The notes under the pieces: generated by a model
Databases searched by the model: none
What the model was told of the DNA's origin: nothing
Seen by the model: only the letters and a program-made list of their open reading frames with translations
Shown here: positions 1 through 64,000 of the stretch, piece by piece
Numbering within the stretch: position 1 is the stretch's first letter
Layout of the letters: every line of letters starts with the position of its first letter
Made by a program: the position numbers and the translations under genes
Assembly (NCBI GenBank): GCA_016649715.1
Contig: JAENXC010000011.1
Coordinates: 1-64,000 of the forward strand
DNA length: 64,000 bases
Source of the DNA: Flavobacteriaceae bacterium
GTDB lineage: Bacteria > Bacteroidota > Bacteroidia > Flavobacteriales > Flavobacteriaceae
Direction of reading: 5' to 3'

Positions 1-1389
1 ATCAGCGCAATCGAACGAGGAAACGTTCAGGCTCATAGAGGCAATGCCACAGTTGTCTGTGGAAGCGTTGTTCACCTGTGCGGCGGTAATGGTCGCCATT
101 CCGCTTGCATCAAGATCTACTGTAATGTCCTGGCATATTGCAACGGGAGCTTCAGTGTCCTGAACGGTAACCGTAAAGGAACAGGTGGCTGTGTTGCCGT
201 CGCTGTCTGTTACGGAGAGGGTTACTAGGGTGTCGCCAACAGGGAACACACTGCCGCTGGGCGGGGTGGCAATGATACTGCCGGAAATATTCCCGTCTTC
301 CACGTCAAAGGCAGCACCGGCAAAGTTTACGACCGCAGAACAAAGCCCGGGGCTGTTGCCAGCAATAGTAGGGTCTGCTGGGCAGGCTATAACTGGTGGG
401 TTGCCTATAACAACTGATACCACTGACATATCAAGGCAGAAAGAGTTTAGGGAACCACCATCACCAAAAGCAAAATGATCCAAAATGCTCAATGTCCAGG
501 TACCGTTAACGGGTTCACCTGCAAAAATGGTATTTAATAGACCGCCCTCCGCTTGGTAGTCAGGCAGTGGGGCACCGCCGCCCCAAGTAGCAATATTATT
601 TCCGGAACTATCCGTAAAAGTAAGGGTTCGAGCAGGGTTTAAACCATTTGAACCACCATTCTGATCACTTAGCACCAAGGTAGTGTTTGAAGGCGATTTC
701 AGTGTCATTGTTAGATCACTGGCCCATCCACTTGCAATATTAAGAATTACATCATCAAAATTATAGTCGCCAGAAGCAGTACCAATCACACCGGTATCGG
801 TAATAGTGATAGTTGAAGATATGGATGCGGGTGGGTCTATAGATAAAGGAAGACCTGTGGCGCATTCAGCAATATTGCTGCCGCCACCGCCAGCTGCCTG
901 AACATTAACGGTATAATCCTCAACCTCGCCATATGAAAAAGTACCACAGGGAGCTGGAGTGGATCCGTTCCAAATCAGTTTAACACGCATTCGAGTATTT
1001 CCTATAGTTGCAGCAACTGGAACAGTAATATCAAGAGTGTGAGGTCCATCGCTTGAAGTATTACTTGCAAGTATATAAACCTCTCCCGCATCATTTAAAA
1101 CGCCGTTCTGATTCCAATCTATAAAAGCATAAAGATAATCACTTGAATCTGCATTAATTCCCACAGATATTTGATTCAATGCTCCTTGGGTCACATTCGC
1201 TACCTGAGCGGTAAAATCATTGTAGCCAGAATGCGTAGTAGTGGTGTTATTTATTCCAGCGTACGTTACATTCTTAATGTTTTCCCAGGTAGTACTGCCG
1301 CCTGAAGAGGTGCAGTACTGCGCATTGGCCTGCCATCCAAAGGACGTTAAGAACAATGCCATTAAGGTTAAAAAGGTAATTTTTCTCAT
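1..1389 (-). CDS. Secreted surface protein with GEVED, P-domain and HYR repeats (C-terminus off window)
   Basis: The reading frame is open from the start codon at 1389 to the window edge, giving 463 residues with no stop. It begins MRKITFLTLMALF and has a signal peptide that probably ends near NAQ, followed by a Cys. Residues of about 70-165 match the GEVED domain (FIDWNQNG, GEVEDYTV), seen in many Bacteroidota secreted proteins. Residues of about 180-330 look like a proprotein-convertase P-domain (jelly roll; SDLTMTLKSP, NGTWTL). After that at least one HYR/Ig-like repeat starts (PVIACPADP, then a second at DTEAPVAICQDI). Such proteins are usually type IX secretion cargo with a C-terminal sorting domain, which would lie outside the window. 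The catalytic part, if any, is not visible. Divergent from the next gene. Confidence 0.85.
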   Translation of the reverse strand, partial: MRKITFLTLMALFLTSFGWQANAQYCTSSGGSTTWENIKNVTYAGINNTTTTHSGYNDFTAQVANVTQGALNQISVGINADSSDYLYAFIDWNQNGVLNDAGEVYILASNTSSDGPHTLDITVPVAATIGNTRMRVKLIWNGSTPAPCGTFSYGEVEDYTVNVQAAGGGGSNIAECATGLPLSIDPPASISSTITITDTGVIGTASGDYNFDDVILNIASGWASDLTMTLKSPSNTTLVLSDQNGGSNGLNPARTLTFTDSSGNNIATWGGGAPLPDYQAEGGLLNTIFAGEPVNGTWTLSILDHFAFGDGGSLNSFCLDMSVVSVVIGNPPVIACPADPTIAGNSPGLCSAVVNFAGAAFDVEDGNISGSIIATPPSGSVFPVGDTLVTLSVTDSDGNTATCSFTVTVQDTEAPVAICQDITVDLDASGMATITAAQVNNASTDNCGIASMSLNVSSFDCAD

Positions 1390-1567
1390 AAATTATAATT
1401 TAAATTAATAGTTAAAACGTCGTTAAAAATACTTTAATTTTTCATAAAAGACAAATAATTCCTTGAACTAAAATTTTTATATATTTAGTAATTATTTCAA
1501 CTAACCAAGAAGAAACTTTTTCTGCATGTTTAAACACTTGTTTTTAAGCCAGTTAATCCATTTCATT

Positions 1568-4500
1568 ATGAAAACACCCATCCTAACCCTTATTTTATCG
1601 ATTTTTTTGTTTTCTTGTTCACAATCTTCAAAAAAGAAAAGTGATACAGAATTTACCGATAATGCAACAACTTTATACACAAAAATAAATTCAGAAACTT
1701 CACAGCTCACTTTTACGAATGTAATAAAGGAAACAGTGGATTTCAACTTTTTGAATTACACCTATATATACGTGGGCGGCGGCGTGGCAGTTGGCGATAT
1801 TGACAATGATGGGCTGCAGGACCTTTATTTTGTGTCGAGCATGGGGCCGAACAAACTTTATAAAAACAAAGGTAATTTACAGTTTGAGGATATTACTACC
1901 GCTTCAAAAGCCGAAGATTACAAAGGTTTTTCAACTGGTGCCACTATGCTGGACATCAACAACGACGGCTGGTTAGATATTTATGTTTGCAAAGCGGGCT
2001 CAGTAAATGATGACAACGGAAGAAGAAACCTGCTGTTCGTAAACCAAAAAGACGGCACCTTTAAAGAAGAAGCAAAAAAATGGGGCTTGGACGATCCCGG
2101 CTATTCCACCCAAGCATATCAACTGGATTACGACAAAGATGGCGACCTGGATATTTACTTGGTAAATTACCGCTACGATTTTAAAAATAACACTACCATT
2201 AGCGCCGAGATACAAAGCCAAATTGAAGAAATAACCAGCGACCAATTGTACAGAAATGATGGAAATGTTTTTACAAAAGTAACTGGCGAAGCAAGATTAT
2301 ATAACAAAACTTGGGGCTTGGCCGGTGCCGTGGGCGATTTTAACAACGATGGCTGGGATGATATTTATGTTTCCAACGATTTTTTGGAGCCGGACCAAAT
2401 GTATATCAACCAAAAGGACGGCACCTTCAAAAACGAAATCAACAGCCGAGTGGACCATATTTCGTTTTACAGTATGGGCTCTGATTATGCAGACCTCAAT
2501 AATGACCTTCTGCCAGATTTATTAACGGTTGATATGACTGCGGAAAATTACCAACGAAGCAAGCAGAATATGGCTTCCATGAACACCGAAAATTTCTATA
2601 AAATGGTGGCCATTGGCTATAACCATCCGTATATGGCCAATATGCTGCACTACAACAAGGGAAATGGAAAATTCAATGAAACCGCCCTGCTCAGCGGAGT
2701 CGCAAAAACCGATTGGAGCTGGGCGCCTCTCATCGCTGATTTTGACAACGATGGGCTGAAGGACATTTTTATTACTAACGGAGTTATAAAAGATTACACC
2801 AACCAGGACTTCCGAACAGCGATGAAGAAAAAAATGGCTAATAAAGAAACCATGACTTTGGAAGAAGTGCAGGCAATGTTGCCCTCACAAAAGCTTGAAA
2901 ATTATATCTTTAAGAATAATGGCGATCTCACTTTTTCCAAAAAAATGAAGGAATGGGGATTGGAAGATCCTACTTTTTCAAATGGGGCTGCTTATGCCGA
3001 TCTTGACAAAGATGGCGACCTGGATCTGATTGTGAACAACATAGACGACCAAGTGGGGCTATACAGAAACAACGCCAACAATAATTATCTGCAAGTAAAA
3101 CTGAAAGGCCCGCAAAACAATTCTCTGGGAATTGGCGCCAAAGTGTACGTTAAAAAGGCAGACACCATTCAGTTTCAGCAATTGTATTTAACCCGCGGTT
3201 TTGAATCTTCGGTTACCGATGTGCTACACTTTGGACTTGGCAAAAATGATAATGTGGACGAAGTGGTGGTGCAATGGCCCGATAGAAAAATTTCTAAAGT
3301 AAACGCCCCCGCCAGCAACAAAATGCTCAACATCGATTATAGCACAGCGGTTGTGGGAACGGTTGGGTATCAAAATCCCACTTCCAAAAAAGTGAGCTTG
3401 GACCCAGCGAGTATTGGAATTGATTATGAGCAGAAAGAGAACGATTTTGACGATTTTTCGCTTCAGCTTTTAATTCCTCAAAAACAATCCACAAAAGGTT
3501 CCGGAATTGCTGTTGCTGATGTTAACGGCGATGGGTTGGACGACTTTTTCGTAGGTAATGCCGCCGGGGCAGAAGCTGCTCTGTACATTCAAAAGACAGA
3601 CGGCACTTTCACAAAAACAAACGAAGCACTTTGGAAAAACAACGCAAAATTTGAAGACGCAAACGCAATCTTTTTTGATGCCGACGGTGATGGCGACCAA
3701 GACCTTTATGTGGCGAGCGCAGGCTACGAGCTCACTGAAAACAGTCCGCTCTTGCAGGACAGGCTTTTTGTGAATGATGGCAAAGGCAACTTCACTTATA
3801 AAAAGGAAGCTTTGCCAGCAATGCTCGTTTCCAGTAAAAGCGTCGTTGCGGCAGATTATGACGGCGATGGCGACTTAGATTTATTCGTCGGCGGAAACGT
3901 GGTTCCCCGTAAATATCCACTTTCACCGCGTTCCTTCCTTCTTAAAAACGAAAACGGAATCTTTAAGGATGCTACCGAAGAAAACCCTTCGCTTAAAGAA
4001 ATCGGGATGGTTTCCTCAGCCATTTTTACCGATTATGACAATGATAAAGATTTAGACCTTTTGGTAACAGGGGAGTGGATGGCTCCAACCATTTTCACCA
4101 ACAACAACGGAAAATTCACCAAAAATGAAAACATTGCTGGTCTTGAAAACACTGAAGGCTGGTGGTTTAGCGTGAGTGCTGCAGATTTTGACGGTGATGG
4201 CGATGAGGATTATGTTTTTGGAAATATTGGCGGAAACAATAAATTTCACCCTTCGGCAGAAAAACCGTTGTTTATTTATGCAAAGGATTTTGACAACAAC
4301 GGCAGTTTTGATGTGGCTATGAGTAAAATAAACGACGGAAGACTTGTTCCCGTTCGCGGAAAGGAATGTAGCAGTCAACAAAATCCATTTTTACTTGATA
4401 AAATAAAGAGCTATAAGGAATTTTCCACGTTAGATATGAATGGCATTTACGGCGAAGAAGAGCTGAAGGAAGCCTTTAAACTGACCTGCCACGATTTTGA

Positions 4501-4858
4501 AAGTATGTATGCAGAAAATCTAGGCGGTGGAAAGTTTAAAGTGAAAAAATTGCCAAACGAAGCCCAGTTGGGCCCAACGCTTTCCTTCATTACGCGCGAT
4601 TTCAACAATGATGGGAACACAGATATTATGGGTGTTGGCGCCATTTATGACGCCGAAGTTGAAACCATCCGTTATGACAGTAATTACGGCTATGTGTTGT
4701 TAGGAGACGGCAAGGGCGGTTTCAACTATTCCAACGAATATGTGCCGTTTATAGCCAGCGATTCAAAAAATATGAAAGCCATAAAGATAAACGGTACGGA
4801 AATGTTTATGGTTGTTAGTAATAATGGGCCTTTACAGCTGTACAGTTTTACACTTTAA
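1568..4858 (+). CDS. FG-GAP/VCBS repeat lipoprotein with ASPIC/UnbV domain
   Basis: A 1096-residue outer-surface lipoprotein. The start at 1568 is preferred to an in-frame ATG at 1526, because it gives a standard lipoprotein signal MKTPILTLILSIFLFSCSQ with the lipobox Cys. At least ten calcium-binding FG-GAP/VCBS blades are visible through motifs such as DIDNDGLQD, DINNDGWLD, DKDGDLD, DADGDGDQD and DFNNDGNTD, which implies one or two beta-propellers. An ASPIC/UnbV domain lies in the middle, near residues 520-600 (NNSLGIGAKV, FGLGKND). Proteins with this layout are common in Bacteroidota, sometimes near SusC/SusD loci, and are thought to act in surface binding. No SusCD pair is present here, so the ligand cannot be guessed. 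Confidence 0.9.
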   Translation: MKTPILTLILSIFLFSCSQSSKKKSDTEFTDNATTLYTKINSETSQLTFTNVIKETVDFNFLNYTYIYVGGGVAVGDIDNDGLQDLYFVSSMGPNKLYKNKGNLQFEDITTASKAEDYKGFSTGATMLDINNDGWLDIYVCKAGSVNDDNGRRNLLFVNQKDGTFKEEAKKWGLDDPGYSTQAYQLDYDKDGDLDIYLVNYRYDFKNNTTISAEIQSQIEEITSDQLYRNDGNVFTKVTGEARLYNKTWGLAGAVGDFNNDGWDDIYVSNDFLEPDQMYINQKDGTFKNEINSRVDHISFYSMGSDYADLNNDLLPDLLTVDMTAENYQRSKQNMASMNTENFYKMVAIGYNHPYMANMLHYNKGNGKFNETALLSGVAKTDWSWAPLIADFDNDGLKDIFITNGVIKDYTNQDFRTAMKKKMANKETMTLEEVQAMLPSQKLENYIFKNNGDLTFSKKMKEWGLEDPTFSNGAAYADLDKDGDLDLIVNNIDDQVGLYRNNANNNYLQVKLKGPQNNSLGIGAKVYVKKADTIQFQQLYLTRGFESSVTDVLHFGLGKNDNVDEVVVQWPDRKISKVNAPASNKMLNIDYSTAVVGTVGYQNPTSKKVSLDPASIGIDYEQKENDFDDFSLQLLIPQKQSTKGSGIAVADVNGDGLDDFFVGNAAGAEAALYIQKTDGTFTKTNEALWKNNAKFEDANAIFFDADGDGDQDLYVASAGYELTENSPLLQDRLFVNDGKGNFTYKKEALPAMLVSSKSVVAADYDGDGDLDLFVGGNVVPRKYPLSPRSFLLKNENGIFKDATEENPSLKEIGMVSSAIFTDYDNDKDLDLLVTGEWMAPTIFTNNNGKFTKNENIAGLENTEGWWFSVSAADFDGDGDEDYVFGNIGGNNKFHPSAEKPLFIYAKDFDNNGSFDVAMSKINDGRLVPVRGKECSSQQNPFLLDKIKSYKEFSTLDMNGIYGEEELKEAFKLTCHDFESMYAENLGGGKFKVKKLPNEAQLGPTLSFITRDFNNDGNTDIMGVGAIYDAEVETIRYDSNYGYVLLGDGKGGFNYSNEYVPFIASDSKNMKAIKINGTEMFMVVSNNGPLQLYSFTL

Positions 4859-4885
4859 ACTGAGGTTTTTTATTTTTTAAAATAA

Positions 4886-5545
4886 TCAAAAGAAAGGACG
4901 GTACAATTCCACACGAAAATCTATCGTGGTTTTTTCGGGGAATTCGTCCTTCATTTTTTTATAGGCAGCGAGGCTTCCCACGGCCCTATTTGCTGCTCCA
5001 GAGGGCGCAATCAGCGATACGGTTTTAATTATTTTGCCATTATCCGGCAGTTGAAATTGATGGATGCGTGGCACTTGGTTGGAAATTAATTTTAGGGAAA
5101 TATTGTATTCTTTCAATTTTCTTCGGAAGAAATATTCCGGGCCGTTTTTACTGTTTCCGCCAGTGAAAAGCAGCGTTTCTATTTTTGGGTTTCGCTGAAG
5201 TACAGCCACCAGATCGCGGAGTTCCACTTCTGACATTCCAACGTCCGAAGCATCCACTTTTTCACGTCTCGCGGAAGAAACTATATCACAAATGCCGATA
5301 CCCCTTTTCTGAAGAAAATATTCGCGTTGTTCGATTGCTTCGGCAGTGGTTTCAAATTTTAAATTCAATCCGAAAATCTTGTCCAGTATTGTCCATAACT
5401 GCCCGTCGCGGCTACCGTAGCAAAAATCTACATCGCCCTCTTTCAAATCACCCGTTGTGAAGCGTGGTGGCGGTAGGGTACCGACAATGAGTTTGGTTGC
5501 GGTTTCGGGAATATAAGGTGGGTATGGGTGGATGTGGTGGAACAA
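4886..5545 (-). CDS. Uracil-DNA glycosylase family protein
   Basis: A 219-residue soluble protein. The N-terminal stretch KLIVGTLPPPRFTTG resembles motif 1 of the UDG superfamily, and GICDIVSSARREKVDASD and LLFTGGNSKNG fit the rest of the Rossmann-like core. Members excise uracil or related bases from DNA, but this branch is a widespread Bacteroidota subgroup whose substrate has not been assigned from sequence. The start at 5545 gives MFHHIHPYPPYIPETATK, a normal N-terminus for this subgroup. It lies just downstream of yaaA on the same strand, separated by about 65 bases containing a TTTCGA-type repeat. Activity is inferred from family only. Confidence 0.75.
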   Translation of the reverse strand: MFHHIHPYPPYIPETATKLIVGTLPPPRFTTGDLKEGDVDFCYGSRDGQLWTILDKIFGLNLKFETTAEAIEQREYFLQKRGIGICDIVSSARREKVDASDVGMSEVELRDLVAVLQRNPKIETLLFTGGNSKNGPEYFFRRKLKEYNISLKLISNQVPRIHQFQLPDNGKIIKTVSLIAPSGAANRAVGSLAAYKKMKDEFPEKTTIDFRVELYRPFF

Positions 5546-5577
5546 AAAGACGTGAGATTTACGATTGTTATTAATGA

Positions 5578-5617
5578 ATTGATTTTTTCGATTTCGATTT
5601 CAGTTTCGATTTCATCG
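5578..5617. repeat. Hexanucleotide tandem repeat (TTTCGA/GATTTC)
   Basis: About five degenerate copies of a 6-base unit GATTTC follow one another between yaaA and the glycosylase gene. The repeat touches the last codons of yaaA. It produces spurious reading frames rich in Glu-Ile or Ser-Ile. A slipped-strand origin is likely. Confidence 0.7.
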
Positions 5618-6373
5618 AATAAAAACAGGAGAAATCTCCATCTCCGTATATTGTTCACTATAACCATAGCCATCATAATCAAAAGCTTTCAACTCGTCCA
5701 AGTTTTTTATATTGTTATCAATGGCAAAGCGTGTCATACTGCCACGAGCTTTTTTGGCGAAGAAGGAAATTATTTTGAGTTCCCCATTTTTGAAATCTTT
5801 GAAAACTGGCGAAATAACAGGCACTTTCAGTTTCTTTTCATCAATGGCGTTGAAATATTCTACGCTGGCGAGGTTTAAGAAAAATTCATCGTTTTTCAGT
5901 TCCTCGTTCAAAGTTTCGGTCAGCGTTTTTTTCCAAAAGGAATACAGATCCTTTTTTCGGTTTATTGGAAGTTTGACGCCCATTTCCAAACGATAGGGCT
6001 GAATTAAATCCAGAGGTCGCAACAAACCGTACATACCAGAAAGTATGCGAAGGGAATCCTGCAACAAATCAATTTTTTCCGAAGGAATGGTGTAAGCATC
6101 CAAACCCGTGTAAACATCGCCAGCATAGGCATATACTGCTGGACGGGCATTTTCTTTTGTAAAAGGGGTGCTGAATTCTTTGTAACGGTGGTAATTGAGC
6201 TCGGCCAACTTATCGCTGATGTCCATCAACTTGCCGATGGCTTTTTTACTCTTATTTTCCAGTTTGTTGTTTATCGTTTCGGCCGCTTCCAAAAACTTGG
6301 GTTGGGTGGCGCGGGTGGTGGGAAGTTTGGATTCAAAATCCAGTGTTTTAGCTGGGGAGATTACTATTTTCAT
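5612..6373 (-). CDS. yaaA: Peroxide stress protein YaaA (DUF328)
   Basis: A 253-residue full-length YaaA homologue. It has the family N-terminus [15 protein letters not shown], the central [15 protein letters not shown] block, [21 protein letters not shown], and the C-terminal [12 protein letters not shown] motif. In E. coli YaaA lowers intracellular free iron during peroxide stress and protects DNA; it also binds DNA. The start follows from the family N-terminus. A perfect flavobacterial -7 motif (TATTTTTG on the minus strand, 6390-6397) lies just upstream. The stop is inside a short hexanucleotide repeat, so the last residues may vary between strains. Confidence 0.95.
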
Positions 6374-6411
6374 GAAGCTTTCTTTTCTTCAAAAATAACG
6401 AAACAATTATT

Positions 6412-6520
6412 AATTCGGGATTTGGGATTGGTTAATTTGGGATTCGGTATTCGGGATTCGGGATGCGCGACTATCCAATTTTTCCGAACATTGCGTATTG
6501 AACATTGAACATTGAATATA
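6412..6520. repeat. Heptad repeat element, two arms
   Basis: The spacer before yaaA holds two arrays with 7-base period. The first arm (6412-6468) is made of ATTCGGG-like units. The second arm (6489-6520) is made of ATTGAAC-like units. Unit sequences differ between the arms but the period is the same. It belongs with the similar arrays near 12.8, 33.9, 39.4 and 42.6 kb. Confidence 0.75.
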
Positions 6521-6523
6521 TCT

Positions 6524-7066
6524 TCACTCAATCCTTCTTCCCGTTGTGGTAAAACTCAATCCCTGCAAATCACGGAGTGAGGTCATTAGCGCTTCAAAAA
6601 GCGGCTCAGGGGTTTTGGGCTTTGCAGACCATTCAAAGATAAAATTGGCGCCACTACCACCGTGTTCATCCGCCTCATCTATTACAATTTCTACAGTTTC
6701 CAATGGTTTCAAAAAAATTGGCTTTTCAAAATAATGGCGTATCAATTTACCTTGAGTATTATAATAATCTGCTTTAGAAATAAAAATTGTATCGGAATCA
6801 CTCACATTCCGCAGACTTACCATAGCTGTTAGGTTCTGCGATTCTTTCATAGAAAAACTGTAAATGTGCGAATAGATACTCAGATAGGTTTTCCCAGTTT
6901 GCAACGAATCATTCTTTAGCCCCGAGTCTGTGGGGTCGGCATAATGGTCTTCCCAGTGATTTGGATTGTAGGAGCTTATTTCCTTGGGTTTTTCACAAGC
7001 CGCAACCATTCCCAAAAGAAATAGAAATGATGTGATTTGTGTTATTTTGAAGAATTTTTTCAACAT
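6524..7066 (-). CDS. DUF3124 lipoprotein
   Basis: A 180-residue protein. Starting at 7066 gives MLKKFFKITQITSFLFLLGMVAACEKP, with a clear lipobox (VAAC). An in-frame ATG at 7099 would place extra residues ahead of the signal, so 7066 is preferred. Residues from about 55 onwards match DUF3124: YLSIYSHIYSF, LTAMVSLRNVSDSDTIFI, YYNTQGKLIRHY and GGSGANFIFEW. The family is an extracytoplasmic beta-sandwich of unknown role. The gene stands alone on the minus strand, next to a heptad repeat element at its 3' end. Confidence 0.8.
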   Translation of the reverse strand: MLKKFFKITQITSFLFLLGMVAACEKPKEISSYNPNHWEDHYADPTDSGLKNDSLQTGKTYLSIYSHIYSFSMKESQNLTAMVSLRNVSDSDTIFISKADYYNTQGKLIRHYFEKPIFLKPLETVEIVIDEADEHGGSGANFIFEWSAKPKTPEPLFEALMTSLRDLQGLSFTTTGRRIE

Positions 7067-7171
7067 TTTCAAAGTTAATTGAAAAATAATATTTTTCACC
7101 CCAAATATTTAAGTTGTTTTTAAATCGCGTTTTCGTAGCTTCATCCTTTAATAAATTGAAATATTTTAAAG

Positions 7172-7498
7172 TTGAAAACAGCCTATTTTCCAATCTATAC
7201 CGTAGTGAACAGAAACCCCATTGCGGTCTGTACAAAATTGCCCGCTGAAGTTTTTGACTATCCCTTTTTTAACGATGCAGTTCCTTTGGTGCGCCCAATG
7301 AATTCCACTCGGAAAGAATTGGATTTCAACGCTGAACTCAATTCAACAAATACAGAATCATTAAAGCTGAAAGGCTTTATTTTACATACTTCCCATTTCA
7401 GTTTAAATTATTCTAAAGAGGAATTACACGCTGCCGAAGAAATAAAGAAATATGATGCAAAGAGTTTTCAGAAAACCCCTTTTCCCTTTTCAGAATAA
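7172..7498 (+). CDS. Possible small protein ahead of the HipA-like gene
   Basis: An open frame of up to 108 residues, with no recognised domain. There is no ATG near the 5' end: TTG at 7172 or GTG at 7205 would have to be used. Codon use looks like that of real genes here, and it ends 12 bases before the HipA-like kinase start, so it could be the first gene of that operon. HipA kinases often have a small partner, such as an HTH antitoxin, but no helix-turn-helix is visible here. It may be a real unannotated partner or chance. Confidence 0.4.
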   Translation: MKTAYFPIYTVVNRNPIAVCTKLPAEVFDYPFFNDAVPLVRPMNSTRKELDFNAELNSTNTESLKLKGFILHTSHFSLNYSKEELHAAEEIKKYDAKSFQKTPFPFSE

Positions 7499-7510
7499 AG
7501 CTATTTTTGT

Positions 7511-8314
7511 ATGGCAATGAAAAACACTAAAATAGAAATCCGCTCCGTAAACGTGACGCGCTACATAACCCCTTTGCGCGAGGGCGGTTCTTTACCCGCA
7601 TTGGCCGAAGCAGACGACGATTTTAAATACGTATTAAAATTTCGAGGTGCAGGCCATGGTGTAAAAGCCTTGATTGCAGAATTATTGGGCGGTGAAATTG
7701 CTCACACTTTAGGCCTGAAAGTGCCCGAACTGGTCTTTGCAAACCTCGATGAAGCCTTTGGTCGTAGCGAAGGTGATGAGGAAATTCAGGATTTACTAAA
7801 GGGCAGCCAAGGTCTAAACCTAGCTTTGCACTTTCTTTCGGGGGCATTGACCTTTGACCCCGTAGTAACTCAAGTGAATGAAGATTTAGCCTCCAAAATT
7901 GTGTGGTTAGACGCCTTCACAACCAACATAGACCGCACCGTGAAAAACACCAATATGCTTATTTGGCACAAAGAACTGTGGTTGATAGACCACGGTGCAA
8001 CCTTTTATTTTCATCACTCTTGGGACAATTGGGAAAAAGCGGCCGTATCGCCATTTCCATACATAAAGGATCATGTTCTATTGCCACAAGCTTCTTTAAT
8101 TGAAGAAATAAATGAAGAAATGATTGCCCTTTTACCAAATGAAAAGCTTCGTGAAATAGTCAATCTCATCCCAACCGATTGGTTGCAGTGGGGAGATTCT
8201 GAAATGGAAGCGGAAGCAATCCGTCAAGTATATTACCAATTTTTAGTGCTGAGGAGAAACAATTCAAACAACTTTGTAAAACAGATTCAGGATGCCCAAG
8301 AAACACTTGTATGA
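7511..8314 (+). CDS. HipA-like kinase (HipA_2 family)
   Basis: A 267-residue protein matching the short HipA_2 branch of the HipA/phosphatidylinositol-kinase fold. Visible landmarks are the N-lobe lysine in YVLKFRGAGHG, the following helix ALIAELLGGEIAHTLGLKVPEL, the catalytic loop NIDRTVKNTNML (Asp and Asn) and the metal-binding LIDHGA. It lacks the long N-terminal part of E. coli HipA. The start could be 7511 or the next ATG at 7517. Its 3' end overlaps the DUF3037 gene by 23 bases, so the two are translated together. Canonical HipA phosphorylates glutamyl-tRNA synthetase and causes growth arrest; the target of this branch is not known. Confidence 0.85.
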   Translation: MAMKNTKIEIRSVNVTRYITPLREGGSLPALAEADDDFKYVLKFRGAGHGVKALIAELLGGEIAHTLGLKVPELVFANLDEAFGRSEGDEEIQDLLKGSQGLNLALHFLSGALTFDPVVTQVNEDLASKIVWLDAFTTNIDRTVKNTNMLIWHKELWLIDHGATFYFHHSWDNWEKAAVSPFPYIKDHVLLPQASLIEEINEEMIALLPNEKLREIVNLIPTDWLQWGDSEMEAEAIRQVYYQFLVLRRNNSNNFVKQIQDAQETLV

Positions 8315-8675
8315 ATATGCCGTAATACGTTTGGTACCCCGTGTGGAACGCGAGGAATTCCTGAATGTTGGAATTATTCTTTTCAGCAAGGCCACCAAAT
8401 ACTTGAATTGCAAATACCAGATTGATACTGAAAAACTGAAACTTTTTTCCTGTGAAATTGAAGTTGAAGAGATAGAAAACAATCTAAAAGCTTTTAAAAA
8501 TATTTGTTCCGGTTCCAAAGATGGCGGTCCCGTAGCGCAATGGGAAATTCCAGACAGATTCCGATGGCTTACTGCACAGCGCAGTTCTTCGTTACAAACC
8601 TCGCGACCACATAATGGGTTTAGCGATGATCTTGACACTACTTTAAAAAGGCTTTTTACGGAATTGGTGCTTTAA
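8292..8675 (+). CDS. DUF3037 protein, partner of the HipA-like kinase
   Basis: A 127-residue soluble protein. The opening YEYAVIRLVPRVEREEFLNVGIIL and the tail RWLTAQRSSSLQTSRPH are characteristic of DUF3037. The 23-base overlap with the upstream kinase gene indicates tight co-expression. DUF3037 is repeatedly found beside HipA_2 kinases, which suggests a modulator, substrate or antitoxin, but I know of no direct function. Its 3' end is 3 bases from the convergent end of the DUF4251 gene. Confidence 0.85.
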   Translation: MPKKHLYEYAVIRLVPRVEREEFLNVGIILFSKATKYLNCKYQIDTEKLKLFSCEIEVEEIENNLKAFKNICSGSKDGGPVAQWEIPDRFRWLTAQRSSSLQTSRPHNGFSDDLDTTLKRLFTELVL

Positions 8676-8678
8676 AAG

Positions 8679-9185
8679 CTATTGCTTTTGAGTTTCCACA
8701 ATCTCCCCTTGATAACTAATGGTGCCACGATCGTTACTGCTAATGGTAATGGTGGCATATCCAGAACTACTCACTGACAGCGATATTTCATAGGTGTCAT
8801 TTTCTGCATTTACGGTTGCGCTTCCTTGGTATTCCTTATTTTTTTCAATGGTGAAATTCTCGGGTTTTCCCTGAAAGCGCATGCCTTTGTCGCGACCCAA
8901 AGCCATTCCGCTATAGGCTCTTCCATAAAAAGGCAGATTACTTACAATCTTTTCTGGGGAAAAGGTAACAGAGTAATTACTTCCCACTAAATTTTTAGGA
9001 ATACCACTTGTAGGGTATGCAGTATTTGCAACAAACTCAAAAGTTTTGGAGTTCAACAAGTTTTCAATGTTGTTGGTATCATTAGTTTCTTGGTTTGTAT
9101 TTGCTTTTATAGCATTTTCCTGTGCTTTAACACTTCCAAGTATAAAACAAAAGAAGGCTGCAAATAAAAAAATATGTTTTTTCAT
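8679..9185 (-). CDS. DUF4251 exported protein
   Basis: A 168-residue exported protein. The start at 9185 (MKKHIFLFAAFFCFILGSVKAQE) gives a clean signal peptide with cleavage after KAQ, so the longer frame beginning at 9275 is rejected. From about residue 45 it matches DUF4251: FEFVANTAYPTSG, YSVTFSPEKIVSNLPFYGRAYSG and GTISYQGEIV. DUF4251 is nearly confined to Bacteroidota and is probably a periplasmic beta-rich protein of unknown function. Monocistronic by context. Confidence 0.85.
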   Translation of the reverse strand: MKKHIFLFAAFFCFILGSVKAQENAIKANTNQETNDTNNIENLLNSKTFEFVANTAYPTSGIPKNLVGSNYSVTFSPEKIVSNLPFYGRAYSGMALGRDKGMRFQGKPENFTIEKNKEYQGSATVNAENDTYEISLSVSSSGYATITISSNDRGTISYQGEIVETQKQ

Positions 9186-9231
9186 AATCTTTTTTGAAAT
9201 GAACATAGTAAGGATTATACCTAATTTAATA

Positions 9232-9942
9232 TTAACGGTATTCAGGATTCTCAAAATTCCAACGTGTGCCATCATCCCAATCTTTTCGAGAGTTTCCGTA
9301 TTCGGGATAACCGCCTTGCTCTTTTAACATCTTTGCTAAATGGAGCGAATTGTACGTCATAAAGGTAGTATTCCTATTGGTAAAATCATTATTCTTTGCG
9401 CCACTTTCTTCGTCCATATAACTTGGCCCTGGCCCAGCTTCACCAATCCACCCACAATCTGCTTGGGGTGGAATGCTATACCCCACATGCTGCAATGCAT
9501 AGAGAATACCCATTGCACAGTGTTTGACGCCATCTTCATTCCCGGTAATAATGCAACCGCCTACTTTTCCGTAGAAATAATATTGGCCTTTTTCATTTTG
9601 AAGCCCGCTCATTGCATACAGCCGCTCAATCAATTTTGTAGCAACAGATGATTTCTCTCCCAACCAAATAGGAGTGCCTACAATTAAAATATCGGCGGCA
9701 TCCACTTTTTTCCATATTTCTGGCCAGGAATCCTCTTTGGCGCCATGCTCAGTCATATCGGGATATACGCCATAAGCAACCGGATGATCTACAAGACGAA
9801 TATTTTCAAATGCAACCCCTTCGGCTTCCATTATTTTTTGTGAAACGTCCATCAACCCTTGCGTATGGCTCAACCGTGGGGATTGCTTTAAGGTACAATT
9901 GATGTAAAGTGCTTTTATTTTTGAAAAATCTGGTTTTTGCAT
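9232..9942 (-). CDS. Flavodoxin-like NADPH-dependent FMN reductase
   Basis: A 236-residue flavoprotein of the NADPH-dependent FMN reductase family. KALYINCTLKQSPRLSHTQGLM is the phosphate-binding start of the flavodoxin fold. ADILIVGTPIWLGEKSSVATKLIERL is the isoalloxazine-binding loop, and GGCIITGNEDGVKHC follows. The start at 9942 (MQKPDFSK) is preferred to 9990. A perfect -7 motif TACTTTTG (minus strand, 9972-9979) lies 30 bases upstream. Substrate unknown; quinone or nitro-compound reduction is typical of relatives. Confidence 0.85.
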   Translation of the reverse strand: MQKPDFSKIKALYINCTLKQSPRLSHTQGLMDVSQKIMEAEGVAFENIRLVDHPVAYGVYPDMTEHGAKEDSWPEIWKKVDAADILIVGTPIWLGEKSSVATKLIERLYAMSGLQNEKGQYYFYGKVGGCIITGNEDGVKHCAMGILYALQHVGYSIPPQADCGWIGEAGPGPSYMDEESGAKNNDFTNRNTTFMTYNSLHLAKMLKEQGGYPEYGNSRKDWDDGTRWNFENPEYR

Positions 9943-10049
9943 AATATTTTTTTTTAAAAAAACAAAACTGTCAAAAGTATTTAGAGCCATCTATCAATTA
10001 ATAAGAACTAACAATCCTTCAGACAATTTTGCTTTATAATTATTTTTAA

Positions 10050-10454
10050 TTATTTACGAGCGGTAAAAGCCACTCCCAATCCGAATACAAGATGACCTAT
10101 TAAAGTTGCCATTAATAGCATTACTTTAGATCCTTCGGCTGGTGACATACCCATAATTGCCATCATAATTTGTGCGAAGACAAAGGCCAAAAACCCAAAT
10201 ACCAGACCCGATAATAAGGTACTTGCTATTTTTACTTTAGGATTAAAAAGATACACATAAACAAACGCATATACAATTCCTATCATAAAATGCATAACCC
10301 AACCCACCAGCATAGGCATTCCCAACATTCCAGCTACCATTGCCGGAGGCGACATTTTTGGCATCCCCATGTATGGAGCCACTAAAATTACCATTGTCAT
10401 TACTAAGGTACCCACGATACCCGCTACAATTGATTTACTTACATTAGTTTTCAT
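10050..10454 (-). CDS. Small four-helix membrane protein (DUF6789-like)
   Basis: A 134-residue integral membrane protein rich in Met and Gly, with four predicted transmembrane segments: about residues 7-27, 45-67, 77-98 and 112-132. The N-terminal VSKSIVAGIVGTLVMTMVILVAPYMGMP resembles DUF6789-type proteins. Function unknown. It sits between a flavoprotein and a sigma factor on the same strand, but gaps of about 60-110 bases leave co-transcription uncertain. Confidence 0.65.
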   Translation of the reverse strand: MKTNVSKSIVAGIVGTLVMTMVILVAPYMGMPKMSPPAMVAGMLGMPMLVGWVMHFMIGIVYAFVYVYLFNPKVKIASTLLSGLVFGFLAFVFAQIMMAIMGMSPAEGSKVMLLMATLIGHLVFGLGVAFTARK

Positions 10455-10515
10455 GATTTTTGTTTTTATTAGTTTATACTTATTAATACCAATAACTTCA
10501 AAATATCACCCGTCG

Positions 10516-11070
10516 CTATAAATTATTTTTTTGCTTTTCTTCTTGCTCCTTGATTTTTCGAATTTGACTAATGCACTTATGCTTCTGGTTAACAGCATTA
10601 TGCCGTGTAGTATAGCCGTATTGGGTTTGTATTTCGGAAAGCTCCTTGCCCTTATAAAAAAGATCGTTGATTAACCTGCTGCAGTGGTCAGTAATTTTCA
10701 AAAGATACCCTTTCATTTTGTCTGCATAGGTTTTTTCACGCTCGATATCTAAATTGATTTCTTCGTAAAAATTGTTTTCATGCAATTGTTCAAATGCTAT
10801 TTCACGACCGGAATTTCTTAATTTCTTAAACCAGATATTCTTACTGATGGCTACAACGTAGGTCTTTATGGAAGCCGTTAATACAAAATTGTCCATCCGC
10901 ATTTTTTCAACCAAAACGAGCATGGTGTCCTGAAAAACATCATCCGCATCAGCTGTATTACCATTATTTTTTAAAACAAAATACTTGACCGTATCAAAAT
11001 GTTTTTGATAAAGTGCTCCAAAAGCAAAATTATTTTCGCCCTTTAAGTCATCTAATAAGGAATCTTCCAT
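10516..11070 (-). CDS. RNA polymerase ECF-type sigma-70 factor
   Basis: A 184-residue sigma factor. Region 2 is visible at FGALYQKHFDTVKYFVLKNN and DADDVFQDTMLVLVEKM. Region 4 is weaker but recognisable (CSRLINDLFYKGKELSEIQTQYGYT, then a basic recognition helix). There is no adjacent anti-sigma factor or FecR gene, unlike many Bacteroidota ECF factors, so the signal it responds to is unknown. The downstream small membrane protein on the same strand is a possible target or partner. Confidence 0.85.
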   Translation of the reverse strand: MEDSLLDDLKGENNFAFGALYQKHFDTVKYFVLKNNGNTADADDVFQDTMLVLVEKMRMDNFVLTASIKTYVVAISKNIWFKKLRNSGREIAFEQLHENNFYEEINLDIEREKTYADKMKGYLLKITDHCSRLINDLFYKGKELSEIQTQYGYTTRHNAVNQKHKCISQIRKIKEQEEKQKNNL

Positions 11071-11153
11071 TGCAGAAATGTAGCTTGCATTTCTATAAAA
11101 TTACTTAAAATCCAGTATTTTTTTCAAAATGCTTGTGAAAAAGACAGTAGAAT

Positions 11154-12794
11154 CTAATTCACTTTCAAATCAATCTCCTTCAAATTCTCAATTCTATTGC
11201 GAAGAAGGAAATCGTCTATACTTTCAAAATGTTCAATAACACGTTTATCTTTAAATTCGAATACTTTTTCCGAAAGCCCCTGCAAGAAATCACGGTCATG
11301 GGAAACCAAAATTAAGGTGCCGTCAAACAGAAGCAGTGCTTCTTTCAAAACATCTTTCGATTTTAAATCCAAGTGGTTGGTAGGTTCATCGAGAATCAAG
11401 ACGTTTACCGGTTCCAGCAATAGTTTCACCATTGCCAATCGTGTTTTTTCACCTCCGGAAAGCAAGCCAACTTTTTTGTCGATATCATCGCCACTGAACA
11501 TAAACCGGCCGAGAATATTCTTTATCTGTGTGCGGATCTCACCTTTGGCAACCTCATCCACAGTCTGGAAAACGGTGAGTTCTTTGTCCAAAAGTGCGGC
11601 TTGGTTTTGGGCAAAATATCCAACTTTAGCATTGTGGCCCAAAGTGCAGCTTCCCTCAAAATCAATTTCGCCCATTATGGCTTTAATCATGGTTGATTTT
11701 CCTTCGCCGTTTCTTCCCACAAAACTCACTTTTTGGCTGCGGGAAATACTCATGTTGGCATCGTTAAAGACAACGAGATCGCCGTATTTTTTCGTAAGAC
11801 CTTCCGCTACAACCGGATAATCGCCACTGCGCTGTGCAGGCGGAAAGCGAAGTGCCAATGCCGAAGTATCAATTTCATCAATTTCAATAACCTGCAATTT
11901 TTCCAGCATCTTTTCCCGAGAGTTCACTTGGTTGGTTTTGGAATAGGTGCCTTTAAAACGCTCAATAAACAGTTGGGTTTCGGCAATGAATTTTTGTTGC
12001 TCTTCGTACGCTTTTATTTGGTGCGATCTTCTATCGGCCCGCAATTGTAAGTAGTGGCTGTAATTGGCTTTATAGTCATATATTCTTCCCATTGTAACTT
12101 CAATGGTTCGGTTTGTTATATTGTCAATAAATTTTCTGTCGTGCGAAATAACGATTACGGCTTTTGCTTTATTAATAAGAAAATCTTCTAACCAAATTAC
12201 AGATTCAATATCTACGTGGTTGGTGGGCTCATCCAGTAAAATCAAATCTGGTTTTTGGAGCAGCAGTTTTGCCAATTCAATCCGCATACGCCATCCACCG
12301 CTGAATTCACTTGTTTGACGGTGCAGGTCGCTTCTTTTAAAACCAAGTCCGCGCAGTGCTTTTTCTACTTCCGCTTCGTAGTTTATTTCTTCGAGAGCGT
12401 AGTATTTTTCACCGAGCTCCGCCACTTTGGAGATGATGTTCATATAAGCATCACTTTCGTAATCGGTGCGGGTTTCCAATTCTTTGTTGAGGCGATCCAT
12501 TTCGTCACGCATTTCAAAAATTTGCTTAAAAGCTTTGGAAGCTTCTTCAAAAACGGTGCAATTGTCATGAGTCAACAAATGCTGTGGTAGATAGGCTATC
12601 ACAGCATCTTTTGGCGCGCGCACGTTTCCGCGGGTGGGTTTTTGGACGCCCGCAATAATCTTCATTATTGTGGATTTTCCTGCACCATTTTTTCCCATTA
12701 AAGCAATTTTATCGTTCTCGTTCACCACAAAGGAAACGTCGCTAAAAAGTGTATCGCCACTGAATTCTACTGCCAAATTGTCTATTGAAATCAT
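11154..12794 (-). CDS. ABC-F family ATP-binding protein
   Basis: A 546-residue protein with two fused ABC ATPase domains and no membrane segment, typical of the ribosome-associated ABC-F family. Domain 1 has GKNGAGKS, SGGWRMR and LLDEPTNHVD. The inter-domain linker spans about residues 240-320. Domain 2 has GRNGEGKS, LSGGEKTR and LILDEPTNHLD. ABC-F proteins act on the ribosomal E site to regulate translation or relieve stalling; some protect from antibiotics. The sequence is close to the housekeeping forms, so resistance is not implied. A possible -7 box (TAGTTTTG, minus strand, 12912-12919) lies upstream, beyond a heptad repeat element. Confidence 0.95.
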   Translation of the reverse strand: MISIDNLAVEFSGDTLFSDVSFVVNENDKIALMGKNGAGKSTIMKIIAGVQKPTRGNVRAPKDAVIAYLPQHLLTHDNCTVFEEASKAFKQIFEMRDEMDRLNKELETRTDYESDAYMNIISKVAELGEKYYALEEINYEAEVEKALRGLGFKRSDLHRQTSEFSGGWRMRIELAKLLLQKPDLILLDEPTNHVDIESVIWLEDFLINKAKAVIVISHDRKFIDNITNRTIEVTMGRIYDYKANYSHYLQLRADRRSHQIKAYEEQQKFIAETQLFIERFKGTYSKTNQVNSREKMLEKLQVIEIDEIDTSALALRFPPAQRSGDYPVVAEGLTKKYGDLVVFNDANMSISRSQKVSFVGRNGEGKSTMIKAIMGEIDFEGSCTLGHNAKVGYFAQNQAALLDKELTVFQTVDEVAKGEIRTQIKNILGRFMFSGDDIDKKVGLLSGGEKTRLAMVKLLLEPVNVLILDEPTNHLDLKSKDVLKEALLLFDGTLILVSHDRDFLQGLSEKVFEFKDKRVIEHFESIDDFLLRNRIENLKEIDLKVN

Positions 12795-12820
12795 ACTTTT
12801 AATTAAAGCAATTGTTTTAA

Positions 12821-12903
12821 CTTAGGACTGAATGACGTAGGACTAATGCTTTCAACACAAATATGTCTTACGTCCCTAAGTCCTTTCGTCTTAAGTCCTT
12901 TTT
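12821..12903. repeat. Heptad repeat element, facing arms
   Basis: Two arms with 7-base period lie upstream of the ABC-F gene. The left arm (12821-12848) carries TAGGACT-like units. The right arm (12864-12903) carries the complementary AGTCCTT/GTCTTAA-like units. The arms could pair into a long imperfect hairpin. The same AGGAC-type word recurs in the element near 42.54 kb. Confidence 0.7.
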
Positions 12904-13153
12904 TAAGGTTGCAAAACTATTAAAAAGAAGTGGATTGGCGTTTAAATTGAAGATAAGTTGTGCACCACGATCACTCCTCGAACTTTTGTGTTTTATTTAA
13001 CATCAGGTAGCTATCTTCGCACAGGTTTTTTTGCGGAGTTATTAGTTGCAATTTGTAATTTCACGCTTCGTTAATTTTTCTTCCCCAGATTAATTCTGCC
13101 CTTGATTCCTACGCAAAAACCTATGTGATTTGTAAAATTTATTCGCATTAGTT
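12904..13153. other. Spacer between ABC-F and STAS genes
   Basis: Beyond the heptad element, this stretch up to the STAS gene holds a possible ABC-F promoter (minus-strand -7 box at 12912-12919). I see nothing else that can be supported: no RNA gene and no open frame with plausible codon use. Confidence 0.4.
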
Positions 13154-13462
13154 ATGCCATTACATTATTTTTTAAGCAAGCGGCTACTCCGATTGGAGGG
13201 AAGGTTATACAGCGGCAATCTCTCGGAAGTCCAATTCGAAATAGAATCAGCCTTGGACAGGACCCAATCCTTAATTGTAGATTTGGATCCACTGGAAAAA
13301 ATTGATGTTGCGGGGGCATATATGCTCTACATCGCTTCAGAAAAGGCGCGCGAAAACAACAAAGAGATCATCCTGTTCTGCAGGAATAATGAAATCGTGA
13401 AACTTATTTTTTCCTTCGCGGGCATCCATTATTCCACTAAGCTTCCACGAGCAACTTTATAA
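13154..13462 (+). CDS. STAS-domain protein
   Basis: A 102-residue single-domain protein with the STAS (anti-sigma-factor antagonist) fold. Landmarks: VQFEIESALDRTQSLIVDLDPLEKIDVAGAYMLYIASEKARENNKEIILFCRN. The loop before helix 2 reads KIDVAGAYML where SpoIIAA-type proteins have a phosphorylatable Ser (DSSGLG); here it is DVAG, so the usual phosphosite is replaced by Val/Ala. A regulatory or scaffold role is likely. No kinase or anti-sigma gene is adjacent. Confidence 0.75.
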   Translation: MPLHYFLSKRLLRLEGRLYSGNLSEVQFEIESALDRTQSLIVDLDPLEKIDVAGAYMLYIASEKARENNKEIILFCRNNEIVKLIFSFAGIHYSTKLPRATL

Positions 13463-13489
13463 AGCTGTTTTATTTGCTTTTCATACAAA

Positions 13490-13710
13490 AATTGGATATG
13501 TTTACCCAATAATCAAAAACTTCCGCTATGCTTGGTTTTTATTCATCAAATAAGAGCATTTGTAACTTGACCGAGTTGCGGAAGTCTTTATTTTCATTCT
13601 TTAAACTGAAAATCATCTTCCCGAATTAAGGCGCACTTGCGAGTGTGCCGTATCGATTTCCTTTTCTATAAACTTACATCCAACCTAAAACACCAAATCT
13701 TATGGTGTTG
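13490..13710. other. Hairpin-rich leader or small structured RNA region
   Basis: Three inverted repeats follow one another between the STAS gene and the 38-residue gene. One has arms ACTTCCGC/GCGGAAGT (13519-13526 and 13578-13585). The second is a tight GC-rich hairpin, GGCGCACT-TGCG-AGTGTGCC (13630-13649). The third is AACACCA/TGGTGTT (13689-13695 and 13703-13709). None is followed by a U-run, so they are not simple terminators. The region could be a structured 5' leader of the downstream small gene or a small RNA. Confidence 0.4.
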
Positions 13711-13783
13711 TCAACTCGTTTTATAATTTATTCTGAAAAGGAAACTGGGATGTTAATTTTCTAAATTTTTAAAGAATTGTATC

Positions 13784-13900
13784 ATGGCAAAAGGGAAAAA
13801 CCTTAAGACTTCCTCTAAAGATGCAAACGCATTGAAACAGGAAAAAATATTGAAAAAACTGGAAGATAAGAAAATGAGAAAACGCAAATCGCGCGTGTAA
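13784..13900 (+). CDS. Small highly basic 38-residue protein
   Basis: A 38-residue frame, MAKGKNLKTSSKDANALK followed by a Lys/Arg-rich helix that ends RKRKSRV. It has 15 or more Lys/Arg residues and hardly any hydrophobic core, so it is probably a nucleic-acid- or ribosome-associated peptide. It is supported by a strong rho-independent terminator right after the stop (13937-13976) and by the structured leader before it. I do not recognise a named family. Confidence 0.7.
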   Translation: MAKGKNLKTSSKDANALKQEKILKKLEDKKMRKRKSRV

Positions 13901-13936
13901 TTTTTTTGTTTTTGAATAGTTGGTTTGATGACTGAG

Positions 13937-13976
13937 AAAGGCCGGGAACAGTGCCATTTTATTACCTGGCCTTTTT
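13937..13976 (+). terminator. Rho-independent terminator after the 38-residue gene
   Basis: The stem AAAGGCC(G)GG / CC(T)GGCCTTT encloses a 20-base loop and is followed by T-rich sequence on the plus strand. It lies 37 bases after the stop of the small basic gene. Confidence 0.8.
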
Positions 13977-14031
13977 CTATTTTTAGCAATACGAATCAGC
14001 ACGTTTTCAAAAAATTTCAATCTAAAAATCA

Positions 14032-14060
14032 AAAACCCGCACTCAAAAAGTGCGGGTTTT
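14032..14060 (-). terminator. Terminator of the TonB receptor operon
   Basis: A perfect 12-base stem AAAACCCGCACT / AGTGCGGGTTTT with a 5-base loop. The T-run follows on the minus strand, downstream of the TonB receptor; because both flanks are A/T-rich it may work in both directions. Confidence 0.85.
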
Positions 14061-14162
14061 ATCAAATTAATTGGGGAGAAAATAAGCCTATGGCTTAACC
14101 CAAATATAATAAAAAAGTGAATACCAATAACCTCTTTATCAAAAATACAGTTATTTTCTTCG

Positions 14163-16568
14163 CTAAAAATGTGCCGTTAACGCAAGTATAAAATTCCTTC
14201 CCGCTCCCGAAATACCGGAACTGTATGGGCGGTAACGTTGGTCTGTCAAGTTCTCTATGCCACCGCTAACGTCAAAAGTATCGGTCATTTTGTACAATGC
14301 CTTAAAATTAAGAGTGTACCAGGACGGGGAATAGGGATTCCCATTTTTGTCTAAAGCATAAAACTCTGTTTTGTCTTTTTCCCCTTCGGGAAGGTCGTCA
14401 AAATCACGCTTAGCTTGATAGTTAACATTCAGCTCCATACTCAATTTGTTGGCCATGTAGTTTAAACGGGAAACGCCGAAAAATGGAGAGGCGTGTTGTG
14501 ATGGGCTTGTTTTGCCATTGTCCAGTTCCTCTTCCCCTTTTTGGAAATTCACATCGGTTGAAAAACCAAAACCTTTTGGCAATTTTACCTCCACGCCAGC
14601 CTGAACCCCGTAAACTTTTGCAATGGCAGCGTTTTGGATGGCCTGTACTTGGCTCAATTCACCTTGGTACATAATGCTGTCCAAACCGTTTAATTGAAAA
14701 TCACGGCGCACAAGGGCGTCTTTAAGATAGGTATAATATCCTGTAATGTCAACTTTCACAACATCCCCAAAAACCTTGGCAATTCCCAGATCGGCATTAT
14801 AGGCGTATTCGGGTTTTAAATCTGGATTGGGGACAACCACACTTCCAGGCTCAGAATCAAATACTTTTCCAAGATCGTCTACATTTGGTGAACGGAAGGC
14901 CGTGCCCAAATTGGCACTGATAACCAATGAACTATCTGGCCGATAAACACCACCCAAACTTCCGGTAAGCGCGCCATTGCTCAAATTTGCTTCGGTAAAA
15001 GGAAATGGATAAAATGTAGTATCAAATTCGGCATCGAGCAAAATATGGTTGTAACGTGCGCCGGCGCTCAAGGTAAATTGGTCCGAAACCTTAAATTCGT
15101 CAGTAACATAAGCCGCTAACGATTGCCATTTTGCTTGCGGATAGCGAGCGGGACCCGGTTCAGAAATACCCGTAGAAATATCTGTCAACTCACCTTCCGA
15201 ATTTACATCGTCCAACACGTATTCAATGCCATAGAAAAAAGTGTTTTTTGCGCCCGTAGCTTTTTTAAAGTCAAGATTTACAGAATATGCAGCTACTTCC
15301 TCACTTTGGGTGTTGCGCTCGGTTTTATTAAGAGATCTATCAATTCTGCTCTCTTCAAACCATTGATGTGCAAGACGAAGACTCATTTCATCAAAAACGG
15401 AATTGTTGGCGTTGTAGCTAACATTTAGATTGTTCATCATCCAAATCTGTGGGCCGTAATTCCATTCGGCGTAACGGGCGGTTCCATTGCGAACGCGTGT
15501 GTGCCTGTCATATCTTCCGTAAGAAGAAGTTTCTGAGTAGTGGAAACCGTATTGAAAATCCCAACGATCGTTTGGTTGAAAACGGATTTTCTGCATCATG
15601 TTTATTTGGGAATAGGCCGAAGGAATCTGCAACAATTTATCTTCTTGCGTGATTATAACGTCCGTACTGTCCTGTCTTTGCACGTAATAATCTTTTATGT
15701 AATCCTCGGGGCCGTGGCTTCCTTGGCGCAAGTTGTCATAATCCCAAGAAGTGATGCTGGTTAAAAAGACCCATTTTTTAAAGCCCAAATTCACATCAAA
15801 ATGGCCTGTTTTTTCTTTGTTGGCGGAAGAATAGCGAACATTTGCTTTTCCTGTGATAAGTGGTTTTTCGTTAAGGGAAAGACTTGGTGTAAGTGTTTGA
15901 AAACTCATTACGCCGCCAATGGCATCACTTCCGTAAATTACAGAACCGGGGCCAAAAAGCACCTCCGTATTTTCTACGGCGAAGGGATCTATATTGATTA
16001 CATTCTGAAGGTTTCCGGAACGAAAAATTGCAGTGTTCATCCGAACGCCATCGACGGAATAAAGCAACCGACTGGTAGCAAAACCGCGTATCATCGGGCT
16101 TCCGCCGCCCTGCTGACTTTTTTGGATAAACACTTTCCCCGAAACGCCTAAAAGGTCGGCCGCCGTTTGTGGGTTTTGCAACGCTACTTCCCGAGCCGAA
16201 ATGGAAATGATTTTTGATGGTACATCATCACTGCTTTGTCGCCAACGTGAACCTGAAATCACCACTTCGTCTAAACTAAAATTGGAGTTTTCGAGTGAAA
16301 TTACAAAGCTATCTGCTTTCAATTCGGAATAACTTTTTATAAGTGTTTTATGGCCTAGACTGCGTATTTCAATCTTTTCCACATCCTTAAAAGCTGAAAT
16401 GTCCGCTTGTCCCTTGGCGTTTGTTGTGGCGTAAAGTTTTGAATTTGCACTGGTAAGTGTTGCCAGTTCTACAGGCTCATCGGTTTGTTGATCTTTGATG
16501 GTTATTGTTTGGCCGTAGGAACTACCTGCAAAAGCCAACAATAACCAAAGTATGAGTGCTTGTTTCAT
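14163..16568 (-). CDS. TonB-dependent outer-membrane receptor, HmuR-like
   Basis: An 801-residue receptor. The start at 16568 (MKQALILWLLLAFAGSSYGQT) gives a proper signal peptide; the frame opens upstream at 16607. A carboxypeptidase-regulatory-like N-terminal domain (residues 20-95) precedes the plug (DEVVISGSRWRQSSDDVPSKI, TAADLLGVSGKVFIQKSQQGGGSPMIRGF) and a 22-strand barrel ending in an aromatic residue (ALTAHF). The plug sequence GVRMNTAIFRSGNLQNV and FGPGSVIYGSDAIGGVM resembles haem/haemoglobin receptors of the HmuR type, so iron or haem uptake is the best guess; the substrate is not proven. It lies downstream of a small membrane-protein gene on the same strand. Confidence 0.9.
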   Translation of the reverse strand: MKQALILWLLLAFAGSSYGQTITIKDQQTDEPVELATLTSANSKLYATTNAKGQADISAFKDVEKIEIRSLGHKTLIKSYSELKADSFVISLENSNFSLDEVVISGSRWRQSSDDVPSKIISISAREVALQNPQTAADLLGVSGKVFIQKSQQGGGSPMIRGFATSRLLYSVDGVRMNTAIFRSGNLQNVINIDPFAVENTEVLFGPGSVIYGSDAIGGVMSFQTLTPSLSLNEKPLITGKANVRYSSANKEKTGHFDVNLGFKKWVFLTSITSWDYDNLRQGSHGPEDYIKDYYVQRQDSTDVIITQEDKLLQIPSAYSQINMMQKIRFQPNDRWDFQYGFHYSETSSYGRYDRHTRVRNGTARYAEWNYGPQIWMMNNLNVSYNANNSVFDEMSLRLAHQWFEESRIDRSLNKTERNTQSEEVAAYSVNLDFKKATGAKNTFFYGIEYVLDDVNSEGELTDISTGISEPGPARYPQAKWQSLAAYVTDEFKVSDQFTLSAGARYNHILLDAEFDTTFYPFPFTEANLSNGALTGSLGGVYRPDSSLVISANLGTAFRSPNVDDLGKVFDSEPGSVVVPNPDLKPEYAYNADLGIAKVFGDVVKVDITGYYTYLKDALVRRDFQLNGLDSIMYQGELSQVQAIQNAAIAKVYGVQAGVEVKLPKGFGFSTDVNFQKGEEELDNGKTSPSQHASPFFGVSRLNYMANKLSMELNVNYQAKRDFDDLPEGEKDKTEFYALDKNGNPYSPSWYTLNFKALYKMTDTFDVSGGIENLTDQRYRPYSSGISGAGRNFILALTAHF

Positions 16569-16665
16569 TTTGGTTTGAATTTTAGTTAACGTGTTCCTCG
16601 GGAACACAATAGTTCTCGCTGCCCCTTTTGAAGGGCAACGATTAAATTTTGAGCTATCGGAAAAG

Positions 16666-17217
16666 TTAACTTAGCTTGGGAGGAGGCGTGGGCGGGCTTA
16701 AGCGGATGGAATTGAATATGTCCGCATGCATTTCATCTTGATATACAATTTCAGTTTTTTGAAATGTGATGGCGTGCCAATCAATTAGATCTGTGCAGAA
16801 AAAGGAGCAGAGATAATGATGGAGGTTAAGATGTGCATCACAATTACTTCCGTCTTCGTCCATCGCATTGGCAACCAGTTTCTGCAGCTTTTTGTTGAGG
16901 TTGGTTTCCTCATAATCCCACCAGCAACGGAAGAAAATGGAATCGCCTTTTATTTCTTTTGAAACAATGTCATACATCTGCCCATTGTATTCAAATTCCT
17001 TGGAATGTTCCCAACGCAGTTTTGTTTCGGTTTCTTCTTTTGTGAATTTTAAAAGGACTAGTTCTTCCCGATCCAAACCCGCAATCATCTTTCCTTTTAT
17101 TTCGCGGCGAACAGCCGATTTTTCGTACTGAAGGTATGAATATATGGTTGCAACTGGTGCAAACAATACAAACAACAGTGATATGGCGATTATTCTTTCT
17201 TTCAATGCGGAATTCAA
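16666..17217 (-). CDS. Membrane-anchored protein upstream of the TonB receptor
   Basis: A 183-residue protein with one N-terminal transmembrane helix (residues about 10-29, IIAISLLFVLFAPVATIYSY) and a mainly extracytoplasmic region. The region carries a cluster of His and Cys residues near the C-terminus (CDAHLNLHHYLCSFFCTDLIDWHA), which could bind a metal. It ends LSPPTPPPKLS. No known family. It ends about 100 bases before the TonB receptor start on the same strand, so it may be its operon partner in metal or haem uptake. Confidence 0.7.
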   Translation of the reverse strand: MNSALKERIIAISLLFVLFAPVATIYSYLQYEKSAVRREIKGKMIAGLDREELVLLKFTKEETETKLRWEHSKEFEYNGQMYDIVSKEIKGDSIFFRCWWDYEETNLNKKLQKLVANAMDEDGSNCDAHLNLHHYLCSFFCTDLIDWHAITFQKTEIVYQDEMHADIFNSIRLSPPTPPPKLS

Positions 17218-17347
17218 TGTGGGCTCAAATGTCGTAAAATTGACTTAAATAATTGATAGATTCAATTTACTTTTTTATACGTGCTGACTTTTTAAATACG
17301 GCGATGTTTCCCATCTGTGTATTAGGTTGAACGTTCAATAAAAAAAA

Positions 17348-17368
17348 CCACCCCGTAAAATAGGGTGG
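17348..17368 (-). terminator. Terminator of the four-gene exported-protein operon
   Basis: The stem CCACCC/GGGTGG with a 9-base loop is followed by eight T residues on the minus strand. It lies about 35 bases after the stop at 17402. Confidence 0.85.
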
Positions 17369-17401
17369 CCCTTGATTTATCCGAATAACTTAATTTTAAT
17401 A

Positions 17402-18337
17402 TCAATACCAGCCGCGAATATTGTACATAACCGTATTCGGTTGGTTTTTGGCATAGGCCATCAAAACTTCTTGGGCACCTTTGGCTATTGCAATGTTGGC
17501 ATCCAATACTTTCAGTTTGTATTCCCATGGACGATCGCTTAGGGTCTTTACCCTTCCTTCAATTTTTGAAAAAAGTGATTTTACGTTTGGATAACAGGAT
17601 GAAGTAGGTTCAATGCTCGCCAATATGGCCCCAGCTTCATTCGCGGCTGCCAAGTCTTGGTTGGCATTCCATATGGCCGTAGCCTCTGCCAATTGAAGCT
17701 GACAATCGCGGTCTATGGTTTTTTGGTACATCGATTTTAAACTTTTGCCCACTTTGTCATAACAGGTGCTGTTTACGGGAACATTTACCAACAGTCCCAA
17801 AGCTTCTTCAAATCGGTTTTGGTTAGCCAAAGTATTTGCTTCCTTTTGGATCAACTCACAATTGTTGTTGAAGAAATCAATAATTTTTTGTTTTCCCTCC
17901 GCAACAAATTGTTGCACATCGTCGCTATTGGTTTTCATATTCTTGATAGCCTCAATATATGCCTTGGTTTCGTTGGAACCCACACCTTTTACATTAAAAC
18001 TTTTGCTGGTATAGAGCGTACCATTTACGCCATCGCCAATATAAAGAGTAATATCTAGGTTAAGTACGATTTTTGGAGGTGCAGTCCCTAATATATCCTT
18101 ACTCATCACAGACACGTTTGGGGTGATGATGAATCGCGAATTATAGGAAACATCGCTAATACCATTTTTGGTTACCATTTGCCCCAGTTTTGTTTCCAGG
18201 ATTTGTCTGGCGGCTGAGGGCACTTGTTCCATTTCATAGGGAATGTATGTGCCCAGTGCAATATTGGAATCGCTGCTCTGTGCTGCCCCAAAGGCAACCG
18301 TGAAAAGCACACCGATTGTAAAAAATAAATTTTTCAT
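17402..18337 (-). CDS. Exported protein of unknown function (operon gene 4)
   Basis: A 311-residue exported protein. Signal peptide MKNLFFTIGVLFTVAFGAAQS. The next 100 residues (LGTYIPYEMEQVPSAARQILETKLGQMVTKNG, VLNLDITLYIGDG) resemble the lipid- or peptidoglycan-facing beta domain seen in CsgG-like periplasmic proteins, but the match is weak. The C-terminal half is helical, with paired Cys residues (NNNCEL, NSTCYD, RDCQL, SSCYP). It is last in the four-gene operon running 21076 to 17402; the gap to the previous gene is 12 bases. Function unknown. Confidence 0.75.
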   Translation of the reverse strand: MKNLFFTIGVLFTVAFGAAQSSDSNIALGTYIPYEMEQVPSAARQILETKLGQMVTKNGISDVSYNSRFIITPNVSVMSKDILGTAPPKIVLNLDITLYIGDGVNGTLYTSKSFNVKGVGSNETKAYIEAIKNMKTNSDDVQQFVAEGKQKIIDFFNNNCELIQKEANTLANQNRFEEALGLLVNVPVNSTCYDKVGKSLKSMYQKTIDRDCQLQLAEATAIWNANQDLAAANEAGAILASIEPTSSCYPNVKSLFSKIEGRVKTLSDRPWEYKLKVLDANIAIAKGAQEVLMAYAKNQPNTVMYNIRGWY

Positions 18338-18349
18338 AGTTTAGTGTTT

Positions 18350-19303
18350 TTATTTGTGTCCTAAAATTATAGTTGCGCGGCCCAATCCTTTCATGACTGG
18401 CTTGTTCGGGATATTGTATGGAGCACTACTCAAAAATTTACCCAGTTCCTTTACATATCTATTAGCGTCTAAGGCATTTCCTTTGTCATTGTATAACGGA
18501 ATCCGTACTTGTTCAAAAAGCGCCATATTCTCTGTCATATCAGTAGTGTTGAACCTTCCCTTTACAGTATTGGCTTGCAACCAATCCTCAATCACGACAC
18601 CAAGTTCTTCGCCACCATATTCGGTTTCCAGGTCGCCATCCCAGTCGTCCCATTTTTGGATTCGGACAATGATTTCACGCCCGTTTTCAAACATATCGTC
18701 AAAATGAGATTGTAATGAAGCCGTAAAATTGTCCATATGCGATAGTACCGCTTCCGAAAGAAGAACTGGGGTTTCTGCAGAAAATGAAGGTGCCCCAGTA
18801 CCTGTGGCAGTAGCTATTTGTTTATCTGTATAGGAATCCAAACCTTGGAGGTTAAAGTTGATGGATTTTTTTGGCCCGGTTTTGTTGATCGTCCAAGTAA
18901 GCTGAATAATTATATCGGCTTTTGCAGCTTTTTTTAATTCATCAATTGGACTTTCGGAAATACCAGATCCAGATTCCTTAGACTGTCTCAGGTTGTCTTC
19001 GGCGCTATTGGACTCTAAGGTTTTTATGGCCGATTCCATATTTTTCAGCGGAAAGCCGCGGTCTGCCATCATCCCGTTTATTTGGCTTATAACCTGCAAA
19101 ACTTCGGTATTTTCCTGGAAGGCGCGCTTGTAATCGGGTATTTTCTTAGTGGATCCCTGATCATCAAAAGTTAGAGTATATCCATTTTGAACGCACCACG
19201 CATCACTGGGAACTACCATCAAGGTTGGTTTTTTGGCCTGTCCGAAGCTAATTGTAATGCTAAAAATTGCCAAGAGGCACAGTATTAATTTTGGTTGTTT
19301 CAT
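18350..19303 (-). CDS. Exported DUF6175-like protein (operon gene 3)
   Basis: A 317-residue exported protein with signal peptide MKQPKLILCLLAIFSITISFGQ. The mature part begins KKPTLMVVPSDAWCVQNGY and contains a segment KKAAKADIIIQLTWTI, then a domain with EIIVRIQKWDDWDGDLETEYGGEELG. The pattern fits DUF6175-type proteins of Bacteroidota, whose role is unknown. It lies 12 bases from each neighbour, which strongly suggests one transcript and probably one complex. Confidence 0.7.
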   Translation of the reverse strand: MKQPKLILCLLAIFSITISFGQAKKPTLMVVPSDAWCVQNGYTLTFDDQGSTKKIPDYKRAFQENTEVLQVISQINGMMADRGFPLKNMESAIKTLESNSAEDNLRQSKESGSGISESPIDELKKAAKADIIIQLTWTINKTGPKKSINFNLQGLDSYTDKQIATATGTGAPSFSAETPVLLSEAVLSHMDNFTASLQSHFDDMFENGREIIVRIQKWDDWDGDLETEYGGEELGVVIEDWLQANTVKGRFNTTDMTENMALFEQVRIPLYNDKGNALDANRYVKELGKFLSSAPYNIPNKPVMKGLGRATIILGHK

Positions 19304-19315
19304 TTCTAAATTTTT

Positions 19316-19840
19316 TTAAAATCCACTGGTTAAGGATTTGATAATATTTTCTTTTTCGAGTCTTTTTCTAAGCTGGTCGCTCATTACGGTAACCACAGCG
19401 CCTATTTTATATTCGCGTTTGCTTACTTTCAATCGGTCTCCTGGCCCAATGCTACCATCCGTTGCGGCAGATACATATTTTAAATACTCGCCACCTTCGG
19501 CAAAAAATTCATCAAAAAATTCTTTGTATTTCTCTTCAACAGAAGGATCATTCACTAATGGCTGGAAAGAAGTACATCCTTGGCCACCACCTGCATATCC
19601 TTTAAAGATTACGCCATGCACCGCATTGCGCATAGAACTCGCAATTGCGTGTTTCGGGTTTTTTGAATAGGACCAAACTTTTACAAGTTTTGCTCCTTGT
19701 TTTGCAATTCCCTCGCACTCTATATCATACCGCCATATTTTGGTATCTTCAAGTGCCTTTTCTTTTTTCCATTGTGCCTGTGCTCCAAAATTTGCGAACA
19801 GCATCAATAAAATTGAAATAAATAGGTAAGATCGTTTCAT
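19316..19840 (-). CDS. Small exported protein (operon gene 2)
   Basis: A 174-residue exported protein, signal peptide MKRSYLFISILLMLFANFGAQAQW. The core is WRYDIECEGIAKQGAKLVKVWSYSKNPKHAIASSMRNAVHGVIFKGYAGGGQGCTSFQPLV, then PGDRLKVSKREYKIGAVVTV. Two Cys residues may form a disulfide. No family recognised. Spacing of 12-15 bases to the flanking genes indicates a shared operon. Confidence 0.75.
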   Translation of the reverse strand: MKRSYLFISILLMLFANFGAQAQWKKEKALEDTKIWRYDIECEGIAKQGAKLVKVWSYSKNPKHAIASSMRNAVHGVIFKGYAGGGQGCTSFQPLVNDPSVEEKYKEFFDEFFAEGGEYLKYVSAATDGSIGPGDRLKVSKREYKIGAVVTVMSDQLRKRLEKENIIKSLTSGF

Positions 19841-19855
19841 AAAGGTTGGTTGTTT

Positions 19856-21076
19856 TTAGTTTATCTGTCTGATTAGCATCCCTGCATAATATTTATTTTT
19901 TGAACCACTGAAGGTGGTGTATTCCAATTCCGATGGGTTCTCTTCGTCTGCCAAATAACGGTTGTCCCAAATCATATTTTTCTCAACTTTAATAAGACCT
20001 ACTTTTTTATATTCTGTTTTGCCCTCATCATTGATTACTTGCTCCAGTACTTCATATTTATCGCCTTTTTCCAATCCTTCTTTCATACCGATCTTTGCAG
20101 AAATTGGGTCTCCGCTCATCAATGGGGTTTTGGTGCGGAAAACCTCATAGGCTCTTTGAAGTTTGGCAATTACAGCATCGGTCGCTTTTTTTGTGGCCAC
20201 TGCAATAAGTTCATCATCATTTTTTTGGGTAAATGCCGTACTCTGTAAATCGGCCCAAGCGGTCTCGGTGCCAATATACTCTAATGTAAAGATATTCGAA
20301 TTTTCAAAAGCTGCAACTTTTTCTGGGTCAAGTGCTCCATTCTCAGTCCAGTAATCATTGTAAAAAATAGCGGCCACTTCATCGTTCCAAACGAGTTTGT
20401 ACAAAAGGGCATCGGTTTTTATAACATATCCCTTGCCCATTACTCCAACGCCCACACTTGTGGCGTCTGCGGCCAAACTTAAGCCATTCGCACCAGCAGC
20501 AGAAGCCGCAGATGAAACCACGGACAGTAAACCTTTGGTTTTATTGGCCACTTCTTCCTTGCTGGTGTACTTAAAATTGTTGACTACCACAAAGGTGTTT
20601 TTTAATAATTCCTCCCCCGCATCGGCTACCATTGCCAAACCGCGTTCACTCTGCTTTGCAATTTTAATATCGATATCGGAAGCATTATATGATCCCCGCT
20701 CCGCAATAAGGTCCATATTGAAGCCTCCTTCGTTACTCCTGTTGAACCATTTGGCAACCATTGCTTTTGCGATAGTATTTTTTGTGAGAAATTGAGAAAT
20801 GGAATCCTTTTGGAGTTCCTTTAAATCTTTTTTGGACAGACTTTCATCTACCAATTTCGGAAGAGTACGCAACTCACCATTGTGATTGTTGAATTTATCT
20901 GGAATTGGGTAATTGATAAACGCATCCTGAATTGTTTGGCTATGCTCTTGTTGAGCGTCGGAAACCATAAAAGTGTAAAGAGAACTTCTTTTGTAATTGG
21001 CCAAAGAAGCCTCTTCTTGGCTAAAACCGGTAAAACTGAAACATAAAAATAATGTTAGTGTAAATAATTTTCTCAT
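19856..21076 (-). CDS. Exported protein, first gene of a four-gene operon
   Basis: A 406-residue exported protein. Signal peptide MRKLFTLTLFLCFSFTGFSQE. It contains TFVVVNNFKYTSKEEVANKTKGLLSVVSSAASAAGANGLSLAADATSVGVGVMGKGYVIKTDALLYKLVWNDEVAAIFY, a Gly/Ala-rich glycine-zipper-like segment flanked by beta-type sequence. The C-terminal part ISAKIGMKEGLEKGDKYEVLEQVINDEGKTEYKKVGLIKVEKNMIWDNRY looks like a small beta-barrel domain. No named family. It is the promoter-proximal gene of the operon that ends at 17402. Confidence 0.75.
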   Translation of the reverse strand: MRKLFTLTLFLCFSFTGFSQEEASLANYKRSSLYTFMVSDAQQEHSQTIQDAFINYPIPDKFNNHNGELRTLPKLVDESLSKKDLKELQKDSISQFLTKNTIAKAMVAKWFNRSNEGGFNMDLIAERGSYNASDIDIKIAKQSERGLAMVADAGEELLKNTFVVVNNFKYTSKEEVANKTKGLLSVVSSAASAAGANGLSLAADATSVGVGVMGKGYVIKTDALLYKLVWNDEVAAIFYNDYWTENGALDPEKVAAFENSNIFTLEYIGTETAWADLQSTAFTQKNDDELIAVATKKATDAVIAKLQRAYEVFRTKTPLMSGDPISAKIGMKEGLEKGDKYEVLEQVINDEGKTEYKKVGLIKVEKNMIWDNRYLADEENPSELEYTTFSGSKNKYYAGMLIRQIN

Positions 21077-21316
21077 AATTTAAATAATTTGGTTTGAATT
21101 GTTAATTGAATTTTCAATAATACAAAAAACTTTTATTTAATAATTAAGGAAAACCGCAAAGCGGATAAATAAATCGCAAATATGTTGAATTTTTTAGCAA
21201 TATCTTAATTCTCAAAAAAATACAAGGTTTTTTTAATCGAAATAATTCCAGATAGGGGGCGAGTGTACAAAAATTTATGGGAGTGATTGCTCGGCGATGT
21301 TCTGCTCTGGAAATAA

Positions 21317-21346
21317 AAAAAACCATCCAAAAAATGAATGGTTTTT
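21317..21346 (-). terminator. Terminator of the DUF808 gene
   Basis: The stem AAAAACCAT/ATGGTTTTT with a 12-base loop, followed by T residues on the minus strand, lies 18 bases beyond the stop at 21364. Confidence 0.75.
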
Positions 21347-21363
21347 ATGAACCATCAATTACA

Positions 21364-22245
21364 TCAACGCTGCCCTTTAATCAATTTCCATAACTTTTTA
21401 AAGGCAAGTACCACTATCAAACAAACAAACCCAACCACAAGACCCACAACAAATTCAAGAATAAAGGATGGCAATCGTGGCAAAAAGTGATGAAATAAAT
21501 CAACATTGTGAACAAAGATTCCGCCAGCAACCAAAATCAAGGCTATTGTGCCAATTACACTTAACGCCTTTATCACTATGGGCAACGCTTGTACCAATAA
21601 TGTGCCCAGAGTTTTTAAAAAGCCTTTCTTGTTTTTGCTGTGTTTTATCAGTTTATAGCCCGCCTCATCCATTCTAACAATTAGCATCACGATACCGTAA
21701 ACACCTATCGTGGCCAAAATAGCAATAGCGCTCACCACAATAATTTGGGTGCCGATAGGCTCCTTAACAACAGTGCCTAATGCGATGATTACAATTTCGA
21801 GCGAAAGAATGAAATCCGTAACTATAGCAGATTTTACCCGTGTTTTTTCAATGGCCAATATTTCACTTTCAGTAAGCCCTTCCTCAACAAATGATTCGTT
21901 TGAGTGTGCGTGGGGAAAAAAGAACTCGTATATTTTTTCAGCACCTTCATATCCCAAATACAAACCTCCAAGCATTAAAACAACGGTAACCGCCCACGGC
22001 AAAAAAGCACTTAACAAAAAAGCAATGGGAAGAATAATCAGTTTGTTTAAGAAGGAACCTTTGGTAATTGCCCACAGTACCGGTATTTCGCGCGAAGAGG
22101 CAAAGCCCGAAGCTTTTTCGGCATTTACCGCTAGATCATCCCCCAAGATACCCGCAGTTTTTTTTGCCGCCACTTTGCTCATCATTGCCACATCATCCAA
22201 CAGTGCGGCTATATCATCGAGTATTGCAAAGATTCCTGAGGCCAT
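21364..22245 (-). CDS. DUF808 (YedI-like) inner-membrane protein
   Basis: A 293-residue membrane protein with about six transmembrane helices. The DUF808 N-terminus MASGIFAILDDIAALLDDVAMMSKVAAKKTAGILGDDLAVNA is diagnostic and fixes the start at 22245, nine codons inside the open frame. TM segments include LIILPIAFLLSAFLPWAVTVVLMLGGLYLGY, VTDFILSLEIVIIALGTVV and LVVGFVCLIVVLAF. A perfect -7 motif (TATTTTTG on the minus strand, 22270-22277) lies upstream. E. coli YedI is the best-known relative; its role is unknown. Confidence 0.9.
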   Translation of the reverse strand: MASGIFAILDDIAALLDDVAMMSKVAAKKTAGILGDDLAVNAEKASGFASSREIPVLWAITKGSFLNKLIILPIAFLLSAFLPWAVTVVLMLGGLYLGYEGAEKIYEFFFPHAHSNESFVEEGLTESEILAIEKTRVKSAIVTDFILSLEIVIIALGTVVKEPIGTQIIVVSAIAILATIGVYGIVMLIVRMDEAGYKLIKHSKNKKGFLKTLGTLLVQALPIVIKALSVIGTIALILVAGGIFVHNVDLFHHFLPRLPSFILEFVVGLVVGFVCLIVVLAFKKLWKLIKGQR

Positions 22246-22362
22246 ACGTTTTTTACTTTGGATTTTGAGCAAAAATAGTCAAGTTGCTTAGAAGAAATTT
22301 AATTTGTAGCAGAGAATTACACCGCCGTGCTGAACTGACCTTTAATCTCTTTCGGATTAATT

Positions 22363-22470
22363 CCCCGAGGCTCTGTCTCGCTTTGGTTTTTTTATTCATA
22401 TAATACAGGCAGGTTTGGAATTTGATTTTTTTGGAATTTTAATACTTCGCGGGCTCTGCCCCGAGGTATT
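22363..22470. repeat. Two related palindromic (REP-like) elements
   Basis: The gap between DUF808 and the baeRF gene has two related palindromes. One is at 22363-22380 (CCCCGAGGCTCTGTCTCG). The stronger one occupies 22441-22470, where AATACTTCG and GGGC pair with GCCC and CGAGGTATT. Both share the GCTCTG core but in opposite contexts. They look like REP-type extragenic palindromes. No T-run follows, so they are not ordinary terminators. Confidence 0.55.
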
Positions 22471-22638
22471 TTATTTATGATTTTGGAAAGCGCAATTTTG
22501 AAGTGGCTCTAAAAATCACGCAAGTACAAGCCTATGTTATTCATTCCGTTTCATTAAAAAACTATAACGCACAAAAAAACCAGCCTGACTTCCAAGGTAG
22601 AAAGTAAAACTGGTTATGTAAAAGTGAGGAACTAATTT

Positions 22639-23712
22639 TTAATACCGCGTTATCGCACCAAAACCATTAAATTTTGTCAATTCCCCTTTCGGGAGAAAAA
22701 CAACATCGCCGCCAAAATCCATATTGGCTTCAATCATTTCGTCATAAATATCATCAATTACTCCAGTATCATTTCTTTCTTCATTGGAAATATATACAAT
22801 CTCATCATCTTTCATTACCGCTGGTTGGAACAGGCCTTGTTCAATAAATAGGGTTTGTATCCTTCCTTCAGGGATGGCTCTCCATATTTCATTGGTATCA
22901 CTTAAGAATTTGTTTTCGCCCACAGCTCTTTTCAACTCTTTTTTACGCTCATTATTTTTTTGAATCACGTAGTTCTTCACAATCTCCCAGCTTTCATCTA
23001 CAATGGAATGAGCAGTATCGTTGATTTTATTTCTGTTTAGGAACACGTCGAAAATACTGTGTTTTTTATCGGCAACTTTTATGTACTCATTGTGATTTTC
23101 CTCTAGGGCGCAAATTAATACTGGCAACGGATTGTCTTTTCTAACATCATTCACCTTTTTATCCGCTTGATTGAAATATTCTGCAATCAAACTGGTTTGT
23201 CTTGAAGCAATTGCTGCGGCAGCCCGACTTTTTGAAAAGAATTGGGTATTCTCAATAGGAAACGGCTTTCCAATTTCTTGAATAATCTTATCGTTCATAG
23301 CCTCTATTAGCCTGATTTTCTCCTGGCTCAAAACCAATATATAATAATGGGTCTCCAAGTGCATAGCCCTTACCAAATCGCGAGTGGCGAAGGTATCGTC
23401 AATAACCACGCGATCTTCAACCTTTATCGGTAAGCGTGTGTATTCAGCAACCTCATCATTTACAAAGAGCATCAAACTTTCCAGATTTTGACTATGGTCA
23501 ATTTCGGCGGCGAGTTTATTTAATTTTTCAACTAAATGTATTGCATTGCGTTTACTGGTATCTGCCATCAACCTATCCTGAGCTTCCTTTATTAAATTTT
23601 TAAGACGCAGTCCATCATTTAGATAGTCAGGTTTTGCTCGGTGTGTAGTGGCAATAATAGTGATACAATTTTCCGTACGATTGTCTTTGAGTTCTTTTAA
23701 TGTGATGTTCAT
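22639..23712 (-). CDS. Bacterial archaeo-eRF1-like (baeRF) ribosome-associated protein
   Basis: A 357-residue soluble protein of the baeRF family (AOC03_06830-type ribosome hibernation factor). Visible blocks: ENCITIIATTHRAKPDYLNDGLRLKNLIKEA, FATRDLVRAMHLETHYYILVLSQEKIRLIEA, NPLPVLICALEENHNEYIKVADKKHSIFDVFLNRN and the C-terminal GRIQTLFIEQGLF...VVFLPKGEL, as in eRF1 domains 2 and 3. Relatives bind the ribosomal A site and protect idle ribosomes. Genes of this family are often stress-induced. Monocistronic. Confidence 0.85.
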   Translation of the reverse strand: MNITLKELKDNRTENCITIIATTHRAKPDYLNDGLRLKNLIKEAQDRLMADTSKRNAIHLVEKLNKLAAEIDHSQNLESLMLFVNDEVAEYTRLPIKVEDRVVIDDTFATRDLVRAMHLETHYYILVLSQEKIRLIEAMNDKIIQEIGKPFPIENTQFFSKSRAAAAIASRQTSLIAEYFNQADKKVNDVRKDNPLPVLICALEENHNEYIKVADKKHSIFDVFLNRNKINDTAHSIVDESWEIVKNYVIQKNNERKKELKRAVGENKFLSDTNEIWRAIPEGRIQTLFIEQGLFQPAVMKDDEIVYISNEERNDTGVIDDIYDEMIEANMDFGGDVVFLPKGELTKFNGFGAITRY

Positions 23713-24202
23713 TTTTTTCTATTTTATTTGTTAATATACTAATACAATGCAGGTATCAAACAGCCTGCATTTCAATAATTTTGTATGTCTTCTTAAATAA
23801 TTTGGACCTTTAGAAGACTACTTAAAAAAGTCCATTCCTAATTACATTTCAACCGTAATATTAGATGATCAATTTACACAACATATCCCTGAAAAACTAT
23901 GATAAAGATCAGTCTGGGTTTTAGTTTAAAACAGTTATATAGGATTTAGAAAAACTGAAAAACCTTTCAGTTTTGAGGAAAATACAGTTTCAAAATAAAA
24001 TTGGGCTAACGGAAAAGTATTACTGAGGAAACCGTGAAGATTTGGTTTCTTTCCCTTTTTCAATGATTAGCGGTAGAAAACTTTACTGGAGTGAGCAGTA
24101 AAATGAAAAAAATCGCAAAGCAGGTTTATGTATTGGTAAAATAATCTTTGAATTCTATTTTTCCAAAAAGTAACTTTGGTAAGAACACAATCTTATTTTT
24201 CC
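23713..24202. other. Gene-free spacer
   Basis: A 490-base A/T-rich spacer between two minus-strand genes. I see no plausible open frame, RNA gene or strong terminator. A weak AAACC/GGTTT inverted repeat followed by a pyrimidine-rich stretch lies near 24020-24060. Confidence 0.4.
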
Positions 24203-25180
24203 TCAATCACCCGTTTCAGTGCTTTTCATAAAATCTATTATTTTCTTGTTTACTATCTTGGCCTGATCTACCGACAGAAAGTGGCCGGAGTTATGAATAA
24301 TCTCACCCTTGCCTCTCGGAATATATTTTTCTGTTAAACGAATGGTCTGTTTGGTATTGAAAATATCGTCGTCTCCAATCAAAACAAGGACTGGCATTTT
24401 TAAGGATTGTAAATCTTTATTGGAGAAAGGTTTCATCTCCGTCACGAATTTGTTCACGGTATCATTTTCTTGGCCAATGCGATACTGCTTTATATAATTT
24501 CTATCAATCTTGTTTGGATATTTTGACAAGGTTTCCATGGTGCGATCCGCTCCTTCTTCCTTGGAATAGAATACATTGAAAATATTTTTTAACAAGCCTA
24601 TACTGGGCGGAATCCATATAAAAGTCTGGACTGGACTCAACAGGATTAAACTTCGTATATTCCTCTTACTGTGAAGCGCTATATTCACGGCTATCCAGCC
24701 GCCACGCGAAGTCCCGATCAAATGAAATGATTCTAATTTCAATGCCCAGAATATCTCTTCATACCAAGCGGTGACTTCATCAAGATTTTCAAAATTACCC
24801 GTTTTATATGATTTTCCAGGTTCAATAATTAAATCGATTGCAAAGATTCGGTATTGCTTGGCCAACGCTTTGGCATTGGGGTACCACATTGTAGAACTTG
24901 CACTCATTCCATGCAGCAAAACCACGGACTCGCCATTTTTCGGGCCACTCATCAGTACATGGGCTATTCCCTTTGAAGTGGTTATATAGAGCTCTTCATA
25001 AGCTACTCCCCATCGTTGAAGTGTTTTATCATAAGCTTCATAATAGGCTTTATGCTCTCTATCTGGATGGGTGATATACTCTGGCACTTTCCTAAACTCT
25101 TTATATTCGTCCTTTTCTTTGTTGCACTCGGCAAAAAGGATGAACAGGAGCAGAAATGGCAGCGCTTTAAAATACTTCAT
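24203..25180 (-). CDS. Lipoprotein alpha/beta hydrolase
   Basis: A 325-residue predicted lipoprotein: the signal MKYFKALPFLLLFILFAECNK has a lipobox (FAEC). The alpha/beta hydrolase core has LLHGMSASSTMW (oxyanion hole), the nucleophile elbow GTSRGG, the acid loop LIGDDDIF and the catalytic His in HNSGHFLS. Activity could be esterase, lipase or peptidase; the substrate is unknown. A perfect -7 box TAAATTTG (minus strand, 25198-25205) sits 18 bases upstream of the ATG. Confidence 0.85.
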   Translation of the reverse strand: MKYFKALPFLLLFILFAECNKEKDEYKEFRKVPEYITHPDREHKAYYEAYDKTLQRWGVAYEELYITTSKGIAHVLMSGPKNGESVVLLHGMSASSTMWYPNAKALAKQYRIFAIDLIIEPGKSYKTGNFENLDEVTAWYEEIFWALKLESFHLIGTSRGGWIAVNIALHSKRNIRSLILLSPVQTFIWIPPSIGLLKNIFNVFYSKEEGADRTMETLSKYPNKIDRNYIKQYRIGQENDTVNKFVTEMKPFSNKDLQSLKMPVLVLIGDDDIFNTKQTIRLTEKYIPRGKGEIIHNSGHFLSVDQAKIVNKKIIDFMKSTETGD

Positions 25181-25316
25181 TTATAAAATTTAGATACCAA
25201 ATTTACATGATTAATATTCGCTAAAAACCATTATCATAATATTGGTTTTAAACGATAACACAATTTTGCCTTCTGAAAAAGAAAGAATATAAAACTTGGC
25301 CTTGGTTGAAAAAACA

Positions 25317-25341
25317 CACCCCGCATTTTCAGTGCGGGGTG
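25317..25341 (-). terminator. Terminator of the 533-residue propeller gene
   Basis: A perfect 9-base GC-rich stem CACCCCGCA/TGCGGGGTG with a 7-base loop, followed by a T-rich run on the minus strand, 44 bases beyond the stop at 25385. Confidence 0.85.
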
Positions 25342-25384
25342 AATATATTTCATGCAGTTTTGTATTATCTTGAACTATTCGGTC

Positions 25385-26986
25385 CTATTTGGTTCCACCA
25401 TTTCCACCATCATCGTTCTGGGAACCTGGACGGCCAAACAAAATATAGTGCACGTCCTGAAATTGCCCACCGGGTGGAGGATTGTTTTGGGTGGTATAGC
25501 CAGCGGCATCAAACATCCTTCCGTTGGGACTATATCTTCTTATACTCGTGTAATCTCCATATCTGCCCACGGAGCTTGTGCTCAATCTTGGATAATAAAC
25601 CACAAAATCTCCCATAAAGCCCGCGGCGTGATGGGCTTCCGTGGTATCGCCGCCCCAGCCAAGTGAAATGCCAACTTCCCCATCGCTGTTGGTTGAAAAA
25701 CAAGGATATGCAAAGGCATAGTCATCATTCCAAATCTGCATTTGCTCAAATACAGACCAATCTGAAAGTCGAACTTTTACCACTTGTATCTGGGCATTTG
25801 AAAATCCGCCTCCCGCGCCAGCATTCCAGGCATACCAAACCTCGCCATCCCTTCTCGTTAAGCCAATAACTGCATTCCCTGGGAAACCAAAGGAGAGCCA
25901 ATTGACCCCCGAAGGAGTATTTGAACTATAAGCCTGCGTCCAAGAATTGATGTCTCTGTCTCTCCAGTAATAAGTGTTTTCAGATTCCTTCCAAGAAAAC
26001 AACCGCATTTTGCTATTACTGACATGACCCGCCCAAAAAACTTCGTTCCCTGTATTTTGGCTTACGTGGCCACCATAGGCATTGCCACCGTCAGCCGCTT
26101 GCGTAAACCAAAAGGTAAATCCAGAGCCAGTACTGATTTCTCGCAGTGGTAAGCGCATCACTATCAATCCGGTACCCACCGCATCGCTGCTTATATAAAT
26201 TGAATTATCGCCCACAGAAACATCCGGATAATCTAATGCCCCAGTGGTTGCACCCACTTGGGTGCTTGTAATGTCCCAATAAGTCCAAGCGGTGGCATTG
26301 GAACTTATCACGTCTGCGGTGCTGGCCGCAGCGACCCTTATTATATTGGTGCCCCCCAAACAGTTGGCTCCGTTGCCACAAAACTGCATAAACCAAATAA
26401 ACCGGTCAATGGACGGGACGTATTGTATGATCTGGTCGCAACAAAACCCATTGCTTATGTTTGTTCCCGAAGCATCGTTCACGGGACCGCTGGGAAAAAT
26501 TGTAGTTGGGTCTATGGTCGTAAAGGTATTACCGCTGTCCAAGGAAAGCCTTACTCTGGAATTATAGGAATACAATACCACATTGGCATTTGCTGCAGCA
26601 TTTACATCTGGGGTCATATTTACGCCGTTTCCTGTGCCCTCGTTGTCAAATTGATAAAAATCAACAGCTGCCCCTGGTGGGTTCGTTGGGTTGCCAAGAC
26701 TGTCCATTTCAATTTTCTTCAGGTCAATTTTCTGAAAATGGGGTTTCAGATCACCGCGGATGGGGCCGTTGGGCACTTCATACGCCTTGTCGTCATTCTT
26801 GCCTTCCTCCATAGGGGTAAAGGGAGGATATTGTGCTCCACTAACTTTATGAGCTTCCACCATGCTGCTTTTGGCTCGGCGTGTCTCAAGGGTAGGGTCG
26901 TTCGTTCCGTTACATTTCCATAACCACAAAATTGCGAGGATTATCAGTATTAAAACAATAATCCATAGTAGGGTGTTTCTTTTCAT
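25385..26986 (-). CDS. Membrane-anchored propeller-like protein of unknown function
   Basis: A 533-residue protein with a single N-terminal transmembrane helix (MKRNTLLWIIVLILIILAILW) and a large extracytoplasmic region. The region has repeated short motifs such as RLSLDSGNTF, YPDVSVGDNSIYISSDA and FGFPGNAVIGLTRRDGEVWYAW, which resemble sialidase-type Asp-box or propeller blades. The C-terminus ends in a low-complexity GGNGG tail. Cysteines occur in the pattern CCDQ and CGNGANCLGG. No enzyme family assigned; it may bind or cleave a surface polymer. Confidence 0.65.
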   Translation of the reverse strand: MKRNTLLWIIVLILIILAILWLWKCNGTNDPTLETRRAKSSMVEAHKVSGAQYPPFTPMEEGKNDDKAYEVPNGPIRGDLKPHFQKIDLKKIEMDSLGNPTNPPGAAVDFYQFDNEGTGNGVNMTPDVNAAANANVVLYSYNSRVRLSLDSGNTFTTIDPTTIFPSGPVNDASGTNISNGFCCDQIIQYVPSIDRFIWFMQFCGNGANCLGGTNIIRVAAASTADVISSNATAWTYWDITSTQVGATTGALDYPDVSVGDNSIYISSDAVGTGLIVMRLPLREISTGSGFTFWFTQAADGGNAYGGHVSQNTGNEVFWAGHVSNSKMRLFSWKESENTYYWRDRDINSWTQAYSSNTPSGVNWLSFGFPGNAVIGLTRRDGEVWYAWNAGAGGGFSNAQIQVVKVRLSDWSVFEQMQIWNDDYAFAYPCFSTNSDGEVGISLGWGGDTTEAHHAAGFMGDFVVYYPRLSTSSVGRYGDYTSIRRYSPNGRMFDAAGYTTQNNPPPGGQFQDVHYILFGRPGSQNDDGGNGGTK

Positions 26987-27749
26987 GATAAGAGGTTTTA
27001 AATCAAAAGATTAGACATATACCAAGATAAGAAATTTTGAAGAAAATTGAAATATTTCTTTAAGTTAATTCATTTAAAACCAAACAAGTACGATGAATAT
27101 ATCTATTTCTCCACTTTTATGGAAATGTTCGTCTATTTCATCGCCACGAACTGATTGGGGATTTAATTTTTAGAGAGAATAAATATTTTGTGAAGCACAC
27201 TAAATACATTCTTATATAAATACCCGTATCGATTTATTCTGTTAAAGGAAGCCTGCCCGATGATTTATTTAAAAATCCTATTGCTCCCCACACAAAATAA
27301 AACGAAAAACAAAGACATTCCACAAAATACCACCATATCCTTTTCTCAAATGAATGAAGTTTTTTGCATTAACTGAGGAGATTGGAAACATGATACCTTA
27401 ATATATATGAAATTGAAAAATTAAAAAGGATCCGCCGTTTTTCACCATTGCAAAACAGATATTTTTAGTTTTCGATCTTTTCAAAATATCTTAGGCAAAA
27501 TAAAAGCGAAAACCATTATTGAGCTCTTTTCCGATAATCTTTTGAGCGTGTATAGTCCGGCAGTACGATTGATTTTTTTAACAAGAAACTCGCGCTTTAT
27601 ATCATCGATCCAACAAATAACAAGAAGAACCTCCCAATAACGAGATAACATTATGAAGAATGAATCTATATAACAAAACCATATTTTTAGTTATAATTTT
27701 TTTTTTACTTTTAACACTATCTTATCTTTAAATTATAAGACGGAACAAT
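26987..27749. other. Long A/T-rich spacer upstream of the nar cluster
   Basis: A 763-base gap between the divergent propeller gene and the nar operon. I found no credible open frame, RNA gene, repeat or FNR-type palindrome (no TTGAT-N4-ATCAA). The nar promoter should lie in the last 100 bases, where the sequence is extremely A/T-rich, and TATCTTTA near 27720 resembles a -7 box, but the evidence is weak. Confidence 0.4.
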
Positions 27750-28625
27750 ATGATTATATCTACACAACCTCTAAAAGCCACAGTGTTTATTGCTATTTTC
27801 TGCTTCATCTCTCTTGGTCTAAATGCCCAAAACGGCGAACGAATATTCAAAAATTCCTGTATAGCTTGCCACACCGTTGGTGGCGGAAAACGGGTGGGAC
27901 CGGATTTGATTGGGATTACCACAAAGCGAAACGAGGCGTGGTTGACCAAGTGGATCAGATCATCGCAATCACTGATCCAGAGCGGCGATTCTATAGCGAT
28001 AGCGGTATTTGAGGCGAACAACAAAGTGCCCATGCCGGACCAGAATCTTTCCGATGCGGAAATAAAAGAGGTTGTTGACTACATCAAAGTCAATAGTACC
28101 ACGGCAGCAGTTCCTGGGGCCGCAACCCTCGCAACTTCAGCACCTCAAGTGCCGATCAAGAGTTCAGACATCGCCAGTGCGGAAGAAATTTTGCTCGGTC
28201 AACATATTTTTGAAGGCGATACCCGATTGACCAATGGCGGAGTGGCCTGCATCTCCTGTCATAATGTTGCATCAAACCGCATTATTCCCGGTGGCTTGCT
28301 GGCAAAGGACCTAACCACCGTTCACACAAGGATGGGAGGCGACGCAGGTCTTACCGGTATCCTGAACGCTCCTCCCTTTCCAGCAATGGCAGAAGCATAC
28401 AAAAACAGACCCTTGACCGAAAATGAAATTTATGCGGTCGTTTCGTTTCTCAACATAGTGGAGAAGGAAAGCGCGACCCAATCTGCTACGGCAACAAGCC
28501 CATTGTTGAAATATGGGTTTATCAGTTTCGCTGTCTGGATAGTGATTATTTTCATAGTGTGGCGCCACAGAAAAAAATATGCCGTAAACAAAAGAATATA
28601 TGAGCGGCAGCTAAAAACCTCTTGA
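27750..28625 (+). CDS. Membrane-anchored diheme cytochrome c, NarC-like
   Basis: A 291-residue exported protein. The N-terminal signal MIISTQPLKATVFIAIFCFISLGLNAQ is followed by two class I cytochrome c domains. The first has the haem motif CIACH and distal Met (VPMPDQNLS); the second has CISCH and a Met region (FPAMAEAY). A C-terminal transmembrane helix (about residues 254-272, YGFISFAVWIVIIFIVW) anchors it. It stands 54 bases ahead of narG. In Thermus a diheme cytochrome, NarC, is the first gene of the nar operon, so it probably passes electrons to or helps mature the reductase. Inferred by context. Confidence 0.85.
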   Translation: MIISTQPLKATVFIAIFCFISLGLNAQNGERIFKNSCIACHTVGGGKRVGPDLIGITTKRNEAWLTKWIRSSQSLIQSGDSIAIAVFEANNKVPMPDQNLSDAEIKEVVDYIKVNSTTAAVPGAATLATSAPQVPIKSSDIASAEEILLGQHIFEGDTRLTNGGVACISCHNVASNRIIPGGLLAKDLTTVHTRMGGDAGLTGILNAPPFPAMAEAYKNRPLTENEIYAVVSFLNIVEKESATQSATATSPLLKYGFISFAVWIVIIFIVWRHRKKYAVNKRIYERQLKTS

Positions 28626-28679
28626 GCTTAGCCACGGTTCATTTAAAAAAAAGAGAAACACAAACTAAATATATAGATT

Positions 28680-31600
28680 ATGAGTTGGATCGAAGACATT
28701 ATTTCCCCAAAAACCCGAAAGTGGGAGGAGTTTTACCGCAACCGCTGGCAGTATGACAAAGTTATCCGAAGCACGCACGGAGTGAACTGTACGGGCGGAT
28801 GTTCTTGGAACATCCATGTAAAGGATGGAATTGTGGTTTGGGAAACTCAAGCCATCGACTATCCCTTACTGGAGGAAACCCTACCTCCTTATGAGCCACG
28901 CGGCTGCCAAAGGGGAATTTCCTATTCATGGTATCTCTACAGCCCCATCCGGGTAAAGTATCCTTTGATGAGAGGGGCATTGATGGACCTGTTCAACGCG
29001 GAGAAAAAGGCTGTGGGAGGCGATCCTATAAAGGCTTGGGATAACCTTCAAAGTGATCCAGTAAAAAGGGCTCGCTACCAACGCGCACGTGGAAAAGGCG
29101 GGTTCAGAAGAACAAATTGGGAGGAAGCAATTGAATTGATCGCCGCCGCCAATCTTTATACGGTTAAAAAATATGGGCCTGACCGGATTGTAGGTTTCTC
29201 ACCCATTCCGGCAATGTCCATGTTGAGTTTTGCTTCTGGCACTCGATATCTCCAACTGATGGGCGCCACAAGTTTAAGTTTCTATGATTGGTATTGCGAT
29301 CTGCCGCCGGCCTTCCCTGAGGTATGGGGCGAACAGACCGATGTGTGCGAAAGTGCAGACTGGTTCAATTCAAAGTTTTGTGTTTCTATGGGAGCTAATT
29401 TAGGGATGACCCGAACCCCAGATATTCACTTCTTTTCCGAAGCAAAACACAACGGAACAAAAACAGTAGTGATGTCGCCCGACTTTTCGATGGTGGCAAA
29501 ACATGCTGACCAATGGATTCCAGTTCACGCCGGTACCGATGGTGCATTTTGGATGGCGGTAACTCATGTTATTCTTAAAGAATATCATGTGGACCGACAA
29601 GTTCCCTATTTTATAGATTACGTAAAACGTTATACCGATTGCCCCTTCCTTATTGAGCTTATCAAAGAGGGAGATCATTACCTACCGGGTCAATTCTTTA
29701 GAGCAAACAGAATAGCTAAATATAAGGATGTGGAAAATGGAGACTGGAAATTCCTGAATCTCAATTCCAAAACTGGAGAACCAGTAATGCCAAAAGGAGC
29801 TATGGGACAGCGCTGGGACAAAGAAGCAGGCAATACGGCTAAGTGGAATTTACTCTTTGAAGATGGAGTGGACAACACAGCGTATGACCCCGAACTAACT
29901 CTCCTAAACAAAAGTGACGATGTTGTGCAGGTAGAATATACCGAGTTTGGGTTAAAGAATAAAGCACAAAGAGGTATTCCTGTAAGATATATGGAAACTA
30001 TTGATGGGAAAAGAATTCCTGTTGCTACCAGTTATGATATAATGATGGGGCATTACGGCGTGGGCCGAGGTCTCGCAGGAGATTACCCAAAGGATTACGA
30101 CGATGAAAAAGCTGCCTACACTCCAGCTTGGAATGAAATATTTACCGGAATAGGAAGAAAAACTATTATCAGCTTTGCAAGAGAATGGGCAGGCACCGCC
30201 GAAGCAACCAATGGTAAATGTATGGTCATTACCGGTGCCGGTATTAATCATTGGTTTCACGGAAACTTGATGTACCGCGCTGCAATCCAGGCACAATTAT
30301 TTACTGGTTGCAATGGAGTAAATGGTGGAGGTATGAACCATTATGTAGGACAGGAAAAACTGGCTCCCGTTGATTCATGGAGTGTGATTATGTCTGCAAA
30401 AGATTGGGTAAAGGCCAACCGAATGCAGCAGGCTCCTATCTGGCATTACATCAATACAGATCAGTGGCGATACGATGCCAATCAGGCACAGTACAACTCC
30501 ATTCCAGATAACAGTAAATACGGAAATATGCATACGGCTGATATGGCTGTTGTAGCCGTAAGAAACGGATGGCAACCATTCTACCCTCAGTATGATAAAA
30601 ATAATTTTGAAGTAGTTGCGGATGCGCAGAAAAGCGGTGCAAAGACAGATGATGAAATAAAAGATTATATCGTTGATCAGTTAAAATCGAAAAAACTGAA
30701 TTACGCTATCGCCGATTGCGACAACGAAATAAGCTTTCCACGCAATTGGTTCATTTGGAGAGGAAATGCGTTGTTGGCTTCTATGAAAGGGCATGAATAT
30801 ATGCTCAACCACTATCTCGGTACCCATCATAACGATATTGCCGATGAAGTTGCCCGTGATCACGTTTCTGAAATTATATGGAGAGAAGCTCCTAAAGGCA
30901 AAATGGATTTGGTGGTGGATCTCAATTTCAGAATGGATACCTCCGCTCTTTATTCAGACATTGTTTTACCCGCTGCTTCTTGGTATGAAAAAGCAGATCT
31001 CAATTCAACGGATATGCACTCCTTTATTCATCCACTTTCTGCAGCTATTCCTCCTGTATGGGAGTCTAAAAGTGATTGGCAAATATTCGAATTAATCGCC
31101 AAGAAAGTAAGTGAGTTGGCGCAAGAATTTTTACCGCATCCAATAAAGGATACCGTGAATCTTCCGCTCTCACACGATTCAATAGACGAAATTTCCCAGA
31201 CATCAATCAAAGATTGGGGTAAAGGAGAGTGTGAGCCGGTTCCTGGAAAATCAATGCACAAGATTGTAATGGAGGAGCGCGATTACACCCAGATTTACAA
31301 TAAGTATATTTCCCTGGGACCCAATGTCGGAAAAAATCCGATAGGAGCGCACGGGGTTTCTTTCATGGTAGATGATGTTTACGAGGCAATGAAATTAGAC
31401 AAACGCCACGTACAGAAAATCAATGGCGTAGAATATCCTTCCCTTAAAGAAGACGTAGAAGCCGTAAATGCAGTGTTAAAATTGTCTGCTCTTACCAACG
31501 GAAATTTGGCTGTTCGCTCTTATGAAATGATGGAAAAGAAAACTGGTCTCGTATTGGCGGATTTGGCAGAAGGCAGTAAAGACGTGAGGATTGATTATAA

Positions 31601-32309
31601 GGATTTACAGGCACAACCAAGACGTTATAATAACGCTGCTTTTTGGAGCGGTTTGATGAATGACGGCAGAGCCTATTGTGCATATACTTATAATATTGAT
31701 CGACTTGTTCCCTGGAGAACCCTCACCGGAAGACAGTCTATGTATTTAGATCACGAGGGATATATTGCCTTTGGCGAGCATTTACCCACTTATAAACCTT
31801 CGCCACTGCCATCAGTTTACGGAGATATCCGCAAAACAGTAAATGACGGTAATGCAAAAATGCTCAACTGCTTAACCCCACACGGCAAATGGCACATTCA
31901 CTCTACTTATGGCGATACCTTAAGGATGCTTACTCTGTCAAGAGGTATGGAACCCTGCTGGATGAGCGAAAAGGATGCAGCCGCTATTGGAGTAAAAGAC
32001 AATGATTGGGTAGAAGTCTATAACGATCACGGAGTGTATTGCACACGAGCTTGCGTGAGTTCCCGAATACCAGAAGGTGTTTGCATTGTGTATCACGCCC
32101 CTGAAAGAACTTATTCAGTTCCAAAATCCCAAGAAAGAGGAGGAAGAAGAGCAGGTGGACACAATAGTTTTACACGTGTACACATGAAACCAAGCCAAAT
32201 GGTAGGAGGTTATGGACAGTTTTCTTTTCATATGAATTATTGGGGACCGGTTGCACCTCAGCGGGACACACACGTGCTTGTAAGAAAAATGGATAAAGTA
32301 GAATTTTAA
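28680..32309 (+). CDS. narG: Respiratory nitrate reductase, alpha subunit
   Basis: A 1209-residue molybdopterin oxidoreductase that reduces nitrate to nitrite. The N-terminal [4Fe-4S] FS0 site uses His33, Cys37, Cys41 and a later Cys (GCQRG). The likely molybdenum ligand is Asp207 in [19 protein letters not shown], as in NarG of E. coli. No twin-arginine signal is present, so the subunit faces the cytoplasm. C-terminal MGD-binding segments include [25 protein letters not shown]. It is followed 21 bases later by narH. Quinol electrons come from NarI or the diheme cytochrome. Confidence 0.97.
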
Positions 32310-32330
32310 AAAAATAAACAAATCAATACT

Positions 32331-33827
32331 ATGGACATAAGATCGCAAATATCAATGGTTTTTCATCTCGATAAATGTATCGGGTGTCACACTTGTTCCA
32401 TCGCTTGCAAAAACCTTTGGACAGATAGAAAGGGGGCGGAGTATATGTGGTGGAATAACGTAGAAACAAAACCGGGAACTGGCTATCCTACAAAGTGGGA
32501 AGACCAGGAAATATACAAAGGCGGATGGGAGATAAACGGGAAATCAGTATCCCTCAAGGGTGCGGGAAAGTTGAGAGGACTGAAAAATATATTTCACAAC
32601 CCTTACCTCCCCGTTCTGGACGATTACTATGAGCCTTGGACCTACAAGTATGAGGATTTGTTCACCGCCCCTGAAGGTGATGATCAACCCACTGCCCGTG
32701 CCGTTTCCCTCGTAACTGGAGAACCCATTGACGTGAAGGCAGGGCCAAACTGGGATGATGATTTAGGAGGCTCCATAGATTATGCACGGCAGGATGTAAA
32801 TCTGAAAGGCCTCAGTGCAGCAGAACAAGAGGTCATGTTTCAGTTAGAAAGAATGACATTTTTTTACCTACCGCGAATTTGCAACCATTGCTTGAACCCT
32901 GCTTGTGTTGCTTCTTGTCCATCAGGCGCCATTTACAAAAGAGGGGAAGATGGTATTGTGCTCATAAACCAACAAGTTTGTCGCGGATGGAGAATGTGTG
33001 TTACCGCTTGCCCTTATAAAAAAACGTATTACAACTGGCACACAGGAAAATCAGAAAAATGTATTTTGTGCTATCCCCGTTTGGAATCAGGACAACCACC
33101 TGCCTGCATGCACCAGTGCGTGGGAAGGATTCGGTACTTAGGTGTTTTGCTCTATGATGCCGATAGAATTGAAGAAGTGGCCGCTACTCCAAATGATCTT
33201 GATTTGGTTGATCGTCAGCTTGAAATATATCTTGATCCATTCGACCCTCAAGTAATTGAGGCTGCAAGAAAAAACGGGATTGCTGATTCAACTATTGAAT
33301 CTGCCCAAAAATCACCTGTGTACAAATTTGTGAAAGAATGGAAAATCGCGCTTCCACTTCATCCCGAATTCAGAACAATACCCAATTTGTTTTATGTTCC
33401 AGCACTTATGCCCGGAATGGCATCCGTTCAAGATGGAATTTACGAAGAATCCAACACCCAGTTTCTATGGGGAGGAATTGACAACAATCGTGTGCCGATA
33501 AAATATCTGGCAAATCTCTTTTCAGCCGGAAATACCGAGAAAATTGTAGATGTGCTTAAACGCCTTATGGCTGTTAGGTGGCACAGAAGACAAACTACCG
33601 TCGGTGATGTAGCGCAGGAAATAGTTGATAAGGCGATGGGGGAAATAAATCTTAATGGCGACACAGCCGATGCAATTTTTAGATTAACCTCTTTAGCAAC
33701 ATTTGATGAACGATTTGTAATTCCTCCCGCACACAGAGAGGAATCTATAGAAATGCTTGAAAATACCGCCGATGTAAAAGGTAATACAGGATTTGGATTT
33801 AAGGAAAGACCAAAGAGAGGATGGTAA
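32331..33827 (+). CDS. narH: Respiratory nitrate reductase, beta subunit
   Basis: A 498-residue iron-sulfur electron-transfer subunit. Four cluster motifs are visible: CIGCHTCSIACKN near residue 16, CNHCLNPACVASCPSGA, CRGWRMCVTACPYKK and CILCYPRL...ACMHQC. The tryptophan in the third motif (CRGW) is the usual mark of the [3Fe-4S] cluster of NarH. The protein carries electrons from NarI haems to NarG. It is separated from narG by 21 bases and from narJ by 145 bases containing facing heptad arrays. Confidence 0.97.
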   Translation: MDIRSQISMVFHLDKCIGCHTCSIACKNLWTDRKGAEYMWWNNVETKPGTGYPTKWEDQEIYKGGWEINGKSVSLKGAGKLRGLKNIFHNPYLPVLDDYYEPWTYKYEDLFTAPEGDDQPTARAVSLVTGEPIDVKAGPNWDDDLGGSIDYARQDVNLKGLSAAEQEVMFQLERMTFFYLPRICNHCLNPACVASCPSGAIYKRGEDGIVLINQQVCRGWRMCVTACPYKKTYYNWHTGKSEKCILCYPRLESGQPPACMHQCVGRIRYLGVLLYDADRIEEVAATPNDLDLVDRQLEIYLDPFDPQVIEAARKNGIADSTIESAQKSPVYKFVKEWKIALPLHPEFRTIPNLFYVPALMPGMASVQDGIYEESNTQFLWGGIDNNRVPIKYLANLFSAGNTEKIVDVLKRLMAVRWHRRQTTVGDVAQEIVDKAMGEINLNGDTADAIFRLTSLATFDERFVIPPAHREESIEMLENTADVKGNTGFGFKERPKRGW

Positions 33828-33828
33828 A

Positions 33829-33940
33829 AAGAGAAAAGAAAAGAGAACATAGAACAGAGAAATATACGCAAAGTAAATCGGAATTTTCAAGGAGGGAACA
33901 ATCATCTCTTCTCTTTATTCTCTTCTCTCTATTCTAATCC
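33829..33940. repeat. Heptad repeat element between narH and narJ
   Basis: Two facing arms with 7-base period lie between narH and narJ. The left arm (33829-33868) is purine-rich with AGAACAG-like units. The right arm (33905-33940) is pyrimidine-rich with TCTTCTC/TCTATTC-like units. They can pair into a long imperfect hairpin in the transcript, just ahead of narJ. Confidence 0.75.
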
Positions 33941-33972
33941 AATACATCAATAATTAATATGAACTTATTCGT

Positions 33973-34701
33973 ATGATAAACAGAGAACACTATACATTGC
34001 TCGCAAACCTTCTCAGATATCCTGAGGAAGATTTTATGCTTTACTTGAATGAGAGCCAGATTTTTCTTGATGAATCTTATCTTAATGCCGGAAATGAACT
34101 TCGACCGTTTTCTGAATACATGAACAATTGCCCGCCGGATAATATGAAGGAACTGTTCACAAAAACTTTTGATGTGCAGCCCATCTGCTATCTCGATTTG
34201 GGATATGTGATGTTTGGCGAAGATTACAAGAGAGGCGCCTTCCTTTTGAATATGAAAGGGGAACAACAGAAGATAAATAACGATTGCGGTACCGATCTTG
34301 CCGATAACATTTGCAATGTTATGGATTTAATGGCAATTTCTGATGACGAAATATTTCTCGAGGATTTAGTGCAGAATATCTTTATCCCCTGCGTAAAAAT
34401 GATGATTGCGGAATTTGAATCCGCAAGGGTTGACCTGAAAATGAAAGTCCTTCGAAAAATGCATAGGGCAATTATCCAAGAAGAACTCAATCACGGAAAT
34501 GTTTACAAAAATTGTCTTGCCGCGCTGCTCGAAGTTCTGAAAGCGGATTTTGGAGAAAAACAAATAGCTCCAGAGGACGAAAATGTACTCACCTCCTCAC
34601 ATCACCGAGCTTTTTTCAACAAAAATTCCATATTACAACCTTCAAATCATAAGCTAAACAAAGAGGCGCAGGATTATGCGTCTCTCCAAAAACTTGACTA
34701 A
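33973..34701 (+). CDS. narJ: Nitrate reductase assembly chaperone
   Basis: A 242-residue helical protein of the NarJ/TorD chaperone family. Landmarks are YTLLANLLRYPEEDF, LQELFTKTFD-type sequence (MKELFTKTFDVQPICYLDLGYVMFGEDYKRGAFLL) and a C-terminal helical pair. NarJ holds apo-NarG until the molybdenum cofactor and FS0 are inserted. The start at 33973 gives a family-like N-terminus. The next gene, narI, begins 3 bases after the stop. It could be distinguished from TorD/DmsD types only by context, which clearly favours NarJ. Confidence 0.85.
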   Translation: MINREHYTLLANLLRYPEEDFMLYLNESQIFLDESYLNAGNELRPFSEYMNNCPPDNMKELFTKTFDVQPICYLDLGYVMFGEDYKRGAFLLNMKGEQQKINNDCGTDLADNICNVMDLMAISDDEIFLEDLVQNIFIPCVKMMIAEFESARVDLKMKVLRKMHRAIIQEELNHGNVYKNCLAALLEVLKADFGEKQIAPEDENVLTSSHHRAFFNKNSILQPSNHKLNKEAQDYASLQKLD

Positions 34702-34704
34702 ATC

Positions 34705-35427
34705 ATGGACTATCTATTATTCGTTGTTTTTCCGTACACCTGTCTAACAGTCTTTCTCATCGGCTCTATTTACCGGTATAAATACAGACCCTTCTCGGTT
34801 TCCTCCCTGTCTTCAGAATTTTTGGAAGGAAAAAAACTTTTTCTCGCCAGCCAGTTGTTTCACTGGGGCTTGTTTATCCTGTTTTTTGGCCACTTGATTG
34901 CCTTCCTGTTTCCAGCTAGCATTCTTTTGTGGAACGGACATCCCGTCCGCTTGTTGATATTGGAAATCTCCGCTTTTGTTTTTGGCCTATCCGCTTTCTT
35001 TGGTCTCATGCTTCTTATTTATAGAAGACTTACAGTAAGACGGGTGCAGATTGTTACCAACAAAATGGATTTTGTGGTCTTTATAGTGTTGTTGGTGCAA
35101 ATTATTTCTGGATTACTGGTGGCCTATACAAATCGTTGGGGTTCGTCTTGGTTCGCGGCATTCCTTACACCTTATCTTCGCTCAATTTTTGTTTTCGATC
35201 CGCAAATTGACGCCATAGTAAGTGTAATCTCGTTATCGCTCAAAATACATGTGGTCTCTGCCTTTGCTCTTATCGGTATTATTCCCTTTACTCGCTTTAT
35301 GCACTTTTTGGTCTATCCACTTAATTATACCTGGAGAAGTTACCAGCAGGTAATTTGGAATTGGAACCGTAAGCAAATCCGGACTTCAAAAGCATTTCGT
35401 CAAGGACCTAAATCAAAAAATAACTAA
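34705..35427 (+). CDS. narI: Respiratory nitrate reductase, gamma subunit (cytochrome b)
   Basis: A 240-residue membrane protein with five transmembrane helices. His residues placed for two b haems: FHWG and FGHLIAF in the second helix, and KIHVVSA and RFMHFLVYP in the last helices, as in NarI. It anchors NarGH and oxidises quinol at the outer face. The start immediately follows narJ, implying translational coupling. C-terminal tail basic and cytoplasmic. About 20 bases separate it from the small membrane protein gene downstream. Confidence 0.92.
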   Translation: MDYLLFVVFPYTCLTVFLIGSIYRYKYRPFSVSSLSSEFLEGKKLFLASQLFHWGLFILFFGHLIAFLFPASILLWNGHPVRLLILEISAFVFGLSAFFGLMLLIYRRLTVRRVQIVTNKMDFVVFIVLLVQIISGLLVAYTNRWGSSWFAAFLTPYLRSIFVFDPQIDAIVSVISLSLKIHVVSAFALIGIIPFTRFMHFLVYPLNYTWRSYQQVIWNWNRKQIRTSKAFRQGPKSKNN

Positions 35428-35449
35428 TCAAGATCATAAATCAGCGCCT

Positions 35450-35794
35450 ATGAAAACTTCATTCCTTTCCTTCCCGAAATGGCAGATTCTCCTTTCCTGT
35501 TTTATCCTTATACTGATCGGTGAAAGTACTATGGCACAGAGTACTGCAAATACTAATCTCGATACAAAAGTATTTTATTACGGATTTGCATTGGTGATAA
35601 TCGTTCTGGTAGTGGCTATAGTGCTTATAATGCGAAAAGCACAGAGAATATTGGGTGAATACGGACAACCCTTGTTCCAACCTGAATTTCCCATTTTCAA
35701 AAGAATGACTAAAGCAAGCACTTCCGTTGCCATTATTATGATCGCCCTGGTATTGTGGGGTATGTATTTGGTTATCACCTATAAAGCAATCTGA
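35450..35794 (+). CDS. Small membrane protein in the nar operon, function unknown
   Basis: A 114-residue protein with an N-terminal signal-like helix (ILLSCFILILIGESTMA, possible cleavage after MAQ) and two more transmembrane helices (VFYYGFALVIIVLVVAIVLIM and SVAIIMIALVLWGMYLVIT). No Cys pairs or haem motifs are seen. It does not match NarI, NarK or any chaperone I know. Because it lies between narI and narK, with 22 bases before it, a role in NarI anchoring, quinol supply or cytochrome assembly is likely. Such unassigned small proteins may be accessory subunits. Confidence 0.75.
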   Translation: MKTSFLSFPKWQILLSCFILILIGESTMAQSTANTNLDTKVFYYGFALVIIVLVVAIVLIMRKAQRILGEYGQPLFQPEFPIFKRMTKASTSVAIIMIALVLWGMYLVITYKAI

Positions 35795-35886
35795 CAGGTT
35801 GGTAGCCCAATGATTACCAGCTTATTCCAAACTGTTCGTTCGGCCTATATACATGACCTTTTGCAAATTAAAAATCTAAAGTACTT

Positions 35887-37380
35887 ATGGAGACCGTAAC
35901 CACAGGCAAATCACACCGAATCTTGTTTTTTAACACACTTGCGTTCACAGTTTGTTTTGCCGCATGGATGATGAATGGGGTACTGGTTACTTATCTTGTC
36001 AATAACGATATATTCAAATGGAGCCCGGTACAGATTGGCTGGTTGTTAGGCGTTCCAGTATTGGTCGGTTCTATTCTCCGTTTGCCCGTTGGAATGCTCA
36101 CCGACAAATATGGCGGTAAGTGGGTAATGGGAGCCATTTTGCTTTTCTGTGCCGTTCCGATGTTCTTTTTATCACAGGCAAATAGTTTTCTATCCTTTCT
36201 TTTGTTGAGTTTCGGTTTTGGAATGGCGGGAAGTATTTTTGCCGCAGGGGTGGCCTATACTTCTCTATGGTACCCAAAGGAGAAACAGGGCACGGCATTG
36301 GGGATTTTTGGTATCGGAAATGCCGGAGCCGCTTTAACAACATTGTTTGCACCAACCATCCTCAACAAACTTACCCAACACGGAACCAACCCCGATGCAT
36401 GGCGCATTTTACCACAACTATATGCAGCAATGCTGGTGGTCATGGCTATTGTTTTTCTTTTGGCGACCAAGAACAGAAAACCCACAGAGGTAAAAACCAT
36501 GGTGCAACGATTGGCTCCTTTAAAGGAAATGAGGGTGTGGCGTTTCGGACTGTATTATTTTTTCGTCTTCGGGAGTATTGTAACCTTGGCACAATGGCTT
36601 ATTCCCTATTATGTCAACATGTACTCTTTGTCCATTGTTGCCGCTGGGATCATGGTTTCGGCCTTCAGCTTGCCTGCCGGTCTTATCCGAGCCGCCGGTG
36701 GCTGGCTTTCGGATAAAGTGGGTGCACGGTTGGTGATGATATGGGTCTTTGGTGTTTCTATTGTATGTCTGTTTTTTCTTTTTCCTCCCCGTATGGAGAT
36801 CCGAGCGCCCGGACAGGGCATTATGGCAAGCAAACCCGGGACAGTAACTGAGATTTCCGATAGCGCCATCACAATAGATGACGCTATATATACCCTTCAA
36901 ACAAAAGGCGCGGACACCTCGCCCACAGAAGTCCGTTTAGGTATTTTCCACAATGCAGAGGAGGACTTCACTGCACTTCCCACTTCATCCTTCTGGCAAG
37001 AGCCACAGGTCCAAAAGGGTGACACGGTGAGTAAAGGACAATTGCTAGCAAAAGGTTTTACCCATATTTATTTTCAAGCAAATAAATGGATTTTTTTCGT
37101 TTTGGTTTTTATCCTTGGTATTATGATGGGAATAGGAACAGCAGCCGTATATAAGCATATTTCAGACTATTATCCCACCAATATAGGAACGGTAGGTGGC
37201 ATAGTAGGTGTGATTGGCGGACTTGGCGGATTTTTCAACCCCATTCTGTTTGGCTATTTGTTAAAGGGAACGGGGGTGTGGACTACTTGCTGGATGTATC
37301 TTGCAGTAATAGCAATCATTTGCATCATCTTCCAGCGCAGCGCCATCAAGGCAGCAAAGATATCTGGAGAACAAAAATAA
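35887..37380 (+). CDS. narK: Nitrate/nitrite MFS transporter with a soluble insertion
   Basis: A 497-residue major-facilitator transporter of the NarK/NNP family, with the FGMAGSIFAAGVAYTSLWYPKEKQGTALGIFGIGNAGAA signature, the second nitrate signature GTVGGIVGVIGGLGGFFNP, and 12 predicted helices. It exchanges nitrate for nitrite or imports nitrate with protons. The unusual feature is a hydrophilic insertion of about 90 residues (about 303-393) in mid-protein. It contains GTVTEISDSAITI and VQKGDTVSKGQLL, a pattern like barrel-sandwich (biotinyl/lipoyl/HlyD) domains but without an obvious MKM-type lysine. It separates the two transmembrane blocks RLVMIWVFGVSIVCLFFLFPP and KWIFFVLVFILGIMMGIG. 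Confidence 0.92.
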   Translation: METVTTGKSHRILFFNTLAFTVCFAAWMMNGVLVTYLVNNDIFKWSPVQIGWLLGVPVLVGSILRLPVGMLTDKYGGKWVMGAILLFCAVPMFFLSQANSFLSFLLLSFGFGMAGSIFAAGVAYTSLWYPKEKQGTALGIFGIGNAGAALTTLFAPTILNKLTQHGTNPDAWRILPQLYAAMLVVMAIVFLLATKNRKPTEVKTMVQRLAPLKEMRVWRFGLYYFFVFGSIVTLAQWLIPYYVNMYSLSIVAAGIMVSAFSLPAGLIRAAGGWLSDKVGARLVMIWVFGVSIVCLFFLFPPRMEIRAPGQGIMASKPGTVTEISDSAITIDDAIYTLQTKGADTSPTEVRLGIFHNAEEDFTALPTSSFWQEPQVQKGDTVSKGQLLAKGFTHIYFQANKWIFFVLVFILGIMMGIGTAAVYKHISDYYPTNIGTVGGIVGVIGGLGGFFNPILFGYLLKGTGVWTTCWMYLAVIAIICIIFQRSAIKAAKISGEQK

Positions 37381-37435
37381 TTGATGCCCGCAATACAAAA
37401 ATGTTGAGAGTGGAACGCCATCTGAAAAATTTTCT

Positions 37436-38539
37436 ATGCAAAAAAAAATACAAAGCGAAATACCCAATTCGTCCGGAGGAACAAAAAGCTATTTTTTGAT
37501 CGGTTTACGTGGGATGATAAAAGATTTATCGCCTTCCTATTTTGCGCTGGTGATGGCAACGGGTATTGTTTCCATTGCATCTGATATATTGGGAATGCCG
37601 CTGATTGCCATGGGTCTGTTTTGGTTAAACATTCTTGCCTATGTCATTTTATGTATTGCTTTTTCCCTGCGTTATATTTTATTCAAAAAAGAATTTCTCG
37701 GTGATTTGTTCGACCATGCCCGCGGCCCTGGTTTTTTTACCACGGTTGCTGCCACATGCATTCTGGGAGGACAGTTTATCCTCTTGTGGGAAAACTTCCA
37801 GGTTGCAGTGATACTCTGGTACATCGGAATCGTACTTTGGTTGCTCATTACCTATACCATTTTCACAACCTTTACCATCAAAGAGAAGAAACCACCGCTC
37901 GAAAAGGGAATAAATGGGGCTTGGCTGCTCGCCGTTGTTGCCACGCAGGCGCTGGCCGTTTTGAGCGCAAAGCTGTCCATGCACTTTGAGACCTACAAAC
38001 TTATCATCAATTTCTTCGCTTTCTCCATGTGGCTCTGGGGCGGCATGCAATATATCTGGATGATGTCGCTTATCTTTTATCGTTACACATTTTTTAAATT
38101 TTCCCCGAGCGATCTCTCCCCTCCCTATTGGATCAATATGGGGGCGATGGCCATTTCCACACTTGCCGGATCTCTGCTTATCAACAACACTCCGCATGCC
38201 CCATTTTTATTATCTACCCTCGCCTTCCTAAAGGGATTCACCGTTTTCTACTGGGCAACGGGAACTTGGTGGATACCCATGTTGATCATTTTGGCAGGGT
38301 GGAGACATCTTTACAAAAAATTTCCGCTTACCTATGACCCTTTATACTGGGGAGCCGTGTTCCCTTTGGGAATGTACACGGTTTCCACATATATGATGGC
38401 TGAAGCAATGGATCTGGAATTTTTATTTCCTATCCCAAAATATTTTGTCTATGTGGCTCTGGTGGCTTGGGCCCTCGCCTTTATCGGGCTGATCCGTAAA
38501 CTGGTAAAGAATCTTTTTTATACAATTAAAGAAAGCTGA
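37436..38539 (+). CDS. TDT/SLAC1-type anion channel or transporter
   Basis: A 367-residue membrane protein of the tellurite-resistance/dicarboxylate transporter (TDT, TehA/SLAC1) fold, with about ten helices. Motifs: [19 protein letters not shown] at the first helix and [13 protein letters not shown] and [14 protein letters not shown] near the end. Such proteins conduct anions such as chloride, nitrate or malate. Its place right after narK suggests nitrate or nitrite transport. The start at 37436 gives a 26-residue hydrophilic leader; an alternative Met at 37514 ([10 protein letters not shown]) would also be acceptable. Confidence 0.82.
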
Positions 38540-38629
38540 GCATTTACCTATTGTGTTTTTTCGCAAGAATCCATTAAAAATATTTTCCAACTTAATTATA
38601 TTACCGTAATTTCATAAAAAATTAATATT

Positions 38630-39358
38630 ATGAATACTGAAAAACCTAAACTACCACCTGAAATTTTAAAAAGGAATCAGATAAGAGAAAATTTGGATAG
38701 AGATAATACTAACACAATTCCAAAGCCAAATACCGTATCAAAGAAAGATGGAAAATGGTTGAATGATGTAGAAAATTCTCCAATGGATTCTCACGAGGAA
38801 CTAGGGAGGATTACCATGGAAAAGGAAAATGCCTCAGAAGCCGTAAAATTGCTTATGGATGAGCATCAAGTTGTGCTGAAGGTAATTGGAGAATTCGAAA
38901 AAGGGATTGTAGCCTATAAAATGAATGGCTATAAACTCACAGATGAAATAAATGAATCATTTTCAAAATTTTTCAAATGTCTTGATGAAGAACTTCTTCC
39001 ACACAACAGAAAAGAAGAAAAAACTTTATTCCCGATATTGAACAAAAAACTACTATTGGCAGGGGAGCATAGTAAAGGAAAAAATCCACTCACAGCTATT
39101 GATGTGATGGAAGACGATCACACAAAATTTATCCAACTTGGAGCGCTTTCATTTAATTTTCTTGGATTATCAACTCGATTGGTAGATGACCGTTCAAGAT
39201 TTTTCGTGCTTGATACAGCCTATGATACCTCCCGCGAACTGATTGAACTTATAAAACTTCATATCTATCGTGAAGATGAAACGCTTTTTCCCCTTGCACA
39301 GAAATATCTTTCAGAAGAAGAGCTTATGGCCATTTATGAGGAAATGGAGAAGTTATGA
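38630..39358 (+). CDS. Hemerythrin-domain protein
   Basis: A 242-residue soluble protein. After about 75 polar residues comes a four-helix hemerythrin-like HHE domain. Probable iron ligands: DEHQ, LLPHNRKEEKTLFP, EDDHTKF and LKLHIYREDETLFP. The pattern H-x(n)-E-x3-LFP occurs twice, as expected for a di-iron site. Such proteins bind O2 or nitric oxide. It lies among nitrate-respiration genes and just upstream of moaA, so NO sensing or detoxification is the likely job. Confidence 0.85.
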   Translation: MNTEKPKLPPEILKRNQIRENLDRDNTNTIPKPNTVSKKDGKWLNDVENSPMDSHEELGRITMEKENASEAVKLLMDEHQVVLKVIGEFEKGIVAYKMNGYKLTDEINESFSKFFKCLDEELLPHNRKEEKTLFPILNKKLLLAGEHSKGKNPLTAIDVMEDDHTKFIQLGALSFNFLGLSTRLVDDRSRFFVLDTAYDTSRELIELIKLHIYREDETLFPLAQKYLSEEELMAIYEEMEKL

Positions 39359-39367
39359 CCAATAAAA

Positions 39368-39520
39368 GAGGTGATCGGTAAAAGGGTGAATGGTAAGCGG
39401 TAATCGAACCACACCGACAACCGACAACCGACACCCGACACCCGACACCCGATAAACTTGAGTAAACAAAATGAATAAGTCAAGCACCGATAACCAATCA
39501 CCGATAATCGATAACCGGTC
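39368..39520. repeat. Heptad repeat element running into moaA
   Basis: Three blocks of 7-base period. A G-rich block (about 39371-39405, GTAAGCG-like units) is followed by a C-rich block (39412-39454, ACCGACA/CCCGACA units) and a third block (about 39484-39520, ACCGATA-like units). The third block lies inside the moaA reading frame. On the minus strand the same DNA reads as the repetitive GYRLSVIGYR-type peptide often seen as a spurious protein in Bacteroidota. Confidence 0.85.
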
Positions 39521-40508
39521 ACAAATAAAAGACCAGTTTAATCGAGTTCACGATTACCTGCGTATCTCATTAACGGAGCGGTGCAACCTTCGTTGTTCCT
39601 ATTGTATGCCCGCCGAAGGAATCCAACTTCGTCCGCGTTCTGAATTTATGACGGCCGAAGAAGTAATCAAAATGTCTAAGATTTTTGTCTCCCTCGGCGT
39701 AAAGAAGATTCGCCTCACAGGTGGCGAGCCATTGGTCAGGAAAGATGCGGAGGAAATTATTACAGGCTTATCACAACTTCCCGTCGAACTAGCAATTAGC
39801 ACAAATGGAATTTTGGTGGATAAGTATATTGACACCTTCAAATCCTGTGGACTAAAATCCATCAATGTAAGCTTGGATTCCCTTAAAAAAGAAAAATTCA
39901 ACACTATTACCCGCAGAGATTATTTTGATAAAGTTATGTCAAATATCAATTTATTGATGAAAAATAACTTCCACGTTAAAATAAACGCCGTAATGATTAA
40001 AGGTTTTAATGATGATGAGATCTGTGATCTTGTAGAATGGATGCGAGACAAAAATATACACGTCCGTTTTATCGAATTTATGCCTTTTGATGGTAATAAA
40101 TGGGACTGGAGCAAAGGAATTTCCTTTAAGGAAATAATGACTAAAATAGAAAGCAGATATGGTGAGAATGTTGTGAAATTGGAGGACGGCAAGAACGATA
40201 CAGCAAAAAACTATTCTATAAAAAATTACAAGGGAACTTTCGCTATCATTAGTTCCGTTACAAATCCTTTCTGCGATACTTGTAATAGAATGCGTCTTAC
40301 CGCTGATGGTAAAATAAAAAACTGTCTGTTCTCTGGAACTGAAACTGATTTGCTTTCCGCTATGAGGAACGGGGAAGATATTGTTCCCATGATCCTAGAA
40401 TCTATTTGGAACAAAAAAGCCGTGCGTGGCGGAATGGAGTCGTTTGAGGATTTTTCTGATTCGTCCCAAAATCAAAAAAACCGAAGTATGGTGGCCATAG
40501 GTGGCTAA
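39471..40508 (+). CDS. moaA: GTP 3',8-cyclase, first step of molybdenum cofactor synthesis
   Basis: A 345-residue radical-SAM enzyme that converts GTP to 3',8-cyclo-dihydro-GTP together with MoaC. The radical-SAM cluster is CNLRCSYCMPAEG, and the C-terminal GTP-binding [4Fe-4S] cluster is CDTCNRMRLTADGKIKNCLF. The first residues, MNKSSTDNQSPIIDNRSQIK, come from heptad-repeat DNA and are not part of the conserved domain, which starts at DQFNRVHDYLRISLTERCN. No later ATG precedes the domain, so these repeat-derived residues seem to be translated. Confidence 0.95.
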   Translation: MNKSSTDNQSPIIDNRSQIKDQFNRVHDYLRISLTERCNLRCSYCMPAEGIQLRPRSEFMTAEEVIKMSKIFVSLGVKKIRLTGGEPLVRKDAEEIITGLSQLPVELAISTNGILVDKYIDTFKSCGLKSINVSLDSLKKEKFNTITRRDYFDKVMSNINLLMKNNFHVKINAVMIKGFNDDEICDLVEWMRDKNIHVRFIEFMPFDGNKWDWSKGISFKEIMTKIESRYGENVVKLEDGKNDTAKNYSIKNYKGTFAIISSVTNPFCDTCNRMRLTADGKIKNCLFSGTETDLLSAMRNGEDIVPMILESIWNKKAVRGGMESFEDFSDSSQNQKNRSMVAIGG

Positions 40509-40530
40509 TTCTTTAAAAATAATTATATAA

Positions 40531-40992
40531 ATGACTAAAAATACAGAACCAATACCGAAAAACTCAATGATTGAAGCAGCACTCGATTTCTGGTTCAACG
40601 ACCAAGGGCATATCCGCTCTCCTTTTCCAACCCCCATCCGAAAAACCCTTGAGGAAAAGACAAAAACCAAATTTTCAGACTGGACAGCCAAACTATCCGA
40701 TGGCGCCAAAAAAGAAATCAACGATGAAATTATTGCGGAAAAGTATGAGGAAATTCTTTTCGAAACCGCTTCAGAATTGGTTTCCACAGAAGATGAAAAA
40801 CTCACCATCCTCTATCCCTTTATGCCTAGAATTGGAGATATTATCAACCCAAAGGATGCATCAACCAATGGAGAGAGCGAAATAATTGGCCGCAATCACA
40901 TTAAACGTGGCGACGATTCCTTTTTAAAAGTGAAGCTTAAATCCATAGGCTCTGGAAAGGAATGGGAAACAGAATTTGAATTGCCGGAATAA
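40531..40992 (+). CDS. Unknown 153-residue protein in the cofactor region
   Basis: A 153-residue soluble acidic protein with no recognised domain. It contains FWFNDQGHIRSPFPTPIRKTLEEKTKTKFSDWTAKLS, a helical core and a C-terminal part GDDSFLKVKLKSIGSGKEWETEFELPE. The gene lies 22 bases after moaA, so it is probably co-transcribed with it and with the di-iron repair protein. A role in cofactor delivery or nitrogen-oxide response is possible but not shown. Confidence 0.75.
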   Translation: MTKNTEPIPKNSMIEAALDFWFNDQGHIRSPFPTPIRKTLEEKTKTKFSDWTAKLSDGAKKEINDEIIAEKYEEILFETASELVSTEDEKLTILYPFMPRIGDIINPKDASTNGESEIIGRNHIKRGDDSFLKVKLKSIGSGKEWETEFELPE

Positions 40993-41073
40993 TCCTTTTC
41001 TTCTAAAAATAAAAAAGAGAGTTCTTCACTTAGCAGTAAAATAAAAAATAGTAATAGACAGAAGTGGAATAAC

Positions 41074-42033
41074 ATGGAAACAATGGAAACCATAGATGTA
41101 ACTACTTTAGTTCATTCTTTTAAGAACATGATAATCCTTAATCGCCTCGATCACCTGGCCGAAGGAAAATCCTTAATTCTACAAAACAACAGTGATCCTT
41201 TGCCCTTATACTATCGTTTGCTCGTTGAAAGAGGTGCTGTTTTTAGTTGGAAATACCTTAAGAAAGGGCCTGGTGTATGGAAAGTAAAAATCAGTAAATT
41301 GAAAACTGAAGAGGTATCACTTCAAATTAGTGAAATTGTTGCGAGAGATTATCGTAAAATAAAAATCCTTCAAAGTTTTGGGATAGATGTTTTTAGTGGA
41401 GGAAAGAAGATACTCGAGAAAGTCTGTCAAGAAAAAAATATTGCTATTGAAGAGGTTGAGCAAGCTTTAAAAGAAGTAGAAAAAGAGCCTATTCCATCTT
41501 CTATCGATTACAATAAATGGGATATAGATTTTCTTATAGATTTTATTATTAATATACATCATCGCTATGTAGCAGAAATTGATCCCGAGATTCATGAATA
41601 TATGCAGAAAGTCGCTGAAGTCCATGCAGCGAAGCATTTTGAAGTTATTGATGTAACAAGAGGTTTTATCAAAATATCCAGTGAATTGAAACAACATTTG
41701 CGCAAAGAGGAAACTGTTTTATTTCCGTATATTAAGAAGATGAGCGAGGCAAAAAGAAGCATGTTAACACTTCCTCACCCTTCATTTGGTAGCGTTGCTA
41801 ATCTTTTACAAATGCTGGAGCGTGAGCATAATAATATAATCTACGAAATGAAAGAAATTGAGCTTTCAAGTAATAATTTTGCCATCCCCGAAGATGCCGA
41901 TGCTATATTCCGTAGGGCATACACTATATTGAGAGCATTCTTGGATGAACTACAGTTACACATTCATTTAGAAAATAACGTATTGTTTCCTAAAGTTATA
42001 GAAATGGAAAAGGAATTGATAGACTCTCAATAA
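41074..42033 (+). CDS. DUF2249-ScdA-hemerythrin fusion, iron-sulfur repair type
   Basis: A 319-residue three-part protein. Residues of about 1-75 resemble DUF2249 (LDHLAEGKSLILQNNSDPLPLYYRLL). Residues of about 85-135 resemble the ScdA N-terminal domain (RKIKILQSFGIDVFSGGKKILEKVCQEKNI). The rest is a hemerythrin di-iron domain (HHRYVAEIDPEIHEYMQKVAEVHAAKH, LKQHLRKEETVLFPYI, EREHNNI, LQLHIHLENNVLFPKV). ScdA/YtfE repairs iron-sulfur clusters after nitric oxide damage. The usual CCGG of the ScdA motif is FSGG here, so the Cys pair is lost. It ends 7 bases into the convergent MORN gene. Confidence 0.85.
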   Translation: METMETIDVTTLVHSFKNMIILNRLDHLAEGKSLILQNNSDPLPLYYRLLVERGAVFSWKYLKKGPGVWKVKISKLKTEEVSLQISEIVARDYRKIKILQSFGIDVFSGGKKILEKVCQEKNIAIEEVEQALKEVEKEPIPSSIDYNKWDIDFLIDFIINIHHRYVAEIDPEIHEYMQKVAEVHAAKHFEVIDVTRGFIKISSELKQHLRKEETVLFPYIKKMSEAKRSMLTLPHPSFGSVANLLQMLEREHNNIIYEMKEIELSSNNFAIPEDADAIFRRAYTILRAFLDELQLHIHLENNVLFPKVIEMEKELIDSQ

Positions 42034-42467
42034 TTCTTTATTTCTTTTATACTACCATCTTGGTTATAATAAGTAACATCTCCCTTAAGCCTGTCATCCT
42101 GATAAAAGCCTTCACTTTCCTTTTTACCGTTTGCATACCAATGCGTGAATTTTCCATTCAGCTTATCATTTTCATACAAACTTTCACTCACTAAATTCCC
42201 GTTATTATCCCAGATGGTCCAAGGTCCGTTGCGTTTGCCTTTGTGAAAAGTGCCCTGCATTTGTTTTTGTCCATTCTCATAGAACCAAGTCCAAGTCCCC
42301 TCATCCCTTCCGTTTACGCGTTCCCCTTCAACCTTTGGTTTTCCGTCACTATAACTCCAATTTCCTGAGCTGAACTCGTATTGCACCCAAATATAAACCA
42401 ATACAATAACGACCATAATGATTTTATGGTAACGCAAATTGTTTGTTACTGTTGATCGGTCTGCCAT
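42027..42467 (-). CDS. MORN-repeat membrane-anchored protein
   Basis: A 146-residue protein with an N-terminal transmembrane helix (IIMVVIVLVYIWVQYEF) and four to five MORN-variant repeats such as EGTWTWFYENGQKQMQGTF, GPWTIWDNNGNLVSESLY, GKFTHWYANGKKESEGFY and GDVTYYNQDGSIKE. Such YwqK-type repeats are common in Bacteroidota; function unknown. Its end overlaps the end of the di-iron repair gene by 7 bases. Confidence 0.8.
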   Translation of the reverse strand: MADRSTVTNNLRYHKIIMVVIVLVYIWVQYEFSSGNWSYSDGKPKVEGERVNGRDEGTWTWFYENGQKQMQGTFHKGKRNGPWTIWDNNGNLVSESLYENDKLNGKFTHWYANGKKESEGFYQDDRLKGDVTYYNQDGSIKEIKNY

Positions 42468-42532
42468 GGTAGTGTTTGATACATTTAAAATCCTAATCTA
42501 AATGTTGAGAAAATAATTTGGATATTCAAAAC

Positions 42533-42655
42533 TGACTCAAGACTTTTGGACATAGGACAACTTCTTTTAAACCAAAAAAAAACTAAACACTCGAAATAGA
42601 TTTATTAGTATGATTTTGCACCGATAACCGAGAACCGAGAACCGATAATAACACT
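42533..42655. repeat. Heptad repeat element between MORN gene and 128-residue gene
   Basis: The left block (42533-42562) holds AGGACAA/AGACTTT-like units. The right block (42619-42648) holds ACCGATA/ACCGAGA-like units. Both have 7-base period. The right block matches the moaA-side element. Confidence 0.7.
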
Positions 42656-42698
42656 CGTCCACCGAAGCTTTTTCAGCGTAGGTGGAGATAACTCATTT

Positions 42699-43085
42699 CT
42701 AAGTATCATAATGCTGAGGATCCTTGCTCTTATCCATTTCCAAAACATAGATTCTGTTTGGGTGCAGCACGTAAATATCCATACCGAAATTGATAGTTTT
42801 TTTGTCCTGCAATCCCTTGAGAATAGCGTGGTTTTCATCATCTACGGAAAAAACGAAAAACTGCTTATCCCGGAAACTGTCTAATAATTTTTCAATCACT
42901 GCAAATCCCGCAGCCATAAAATCCATTCCCTTTGCCGTTTCGTCTGAATAGGGAAATCCGTATTCATTTTCGAATATTTCCCGCATCATGCTGTGGCTGT
43001 CGAAGAATTCATCCATAGTTTTGATTTCCCATATCGCAAAGTTGTCATACATAAAATACTTTTCGTCAAAATCGGTTGCTATCAT
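42699..43085 (-). CDS. Unknown 128-residue protein after moaCB
   Basis: A 128-residue soluble acidic protein of no recognised family. Recurrent pattern: MYDNFAIWEIKTMDEFFDSHSMMREIFENEYG, then AVIEKLLDSFRDKQFFVFSVDDENHAIL and INFGMDIYVLHPNRIYVLEMDKS. It follows moaCB on the same strand with a 98-base gap, so it could be a late member of the cofactor operon. No catalytic motif is obvious. Confidence 0.65.
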   Translation of the reverse strand: MIATDFDEKYFMYDNFAIWEIKTMDEFFDSHSMMREIFENEYGFPYSDETAKGMDFMAAGFAVIEKLLDSFRDKQFFVFSVDDENHAILKGLQDKKTINFGMDIYVLHPNRIYVLEMDKSKDPQHYDT

Positions 43086-43183
43086 AGTTTATTTTCTATT
43101 GTTATTCTTTATTAAGTCGTGTCTGTTCCTCCCTTTTTTTAAGGGGAGAGTCTGTGCCGAATTCACTCCGATTTATCGGCGGC

Positions 43184-44095
43184 TCAGGAGTCGTGTCTAG
43201 CCCCTTCCAATATTCTAAAGATATGGAGCACCGAAGGGAAAAGCGCGTCCATCGTTTCTTTTGCGCCTTTGGTGGAGCCGGGTATAGCAAGCACCAAGCA
43301 ATTTTCTTTCATTCCGGCAATTCCGCGCGAGAGCATAGCATATGGGGTTCTGTCCTGTCCATAATTTCTGGCAGCTTCCATAATTCCTGGGATTTCCCTG
43401 TCCAGCAATGGGAGAATTGCCTCCGGGGTGGTGTCCCTCGGGGAGAGCCCCGTTCCCCCGGTAAAAATGATAAGATCATTCTTCGCGAAAAGGGTTTCAA
43501 TTTTTTCTCGGATGATTTCAATCTCATCGGGAACAATTGAATATTCGGAAATGGTTACTCCACACGATTCCAATTTTTTGATAACGGCCTTTCCCGCATA
43601 GTCTTCTTTTCTTCCTGCTGAAATACTGTCCGAGCAAACGATCACGACCGCTTTCAGATCTTTTCTGAATTTATCCGAAAAATTGGACTTGCCGCCCTTC
43701 TTCCCTTGAAGTTTGATGGAAGAAATCTCAATTTCCTTGTCAATTGGTTTCAGCATATCATAAATGGTCAGTGCCACCACGGAAGCCCCGTGCATTGCTT
43801 CCACTTCCACCCCTGTTTTATAGACGGTATGGACTTCCACTTCAATTTTAATTTCCATATCGGAAATTTCATAGCGTATCTGTGTAAACTCAACCGGCAT
43901 CGGGTGGCAATCGGGTATCATATCGCTAGTCCGCTTTACCGCAAAAAGCCCTGCTGTGCGCGCACATTCAAGCACGTCGCCCTTGGGAACGGTTTTGTTT
44001 TTTACCGCTTCAATGGTTTCCTTCCTGCCCACTTTCACAACAGCGGTTGCCGTTGCTTCGCGGAGGGTGGAAGTTTTAAATGTTACATCAACCAT
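43184..44095 (-). CDS. moaCB: Bifunctional MoaC-MoaB fusion
   Basis: A 303-residue fusion of two cofactor enzymes. Residues 1-135 are MoaC, which with MoaA makes cyclic pyranopterin phosphate: [31 protein letters not shown], then [36 protein letters not shown]. Residues of about 145-300 are MoaB/MogA, which adenylates molybdopterin: [38 protein letters not shown] and [11 protein letters not shown]. The fusion allows equal production of two steps. The moaE gene begins 4 bases upstream of its start. Confidence 0.95.
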
Positions 44096-44098
44096 AGT

Positions 44099-44545
44099 TT
44101 AATCTGTGTTTATTTTCCATGAATAGGTTTCGTCCTCAAATATTTCTTTTCCGAATATGGGAACCTTCGCCTTTATTTCCTCCACAATAAAGCGGCAGGC
44201 ATCAAATGCATCGGTTCGGTGTTGGGAAGATACGAAAACAAAAAGTGATATTTCTCCCGCTTTTACCCTTCCCAAACTGTGGTAAATGTGCATACAGCTG
44301 AGGTTGAAACTAGCGAATGCCTTTTCCCTTATTTCGTGGAACTTTTCCTCTGCCATTTCCTCATATGCCGAATATTCGATTGCCTGAACTGTTTTGCCAT
44401 CAATGATATCGTTGCGGATTTGCCCGAGGAAAATATCGTGGGCACCTATATTTTTCTTGCTGCTGTGTTTCGCTATGGATTCTGCAATAAAATTGGGAAG
44501 TATCGCTCCGTTTACAAAAACTTTATGCCTTTTTTTTTCACTCAT
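44099..44545 (-). CDS. moaE: Molybdopterin synthase catalytic subunit
   Basis: A 148-residue MoaE. Conserved stretches are GAHDIFLGQIRNDIIDGKTVQAIEYSAYEEMAEEKF, HIYHSLGRVKAGEISLFVFVSSQHRTDAFDACRFIVEEIKAKVPIFGKEIFEDETYSW. The Lys in IFGKE is the expected active-site residue. It works with MoaD (45838-46071) to insert sulfur into the pterin. It is followed by moaCB at a gap of 3 bases. Confidence 0.95.
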   Translation of the reverse strand: MSEKKRHKVFVNGAILPNFIAESIAKHSSKKNIGAHDIFLGQIRNDIIDGKTVQAIEYSAYEEMAEEKFHEIREKAFASFNLSCMHIYHSLGRVKAGEISLFVFVSSQHRTDAFDACRFIVEEIKAKVPIFGKEIFEDETYSWKINTD

Positions 44546-44605
44546 GCTTTTTGAATTTTCTCGGTCTATCTGAAATACTGTGGATTATAAACCATAATTA
44601 ATTAG

Positions 44606-44661
44606 TGTCAGGTCGAGCGCAGTCGAGACCTAATAACCTCTCGACTGCGCTCGAGGTGACA
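44606..44661. repeat. Large palindromic element
   Basis: A near-perfect inverted repeat. Arms TCGAGCGCAGTCGAGA and TCTCGACTGCGCTCGA are separated by a 10-base loop and extended on both sides by TGTCA/TGACA. It lies between moeB and moaE. No T-run follows, so it looks like a repeated extragenic palindrome, perhaps a transcript-stabilising hairpin. Confidence 0.75.
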
Positions 44662-44699
44662 TACTCAGTAAACAACTTATTTTCTTTACCCATACAAAA

Positions 44700-45836
44700 T
44701 CATATAGAGCCTGTTTTTTCAGTGATTCTCATCCATTCCATCACTCCGCCTTTCAGGTTGAACAGATTTTCGAACGCAAATTTACTTTGCAAAATTCCAA
44801 CAGCCCTTTGGCTTCTCATTCCTACTTTGCAGACCACGATTGTTTTTTTGACTCTGGAAATCTCCACGGCGCGGTTTTCAATTTCCCCAAGTGGGATTTT
44901 CAAACTTTGCCACTCGGCTATTTCAGGTTGTTCCCACATTTCGCGCACGTCGAGGATCTGGATTCCTGACTTTGAGGAAATTAAACTGGACAGCTCCATG
45001 ACAGAAATTTCCTTAATGGGTTTATCTTCCGTTTTATTTCCGCAGAAAAACTCGTAATCCATCCTTTTGAATGCCGATTCGGTTTGGGGAATTGCCTTTA
45101 CAGCATCGGGATTTCTTTCAAATTCAACCGTTTGGAAATTTGTGCTGAGTGCATTCAGCATCAAAACCTTCCCCGAAAGGGTAGTGCCAATCCCCGCAAT
45201 AATTTTTATGGTTTCGTTTGCCATCAAGGTCCCAATGATACCTGGCAGTACGCCCAGGACTCCAATCTCCTCACAACTCAAGGCGTGTTCCGCCGAAGGG
45301 GGCGAAGGAAACAGACATCGGTAAGTAGGCGAGGTGGCTTTTGTAAAATCAAAGACCGAAACCTGCCCCTCAAATTTAAAAATGGAACCGGACACCAATA
45401 TTTTTTTTAGGAGAAAACAGGCGTCATTAACCAGATATCGAGTGGCAAAATTATCGGTCCCGTCAATGACTATATCGTAATTTGAAAATATTTCAAGTGT
45501 GTTTTCCACAGAAAGTTTTACGTTGAAAACCTCTATCGCCACAAAAGGGTTTTGTTCCTGAAGTTTTTTCTTTACCGTTTTTGCTTTTGGTTTTCCCACA
45601 TCCGAAACATTGAACAAAATCTGTCGCTGCAAGTTTGTCTCCTCCACTATATCAAAATCAACAATCCCTAACTTGCCCACCCCCACAGCGCAAAGGTATT
45701 GCAGCACGGGACAACCCAAGCCGCCCGCGCCAATCACGAGCACGCGCGCACTTTTTAGTTTCCCTTGCCCTGCCATCCCAATTTCGGGAAGCAAAAGTTG
45801 CCTGTTGTACCTCAATATTTCTTCCTTCGATAACAT
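44700..45836 (-). CDS. moeB: MoeB/ThiF adenylyltransferase with C-terminal rhodanese
   Basis: A 378-residue protein. The start at 45836 (MLSKEEILRYNRQLLLPEIG) matches the family and lies one base after the moaD stop, so the longer frame from 45884 is rejected. The adenylation domain has VLVIGAGGLGCPVLQYL, VDFDIVEETNLQRQILF and DGTDNFATRYLVND. The rhodanese part, about residues 285-378, has ILDVREMWEQ and the active-site Cys in VVCKVGMRSQRA. MoeB activates the MoaD C-terminus; the rhodanese may supply the sulfur. Confidence 0.9.
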   Translation of the reverse strand: MLSKEEILRYNRQLLLPEIGMAGQGKLKSARVLVIGAGGLGCPVLQYLCAVGVGKLGIVDFDIVEETNLQRQILFNVSDVGKPKAKTVKKKLQEQNPFVAIEVFNVKLSVENTLEIFSNYDIVIDGTDNFATRYLVNDACFLLKKILVSGSIFKFEGQVSVFDFTKATSPTYRCLFPSPPSAEHALSCEEIGVLGVLPGIIGTLMANETIKIIAGIGTTLSGKVLMLNALSTNFQTVEFERNPDAVKAIPQTESAFKRMDYEFFCGNKTEDKPIKEISVMELSSLISSKSGIQILDVREMWEQPEIAEWQSLKIPLGEIENRAVEISRVKKTIVVCKVGMRSQRAVGILQSKFAFENLFNLKGGVMEWMRITEKTGSI

Positions 45837-45837
45837 A

Positions 45838-46071
45838 TTATCCTCCCGCAAATGGCGGCAACAGTGCCACCACATCGTCGGCATTTAATTTTTGGTTTCC
45901 ATTCACTATTTTTTTACCCACGGCAACAACAAAGGGATAGTTTGCAAGTTTCGGAAAATCCGAAATCAATTTTTCCCGAAGCGAGCTGGTATCGTCTATA
46001 TCCTGAAGCTGTAGTTCGTCGCTCCCGATAATATCGGCAAGCTGTCCAAATATTTTAATCTCAATACCCAT
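45838..46071 (-). CDS. moaD: Molybdopterin synthase small (sulfur-carrier) subunit
   Basis: A 77-residue beta-grasp protein that ends in the required double Gly (LLPPFAGG), where MoeB forms the thiocarboxylate. It begins MGIEIKIFGQLADIIG and overlaps the mobA end by 11 bases. Length and C-terminus are normal for MoaD. Confidence 0.93.
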   Translation of the reverse strand: MGIEIKIFGQLADIIGSDELQLQDIDDTSSLREKLISDFPKLANYPFVVAVGKKIVNGNQKLNADDVVALLPPFAGG

Positions 46072-46648
46072 CCTTCTTCAATTTTAGCGTTTCATATTCG
46101 GCAGGGGTGTTGATGTTTTCAAAACAGTTCCCGGCAGAAATATTTTCTGGGACTGAAATTTGTTTCACCTTAAAATGCCGCAACGCATCCTGCAATTTCA
46201 ACTCTTTGTGTTGCAACAGTACTTCAAATCTTTCCCTGCACGATTTATCATAAACGGCGCAAAGGGGTTCCAACTTTTCACGGTGTTGTGGAATTGCTAT
46301 TTCGCAACCGTCAGAATTTTCAACAATAAAGCCCACAAGTTCCCTACTGATGAAAGGCATATCACAACTCACCACAAAATTCTTGTCGGTTTTGCTGTAT
46401 GTCAGCGCCGTAAAAATTCCGCCCATTGGCCCGCAATTTTTCACAATATCGCTGTAAACTTTATATCCGAGATAATCGTAATTATTGCCGTTGCTTATTA
46501 TAATGATTTCATCCACAGCAGCTTTCATTGCTTCGATGGTACGCTCAACTATTTTTTTCCCCTGAACCATTAGTAAACCCTTGTCCAATCCCATTCTGGA
46601 ATTTTTTCCTCCAGCCAAAACCACTCCCGTCACCTTAGGATTTTTCAT
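46061..46648 (-). CDS. mobA: Molybdenum cofactor guanylyltransferase
   Basis: A 195-residue nucleotidyltransferase. The GTP-binding LAGGKNSRMGLDKGLLMVQGKKIVERTIEAM, the SCDMPFIS metal site and the following core all fit MobA, which attaches GMP to make the MGD cofactor required by NarG. The start at 46648 overlaps the TauE/SafE gene by 4 bases. Confidence 0.92.
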   Translation of the reverse strand: MKNPKVTGVVLAGGKNSRMGLDKGLLMVQGKKIVERTIEAMKAAVDEIIIISNGNNYDYLGYKVYSDIVKNCGPMGGIFTALTYSKTDKNFVVSCDMPFISRELVGFIVENSDGCEIAIPQHREKLEPLCAVYDKSCRERFEVLLQHKELKLQDALRHFKVKQISVPENISAGNCFENINTPAEYETLKLKKDGY

Positions 46649-47394
46649 GTTGCCAAAAGTTTTATGCAGGCCAAGGTCAATACCACTGCAAGTATCCTTT
46701 TCAGTACTAAGTTATTAAATTTTTTGCTTCCCAAGTAGGCCCCGGCAAATCCTCCAGCCAAGGCAACAACCACCCACAGATAAACTGAGGGGTCAATCCC
46801 AATCCCAGTGCTGAACATTCCAGAAAGTCCCGCTACGGAATTCACCAAAATAAATAGCGCGGAAACCGCAGCAGTCTGTTTCATATTTCCCCAGTGCAAA
46901 AGGAGAATTACGGGCGAAAGAATAATTCCACCCCCAATACCGATCATCCCCGATAGCATCCCAATTATCCCGCCAGTAAGCAACGCCCAAAACAGCTTGA
47001 CTTCTTTTTCGAGACCCTCTGTTTTCCCAAAGACCCCAAAAAATCTCAAAATTGGGAATATCAGGATTACCCCTAGGATTTTTTTGTAAATCATCGGTTC
47101 CAGAATTATGTAGCCTCCAATAAAGGCCATAGGAATGGATGCTATGGCAAAGGGGAAAAACAATTTCCATCGAAAATTTCCAGTTCTGTAATAGTGAAAG
47201 AAGGAAATGGAGGAAACAAAAATGTTCATTATTAGCGCGGACGACTTCATCATCGCCGGGGCCATTACTCCAAACAGTGCCATCAGCGCCAAATAGCCGC
47301 TCGCTCCACCATGGCCTACGGAGGCATACAAAAAAGCCACCATAAAAAGGAGCAGAAGGAAAAAAATTGGATAGGCCGTTACGATCTCTAACAT
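46645..47394 (-). CDS. TauE/SafE-family permease in the cofactor operon
   Basis: A 249-residue protein with about seven to eight transmembrane helices. LLLFMVAFLYASVGHGGASGYLALMALFGV and GMLSGMIGIGGGIILSPVILLLHWG are typical of the TauE/SafE (sulfite or organosulfonate exporter) family. It overlaps mobA by 4 bases. Because sulfur is incorporated into the cofactor, a sulfur-anion or oxyanion function would make sense; the substrate is not known. The gene is followed upstream by the 264-base spacer next to moeA. Confidence 0.85.
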   Translation of the reverse strand: MLEIVTAYPIFFLLLLFMVAFLYASVGHGGASGYLALMALFGVMAPAMMKSSALIMNIFVSSISFFHYYRTGNFRWKLFFPFAIASIPMAFIGGYIILEPMIYKKILGVILIFPILRFFGVFGKTEGLEKEVKLFWALLTGGIIGMLSGMIGIGGGIILSPVILLLHWGNMKQTAAVSALFILVNSVAGLSGMFSTGIGIDPSVYLWVVVALAGGFAGAYLGSKKFNNLVLKRILAVVLTLACIKLLAT

Positions 47395-47511
47395 GATTCT
47401 AAAAGGTCTTTTTTATATTCTTTGGCTCTAGTTTAAACTGGCTTTTATGATTGCAATATCCAATTTTCGGCATTTTGTCACCCTTTAGGGTTGGGGTAAG
47501 AACAAAAGGCC

Positions 47512-47561
47512 GAAAATTCAATCATTTATTCCCTGACCCTAAAGGGAATAATTGAATTTTC
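47512..47561. repeat. Long palindrome upstream of the tauE-mobA operon
   Basis: Inverted arms GAAAATTCAAT/ATTGAATTTTC and TTATTCCC/GGGAATAA form a nested hairpin. A second copy of the CCCTTTAGGG core lies at 47480-47490. Together they make a large extragenic palindrome between moeA and the tauE gene. No T-run is present. Confidence 0.6.
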
Positions 47562-47658
47562 TTCGTTCTGACCAACTTGAAATCTCCTAAATATCAATTT
47601 AAACCAATATATCAACGCTCAACTAAACTAGATCCTATTCTTTTTAAAATGAACAATA

Positions 47659-48846
47659 CTATCTATTGCTGATCAAATGCACCTCAACCATTTCTCCTTT
47701 TTCTACCTTCCCTTTGTCCGCTGGAAGGTAAATAAGACAATCAGCCAAGGCGAAAGACCTAATATTGTTGGATTCCTGCCCTTCGAGTACCTGAACTTTT
47801 TCTCCGGAAATCTTTCCTTTTAGAAAAAGGGAGAGGCCTTCTCTCTTTTCATAATCGGATGAAATGGGAAGGTATTTTTTTGGAAATACCTCCGTAAACC
47901 CTTGCATAATCTGCAGTGCCGGACAAACATATTCGTAAAAACAGCTCAAGGCACTTGCAGGGTTTCCGGGCAAACCAAAGACCAAACAGTCGTTCTTCTT
48001 TCCAAAGAATATCGGCTTTCCGGGTTTTTGGGCAATTTTGTAAAAAATGTTTTCCACTTGAAGTTCCTGTAAAGACTTCCCAACAAAATCATATTTCCCA
48101 ACGGAAATTCCGCCTGACACCAACACAACATCTGAATCTGCAATGGCGAAGGCAAGGGATTCCTTTGTGGCTCCTTCATCATCGCCGATGTTTGAAACAC
48201 GGGTCGCAACAATGCCGATTGATTCAAGTGCAGCTTTTAGGGCAAAGGAATTCGACTCATATATCTGCCCATCTTTAAGTTGCGTTCCGGGTTTTTGCAA
48301 TTCATTGCCCGTAACAATAATTAAAACTTTTGGCTTTGGAAAAACCGATACTGAAGGAATTCCGAGTCCCGCCAGAAAGCCTATAGCTCCAGGATTGAGA
48401 ACAGTTCCATTGTGTAGTGCAACATCTCCCTTTTTAATTTGGGAACCTTTTTCCCTTATGTTCGCACCTTTTGCTAAAGGCGAACCATCAGAAATGATTT
48501 TTCCTTTTTCTATAGAAACTCTTTCCTGAATAATAACAGTATCTGCTGCCTCTGGAATTTTTGCTCCAGTGAATATCTGTACCGACTGCCCTTTGGAAAT
48601 CTTTCCCTTAAATGGGTTTCCCGCAGGAGCTTCCCCGATGATATCAATTGCTTTTTGTTCAAGAATATCCGAATGGAAAACAACAAACCCATCCATTGCA
48701 GACTGATCGAAGGGCGGATAATCAATAGGTGAAAAAACAGTTTCGGCCAAAACCTGATTTAAGGTCTTTGAAATTTCCAGTTGTACCGGAGGAAGGGACT
48801 TTGCCGTTTCAACAATTAATTTTTTTGCTTCTTCTACTGAAATCAT
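47659..48846 (-). CDS. moeA: Molybdopterin molybdenumtransferase
   Basis: A 395-residue protein that inserts molybdate into the pterin. Visible landmarks: the N-terminal DYPPFDQSAMDGFV (IDYPPFDQSAMDGFVVF), the GPh-type IVTGNELQKPG and SGGISVGKYDFV, and the C-terminal FGLPGNPASALSCF. The gene is transcribed toward the tauE-mobA operon, but a 264-base gap with a palindrome separates them. Confidence 0.95.
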   Translation of the reverse strand: MISVEEAKKLIVETAKSLPPVQLEISKTLNQVLAETVFSPIDYPPFDQSAMDGFVVFHSDILEQKAIDIIGEAPAGNPFKGKISKGQSVQIFTGAKIPEAADTVIIQERVSIEKGKIISDGSPLAKGANIREKGSQIKKGDVALHNGTVLNPGAIGFLAGLGIPSVSVFPKPKVLIIVTGNELQKPGTQLKDGQIYESNSFALKAALESIGIVATRVSNIGDDEGATKESLAFAIADSDVVLVSGGISVGKYDFVGKSLQELQVENIFYKIAQKPGKPIFFGKKNDCLVFGLPGNPASALSCFYEYVCPALQIMQGFTEVFPKKYLPISSDYEKREGLSLFLKGKISGEKVQVLEGQESNNIRSFALADCLIYLPADKGKVEKGEMVEVHLISNR

Positions 48847-49005
48847 ACCAAATAAAATTACTTAAAATTTCTGTAATAAATACCATTACCAATGATCTTT
48901 CCGTTGAAATTAGAGCACAACTATCCATACCTATACAAGCCCATGGATTTGATAAAAACGTAGGAGGGAAAATCGGGCACTTTATCTACTGGGATATTGG
49001 CCTAT

Positions 49006-51784
<2,779 letters not shown>

Positions 51785-52059
51785 AGTTTTTCTCTTTTAT
51801 GGGCGTTAAAGTTAATCCAAATAATTAAAATAGGACATTAATATCTGTATTTCGTTGTGGGGAATTACCAAAATAGAAGATAGTTCTCCCTTGATTTAAT
51901 TTTAATGAGAATCCATGTTTAGAAGACAAAAATGTAAAAATAAGAATACTTGCTTAGAGCTTGATTTTAGTTAAAATAAGACCTTCAAAAATAGAATACG
52001 AATGGATAGTAGTGTTGATTAAGGCACTCCTTCTGAAAGCAAAATCCAGAGACAACACC
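51785..52059. other. Spacer upstream of tryptophanase
   Basis: A 275-base A/T-rich spacer between the minus-strand MFS exporter (upstream in transcription) and the lyase pair. It holds a short in-frame peptide MSYFNYLD at 51812-51838, of uncertain meaning. No terminator or clear operator. Confidence 0.35.
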
Positions 52060-53559
52060 TTATTGTTTCTCTTGAATAGTAGGAAATATTGCGGGAGTAA
52101 GCAATAGGATTGTCAAGGTTATAAGCCCGGCAATCACCATTCCCACATAGACGTTATGGGTTGCGTAGAAGAAGGCTTCCCGCAGATAAACGCTCACCTC
52201 CGATATGGATTTATGGGACTGGAGTACTTCAACCACCTTATTTACACTTGGAAGTTCCGATTGAAGTTTTGCAGGCGCATTGTCTATACTATCGGAAAGT
52301 ACTGAATTGAAAATCGCGGCAAAAACTGCTGCCCCGATACTTTGGCCGAAATACCGCGAGAACATATTAGCTCCCGTTACCACTCCTCTTTGGGCCCACA
52401 CAACTGTGGACTGTACACCCACCATCAAGGGCGTGGTTATCAGTCCAAAGCCTGCTCCCAAGGTCAATTGAATTGCGACCAAAGCCCATATAGGTCCCGG
52501 AAATGGAAGAAACAAAAAACTAGCTGCGCCAATTATAACAATGATAATCCCACAGAGGGCCGTATTCCTAAAACCAATTCGCAGGTATAAATTTCCCGAT
52601 AAAGCTGAGGAAAGCGGCCAGGTAATAGTCATACTGGCAAGAATAAATCCCGCCGCCATGGCACCAACTCCTGTGACCGATTGCGCAAAAACAGGTAAAT
52701 ACATATTCGGGCCCATGGTCATAATTCCCATGCCCATCGTTGCCAGGTTAGCCCCTAAAATTACCCGTTTCTTCCATACCCATCGAGGTAAAATGGGTTC
52801 CGCAGATTTGCGTTCTATGCGTACGGTTACAATAATCAAGACCACAGCCAATGCTATAATCCCCAATGTATTTAGTGAAAACCAAGGCCACGATTGACCT
52901 CCCTGTAATAATCCAAACATAATTACAGTTCCCGTAACCAACATGGCTGCGGCACCAGCCCAATCAATTTTATGCCCTTTATGCGGTTTATCTTCGTGAA
53001 GAAAAAGTGCAATCAATGCTATTGACCCAAGCCCAATAGGAATATTAATTAAAAAGATCCATCGCCACGAGGCATAATCGGCCAGGGCGCCTCCTATGGC
53101 TGGTCCCAAAATCGCCGAAATTCCCCACACACTCGATAGCCAACCTTGGATTTTGGCGCGCTCCCGAATGGTATAGATGTCGCCGGCAATAGTGTTTACG
53201 GTAGCCATAATAGCGCCAGCACCCACCGCCTGCAGCCCTCTGAAGAAAATCAACGAATGCATATTCCAAGCTCCGGCAGACGTTGCTGAACCTAACAAAA
53301 AGATTATCACCCCAATTATTAAAATAGGCTTCCGTCCATAAATATCCGCCAATTTTCCATAAAGGGGAATGGTGATGGTCTGGATAAGTAAATAAATTGA
53401 AAACAGCCAACTAAACAGGGAGAAACCCCCAAGGTCGCCAACAATTTGAGGTATGGCCGTAGCAACAATCGTACTGTCCATTGCGGCCAGACTCATAGTG
53501 AGCATTAGCGCAATCAGAACCCAATCCCGACGCATTCCTTTCACGGGTTTTTCCTGCAT
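52060..53559 (-). CDS. DHA2-family MFS drug exporter (EmrB/QacA-like)
   Basis: A 499-residue exporter with 14 predicted helices. Signature pieces: LAAMDSTIVATAIPQIVGDLGG in helix 1, LIQTITIPLYGKLADIYGRKPIL (motif A) and RGLQAVGAGAIMATVNTIAGDIYT (motif B-like). Start at 53559 (MQEKPVKGMRRDW) is preferred to the frame opening at 53628. The upstream promoter TTG-N23-TACCTTTG fits the flavobacterial consensus. Substrates of relatives include lipophilic drugs and toxins. Confidence 0.9.
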   Translation of the reverse strand: MQEKPVKGMRRDWVLIALMLTMSLAAMDSTIVATAIPQIVGDLGGFSLFSWLFSIYLLIQTITIPLYGKLADIYGRKPILIIGVIIFLLGSATSAGAWNMHSLIFFRGLQAVGAGAIMATVNTIAGDIYTIRERAKIQGWLSSVWGISAILGPAIGGALADYASWRWIFLINIPIGLGSIALIALFLHEDKPHKGHKIDWAGAAAMLVTGTVIMFGLLQGGQSWPWFSLNTLGIIALAVVLIIVTVRIERKSAEPILPRWVWKKRVILGANLATMGMGIMTMGPNMYLPVFAQSVTGVGAMAAGFILASMTITWPLSSALSGNLYLRIGFRNTALCGIIIVIIGAASFLFLPFPGPIWALVAIQLTLGAGFGLITTPLMVGVQSTVVWAQRGVVTGANMFSRYFGQSIGAAVFAAIFNSVLSDSIDNAPAKLQSELPSVNKVVEVLQSHKSISEVSVYLREAFFYATHNVYVGMVIAGLITLTILLLTPAIFPTIQEKQ

Positions 53560-53583
53560 TGTTACTTTTTCAGATTTTTTTTG

Positions 53584-53617
53584 CAAAGGTAGTCCTTCAG
53601 TTAATTTTTTGAAGCAA
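53584..53617 (-). promoter_or_regulatory. Flavobacterial promoter of the MFS exporter
   Basis: On the minus strand the -7 box TACCTTTG (53591-53584) is preceded by TTG at 53617-53615 with 23 bases between. This fits the reported Flavobacterium consensus TTG-N17-23-TANNTTTG. The ATG at 53559 is 24 bases downstream. Confidence 0.55.
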
Positions 53618-53673
53618 TATATTATCATTGTCCTCGCATACAGCCCTGATTAATATTTCAAATTTAAAATTTC

Positions 53674-53713
53674 AAAACCCCACAAATCCATCCTAAAGGA
53701 GTCGTGGGGTTTT
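53674..53713 (-). terminator. Terminator after the S46 peptidase gene
   Basis: A perfect 10-base stem AAAACCCCAC/GTGGGGTTTT with a 20-base loop lies 35 bases beyond the stop of the S46 peptidase. It separates that gene from the exporter promoter. Confidence 0.85.
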
Positions 53714-53747
53714 TAAATAAAAATCTTCATCAAATATTTGGCAACGG

Positions 53748-55889
53748 CTATTTAGCCAAAGTCAACTCATCAATAATATGGCCGGCGCCAGCATACTTAT
53801 CAATCAGAAACAAAACGTAGCGAATATCTACGTTGATGCAACGTTGCAGTTGGTCGTCAAAAATAACATCGCCCGCCATTGCTTCAATGTTACCGTCGAA
53901 AGCTATTCCTATCAATTCGCCTTTTCCGTTCAATACAGGGGAACCAGAGTTTCCGCCAGTAATATCGTTGTCGGTCAAAAAGTTTACGGGAAGGTAGCCG
54001 TCTTTGTCGGCATATTGTCCAAAATCCTTTTTCTCATATAGGTCTATCAACTTTTTGGGCATATCAAATTCAGCATCGCCGGGTTGGTATTTTGCAACGG
54101 TGCCTTTTAAGGTTGTGTAATAATTTTTGTTGGCATCATTGCGTTTGTCGGCGGGTAGGGCAATCACTTTTCCGTAGGTAAGTCGTAATGTGCTATTGGC
54201 ATCTGGATAATATTTCTTGTCGGGGTTTTGCAGTCGCATTCCCTGGACCAACAATCGGAAAGCACGGTCGTAATCATTGTCCCATTGCTTTTCCTCTTCA
54301 GTTTTGTATCGGTAGCGCGTCAACAAATCTCTGGAAAGCAACAATAAAGGGTCGTTCTTAAAAGTTTCCGCATCCGGATTTGCCAAAAATGCTTCCAGTT
54401 TTTCCTTTGATTCAAAAACGCTGTTTTTAAAAGCGGTATCCAAATAATTGTTCCAGCCCATATCGGTTTTATTATTTTCAGTGGCAAGTTTTGCTACCAT
54501 TGGCGCAACATTTTCAGCCTTGGTGGAATACAACTTCAACTGTGCTGCCAAAATATCCTTTTCCAATGGAATGTAAATCCCTTCGTACAAATCGTTGATT
54601 TCAGCATCCAACTTAGGCTGCAATTCTGCTTGCTTTGCTTCGTTTTGTTGCAAATAATATTCAATATCGTTGCCCAAACGGTAGGGTAGTGTTGCCATTC
54701 GGGTGCGCAGCAAGAGGCTCAAATAATTGTTGTGGCGACTTATCTCGTTGGTCTTTTTGTAATATCCATTGATTACAGGAATTACGTTCGCATACTTTTC
54801 ATTTCCCTTTTTGGAGGCCCATTTCTGAAAGGCCTTTTCGTCCTTGCTTTTGCTTTCGGCAGTTTTGTGTTGTTTCAGCGCATCAATCATTCCCTGACGG
54901 TTTTTCCAGTAGTTGGCAATTCCAGCGTAACTGGAGGCATAGTCAAGCTTCACTTGCTGATCTTTGTCCATATATTTCTTCATCACATCCATAGATGTTT
55001 TTGAAGCCTCAACATAAGCCGGATATGCAAATTCCACATTTTGCGCAATACCACCGGCAGGCATCCAGCGGTTGGTTCGGCCCGGATAGCCCAAAATCAT
55101 TGCGAAATCGTTTTCCTCAAAACCTTTCAAGCTTGTGGTTAAATGATATTTAGGTTTCAATGGCACATTGCTTTCGGAATATTCCGCAGGATTTCCATCT
55201 TTATCGGCATAGACCCTAAAAAGTGAAAAATCGCCTGTATGTCTTGGCCATTCCCAGTTGTCGGTATCGCCACCAAATTTTCCGATACTTGCAGGAGGTG
55301 TTCCCACCAAACGCACATCATTATAATCTTGATACACGAAATAGTAAAACTCATTGCCGCTGTAAAATGACTTCACGGAAACGGTATATTTTCCGCCCTC
55401 ATTGTTTTCCTGCTCAATCTTTGCAATCTCACGGTTTATGGTTGCTTCACGCTCTGCTTCGGTCATTCCATCGTTCAGCAAGCTCAAAATTCGTTTTGAA
55501 ACATCATCCATTCTAACAAAGAAGCGAACCGATAGACTTTTCGGTTTTAGTTCTTCGGAATTGTTCCCCGCCCAAAATCCGTTGGTGAGGTAATCGTTTT
55601 CAGCCGTTGAAAGTTCGGCTATGGCGTCGTAGCCACAGTGATGGTTGGTCAAGACCAAACCAGTGTCTGAAATTATTTCCGCAGTACATCCACGGTTGAA
55701 TTGCACAATGGCATCCTTAAGGCTGGAATGGTTAACGCTGTAAATTTCATCAGGCGTAAGCTGAAGCCCCATTTTTTGCATATCGCGGTAGTTCAACCGT
55801 TCAATGTGCATTAAAAACCACATACCTTCATCTGCCTGTGCAGGCAAAACGAACGCAGCGAGGATAAGGGAGAGAATAAAATTTTTCAT
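53748..55889 (-). CDS. S46 dipeptidyl peptidase (DPP7/DPP11 family)
   Basis: A 713-residue exported serine peptidase that removes dipeptides from peptide N-termini. Signal peptide MKNFILSLILAAFVLPAQAD, then EGMWFLMHIERLN. The catalytic His is in TNHHCGYD (about residue 84), the Asp is in the GGDTDNWEWPRHTGDFS block, and the Ser in GGNSGSPVLNGKGELIG. The position after FD near the end is Gly (AFDGNIEAMAGD), which in this family points to DPP7-type preference for hydrophobic residues rather than the Arg of DPP11. A -7 box TATATTTG lies at 55961-55968. Confidence 0.93.
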   Translation of the reverse strand: MKNFILSLILAAFVLPAQADEGMWFLMHIERLNYRDMQKMGLQLTPDEIYSVNHSSLKDAIVQFNRGCTAEIISDTGLVLTNHHCGYDAIAELSTAENDYLTNGFWAGNNSEELKPKSLSVRFFVRMDDVSKRILSLLNDGMTEAEREATINREIAKIEQENNEGGKYTVSVKSFYSGNEFYYFVYQDYNDVRLVGTPPASIGKFGGDTDNWEWPRHTGDFSLFRVYADKDGNPAEYSESNVPLKPKYHLTTSLKGFEENDFAMILGYPGRTNRWMPAGGIAQNVEFAYPAYVEASKTSMDVMKKYMDKDQQVKLDYASSYAGIANYWKNRQGMIDALKQHKTAESKSKDEKAFQKWASKKGNEKYANVIPVINGYYKKTNEISRHNNYLSLLLRTRMATLPYRLGNDIEYYLQQNEAKQAELQPKLDAEINDLYEGIYIPLEKDILAAQLKLYSTKAENVAPMVAKLATENNKTDMGWNNYLDTAFKNSVFESKEKLEAFLANPDAETFKNDPLLLLSRDLLTRYRYKTEEEKQWDNDYDRAFRLLVQGMRLQNPDKKYYPDANSTLRLTYGKVIALPADKRNDANKNYYTTLKGTVAKYQPGDAEFDMPKKLIDLYEKKDFGQYADKDGYLPVNFLTDNDITGGNSGSPVLNGKGELIGIAFDGNIEAMAGDVIFDDQLQRCINVDIRYVLFLIDKYAGAGHIIDELTLAK

Positions 55890-56038
55890 TTTAAAGACGG
55901 GTTTTAATAATTAAAAAAAGAATTGAAGACCTACTGAAAGCAGTAAAAATTGTCAAGTCGCAAATATACTTGGATTCCCTACTTTAACTTCTGAAACAGT
56001 TCTAAAAAGCGCAAAGATATTGGAACTTTAACTTTTTG

Positions 56039-58765
56039 TTAAGCTTTGGGGAGCTTCCCCAATAACGGCATAGTGTATTCATTATAAAGCGAAAACAAAA
56101 ACTCAATCCGTCCCGTTTCATTTGGAAACGGCTGGGGTCGATAACATAAATCTACCGCCTTGTCCAACGCTTGGTGCGCTTTTACCAATGCGGGCGGCAT
56201 GGTTAGCGGGTCATACAAATCTGCAAGGCTGCTCTCTGGAAAACTGGCACGCACAGCCAAAACCTTTTGCGCCTTTTCTTCTACAGACTTTTTGTTCTTT
56301 TCGCTTGGGCCCTTGGGCCAGGGGTAGTTGTTGTAAACGATTGTGTTTGAATATCTGAAATCGCTCTTTATACGTCCACAAGTATATTTTACCCAAGCCA
56401 TGTGCATTATTGACGTTAATATTCCAAATTCATATAAGGAAGCTTTATCAATAGCCGAACAACTGTCTCCAATAATATTTTCCGAACTGAAAAAGCCCAT
56501 TGGAATATATCTTCTATTTTCTGAAGAATGCCGAGGTACAAGTATAAAACTATTTTTTGGCTGCCTGTTCTCTGTAAATAAAGTAGGAAAATCAGCCCAT
56601 TTTTTAGTTGAAGCTTTTGAACTTGCAAGTCGCATTTCTTTCACTTTTGAAATCCTTTCCAAAACCAAAGGCATACTCCTCAATTCGTGTGCAGATATAT
56701 CTGTTAGCCAAAGACAATATCTTTTTTTGTTATGAAGAAACTCATGGGCGCTTATAAAGGGTTTTATGTATTTTTCCGAAAGAGGGTTCTTTGCAATCAA
56801 TTCATCTTTTTCTTCTTCATCCAATAGTAAATTACCTCCATCCGTGGGTTGACTTCCTTTTACCATTGGTGAAACATCACAAAGAGGTTTGGTTCTCTTA
56901 TCAATAAATACATTTGGAGCATCCACTAAATAAGCGTTTATATTCTTAGCTTTTATTTCGTGGGGCTCTCCCTTTATATCTTCATATTCATAAATATATT
57001 TGTCGTTAGTATCAAAATTTGCAAAACCAACAATCACACAGTAAACGGCAGCATTTCCTCTTGCCTCATTCGTCCATCTAAAGGTTTGGTGTGCAAAGTG
57101 AATTTGAATATTAAAAGTATTAAAAAGTGAATTCCATAAAATAGCCGTTTGTTCCCCCTGTACTATGGAATTGGTGGAAACAAAAGCAGCTTTTATTGGA
57201 GTATTTTGAATGTATTTGGCCGCTTTAAGATACCAAGAAGTAACATAATCCAAAACCCCAGCCCCTTTAAATCCTGCAAAAACAAGCTTCATATCTTCCT
57301 TCTGTTCCTTGGTTTGCAATGAATACCCATAAAACGGCGGATTCCCCAAAATAAAACTCAACTCCGTTTTCGGCACCACAGTTTCCCAATCTACTCGTAC
57401 CGCATTGCTGTTCAATATGGTCGCTCCCTTGCGCAAAGGCAAACGGGCGTAATACTGTCCAAAAGTTTCGCTCACCAGCAGGTTCATCTGGTGGTCCATC
57501 AACCACATAGCCACCTCTGCAATCCGTGCAGGAAACTCGTCGTATTCTATTCCGTAAAAGTTATCAACGTTTAGGTGCAAAATCTGGTCTATGCCTGTCA
57601 CTTGCTGAGTGCCGTATAGTTTTTTGAGCACTTCCAGTTCCAACAATCGCAATTCGCGATACGTAATAATCAAAAAGTTGCCACAGCCGCAGGCAGGGTC
57701 CAAAAATTTTAAGCTCCCCAAATGGTGGTGAAATTCATTTAACTTTTTACTATTTCCCTTCACCTTGTGGAACTCCTCCCACAAACCGTCAAGAAAGAGC
57801 GGTTTAATAAGCTTCAGTATGTTCTTTTCGCTGGTGTAATGTGCTCCAAGATTGCGCCGTTCCTGTGGATCCATAACACTCTGGAACATGCTCCCAAAAA
57901 TAGCGGGACTTATCTTGCCCCAATTCAGTGAACTGCATTCCAGCAGTATCTCGCGCATCCTGCTATTAAAAGACGTTATGGGCAACGGCTCCTCAAACAA
58001 CTTCCCATTCACATACGGAAAGGAATTCAAGTGTTCGTCTAGATTTTTGGAGCGTTTCTCTCTGGGTGTATTCAGCGTTTGGAAAAACTGCGCCAGCAGT
58101 GCTCCCAAGTCGCTGCCATCCTCATGGGTCTTTACGTCTATAAATTCTTTAAAAGTGTCTTTTTCAAATATTCCTGTATCATCTGCAAAGAGTGCGAACA
58201 AGAGCCGCACCAAAAACACCTCCAGTGGGTGGCCCTCATAACCGCTTTCCTCCAGCTTATCGTGCAGCTTCCCCATCAGCTCCGCCGCCTTTATGTTTAC
58301 AGGGTCTTCCTCCTTAAAACTCTTTTTCTGGTAACCCGCTATAAACCCAAACAGCTTTATGTTTTTATGAAACTCGGTCAGAGGAAACTCGTGGGTTTCA
58401 TTTTCTTCAAGGTCATAGAGTTTAAAGCGCTCAAAGTCGCTAACCAAAATATACTTGGGCAGTTCGTGTTCCTTAATTCCGTGAAAATAATCTGTAGCCT
58501 GCTCAAAAGCTGCGTCCAGATCGCGGCCTTTACTTTTGTGTTCCACCAACAAGGTGCCCTTCCAAAAAAGGTCTATAAACCCAAAGTTATTGTTCAGTTT
58601 TTTAACAGGCTCCTCAAAAGTGGCAAGTCTGCGCCGCGTAATGCCGAAGACATTAAAGAAGTCGTTCCAGAACGTATCCTTCTCCGCCCGTTCACGGCTC
58701 TCGTCCTTCCATTCGTTGGTAAATTTTAATGCGCGGTCTTTTATTTCGTTCCAGCTTAGGGCCAT
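56039..58765 (-). CDS. MmeI-like single-chain restriction-modification enzyme
   Basis: A 908-residue protein with the layout of type IIL/IIG enzymes. The N-terminal nuclease has D-(n)-ExK in FIDLFWKGTLLVEHKSKG. A helical spacer follows, then a gamma-class N6-adenine methyltransferase: motif I DPACGCGNFLIITYREL, motif IV GNPPFYGYS. The C-terminal third (about residues 640-820) is the probable target-recognition domain. One polypeptide thus both cuts and methylates. The next gene upstream, a membrane ATPase, is 102 bases away and on the same strand. Confidence 0.88.
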   Translation of the reverse strand: MALSWNEIKDRALKFTNEWKDESRERAEKDTFWNDFFNVFGITRRRLATFEEPVKKLNNNFGFIDLFWKGTLLVEHKSKGRDLDAAFEQATDYFHGIKEHELPKYILVSDFERFKLYDLEENETHEFPLTEFHKNIKLFGFIAGYQKKSFKEEDPVNIKAAELMGKLHDKLEESGYEGHPLEVFLVRLLFALFADDTGIFEKDTFKEFIDVKTHEDGSDLGALLAQFFQTLNTPREKRSKNLDEHLNSFPYVNGKLFEEPLPITSFNSRMREILLECSSLNWGKISPAIFGSMFQSVMDPQERRNLGAHYTSEKNILKLIKPLFLDGLWEEFHKVKGNSKKLNEFHHHLGSLKFLDPACGCGNFLIITYRELRLLELEVLKKLYGTQQVTGIDQILHLNVDNFYGIEYDEFPARIAEVAMWLMDHQMNLLVSETFGQYYARLPLRKGATILNSNAVRVDWETVVPKTELSFILGNPPFYGYSLQTKEQKEDMKLVFAGFKGAGVLDYVTSWYLKAAKYIQNTPIKAAFVSTNSIVQGEQTAILWNSLFNTFNIQIHFAHQTFRWTNEARGNAAVYCVIVGFANFDTNDKYIYEYEDIKGEPHEIKAKNINAYLVDAPNVFIDKRTKPLCDVSPMVKGSQPTDGGNLLLDEEEKDELIAKNPLSEKYIKPFISAHEFLHNKKRYCLWLTDISAHELRSMPLVLERISKVKEMRLASSKASTKKWADFPTLFTENRQPKNSFILVPRHSSENRRYIPMGFFSSENIIGDSCSAIDKASLYEFGILTSIMHMAWVKYTCGRIKSDFRYSNTIVYNNYPWPKGPSEKNKKSVEEKAQKVLAVRASFPESSLADLYDPLTMPPALVKAHQALDKAVDLCYRPQPFPNETGRIEFLFSLYNEYTMPLLGKLPKA

Positions 58766-58867
58766 GGAATTAGAATTAAATTTTAAGGTTTATCTTCTTT
58801 TGATAAAAGTAATAAAGTTTTTAGATGGAATCGAGCACTATGATAGTAAGTATAGAAATTAAAAAGC

Positions 58868-61810
58868 TTAAGTATCCAAATCGGAATTTTTAATATTTTC
58901 CAATACACCCGTCTTCTTAATATCTTCCATGGTAATTATTTCGTGGTATATGTGGATGTTAATTTTTTCAATAACTACTAATAAGTTCTGTAAGCCAGCT
59001 AATTGGTCTATTACCTGTTCATCTTTAAAAGAATTATATAAAATCTTTTTTAAAGATATATCCAACAGAATAAGATTGCTTAAAGGATGGCTAATTTGAT
59101 AGATGTTATCCAGTAAATAAGAAAAGCTTAGATAATACTGAGGAGAAATATTAAATGTGTCTATTATACGGATTTTAAGTTTTTCAACTATTTTTGGAGT
59201 TATACTCAAATTGAATGGATATATTTCTTTTAAAAACATACTAGTTGGATAATAGTCTTTTGCCCCAATGAAGAAATGCGCGCCATAATAAACTAAATCA
59301 TATCTTTTAAGTTCTAAATAATTTTTAATAAATATTTCCTCATCGGAATTAAAATTTGTTTCTTGTTTTAATCTTTGGAGGTATAGCAAATTTACTAAGG
59401 TGGGAGTTGTGGTGGAATGGTTTAAATTCAATTTTTTAATAACTGAAATCCAATCTATTTTTTCAGCTAAATATTTTTGTTTCTCTTCATCCAGTTTGGA
59501 TAATATTATACAAAATGGCCTAACTTGATTAGATTCAATCATTCTTGAGCAATTTAAAAGCCAGTCCGTATCGATAAATTTTAAAAGCTCTTCCTTTTTA
59601 TCTCCCAGGGCAATTATAAAATCAGCTAATTGATTTAATTGATTTACCGTAGCTGTATTAGCTGCTTTTCCCAGAGCTTCATAATCAAATTCTTTGATAA
59701 GCCCCTCCTTTTGGTCTCCTAGGGCAGTTATAAAATCAGATAATTGAGATAATTGATTTACTGTAGCTGTATTAGCTTCTTTTCTCAGAGCTTTATAATC
59801 CAATTTTTTAAGAAGCTCACCCTTTTTGTCTCCTAAGGCAGTTAAAATAGCCTCGAATTGGGCAAAATTAACCACCTTGGCTGTATTAGCCACTTTTCCC
59901 AAAGCTCCATAATCTAATTTCTCGAGTAATTTTTCCTTTTCACCTCCCAAAGCAACCAGAATTTCAGCCAGTTGTTTTAATTGATTTACCTTGGCCGTAT
60001 TAGCTTCTTTCGCCAAAGCTCCATAATCTAATTTTATGTTTTTCTTTTCGTTTCCCAAGGCAACCAGAAAATCAGCGAGTTGTTTTAATTGATTTACCTT
60101 TGCTTTATTAGCTGCTTTTGTCAATACCTCAAAATCAAATCTTTTAATGAGTTTTGTTTTCTCTTTTCCAAACACCTTGAGAAATTGACCTATTGATTGA
60201 AAACTACCAGATGGTGCAAGAGATATTTGAGAAGCTATAGTATCAAAATATTCATCTGTCAATAGTTCTTGAAAAAACAAGCTATGGTTTTTTTTGATTT
60301 CATTTAGAAGAAAAGGATATACATGCAGTTGTTCAGGAATAAGGTTGGTGACAAAGTTTTTGATCCAAGTTTTGTTTTCCTCAAGAAAATAATATTGATG
60401 ATTTCCAAGCAAACTGAAATAAATGCCAAAATGAATACTGTCATTATAATTGTCAGTTAACAATATCTGAGAAGCATTTATTAATTTTTTTATAAAGACT
60501 TCGTCTTCGTCCAACTCTTCAATAATAGTTCTAACAATTGAAATAGACATATTAATATGAGGTGCTTTTAAAAAGCTTCTTTTCAAACTGGTTTTATTCT
60601 CAATAATCAAAAACCTACCCTTGTCCTGTGATGCCAAATCAGCTATAATTTTGGCAGGTGTATAGTCTATGATTGCCTTATTATAAGCAACATTAGCCAC
60701 ATCTCCCAAAAGATCCATAAATTCAGTTTGAGTAATATCCTTTTCTCTAGTAATAATGTTTCTAACCGAAAACAAAAAAATAGCTAAAATTAAAATATCC
60801 TGTTCTGTTCTATTTTTGCTGAGCTTTTTTAATAAATCGAGTATCCTCTTTTCACCTTCCGTTGCAATAAAATTAAAATGCCAAGGATCTTTAACTTTCT
60901 TATCGTCTACTAATTTTATTGCCTTAGGTAAACCTGGACATTTTTCATCAATTGCACTTTTTATAATGAGGTTATCTGTATAGTATAAATCACTTAAAAG
61001 TTTTGGATAAAAACTTGCAAATTCAACAGTTATTAAATTAGAAGCATCCGAGTCTATTTCTTCAAGATAATTGGTGTTTATCCAAATAAATTTTCCGTTT
61101 AATTTTTCTTTGGCCTCTTCCTCAAACTCATATCTTAAAACATTTTCAAAAGGAAGCTTATGTGCATCGTCTATCAAAATTATTTTCCGTTTACCTCCTT
61201 TCAGATAATCCAATTCTTCAAGGATTGCATCTTTCTCTTGCTTGTCATTGATTTTTGCTAAATCAAGTGCGTAAATCTTGCATTTCCTTCTAAAAAGAGT
61301 TTTTCCGAAAATTTTATAAGGTTTTTTATATCTGTAAAGAGAGTGATAGGCTAACATAGACTTCCCTTCACCAGGTCGTCCGTTTTCCCATACAAAACCT
61401 TCGGTATCAAGTTTCTGGTAAATTAGTTCAATTTCGTCTGGCACAGGTGCTACGTGTACAAAATAGGGCTCTGTTTTTTCTGTTTCCAAAATCCCATTCA
61501 AGGCTTTTATTATAACATTTGCAGTGGGTTCCTTAAAATCAACTCGGTTAAAGTATTTTCGCCCTAATGTTTTGTTGATCGTGTAAAAAAACCAGCTAAA
61601 TAAAAGTAAGCAAATGCCTATTGTGAAGACATATATAAAAGTAAGTATTAAAAAAGTTTTCAAACTTTTTTCATCCAACCCAAAGTAAATTTTTATCCCT
61701 GGAATAATCAAATCATTGAAAAAAATCAAAACAATAGCCAAGCCCAACCCAATTGCTAAATTCAATGCATTGACTTTCTTATTTAAAACTCTTCGGGTCT
61801 TTCTTTTCAA
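58868..61810 (-). CDS. Membrane-anchored P-loop ATPase with 38-residue repeats, probable defence protein
   Basis: A 980-residue protein. Two N-terminal transmembrane helices (about residues 17-38 and 49-75) are followed by a P-loop NTPase domain with Walker A GRPGEGKS (about 143-150) and Walker B KIILIDDAHK (about 208-217). Helical domains follow to about residue 545. Residues of about 553-745 are five tandem repeats of 36-38 residues with the recurrent words DYGAL, ANTAKVNQL and ALGDKKEELL. A helical C-terminal region ends the protein. The layout recalls STAND-type defence ATPases with a sensor repeat domain. It lies directly upstream of the MmeI-like gene. The gene is visibly A/T-richer than its neighbours, which suggests recent transfer. 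Confidence 0.8.
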   Translation of the reverse strand: MKRKTRRVLNKKVNALNLAIGLGLAIVLIFFNDLIIPGIKIYFGLDEKSLKTFLILTFIYVFTIGICLLLFSWFFYTINKTLGRKYFNRVDFKEPTANVIIKALNGILETEKTEPYFVHVAPVPDEIELIYQKLDTEGFVWENGRPGEGKSMLAYHSLYRYKKPYKIFGKTLFRRKCKIYALDLAKINDKQEKDAILEELDYLKGGKRKIILIDDAHKLPFENVLRYEFEEEAKEKLNGKFIWINTNYLEEIDSDASNLITVEFASFYPKLLSDLYYTDNLIIKSAIDEKCPGLPKAIKLVDDKKVKDPWHFNFIATEGEKRILDLLKKLSKNRTEQDILILAIFLFSVRNIITREKDITQTEFMDLLGDVANVAYNKAIIDYTPAKIIADLASQDKGRFLIIENKTSLKRSFLKAPHINMSISIVRTIIEELDEDEVFIKKLINASQILLTDNYNDSIHFGIYFSLLGNHQYYFLEENKTWIKNFVTNLIPEQLHVYPFLLNEIKKNHSLFFQELLTDEYFDTIASQISLAPSGSFQSIGQFLKVFGKEKTKLIKRFDFEVLTKAANKAKVNQLKQLADFLVALGNEKKNIKLDYGALAKEANTAKVNQLKQLAEILVALGGEKEKLLEKLDYGALGKVANTAKVVNFAQFEAILTALGDKKGELLKKLDYKALRKEANTATVNQLSQLSDFITALGDQKEGLIKEFDYEALGKAANTATVNQLNQLADFIIALGDKKEELLKFIDTDWLLNCSRMIESNQVRPFCIILSKLDEEKQKYLAEKIDWISVIKKLNLNHSTTTPTLVNLLYLQRLKQETNFNSDEEIFIKNYLELKRYDLVYYGAHFFIGAKDYYPTSMFLKEIYPFNLSITPKIVEKLKIRIIDTFNISPQYYLSFSYLLDNIYQISHPLSNLILLDISLKKILYNSFKDEQVIDQLAGLQNLLVVIEKINIHIYHEIITMEDIKKTGVLENIKNSDLDT
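59575..60165 (-). repeat. Intragenic 114-base repeats encoding the 38-residue units
   Basis: Five consecutive DNA segments of about 108-114 bases with obvious sequence similarity occupy this part of the ATPase gene. Each encodes the words DYxALxKxANTAxVNQLxQL and ALGxxKxxL. Sequence similarity at DNA level points to recent duplication or gene conversion. Confidence 0.85.
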
Positions 61811-61973
61811 TATTAAATATTCTTTGTTTTAAAATTGATTAAAGTTTGCTCTAAGTAACTCCTTTTTATTTTGTTATAAAAATAATAGCTAAGAATTCCC
61901 ATTCAATGTTTTAAGATACAAATAATTCCGTGAAATTATCAAATGGCAGAACTGCCTACAAACCCATTATTCA

Positions 61974-62723
61974 TTAACCATTCGTAACAATCCCTATTCC
62001 CACACTACCCTTAGAAAACGACTTATAAAACCTATCCGGTAACTTCTGGTAAAACTGCACCTTTACAACCCCAAACACTGCACTCCCTTTCTTGGGCTTT
62101 TCGGGTACTTCCAGCACCAACTCCCGAGCTTCGTCTCCTTGTTCTACAATTAAAGTCCCTTCATTAAGAATAAACCGAAAGGCGTTACTCTTCAAATCGT
62201 ACTCCAGCACCCCATACTGCATAAAAAAATGCGTGGTCCCTTTCGGGAACTTCAACCTTTTTGGGTCAAAGGCAACAGCTTTCAAAACCCCGGTTTTAGT
62301 GTCAAGATCAGCAACTGGCCCCAAAATATCCCTTATGCCGGGCCCTTTGGTAAACTTAAACTCTCGCAGAAGCTTCCGCCCCATATCGCAACAAAGCCCT
62401 TTCCCTACAGCTCGCTGCCCCTCTGGCGCCTCATCTAAGGTTTTAATCTGCATAAAGAGCTTCATCAACCTTCTGTGTAACGTCCCATCTCCCAAGTCAT
62501 TAAAAAACGGAAATAGTGCCTCCTTAAAATCCTTGTTGAAAGCACTGCAAAGTGCAAGTTCCTTATTACTATCCCGAACCCCTTGCATTTTTGGATTATT
62601 TTTTATACTTTCGGCAGTAAATCCACCACCTGCTTTCCGTTGGCGCTGCTTGCCATCCTGAATGTAGTAGTTAATACCGTTATACGTTCCTTTAATCGGT
62701 GGAAAATTATCATCTGAAGCCAT
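61974..62723 (-). CDS. Unknown soluble 249-residue protein
   Basis: A 249-residue protein without signal or membrane helix. The N-terminus MASDDNFPPIKGTYNGINYYIQDGKQRQRKAGGGFTAESIKNNPKMQGVRDSNKELALCS contains a Lys/Arg- and Gly-rich patch. The middle DAPEGQRAVGKGLCCDMGRKLLREF and the C-terminal beta-rich part (ALTLIVEQGDEARELVLEVPEKPKK) follow. I do not recognise the family. It is preceded by an 11-base-period repeat array and lies upstream of the membrane ATPase on the same strand. Confidence 0.75.
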   Translation of the reverse strand: MASDDNFPPIKGTYNGINYYIQDGKQRQRKAGGGFTAESIKNNPKMQGVRDSNKELALCSAFNKDFKEALFPFFNDLGDGTLHRRLMKLFMQIKTLDEAPEGQRAVGKGLCCDMGRKLLREFKFTKGPGIRDILGPVADLDTKTGVLKAVAFDPKRLKFPKGTTHFFMQYGVLEYDLKSNAFRFILNEGTLIVEQGDEARELVLEVPEKPKKGSAVFGVVKVQFYQKLPDRFYKSFSKGSVGIGIVTNG

Positions 62724-62770
62724 AACACATTGGTTTTAAGAATTACACATTGATTTTAACAATGTGAAAA
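62724..62770. repeat. Short 20-base direct repeat
   Basis: Two copies of ACACATTG followed by a T-rich segment lie just upstream of the unknown gene at 61974-62723, spaced 20 bases apart. They may be operator-like or part of the repeat array next to it. Confidence 0.5.
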
Positions 62771-62800
62771 GTAAATCATTTTCTCCAATTTTCCAAATCC

Positions 62801-62935
62801 GTATGCCGACTATATGCCGACAGTATGTGGACTATATGCCGATGCTATGCCGTATTTCCTCTTAGCTTCCTTCTAGTTTCCTTCTACTTTCCTTCTACTT
62901 TCCTACTATCCGCCTTCTATCTGCCTTCTATCCTA
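62801..62935. repeat. 11-base-period tandem array
   Basis: About eleven degenerate units of 11 bases follow one another. The first block has units like TATGCCGACTA; the second block is pyrimidine-rich with CTTCTACTTTC/CTTCTATCTGC-like units. The period is one DNA helical turn. It lies between the unknown gene and the next FG-GAP gene. Confidence 0.8.
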
Positions 62936-63003
62936 GTGCTACTTTTCTTCACAAAAAGGCATCCTTTTCCGAACAAATCACGAAGATAACCAAAACAATA
63001 CCC

Positions 63004-63033
63004 TTGAAAATCCAACATTTATCAATAACTTTA
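63004..63033 (+). promoter_or_regulatory. Possible promoter of the FG-GAP gene
   Basis: TTG (63004-63006), 19 bases, then TAACTTTA (63026-63033), which is one base short of the flavobacterial TANNTTTG -7 box. The ATG is at 63060. Confidence 0.35.
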
Positions 63034-63059
63034 TGGGAAATAACTTCAAATAACAATCA

Positions 63060-64000
63060 ATGAAAAAAACAATTACTCTCCTTTCGGTGCTCTTCCTTGG
63101 AATAGCTTCCATTGCCACCGCCCAGCAACAAGGCAAAAAAGCAACCCTAAATGAAGACGGAAACATTTCCGTTGAAACTGTTACACTACCAGAAAACTAT
63201 TACAACCCAGAGCAAACCCAAGTATTTGACCTCCTTTGGCGCTTCGGAGAACCTGCCCATCCCAACATCAAAAACAGTCGCGGCACTACCTTGGCTGATT
63301 TAGACAATGACGGGGTGGACGAAATATTATACGGAATATGGAACACCCTCTATGCCCTTAAAGGCGACGGCTCCGTTCTTTGGGAAAAACCCGTAAGTGG
63401 CACAATCCTGTTGCCACCAACAGTAGCAGATTTGGATAACGATGGCACACTAGAAATAATCCTAAACACTGGAGGCGTCCCCAATGCAGGCCGTGTCTAT
63501 CTTTTAGACCCAGTGGGCAACGACCTTCCCGGTTGGCCTTTGAATTTTGACGACCATTGGATGATTAACGCCCCAGCCGCAGCAGATGTGGACGGCGATG
63601 GCGTTTTGGACATTGTAACCGGCGAACGCGTAACCGGCAATCAAGGTTTCGTACACGTCATCAAAATGGACGGCACCCCAATAAACGCCAACTGGCCCGT
63701 GGAAGTAGCCGCCACACCTGCATTTACTCCCTCAATAGCCGATGTTGATAACGATGGCAATGCCGATGTGGTTATAGCTGCCTCCAGTGCTGGGATGTAT
63801 ATTTTTGACAACCAGGGCCAAGTATTCCCAGGTTTTCCGGTTTTTGATCCTAACGTAAATTACTCCTACCAATCCCCGATGCTAGCCGACCTAGATAACG
63901 ATGGCGATTTGGAAATTATAGGTAGCAACCACGGCAATGCCCCTGGCTTTTATGTTATGGAACACGATGGCAACTACAGACCAGGATGGCCCATTGCTAC
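63060..64000 (+). CDS. Exported FG-GAP/VCBS repeat protein (3' end off window)
   Basis: The frame is open from ATG 63060 to the window edge (313 residues). The signal peptide MKKTITLLSVLFLGIASIATAQ is followed by VCBS/FG-GAP blades: TLADLDNDGVDEILYG, TVADLDNDGTLEIILN, AADVDGDGVLDIVTG, SIADVDNDGNADVVIA and MLADLDNDGDLEIIGS. Each Asp/Asn-rich loop is a likely calcium site. The remainder, probably with a type IX sorting domain, is outside the window. Confidence 0.9.
   Translation, partial: MKKTITLLSVLFLGIASIATAQQQGKKATLNEDGNISVETVTLPENYYNPEQTQVFDLLWRFGEPAHPNIKNSRGTTLADLDNDGVDEILYGIWNTLYALKGDGSVLWEKPVSGTILLPPTVADLDNDGTLEIILNTGGVPNAGRVYLLDPVGNDLPGWPLNFDDHWMINAPAAADVDGDGVLDIVTGERVTGNQGFVHVIKMDGTPINANWPVEVAATPAFTPSIADVDNDGNADVVIAASSAGMYIFDNQGQVFPGFPVFDPNVNYSYQSPMLADLDNDGDLEIIGSNHGNAPGFYVMEHDGNYRPGWPIA

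Follow-up and report, generated by a model that had tools for sequence, protein, structure and literature searches.

The genome of a Flavobacteriaceae bacterium carries, within the 64,000-nucleotide stretch analyzed here (the window), an insert of approximately 5.9 kb that holds exactly two genes: one encoding a membrane-anchored, STAND-like P-loop NTPase (referred to below as the ATPase), and the other an MmeI-family restriction-modification enzyme. We consider it reasonably probable that these are two independent accessory defence genes, which are neighbors at a variable intergenic site. An earlier note on this DNA had described two open reading frames on the same strand, 102 bases apart, and had grouped them as a single two-gene defence candidate. 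The arrangement was confirmed: both frames are open on the minus strand, the ATPase gene at 58868..61810 and the MmeI-family gene at 56039..58765, separated by a spacer of 102 bp (58766..58867; 23.5% GC). As regards defence, each of the genes is probably a defence gene, the one by its family and the other by the element that carries its homologue, but the evidence presented below argues against their forming one system.

The insert was delimited by comparison with the uninterrupted locus of two relatives (G022 and G005), in which the genes flanking it in the window are adjacent, about 230-260 bp apart, and neither the ATPase nor the MmeI-family gene is present. These flanking genes are (i) a core gene encoding an S46, Dpp7-like peptidase (53748..55889, minus strand), whose upstream region contains the right border, and (ii) P249 (61974..62723, minus strand), a gene of unassigned function that is multicopy within the genus, and at whose 3' end the left border falls. 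Alignment placed the borders near 61985 and 56043 (approximate insert, 56043..61985), the latter position being the MmeI stop codon; past both borders, local alignments go on weakly and with many gaps. Close relatives of P249 in three further genomes (G003, G021, and G026) were unusable, as the stretch contained a contig end or other genes and no Dpp7. A Dpp7-type peptidase was present in all 28 of the genus genomes, with a close orthologue (79-89% identical) in 25 besides the window genome (G000). Neither the ATPase nor the MmeI-family gene appeared in the fetched flank upstream of Dpp7 in any of these 25 genomes (approximately 1.5 kb per flank; shorter in three, at 277, 648, and 313 bp). The gene upstream of Dpp7 varies across the genus, being P249, an FG-GAP-like gene, a gene for a secreted-type protein, or another, and the site is thus a variable spot. 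The P249 family is itself dispersed, with matches in 24 of 59 genomes (the window's included), all within the genus, and up to nine matching stretches in one genome; P249 of the window matched neither Pfam nor NCBIfam at E<=0.1.

Base composition distinguishes the two inserted genes. The GC content of the ATPase gene is 0.306, low relative to its neighbors at 0.42-0.45, while that of the MmeI-family gene (0.417) is host-like, close to those of Dpp7 (0.426) and P249 (0.441); GC3 is 0.26 for the ATPase gene and 0.446 for the MmeI-family gene. Because these compositions differ so strongly, we infer that the two genes probably arrived separately; one joint delivery by a mosaic element is the less likely course. 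In the 102-bp spacer we found no terminator-like match, and a single promoter-like match (9 of 12 positions; 58878-58849, same strand) precedes the MmeI-family gene, although such counts stood at the level of shuffled sequence. The shared direction, the short gap, the single insert, the lack of a terminator-like match in the spacer, and a promoter-like match at chance level only fit co-transcription and perhaps joint arrival.

The product of the MmeI-family gene is an apparently complete single-chain enzyme of 908 amino acids. All five of the MmeI Pfam domains (MmeI_N, helical spacer, methylase, target recognition domain [TRD], and C-terminal domain) occur in order in this one chain, each above its curated cutoff, and the PADLOC type IIG model scored 1253 bits. 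The enzyme resembles MmeI itself (type IIG/IIL; PDB 5hr4) over its full length (residues 1-899; 1095 bits), sharing its five domains and its catalytic motifs. The nuclease motif (D65-x9-E75-x-K77) and the methylase motifs (DPACGCGNFL at residue 356 and GNPPF at 474) are intact, and we take these to mark a PD-ExK nuclease and a gamma-class N6A methylase. Unlike MmeI, which has E806 and R808 at the corresponding places, the window enzyme carries K800 and D802 in its TRD (residues 615-818). In the code worked out for MmeI (PMC4081073), the last base of the target is set to C by E806/R808 and to G by K806/D808, and the target of the window enzyme should therefore end in G; our prediction is confined to that base. 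The same review cites MmeI among the enzymes that have no need of a separate methyltransferase. The family is clear, and its membership suggests that the gene encodes a self-sufficient restriction-modification enzyme that probably serves in defence: the protein would methylate one adenine of an asymmetric target, needing no partner, and would cut unmethylated DNA about two turns away.

MmeI-like genes were found at E<=1e-180 in 37 of 395 phylum genomes, the window genome counted, and the closest relatives (74% and 71%) were in two genomes, G867 and G846, that share only their phylum with it. Among the 58 relatives searched besides the window genome, only distant MmeI-like enzymes were found, in four of them. 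Those of three congeners (G001, G012, and G016) were rejected as orthologues, as they are only 35-39% identical and are followed by other genes. At three congener loci (L044, L045, and L046), a distant MmeI-like enzyme is followed in the same order by genes for proteins of approximately 650-680 and 400 amino acids, a multi-gene context that differs from that in the window.

The ATPase comprises 980 amino acids, counted from a TTG start codon whose assignment is uncertain. By hydropathy, it begins with two hydrophobic segments (residues ~11-45 and ~48-82; 61565..61780, minus strand), which likely form a transmembrane (TM) hairpin. The NTPase core that follows (residues 85-330; 60821..61558, minus strand) contains a Walker A motif (GRPGEGKS, residue 144) and a Walker B motif (IILIDDAH, residue 210), features common to many P-loop classes, as well as the blocks FVHVAPVPDE (residue 117) and DPWHFNFIAT (residue 308). 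At residue 293, 149 residues past Walker A, lies the sequence GLPKAIKLV, which resembles the STAND GxP motif of the winged-helix region. Five tandem repeats of 114 nt (38 amino acids; 59579..60142, minus strand), of which the four other copies are 73-85% identical to the reference copy, lie inside a predicted alpha-solenoid. The P-loop ATPase with two TM helices and repeats that the earlier note recognized was thus upheld, but its description of the array as C-terminal needs correction: the repeats span residues ~557-744, and about 236 non-repeat residues follow them. When the single sequence was modeled with AlphaFold, confidence was confined to the solenoid (about residues 501-780; block-mean pLDDT 63-86, versus 48.7 for the whole protein).

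The ATPase is rare. Sequence searches covered 59 relatives, 395 class, 397 family, and 395 phylum genomes, and profile searches covered 92 genomes of the homologue's family (profile A2) and 117 phylum genomes (profile A3). These overlapping sets, with handles up to G1200, amounted to 1,455 genome searches, run behind a first-look filter that lowers sensitivity, and every set except the 92-genome one includes the window genome. At E<=1e-5, the ATPase was found in only two of the searched genomes, G000 and G1006; none of the 58 relatives besides the window genome had it. A housekeeping ATPase was rejected, since the 27 other genus members searched gave no match. The suggestion that both genes are unlike housekeeping genes was borne out, and we regard them as accessory. 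In searches on MmeI, STAND, nSTAND3, HEC-01, and bacterial NLR topics, no matching paper described the pairing or the ATPase in its title or the start of its abstract; PMC10907252, which deals with hypermutated STAND sensors, has no bearing on the family of this ATPase. Our best reading is of a rare, undescribed, and uncharacterised membrane-anchored STAND-like NTPase.

The homologue in G1006 is a protein of 1224 amino acids, 31% identical to the window ATPase over residues 9-504 and 37% identical over the NTPase core. It also has two hydrophobic segments, and the two proteins have in common the blocks FVHVAPxPDE, GxPGEGKSxLAYH, DDAH, and DxWHFNFIAT; at the GxP position, the homologue's sequence is degenerate (GGIDEAKRSV). 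The repeats differ strongly between the two, with a period of 38 residues in the window ATPase, where the copies are near-identical, and of 39 residues in the homologue, where they have diverged.

This homologue is carried on an integrated element of approximately 10 kb (L153:4891-14955), which also encodes a tyrosine integrase, located at the end opposite the homologue, a Rep-like protein, and a pair of proteins matching PADLOC HEC-01A (E 3e-151) and HEC-01B (E 6e-81). The element is bounded by a direct repeat of 19 bp with copies at L153:4891 and 14937, the second of which falls at the end of a tRNA-Leu gene (14938-15026); a direct repeat at the end of a tRNA gene is the usual signature of tRNA integration. 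The measured genes of the element have 30-35% GC, except the Rep-like gene (44.5%), and the four measured flanking genes have 46-50%; the homologue itself, at 0.299, is thus low in GC relative to its neighbors, as is the ATPase gene in the window. The HEC-01 pair, a PADLOC candidate system that here consists of AAA_21 and DUF4276 proteins, ends 213 bp before the ATPase homologue; its proteins differ from the ATPase, and they are absent from the gene content of the window locus. Location on a mobile element, beside a defence-candidate pair, makes a defence role for the ATPase likely, an association that, with one homologue known, rests on one locus. For the same reason, the ATPase might instead serve another accessory function of mobile elements, such as element maintenance or a stress response; we consider this unlikely, given the 213 bp between the homologue and HEC-01A/B, an architecture that resembles antiphage receptors, and the strong difference in repeats between the homologues, which suggests a changing sensor.

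The earlier note had looked to a conserved neighborhood of the ATPase and MmeI-like genes, and here the comparison went against it. Of the 41 MmeI places besides that of the window, we compared all but G995:C182, which is close to the end of its contig; each of these 40 was taken with up to ~8 kb per side, or less at contig ends. Neither tblastn nor profiles A2 and A3 detected the ATPase (E<=1) at any of these 40 loci or at the four loci with distant MmeI-like enzymes. By open reading frame size, strand, P-loop pattern, and hydrophobicity, the neighbors of MmeI differ from locus to locus, except among close relatives that have a context in common: L079 and L080, for example, or L098, L100, and L102, which are from one genus and have a gene for a ~450-aa protein upstream. 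Conversely, an MmeI query against 27 kb around the G1006 homologue returned only a 30-residue chance match (E 0.74), and G1006 was not among the matches to MmeI at E<=1e-180 in the 395 phylum genomes, in which we take it to be included. With the ATPase at 0 of 40 MmeI loci, and MmeI at 0 of 1 homologue loci, a conserved ATPase-MmeI system was rejected and, as far as tested, the pairing appears local to the window genome.

A two-gene defence system, in which the two proteins cooperate (for instance, with the membrane STAND-like ATPase backing up or guarding the MmeI enzyme and bringing about cell death upon failure or blockage of restriction), would account for two co-directional genes 102 bp apart, with no terminator-like match in the spacer, as the sole content of one insert, and for the relatives set, in which the 58 other genomes lack the ATPase and only four have even a distant MmeI-like enzyme. 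We nevertheless judge such a system very improbable in view of the loci just described, the disparate GC and GC3 of the two genes, and the capacity of MmeI to work without a separate methyltransferase (PMC4081073). We favor, rather, two defence genes acting independently; that a restriction-modification gene adjoins the ATPase in one genome is no evidence of a system.

How the ATPase would act is suggested by its resemblance to STAND proteins, whose layout, as set out in PMC12169576, consists of an N-terminal effector, a central NTPase, and a C-terminal sensor. The window ATPase appears to fit this plan, with the putative two-TM hairpin in the effector's place. Bacterial NLR-related (bNACHT) proteins follow the same plan (PMC12169576), but the window ATPase has no NACHT Pfam match or recognizable enzymatic effector, and has membrane segments instead. 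Avs5 (AVAST type 5), which combines Sir2 and nSTAND3 with helical repeats at the C-terminus (PMC12931631), is alike in having a P-loop NTPase followed by helical repeats and in its nSTAND3 domain, to which the ATPase is weakly similar. The two differ at the N-terminus, where Avs5 has Sir2, absent from the Pfam matches of the window ATPase, and the latter has the likely hairpin; they differ also in that the ATPase scores below the Pfam cutoff for nSTAND3 and matches no PADLOC model.

For the NTPase core of both homologues, no Pfam family scored better than nSTAND3 (PF20720), which gave 14.8 bits (E 0.024) for the whole window ATPase, 20.2 bits (E 5e-4) for its NTPase fragment, and 25.2 bits (E 1.5e-5) for the G1006 protein, and neither protein reached the gathering cutoff of 27.2 bits; we do not assign the ATPase as a member. 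AAA_22 and AAA also match the two homologues weakly, and the model of residues 85-530, built from a two-row alignment, had a mean pLDDT of only 33.5. These observations leave some room for a defence gene of another mechanism, either one of a P-loop class other than STAND, such as AAA or a helicase-like class, or a membrane-tethered switch whose hydrophobic segments may serve only as an anchor. To us this seems a doubtful prospect, as nSTAND3 ranks above the other Pfam matches in both proteins, and as GLPKAIKLV and the order of TM segments, NTPase, and repeats fit the three-part STAND layout (PMC12169576). The PADLOC models and a search of PDB sequences gave no match to the window ATPase, and its sole NCBIfam match, to a glycanase model (E 0.003; 17.1 bits, the cutoff being 350), was taken as chance.

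With the STAND-like reading, which we prefer, the fit to the plan leads us to a model in which a trigger derived from the phage would bind to the C-terminal alpha-solenoid, part of which consists of near-identical 38-aa repeats. ATP would then drive oligomerisation of the NTPase core, packing the N-terminal two-TM hairpins together so as to disturb the inner membrane, and this disturbance would abort the infection. On this reading, the ATPase probably acts by abortive infection.

It is quite possible, although we advance it tentatively, that the ATPase is the first member of a family, as yet undescribed, of membrane STAND-like antiphage receptors borne on integrative defence elements; with similar reserve, we propose that the parts of such a receptor are a two-TM effector, an nSTAND3-like switch, and an amplifying solenoid sensor of 38-39-aa repeats. 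The boldest form of the idea, in which this receptor is here also coupled to MmeI and, as its backup, kills the cell once restriction has been overcome, strikes us as a long shot. Should the ATPase prove to be a phage receptor, bacterial STAND immunity would gain a membrane-acting branch that lies outside the family libraries scanned (Pfam, NCBIfam, and PADLOC), and the contrast between near-identical repeats in one species and diverged ones in another would allow repeat-sensor change to be tested directly.

Two other features of the window were observed. Upstream of P249, positions 62801-62933 contain degenerate tandem repeats of 11/22 bp. At 49006-51784, two adjacent genes overlap by 20 bp; from their translations, we presume these to be tandem paralogues of the tryptophanase/tyrosine phenol-lyase type.
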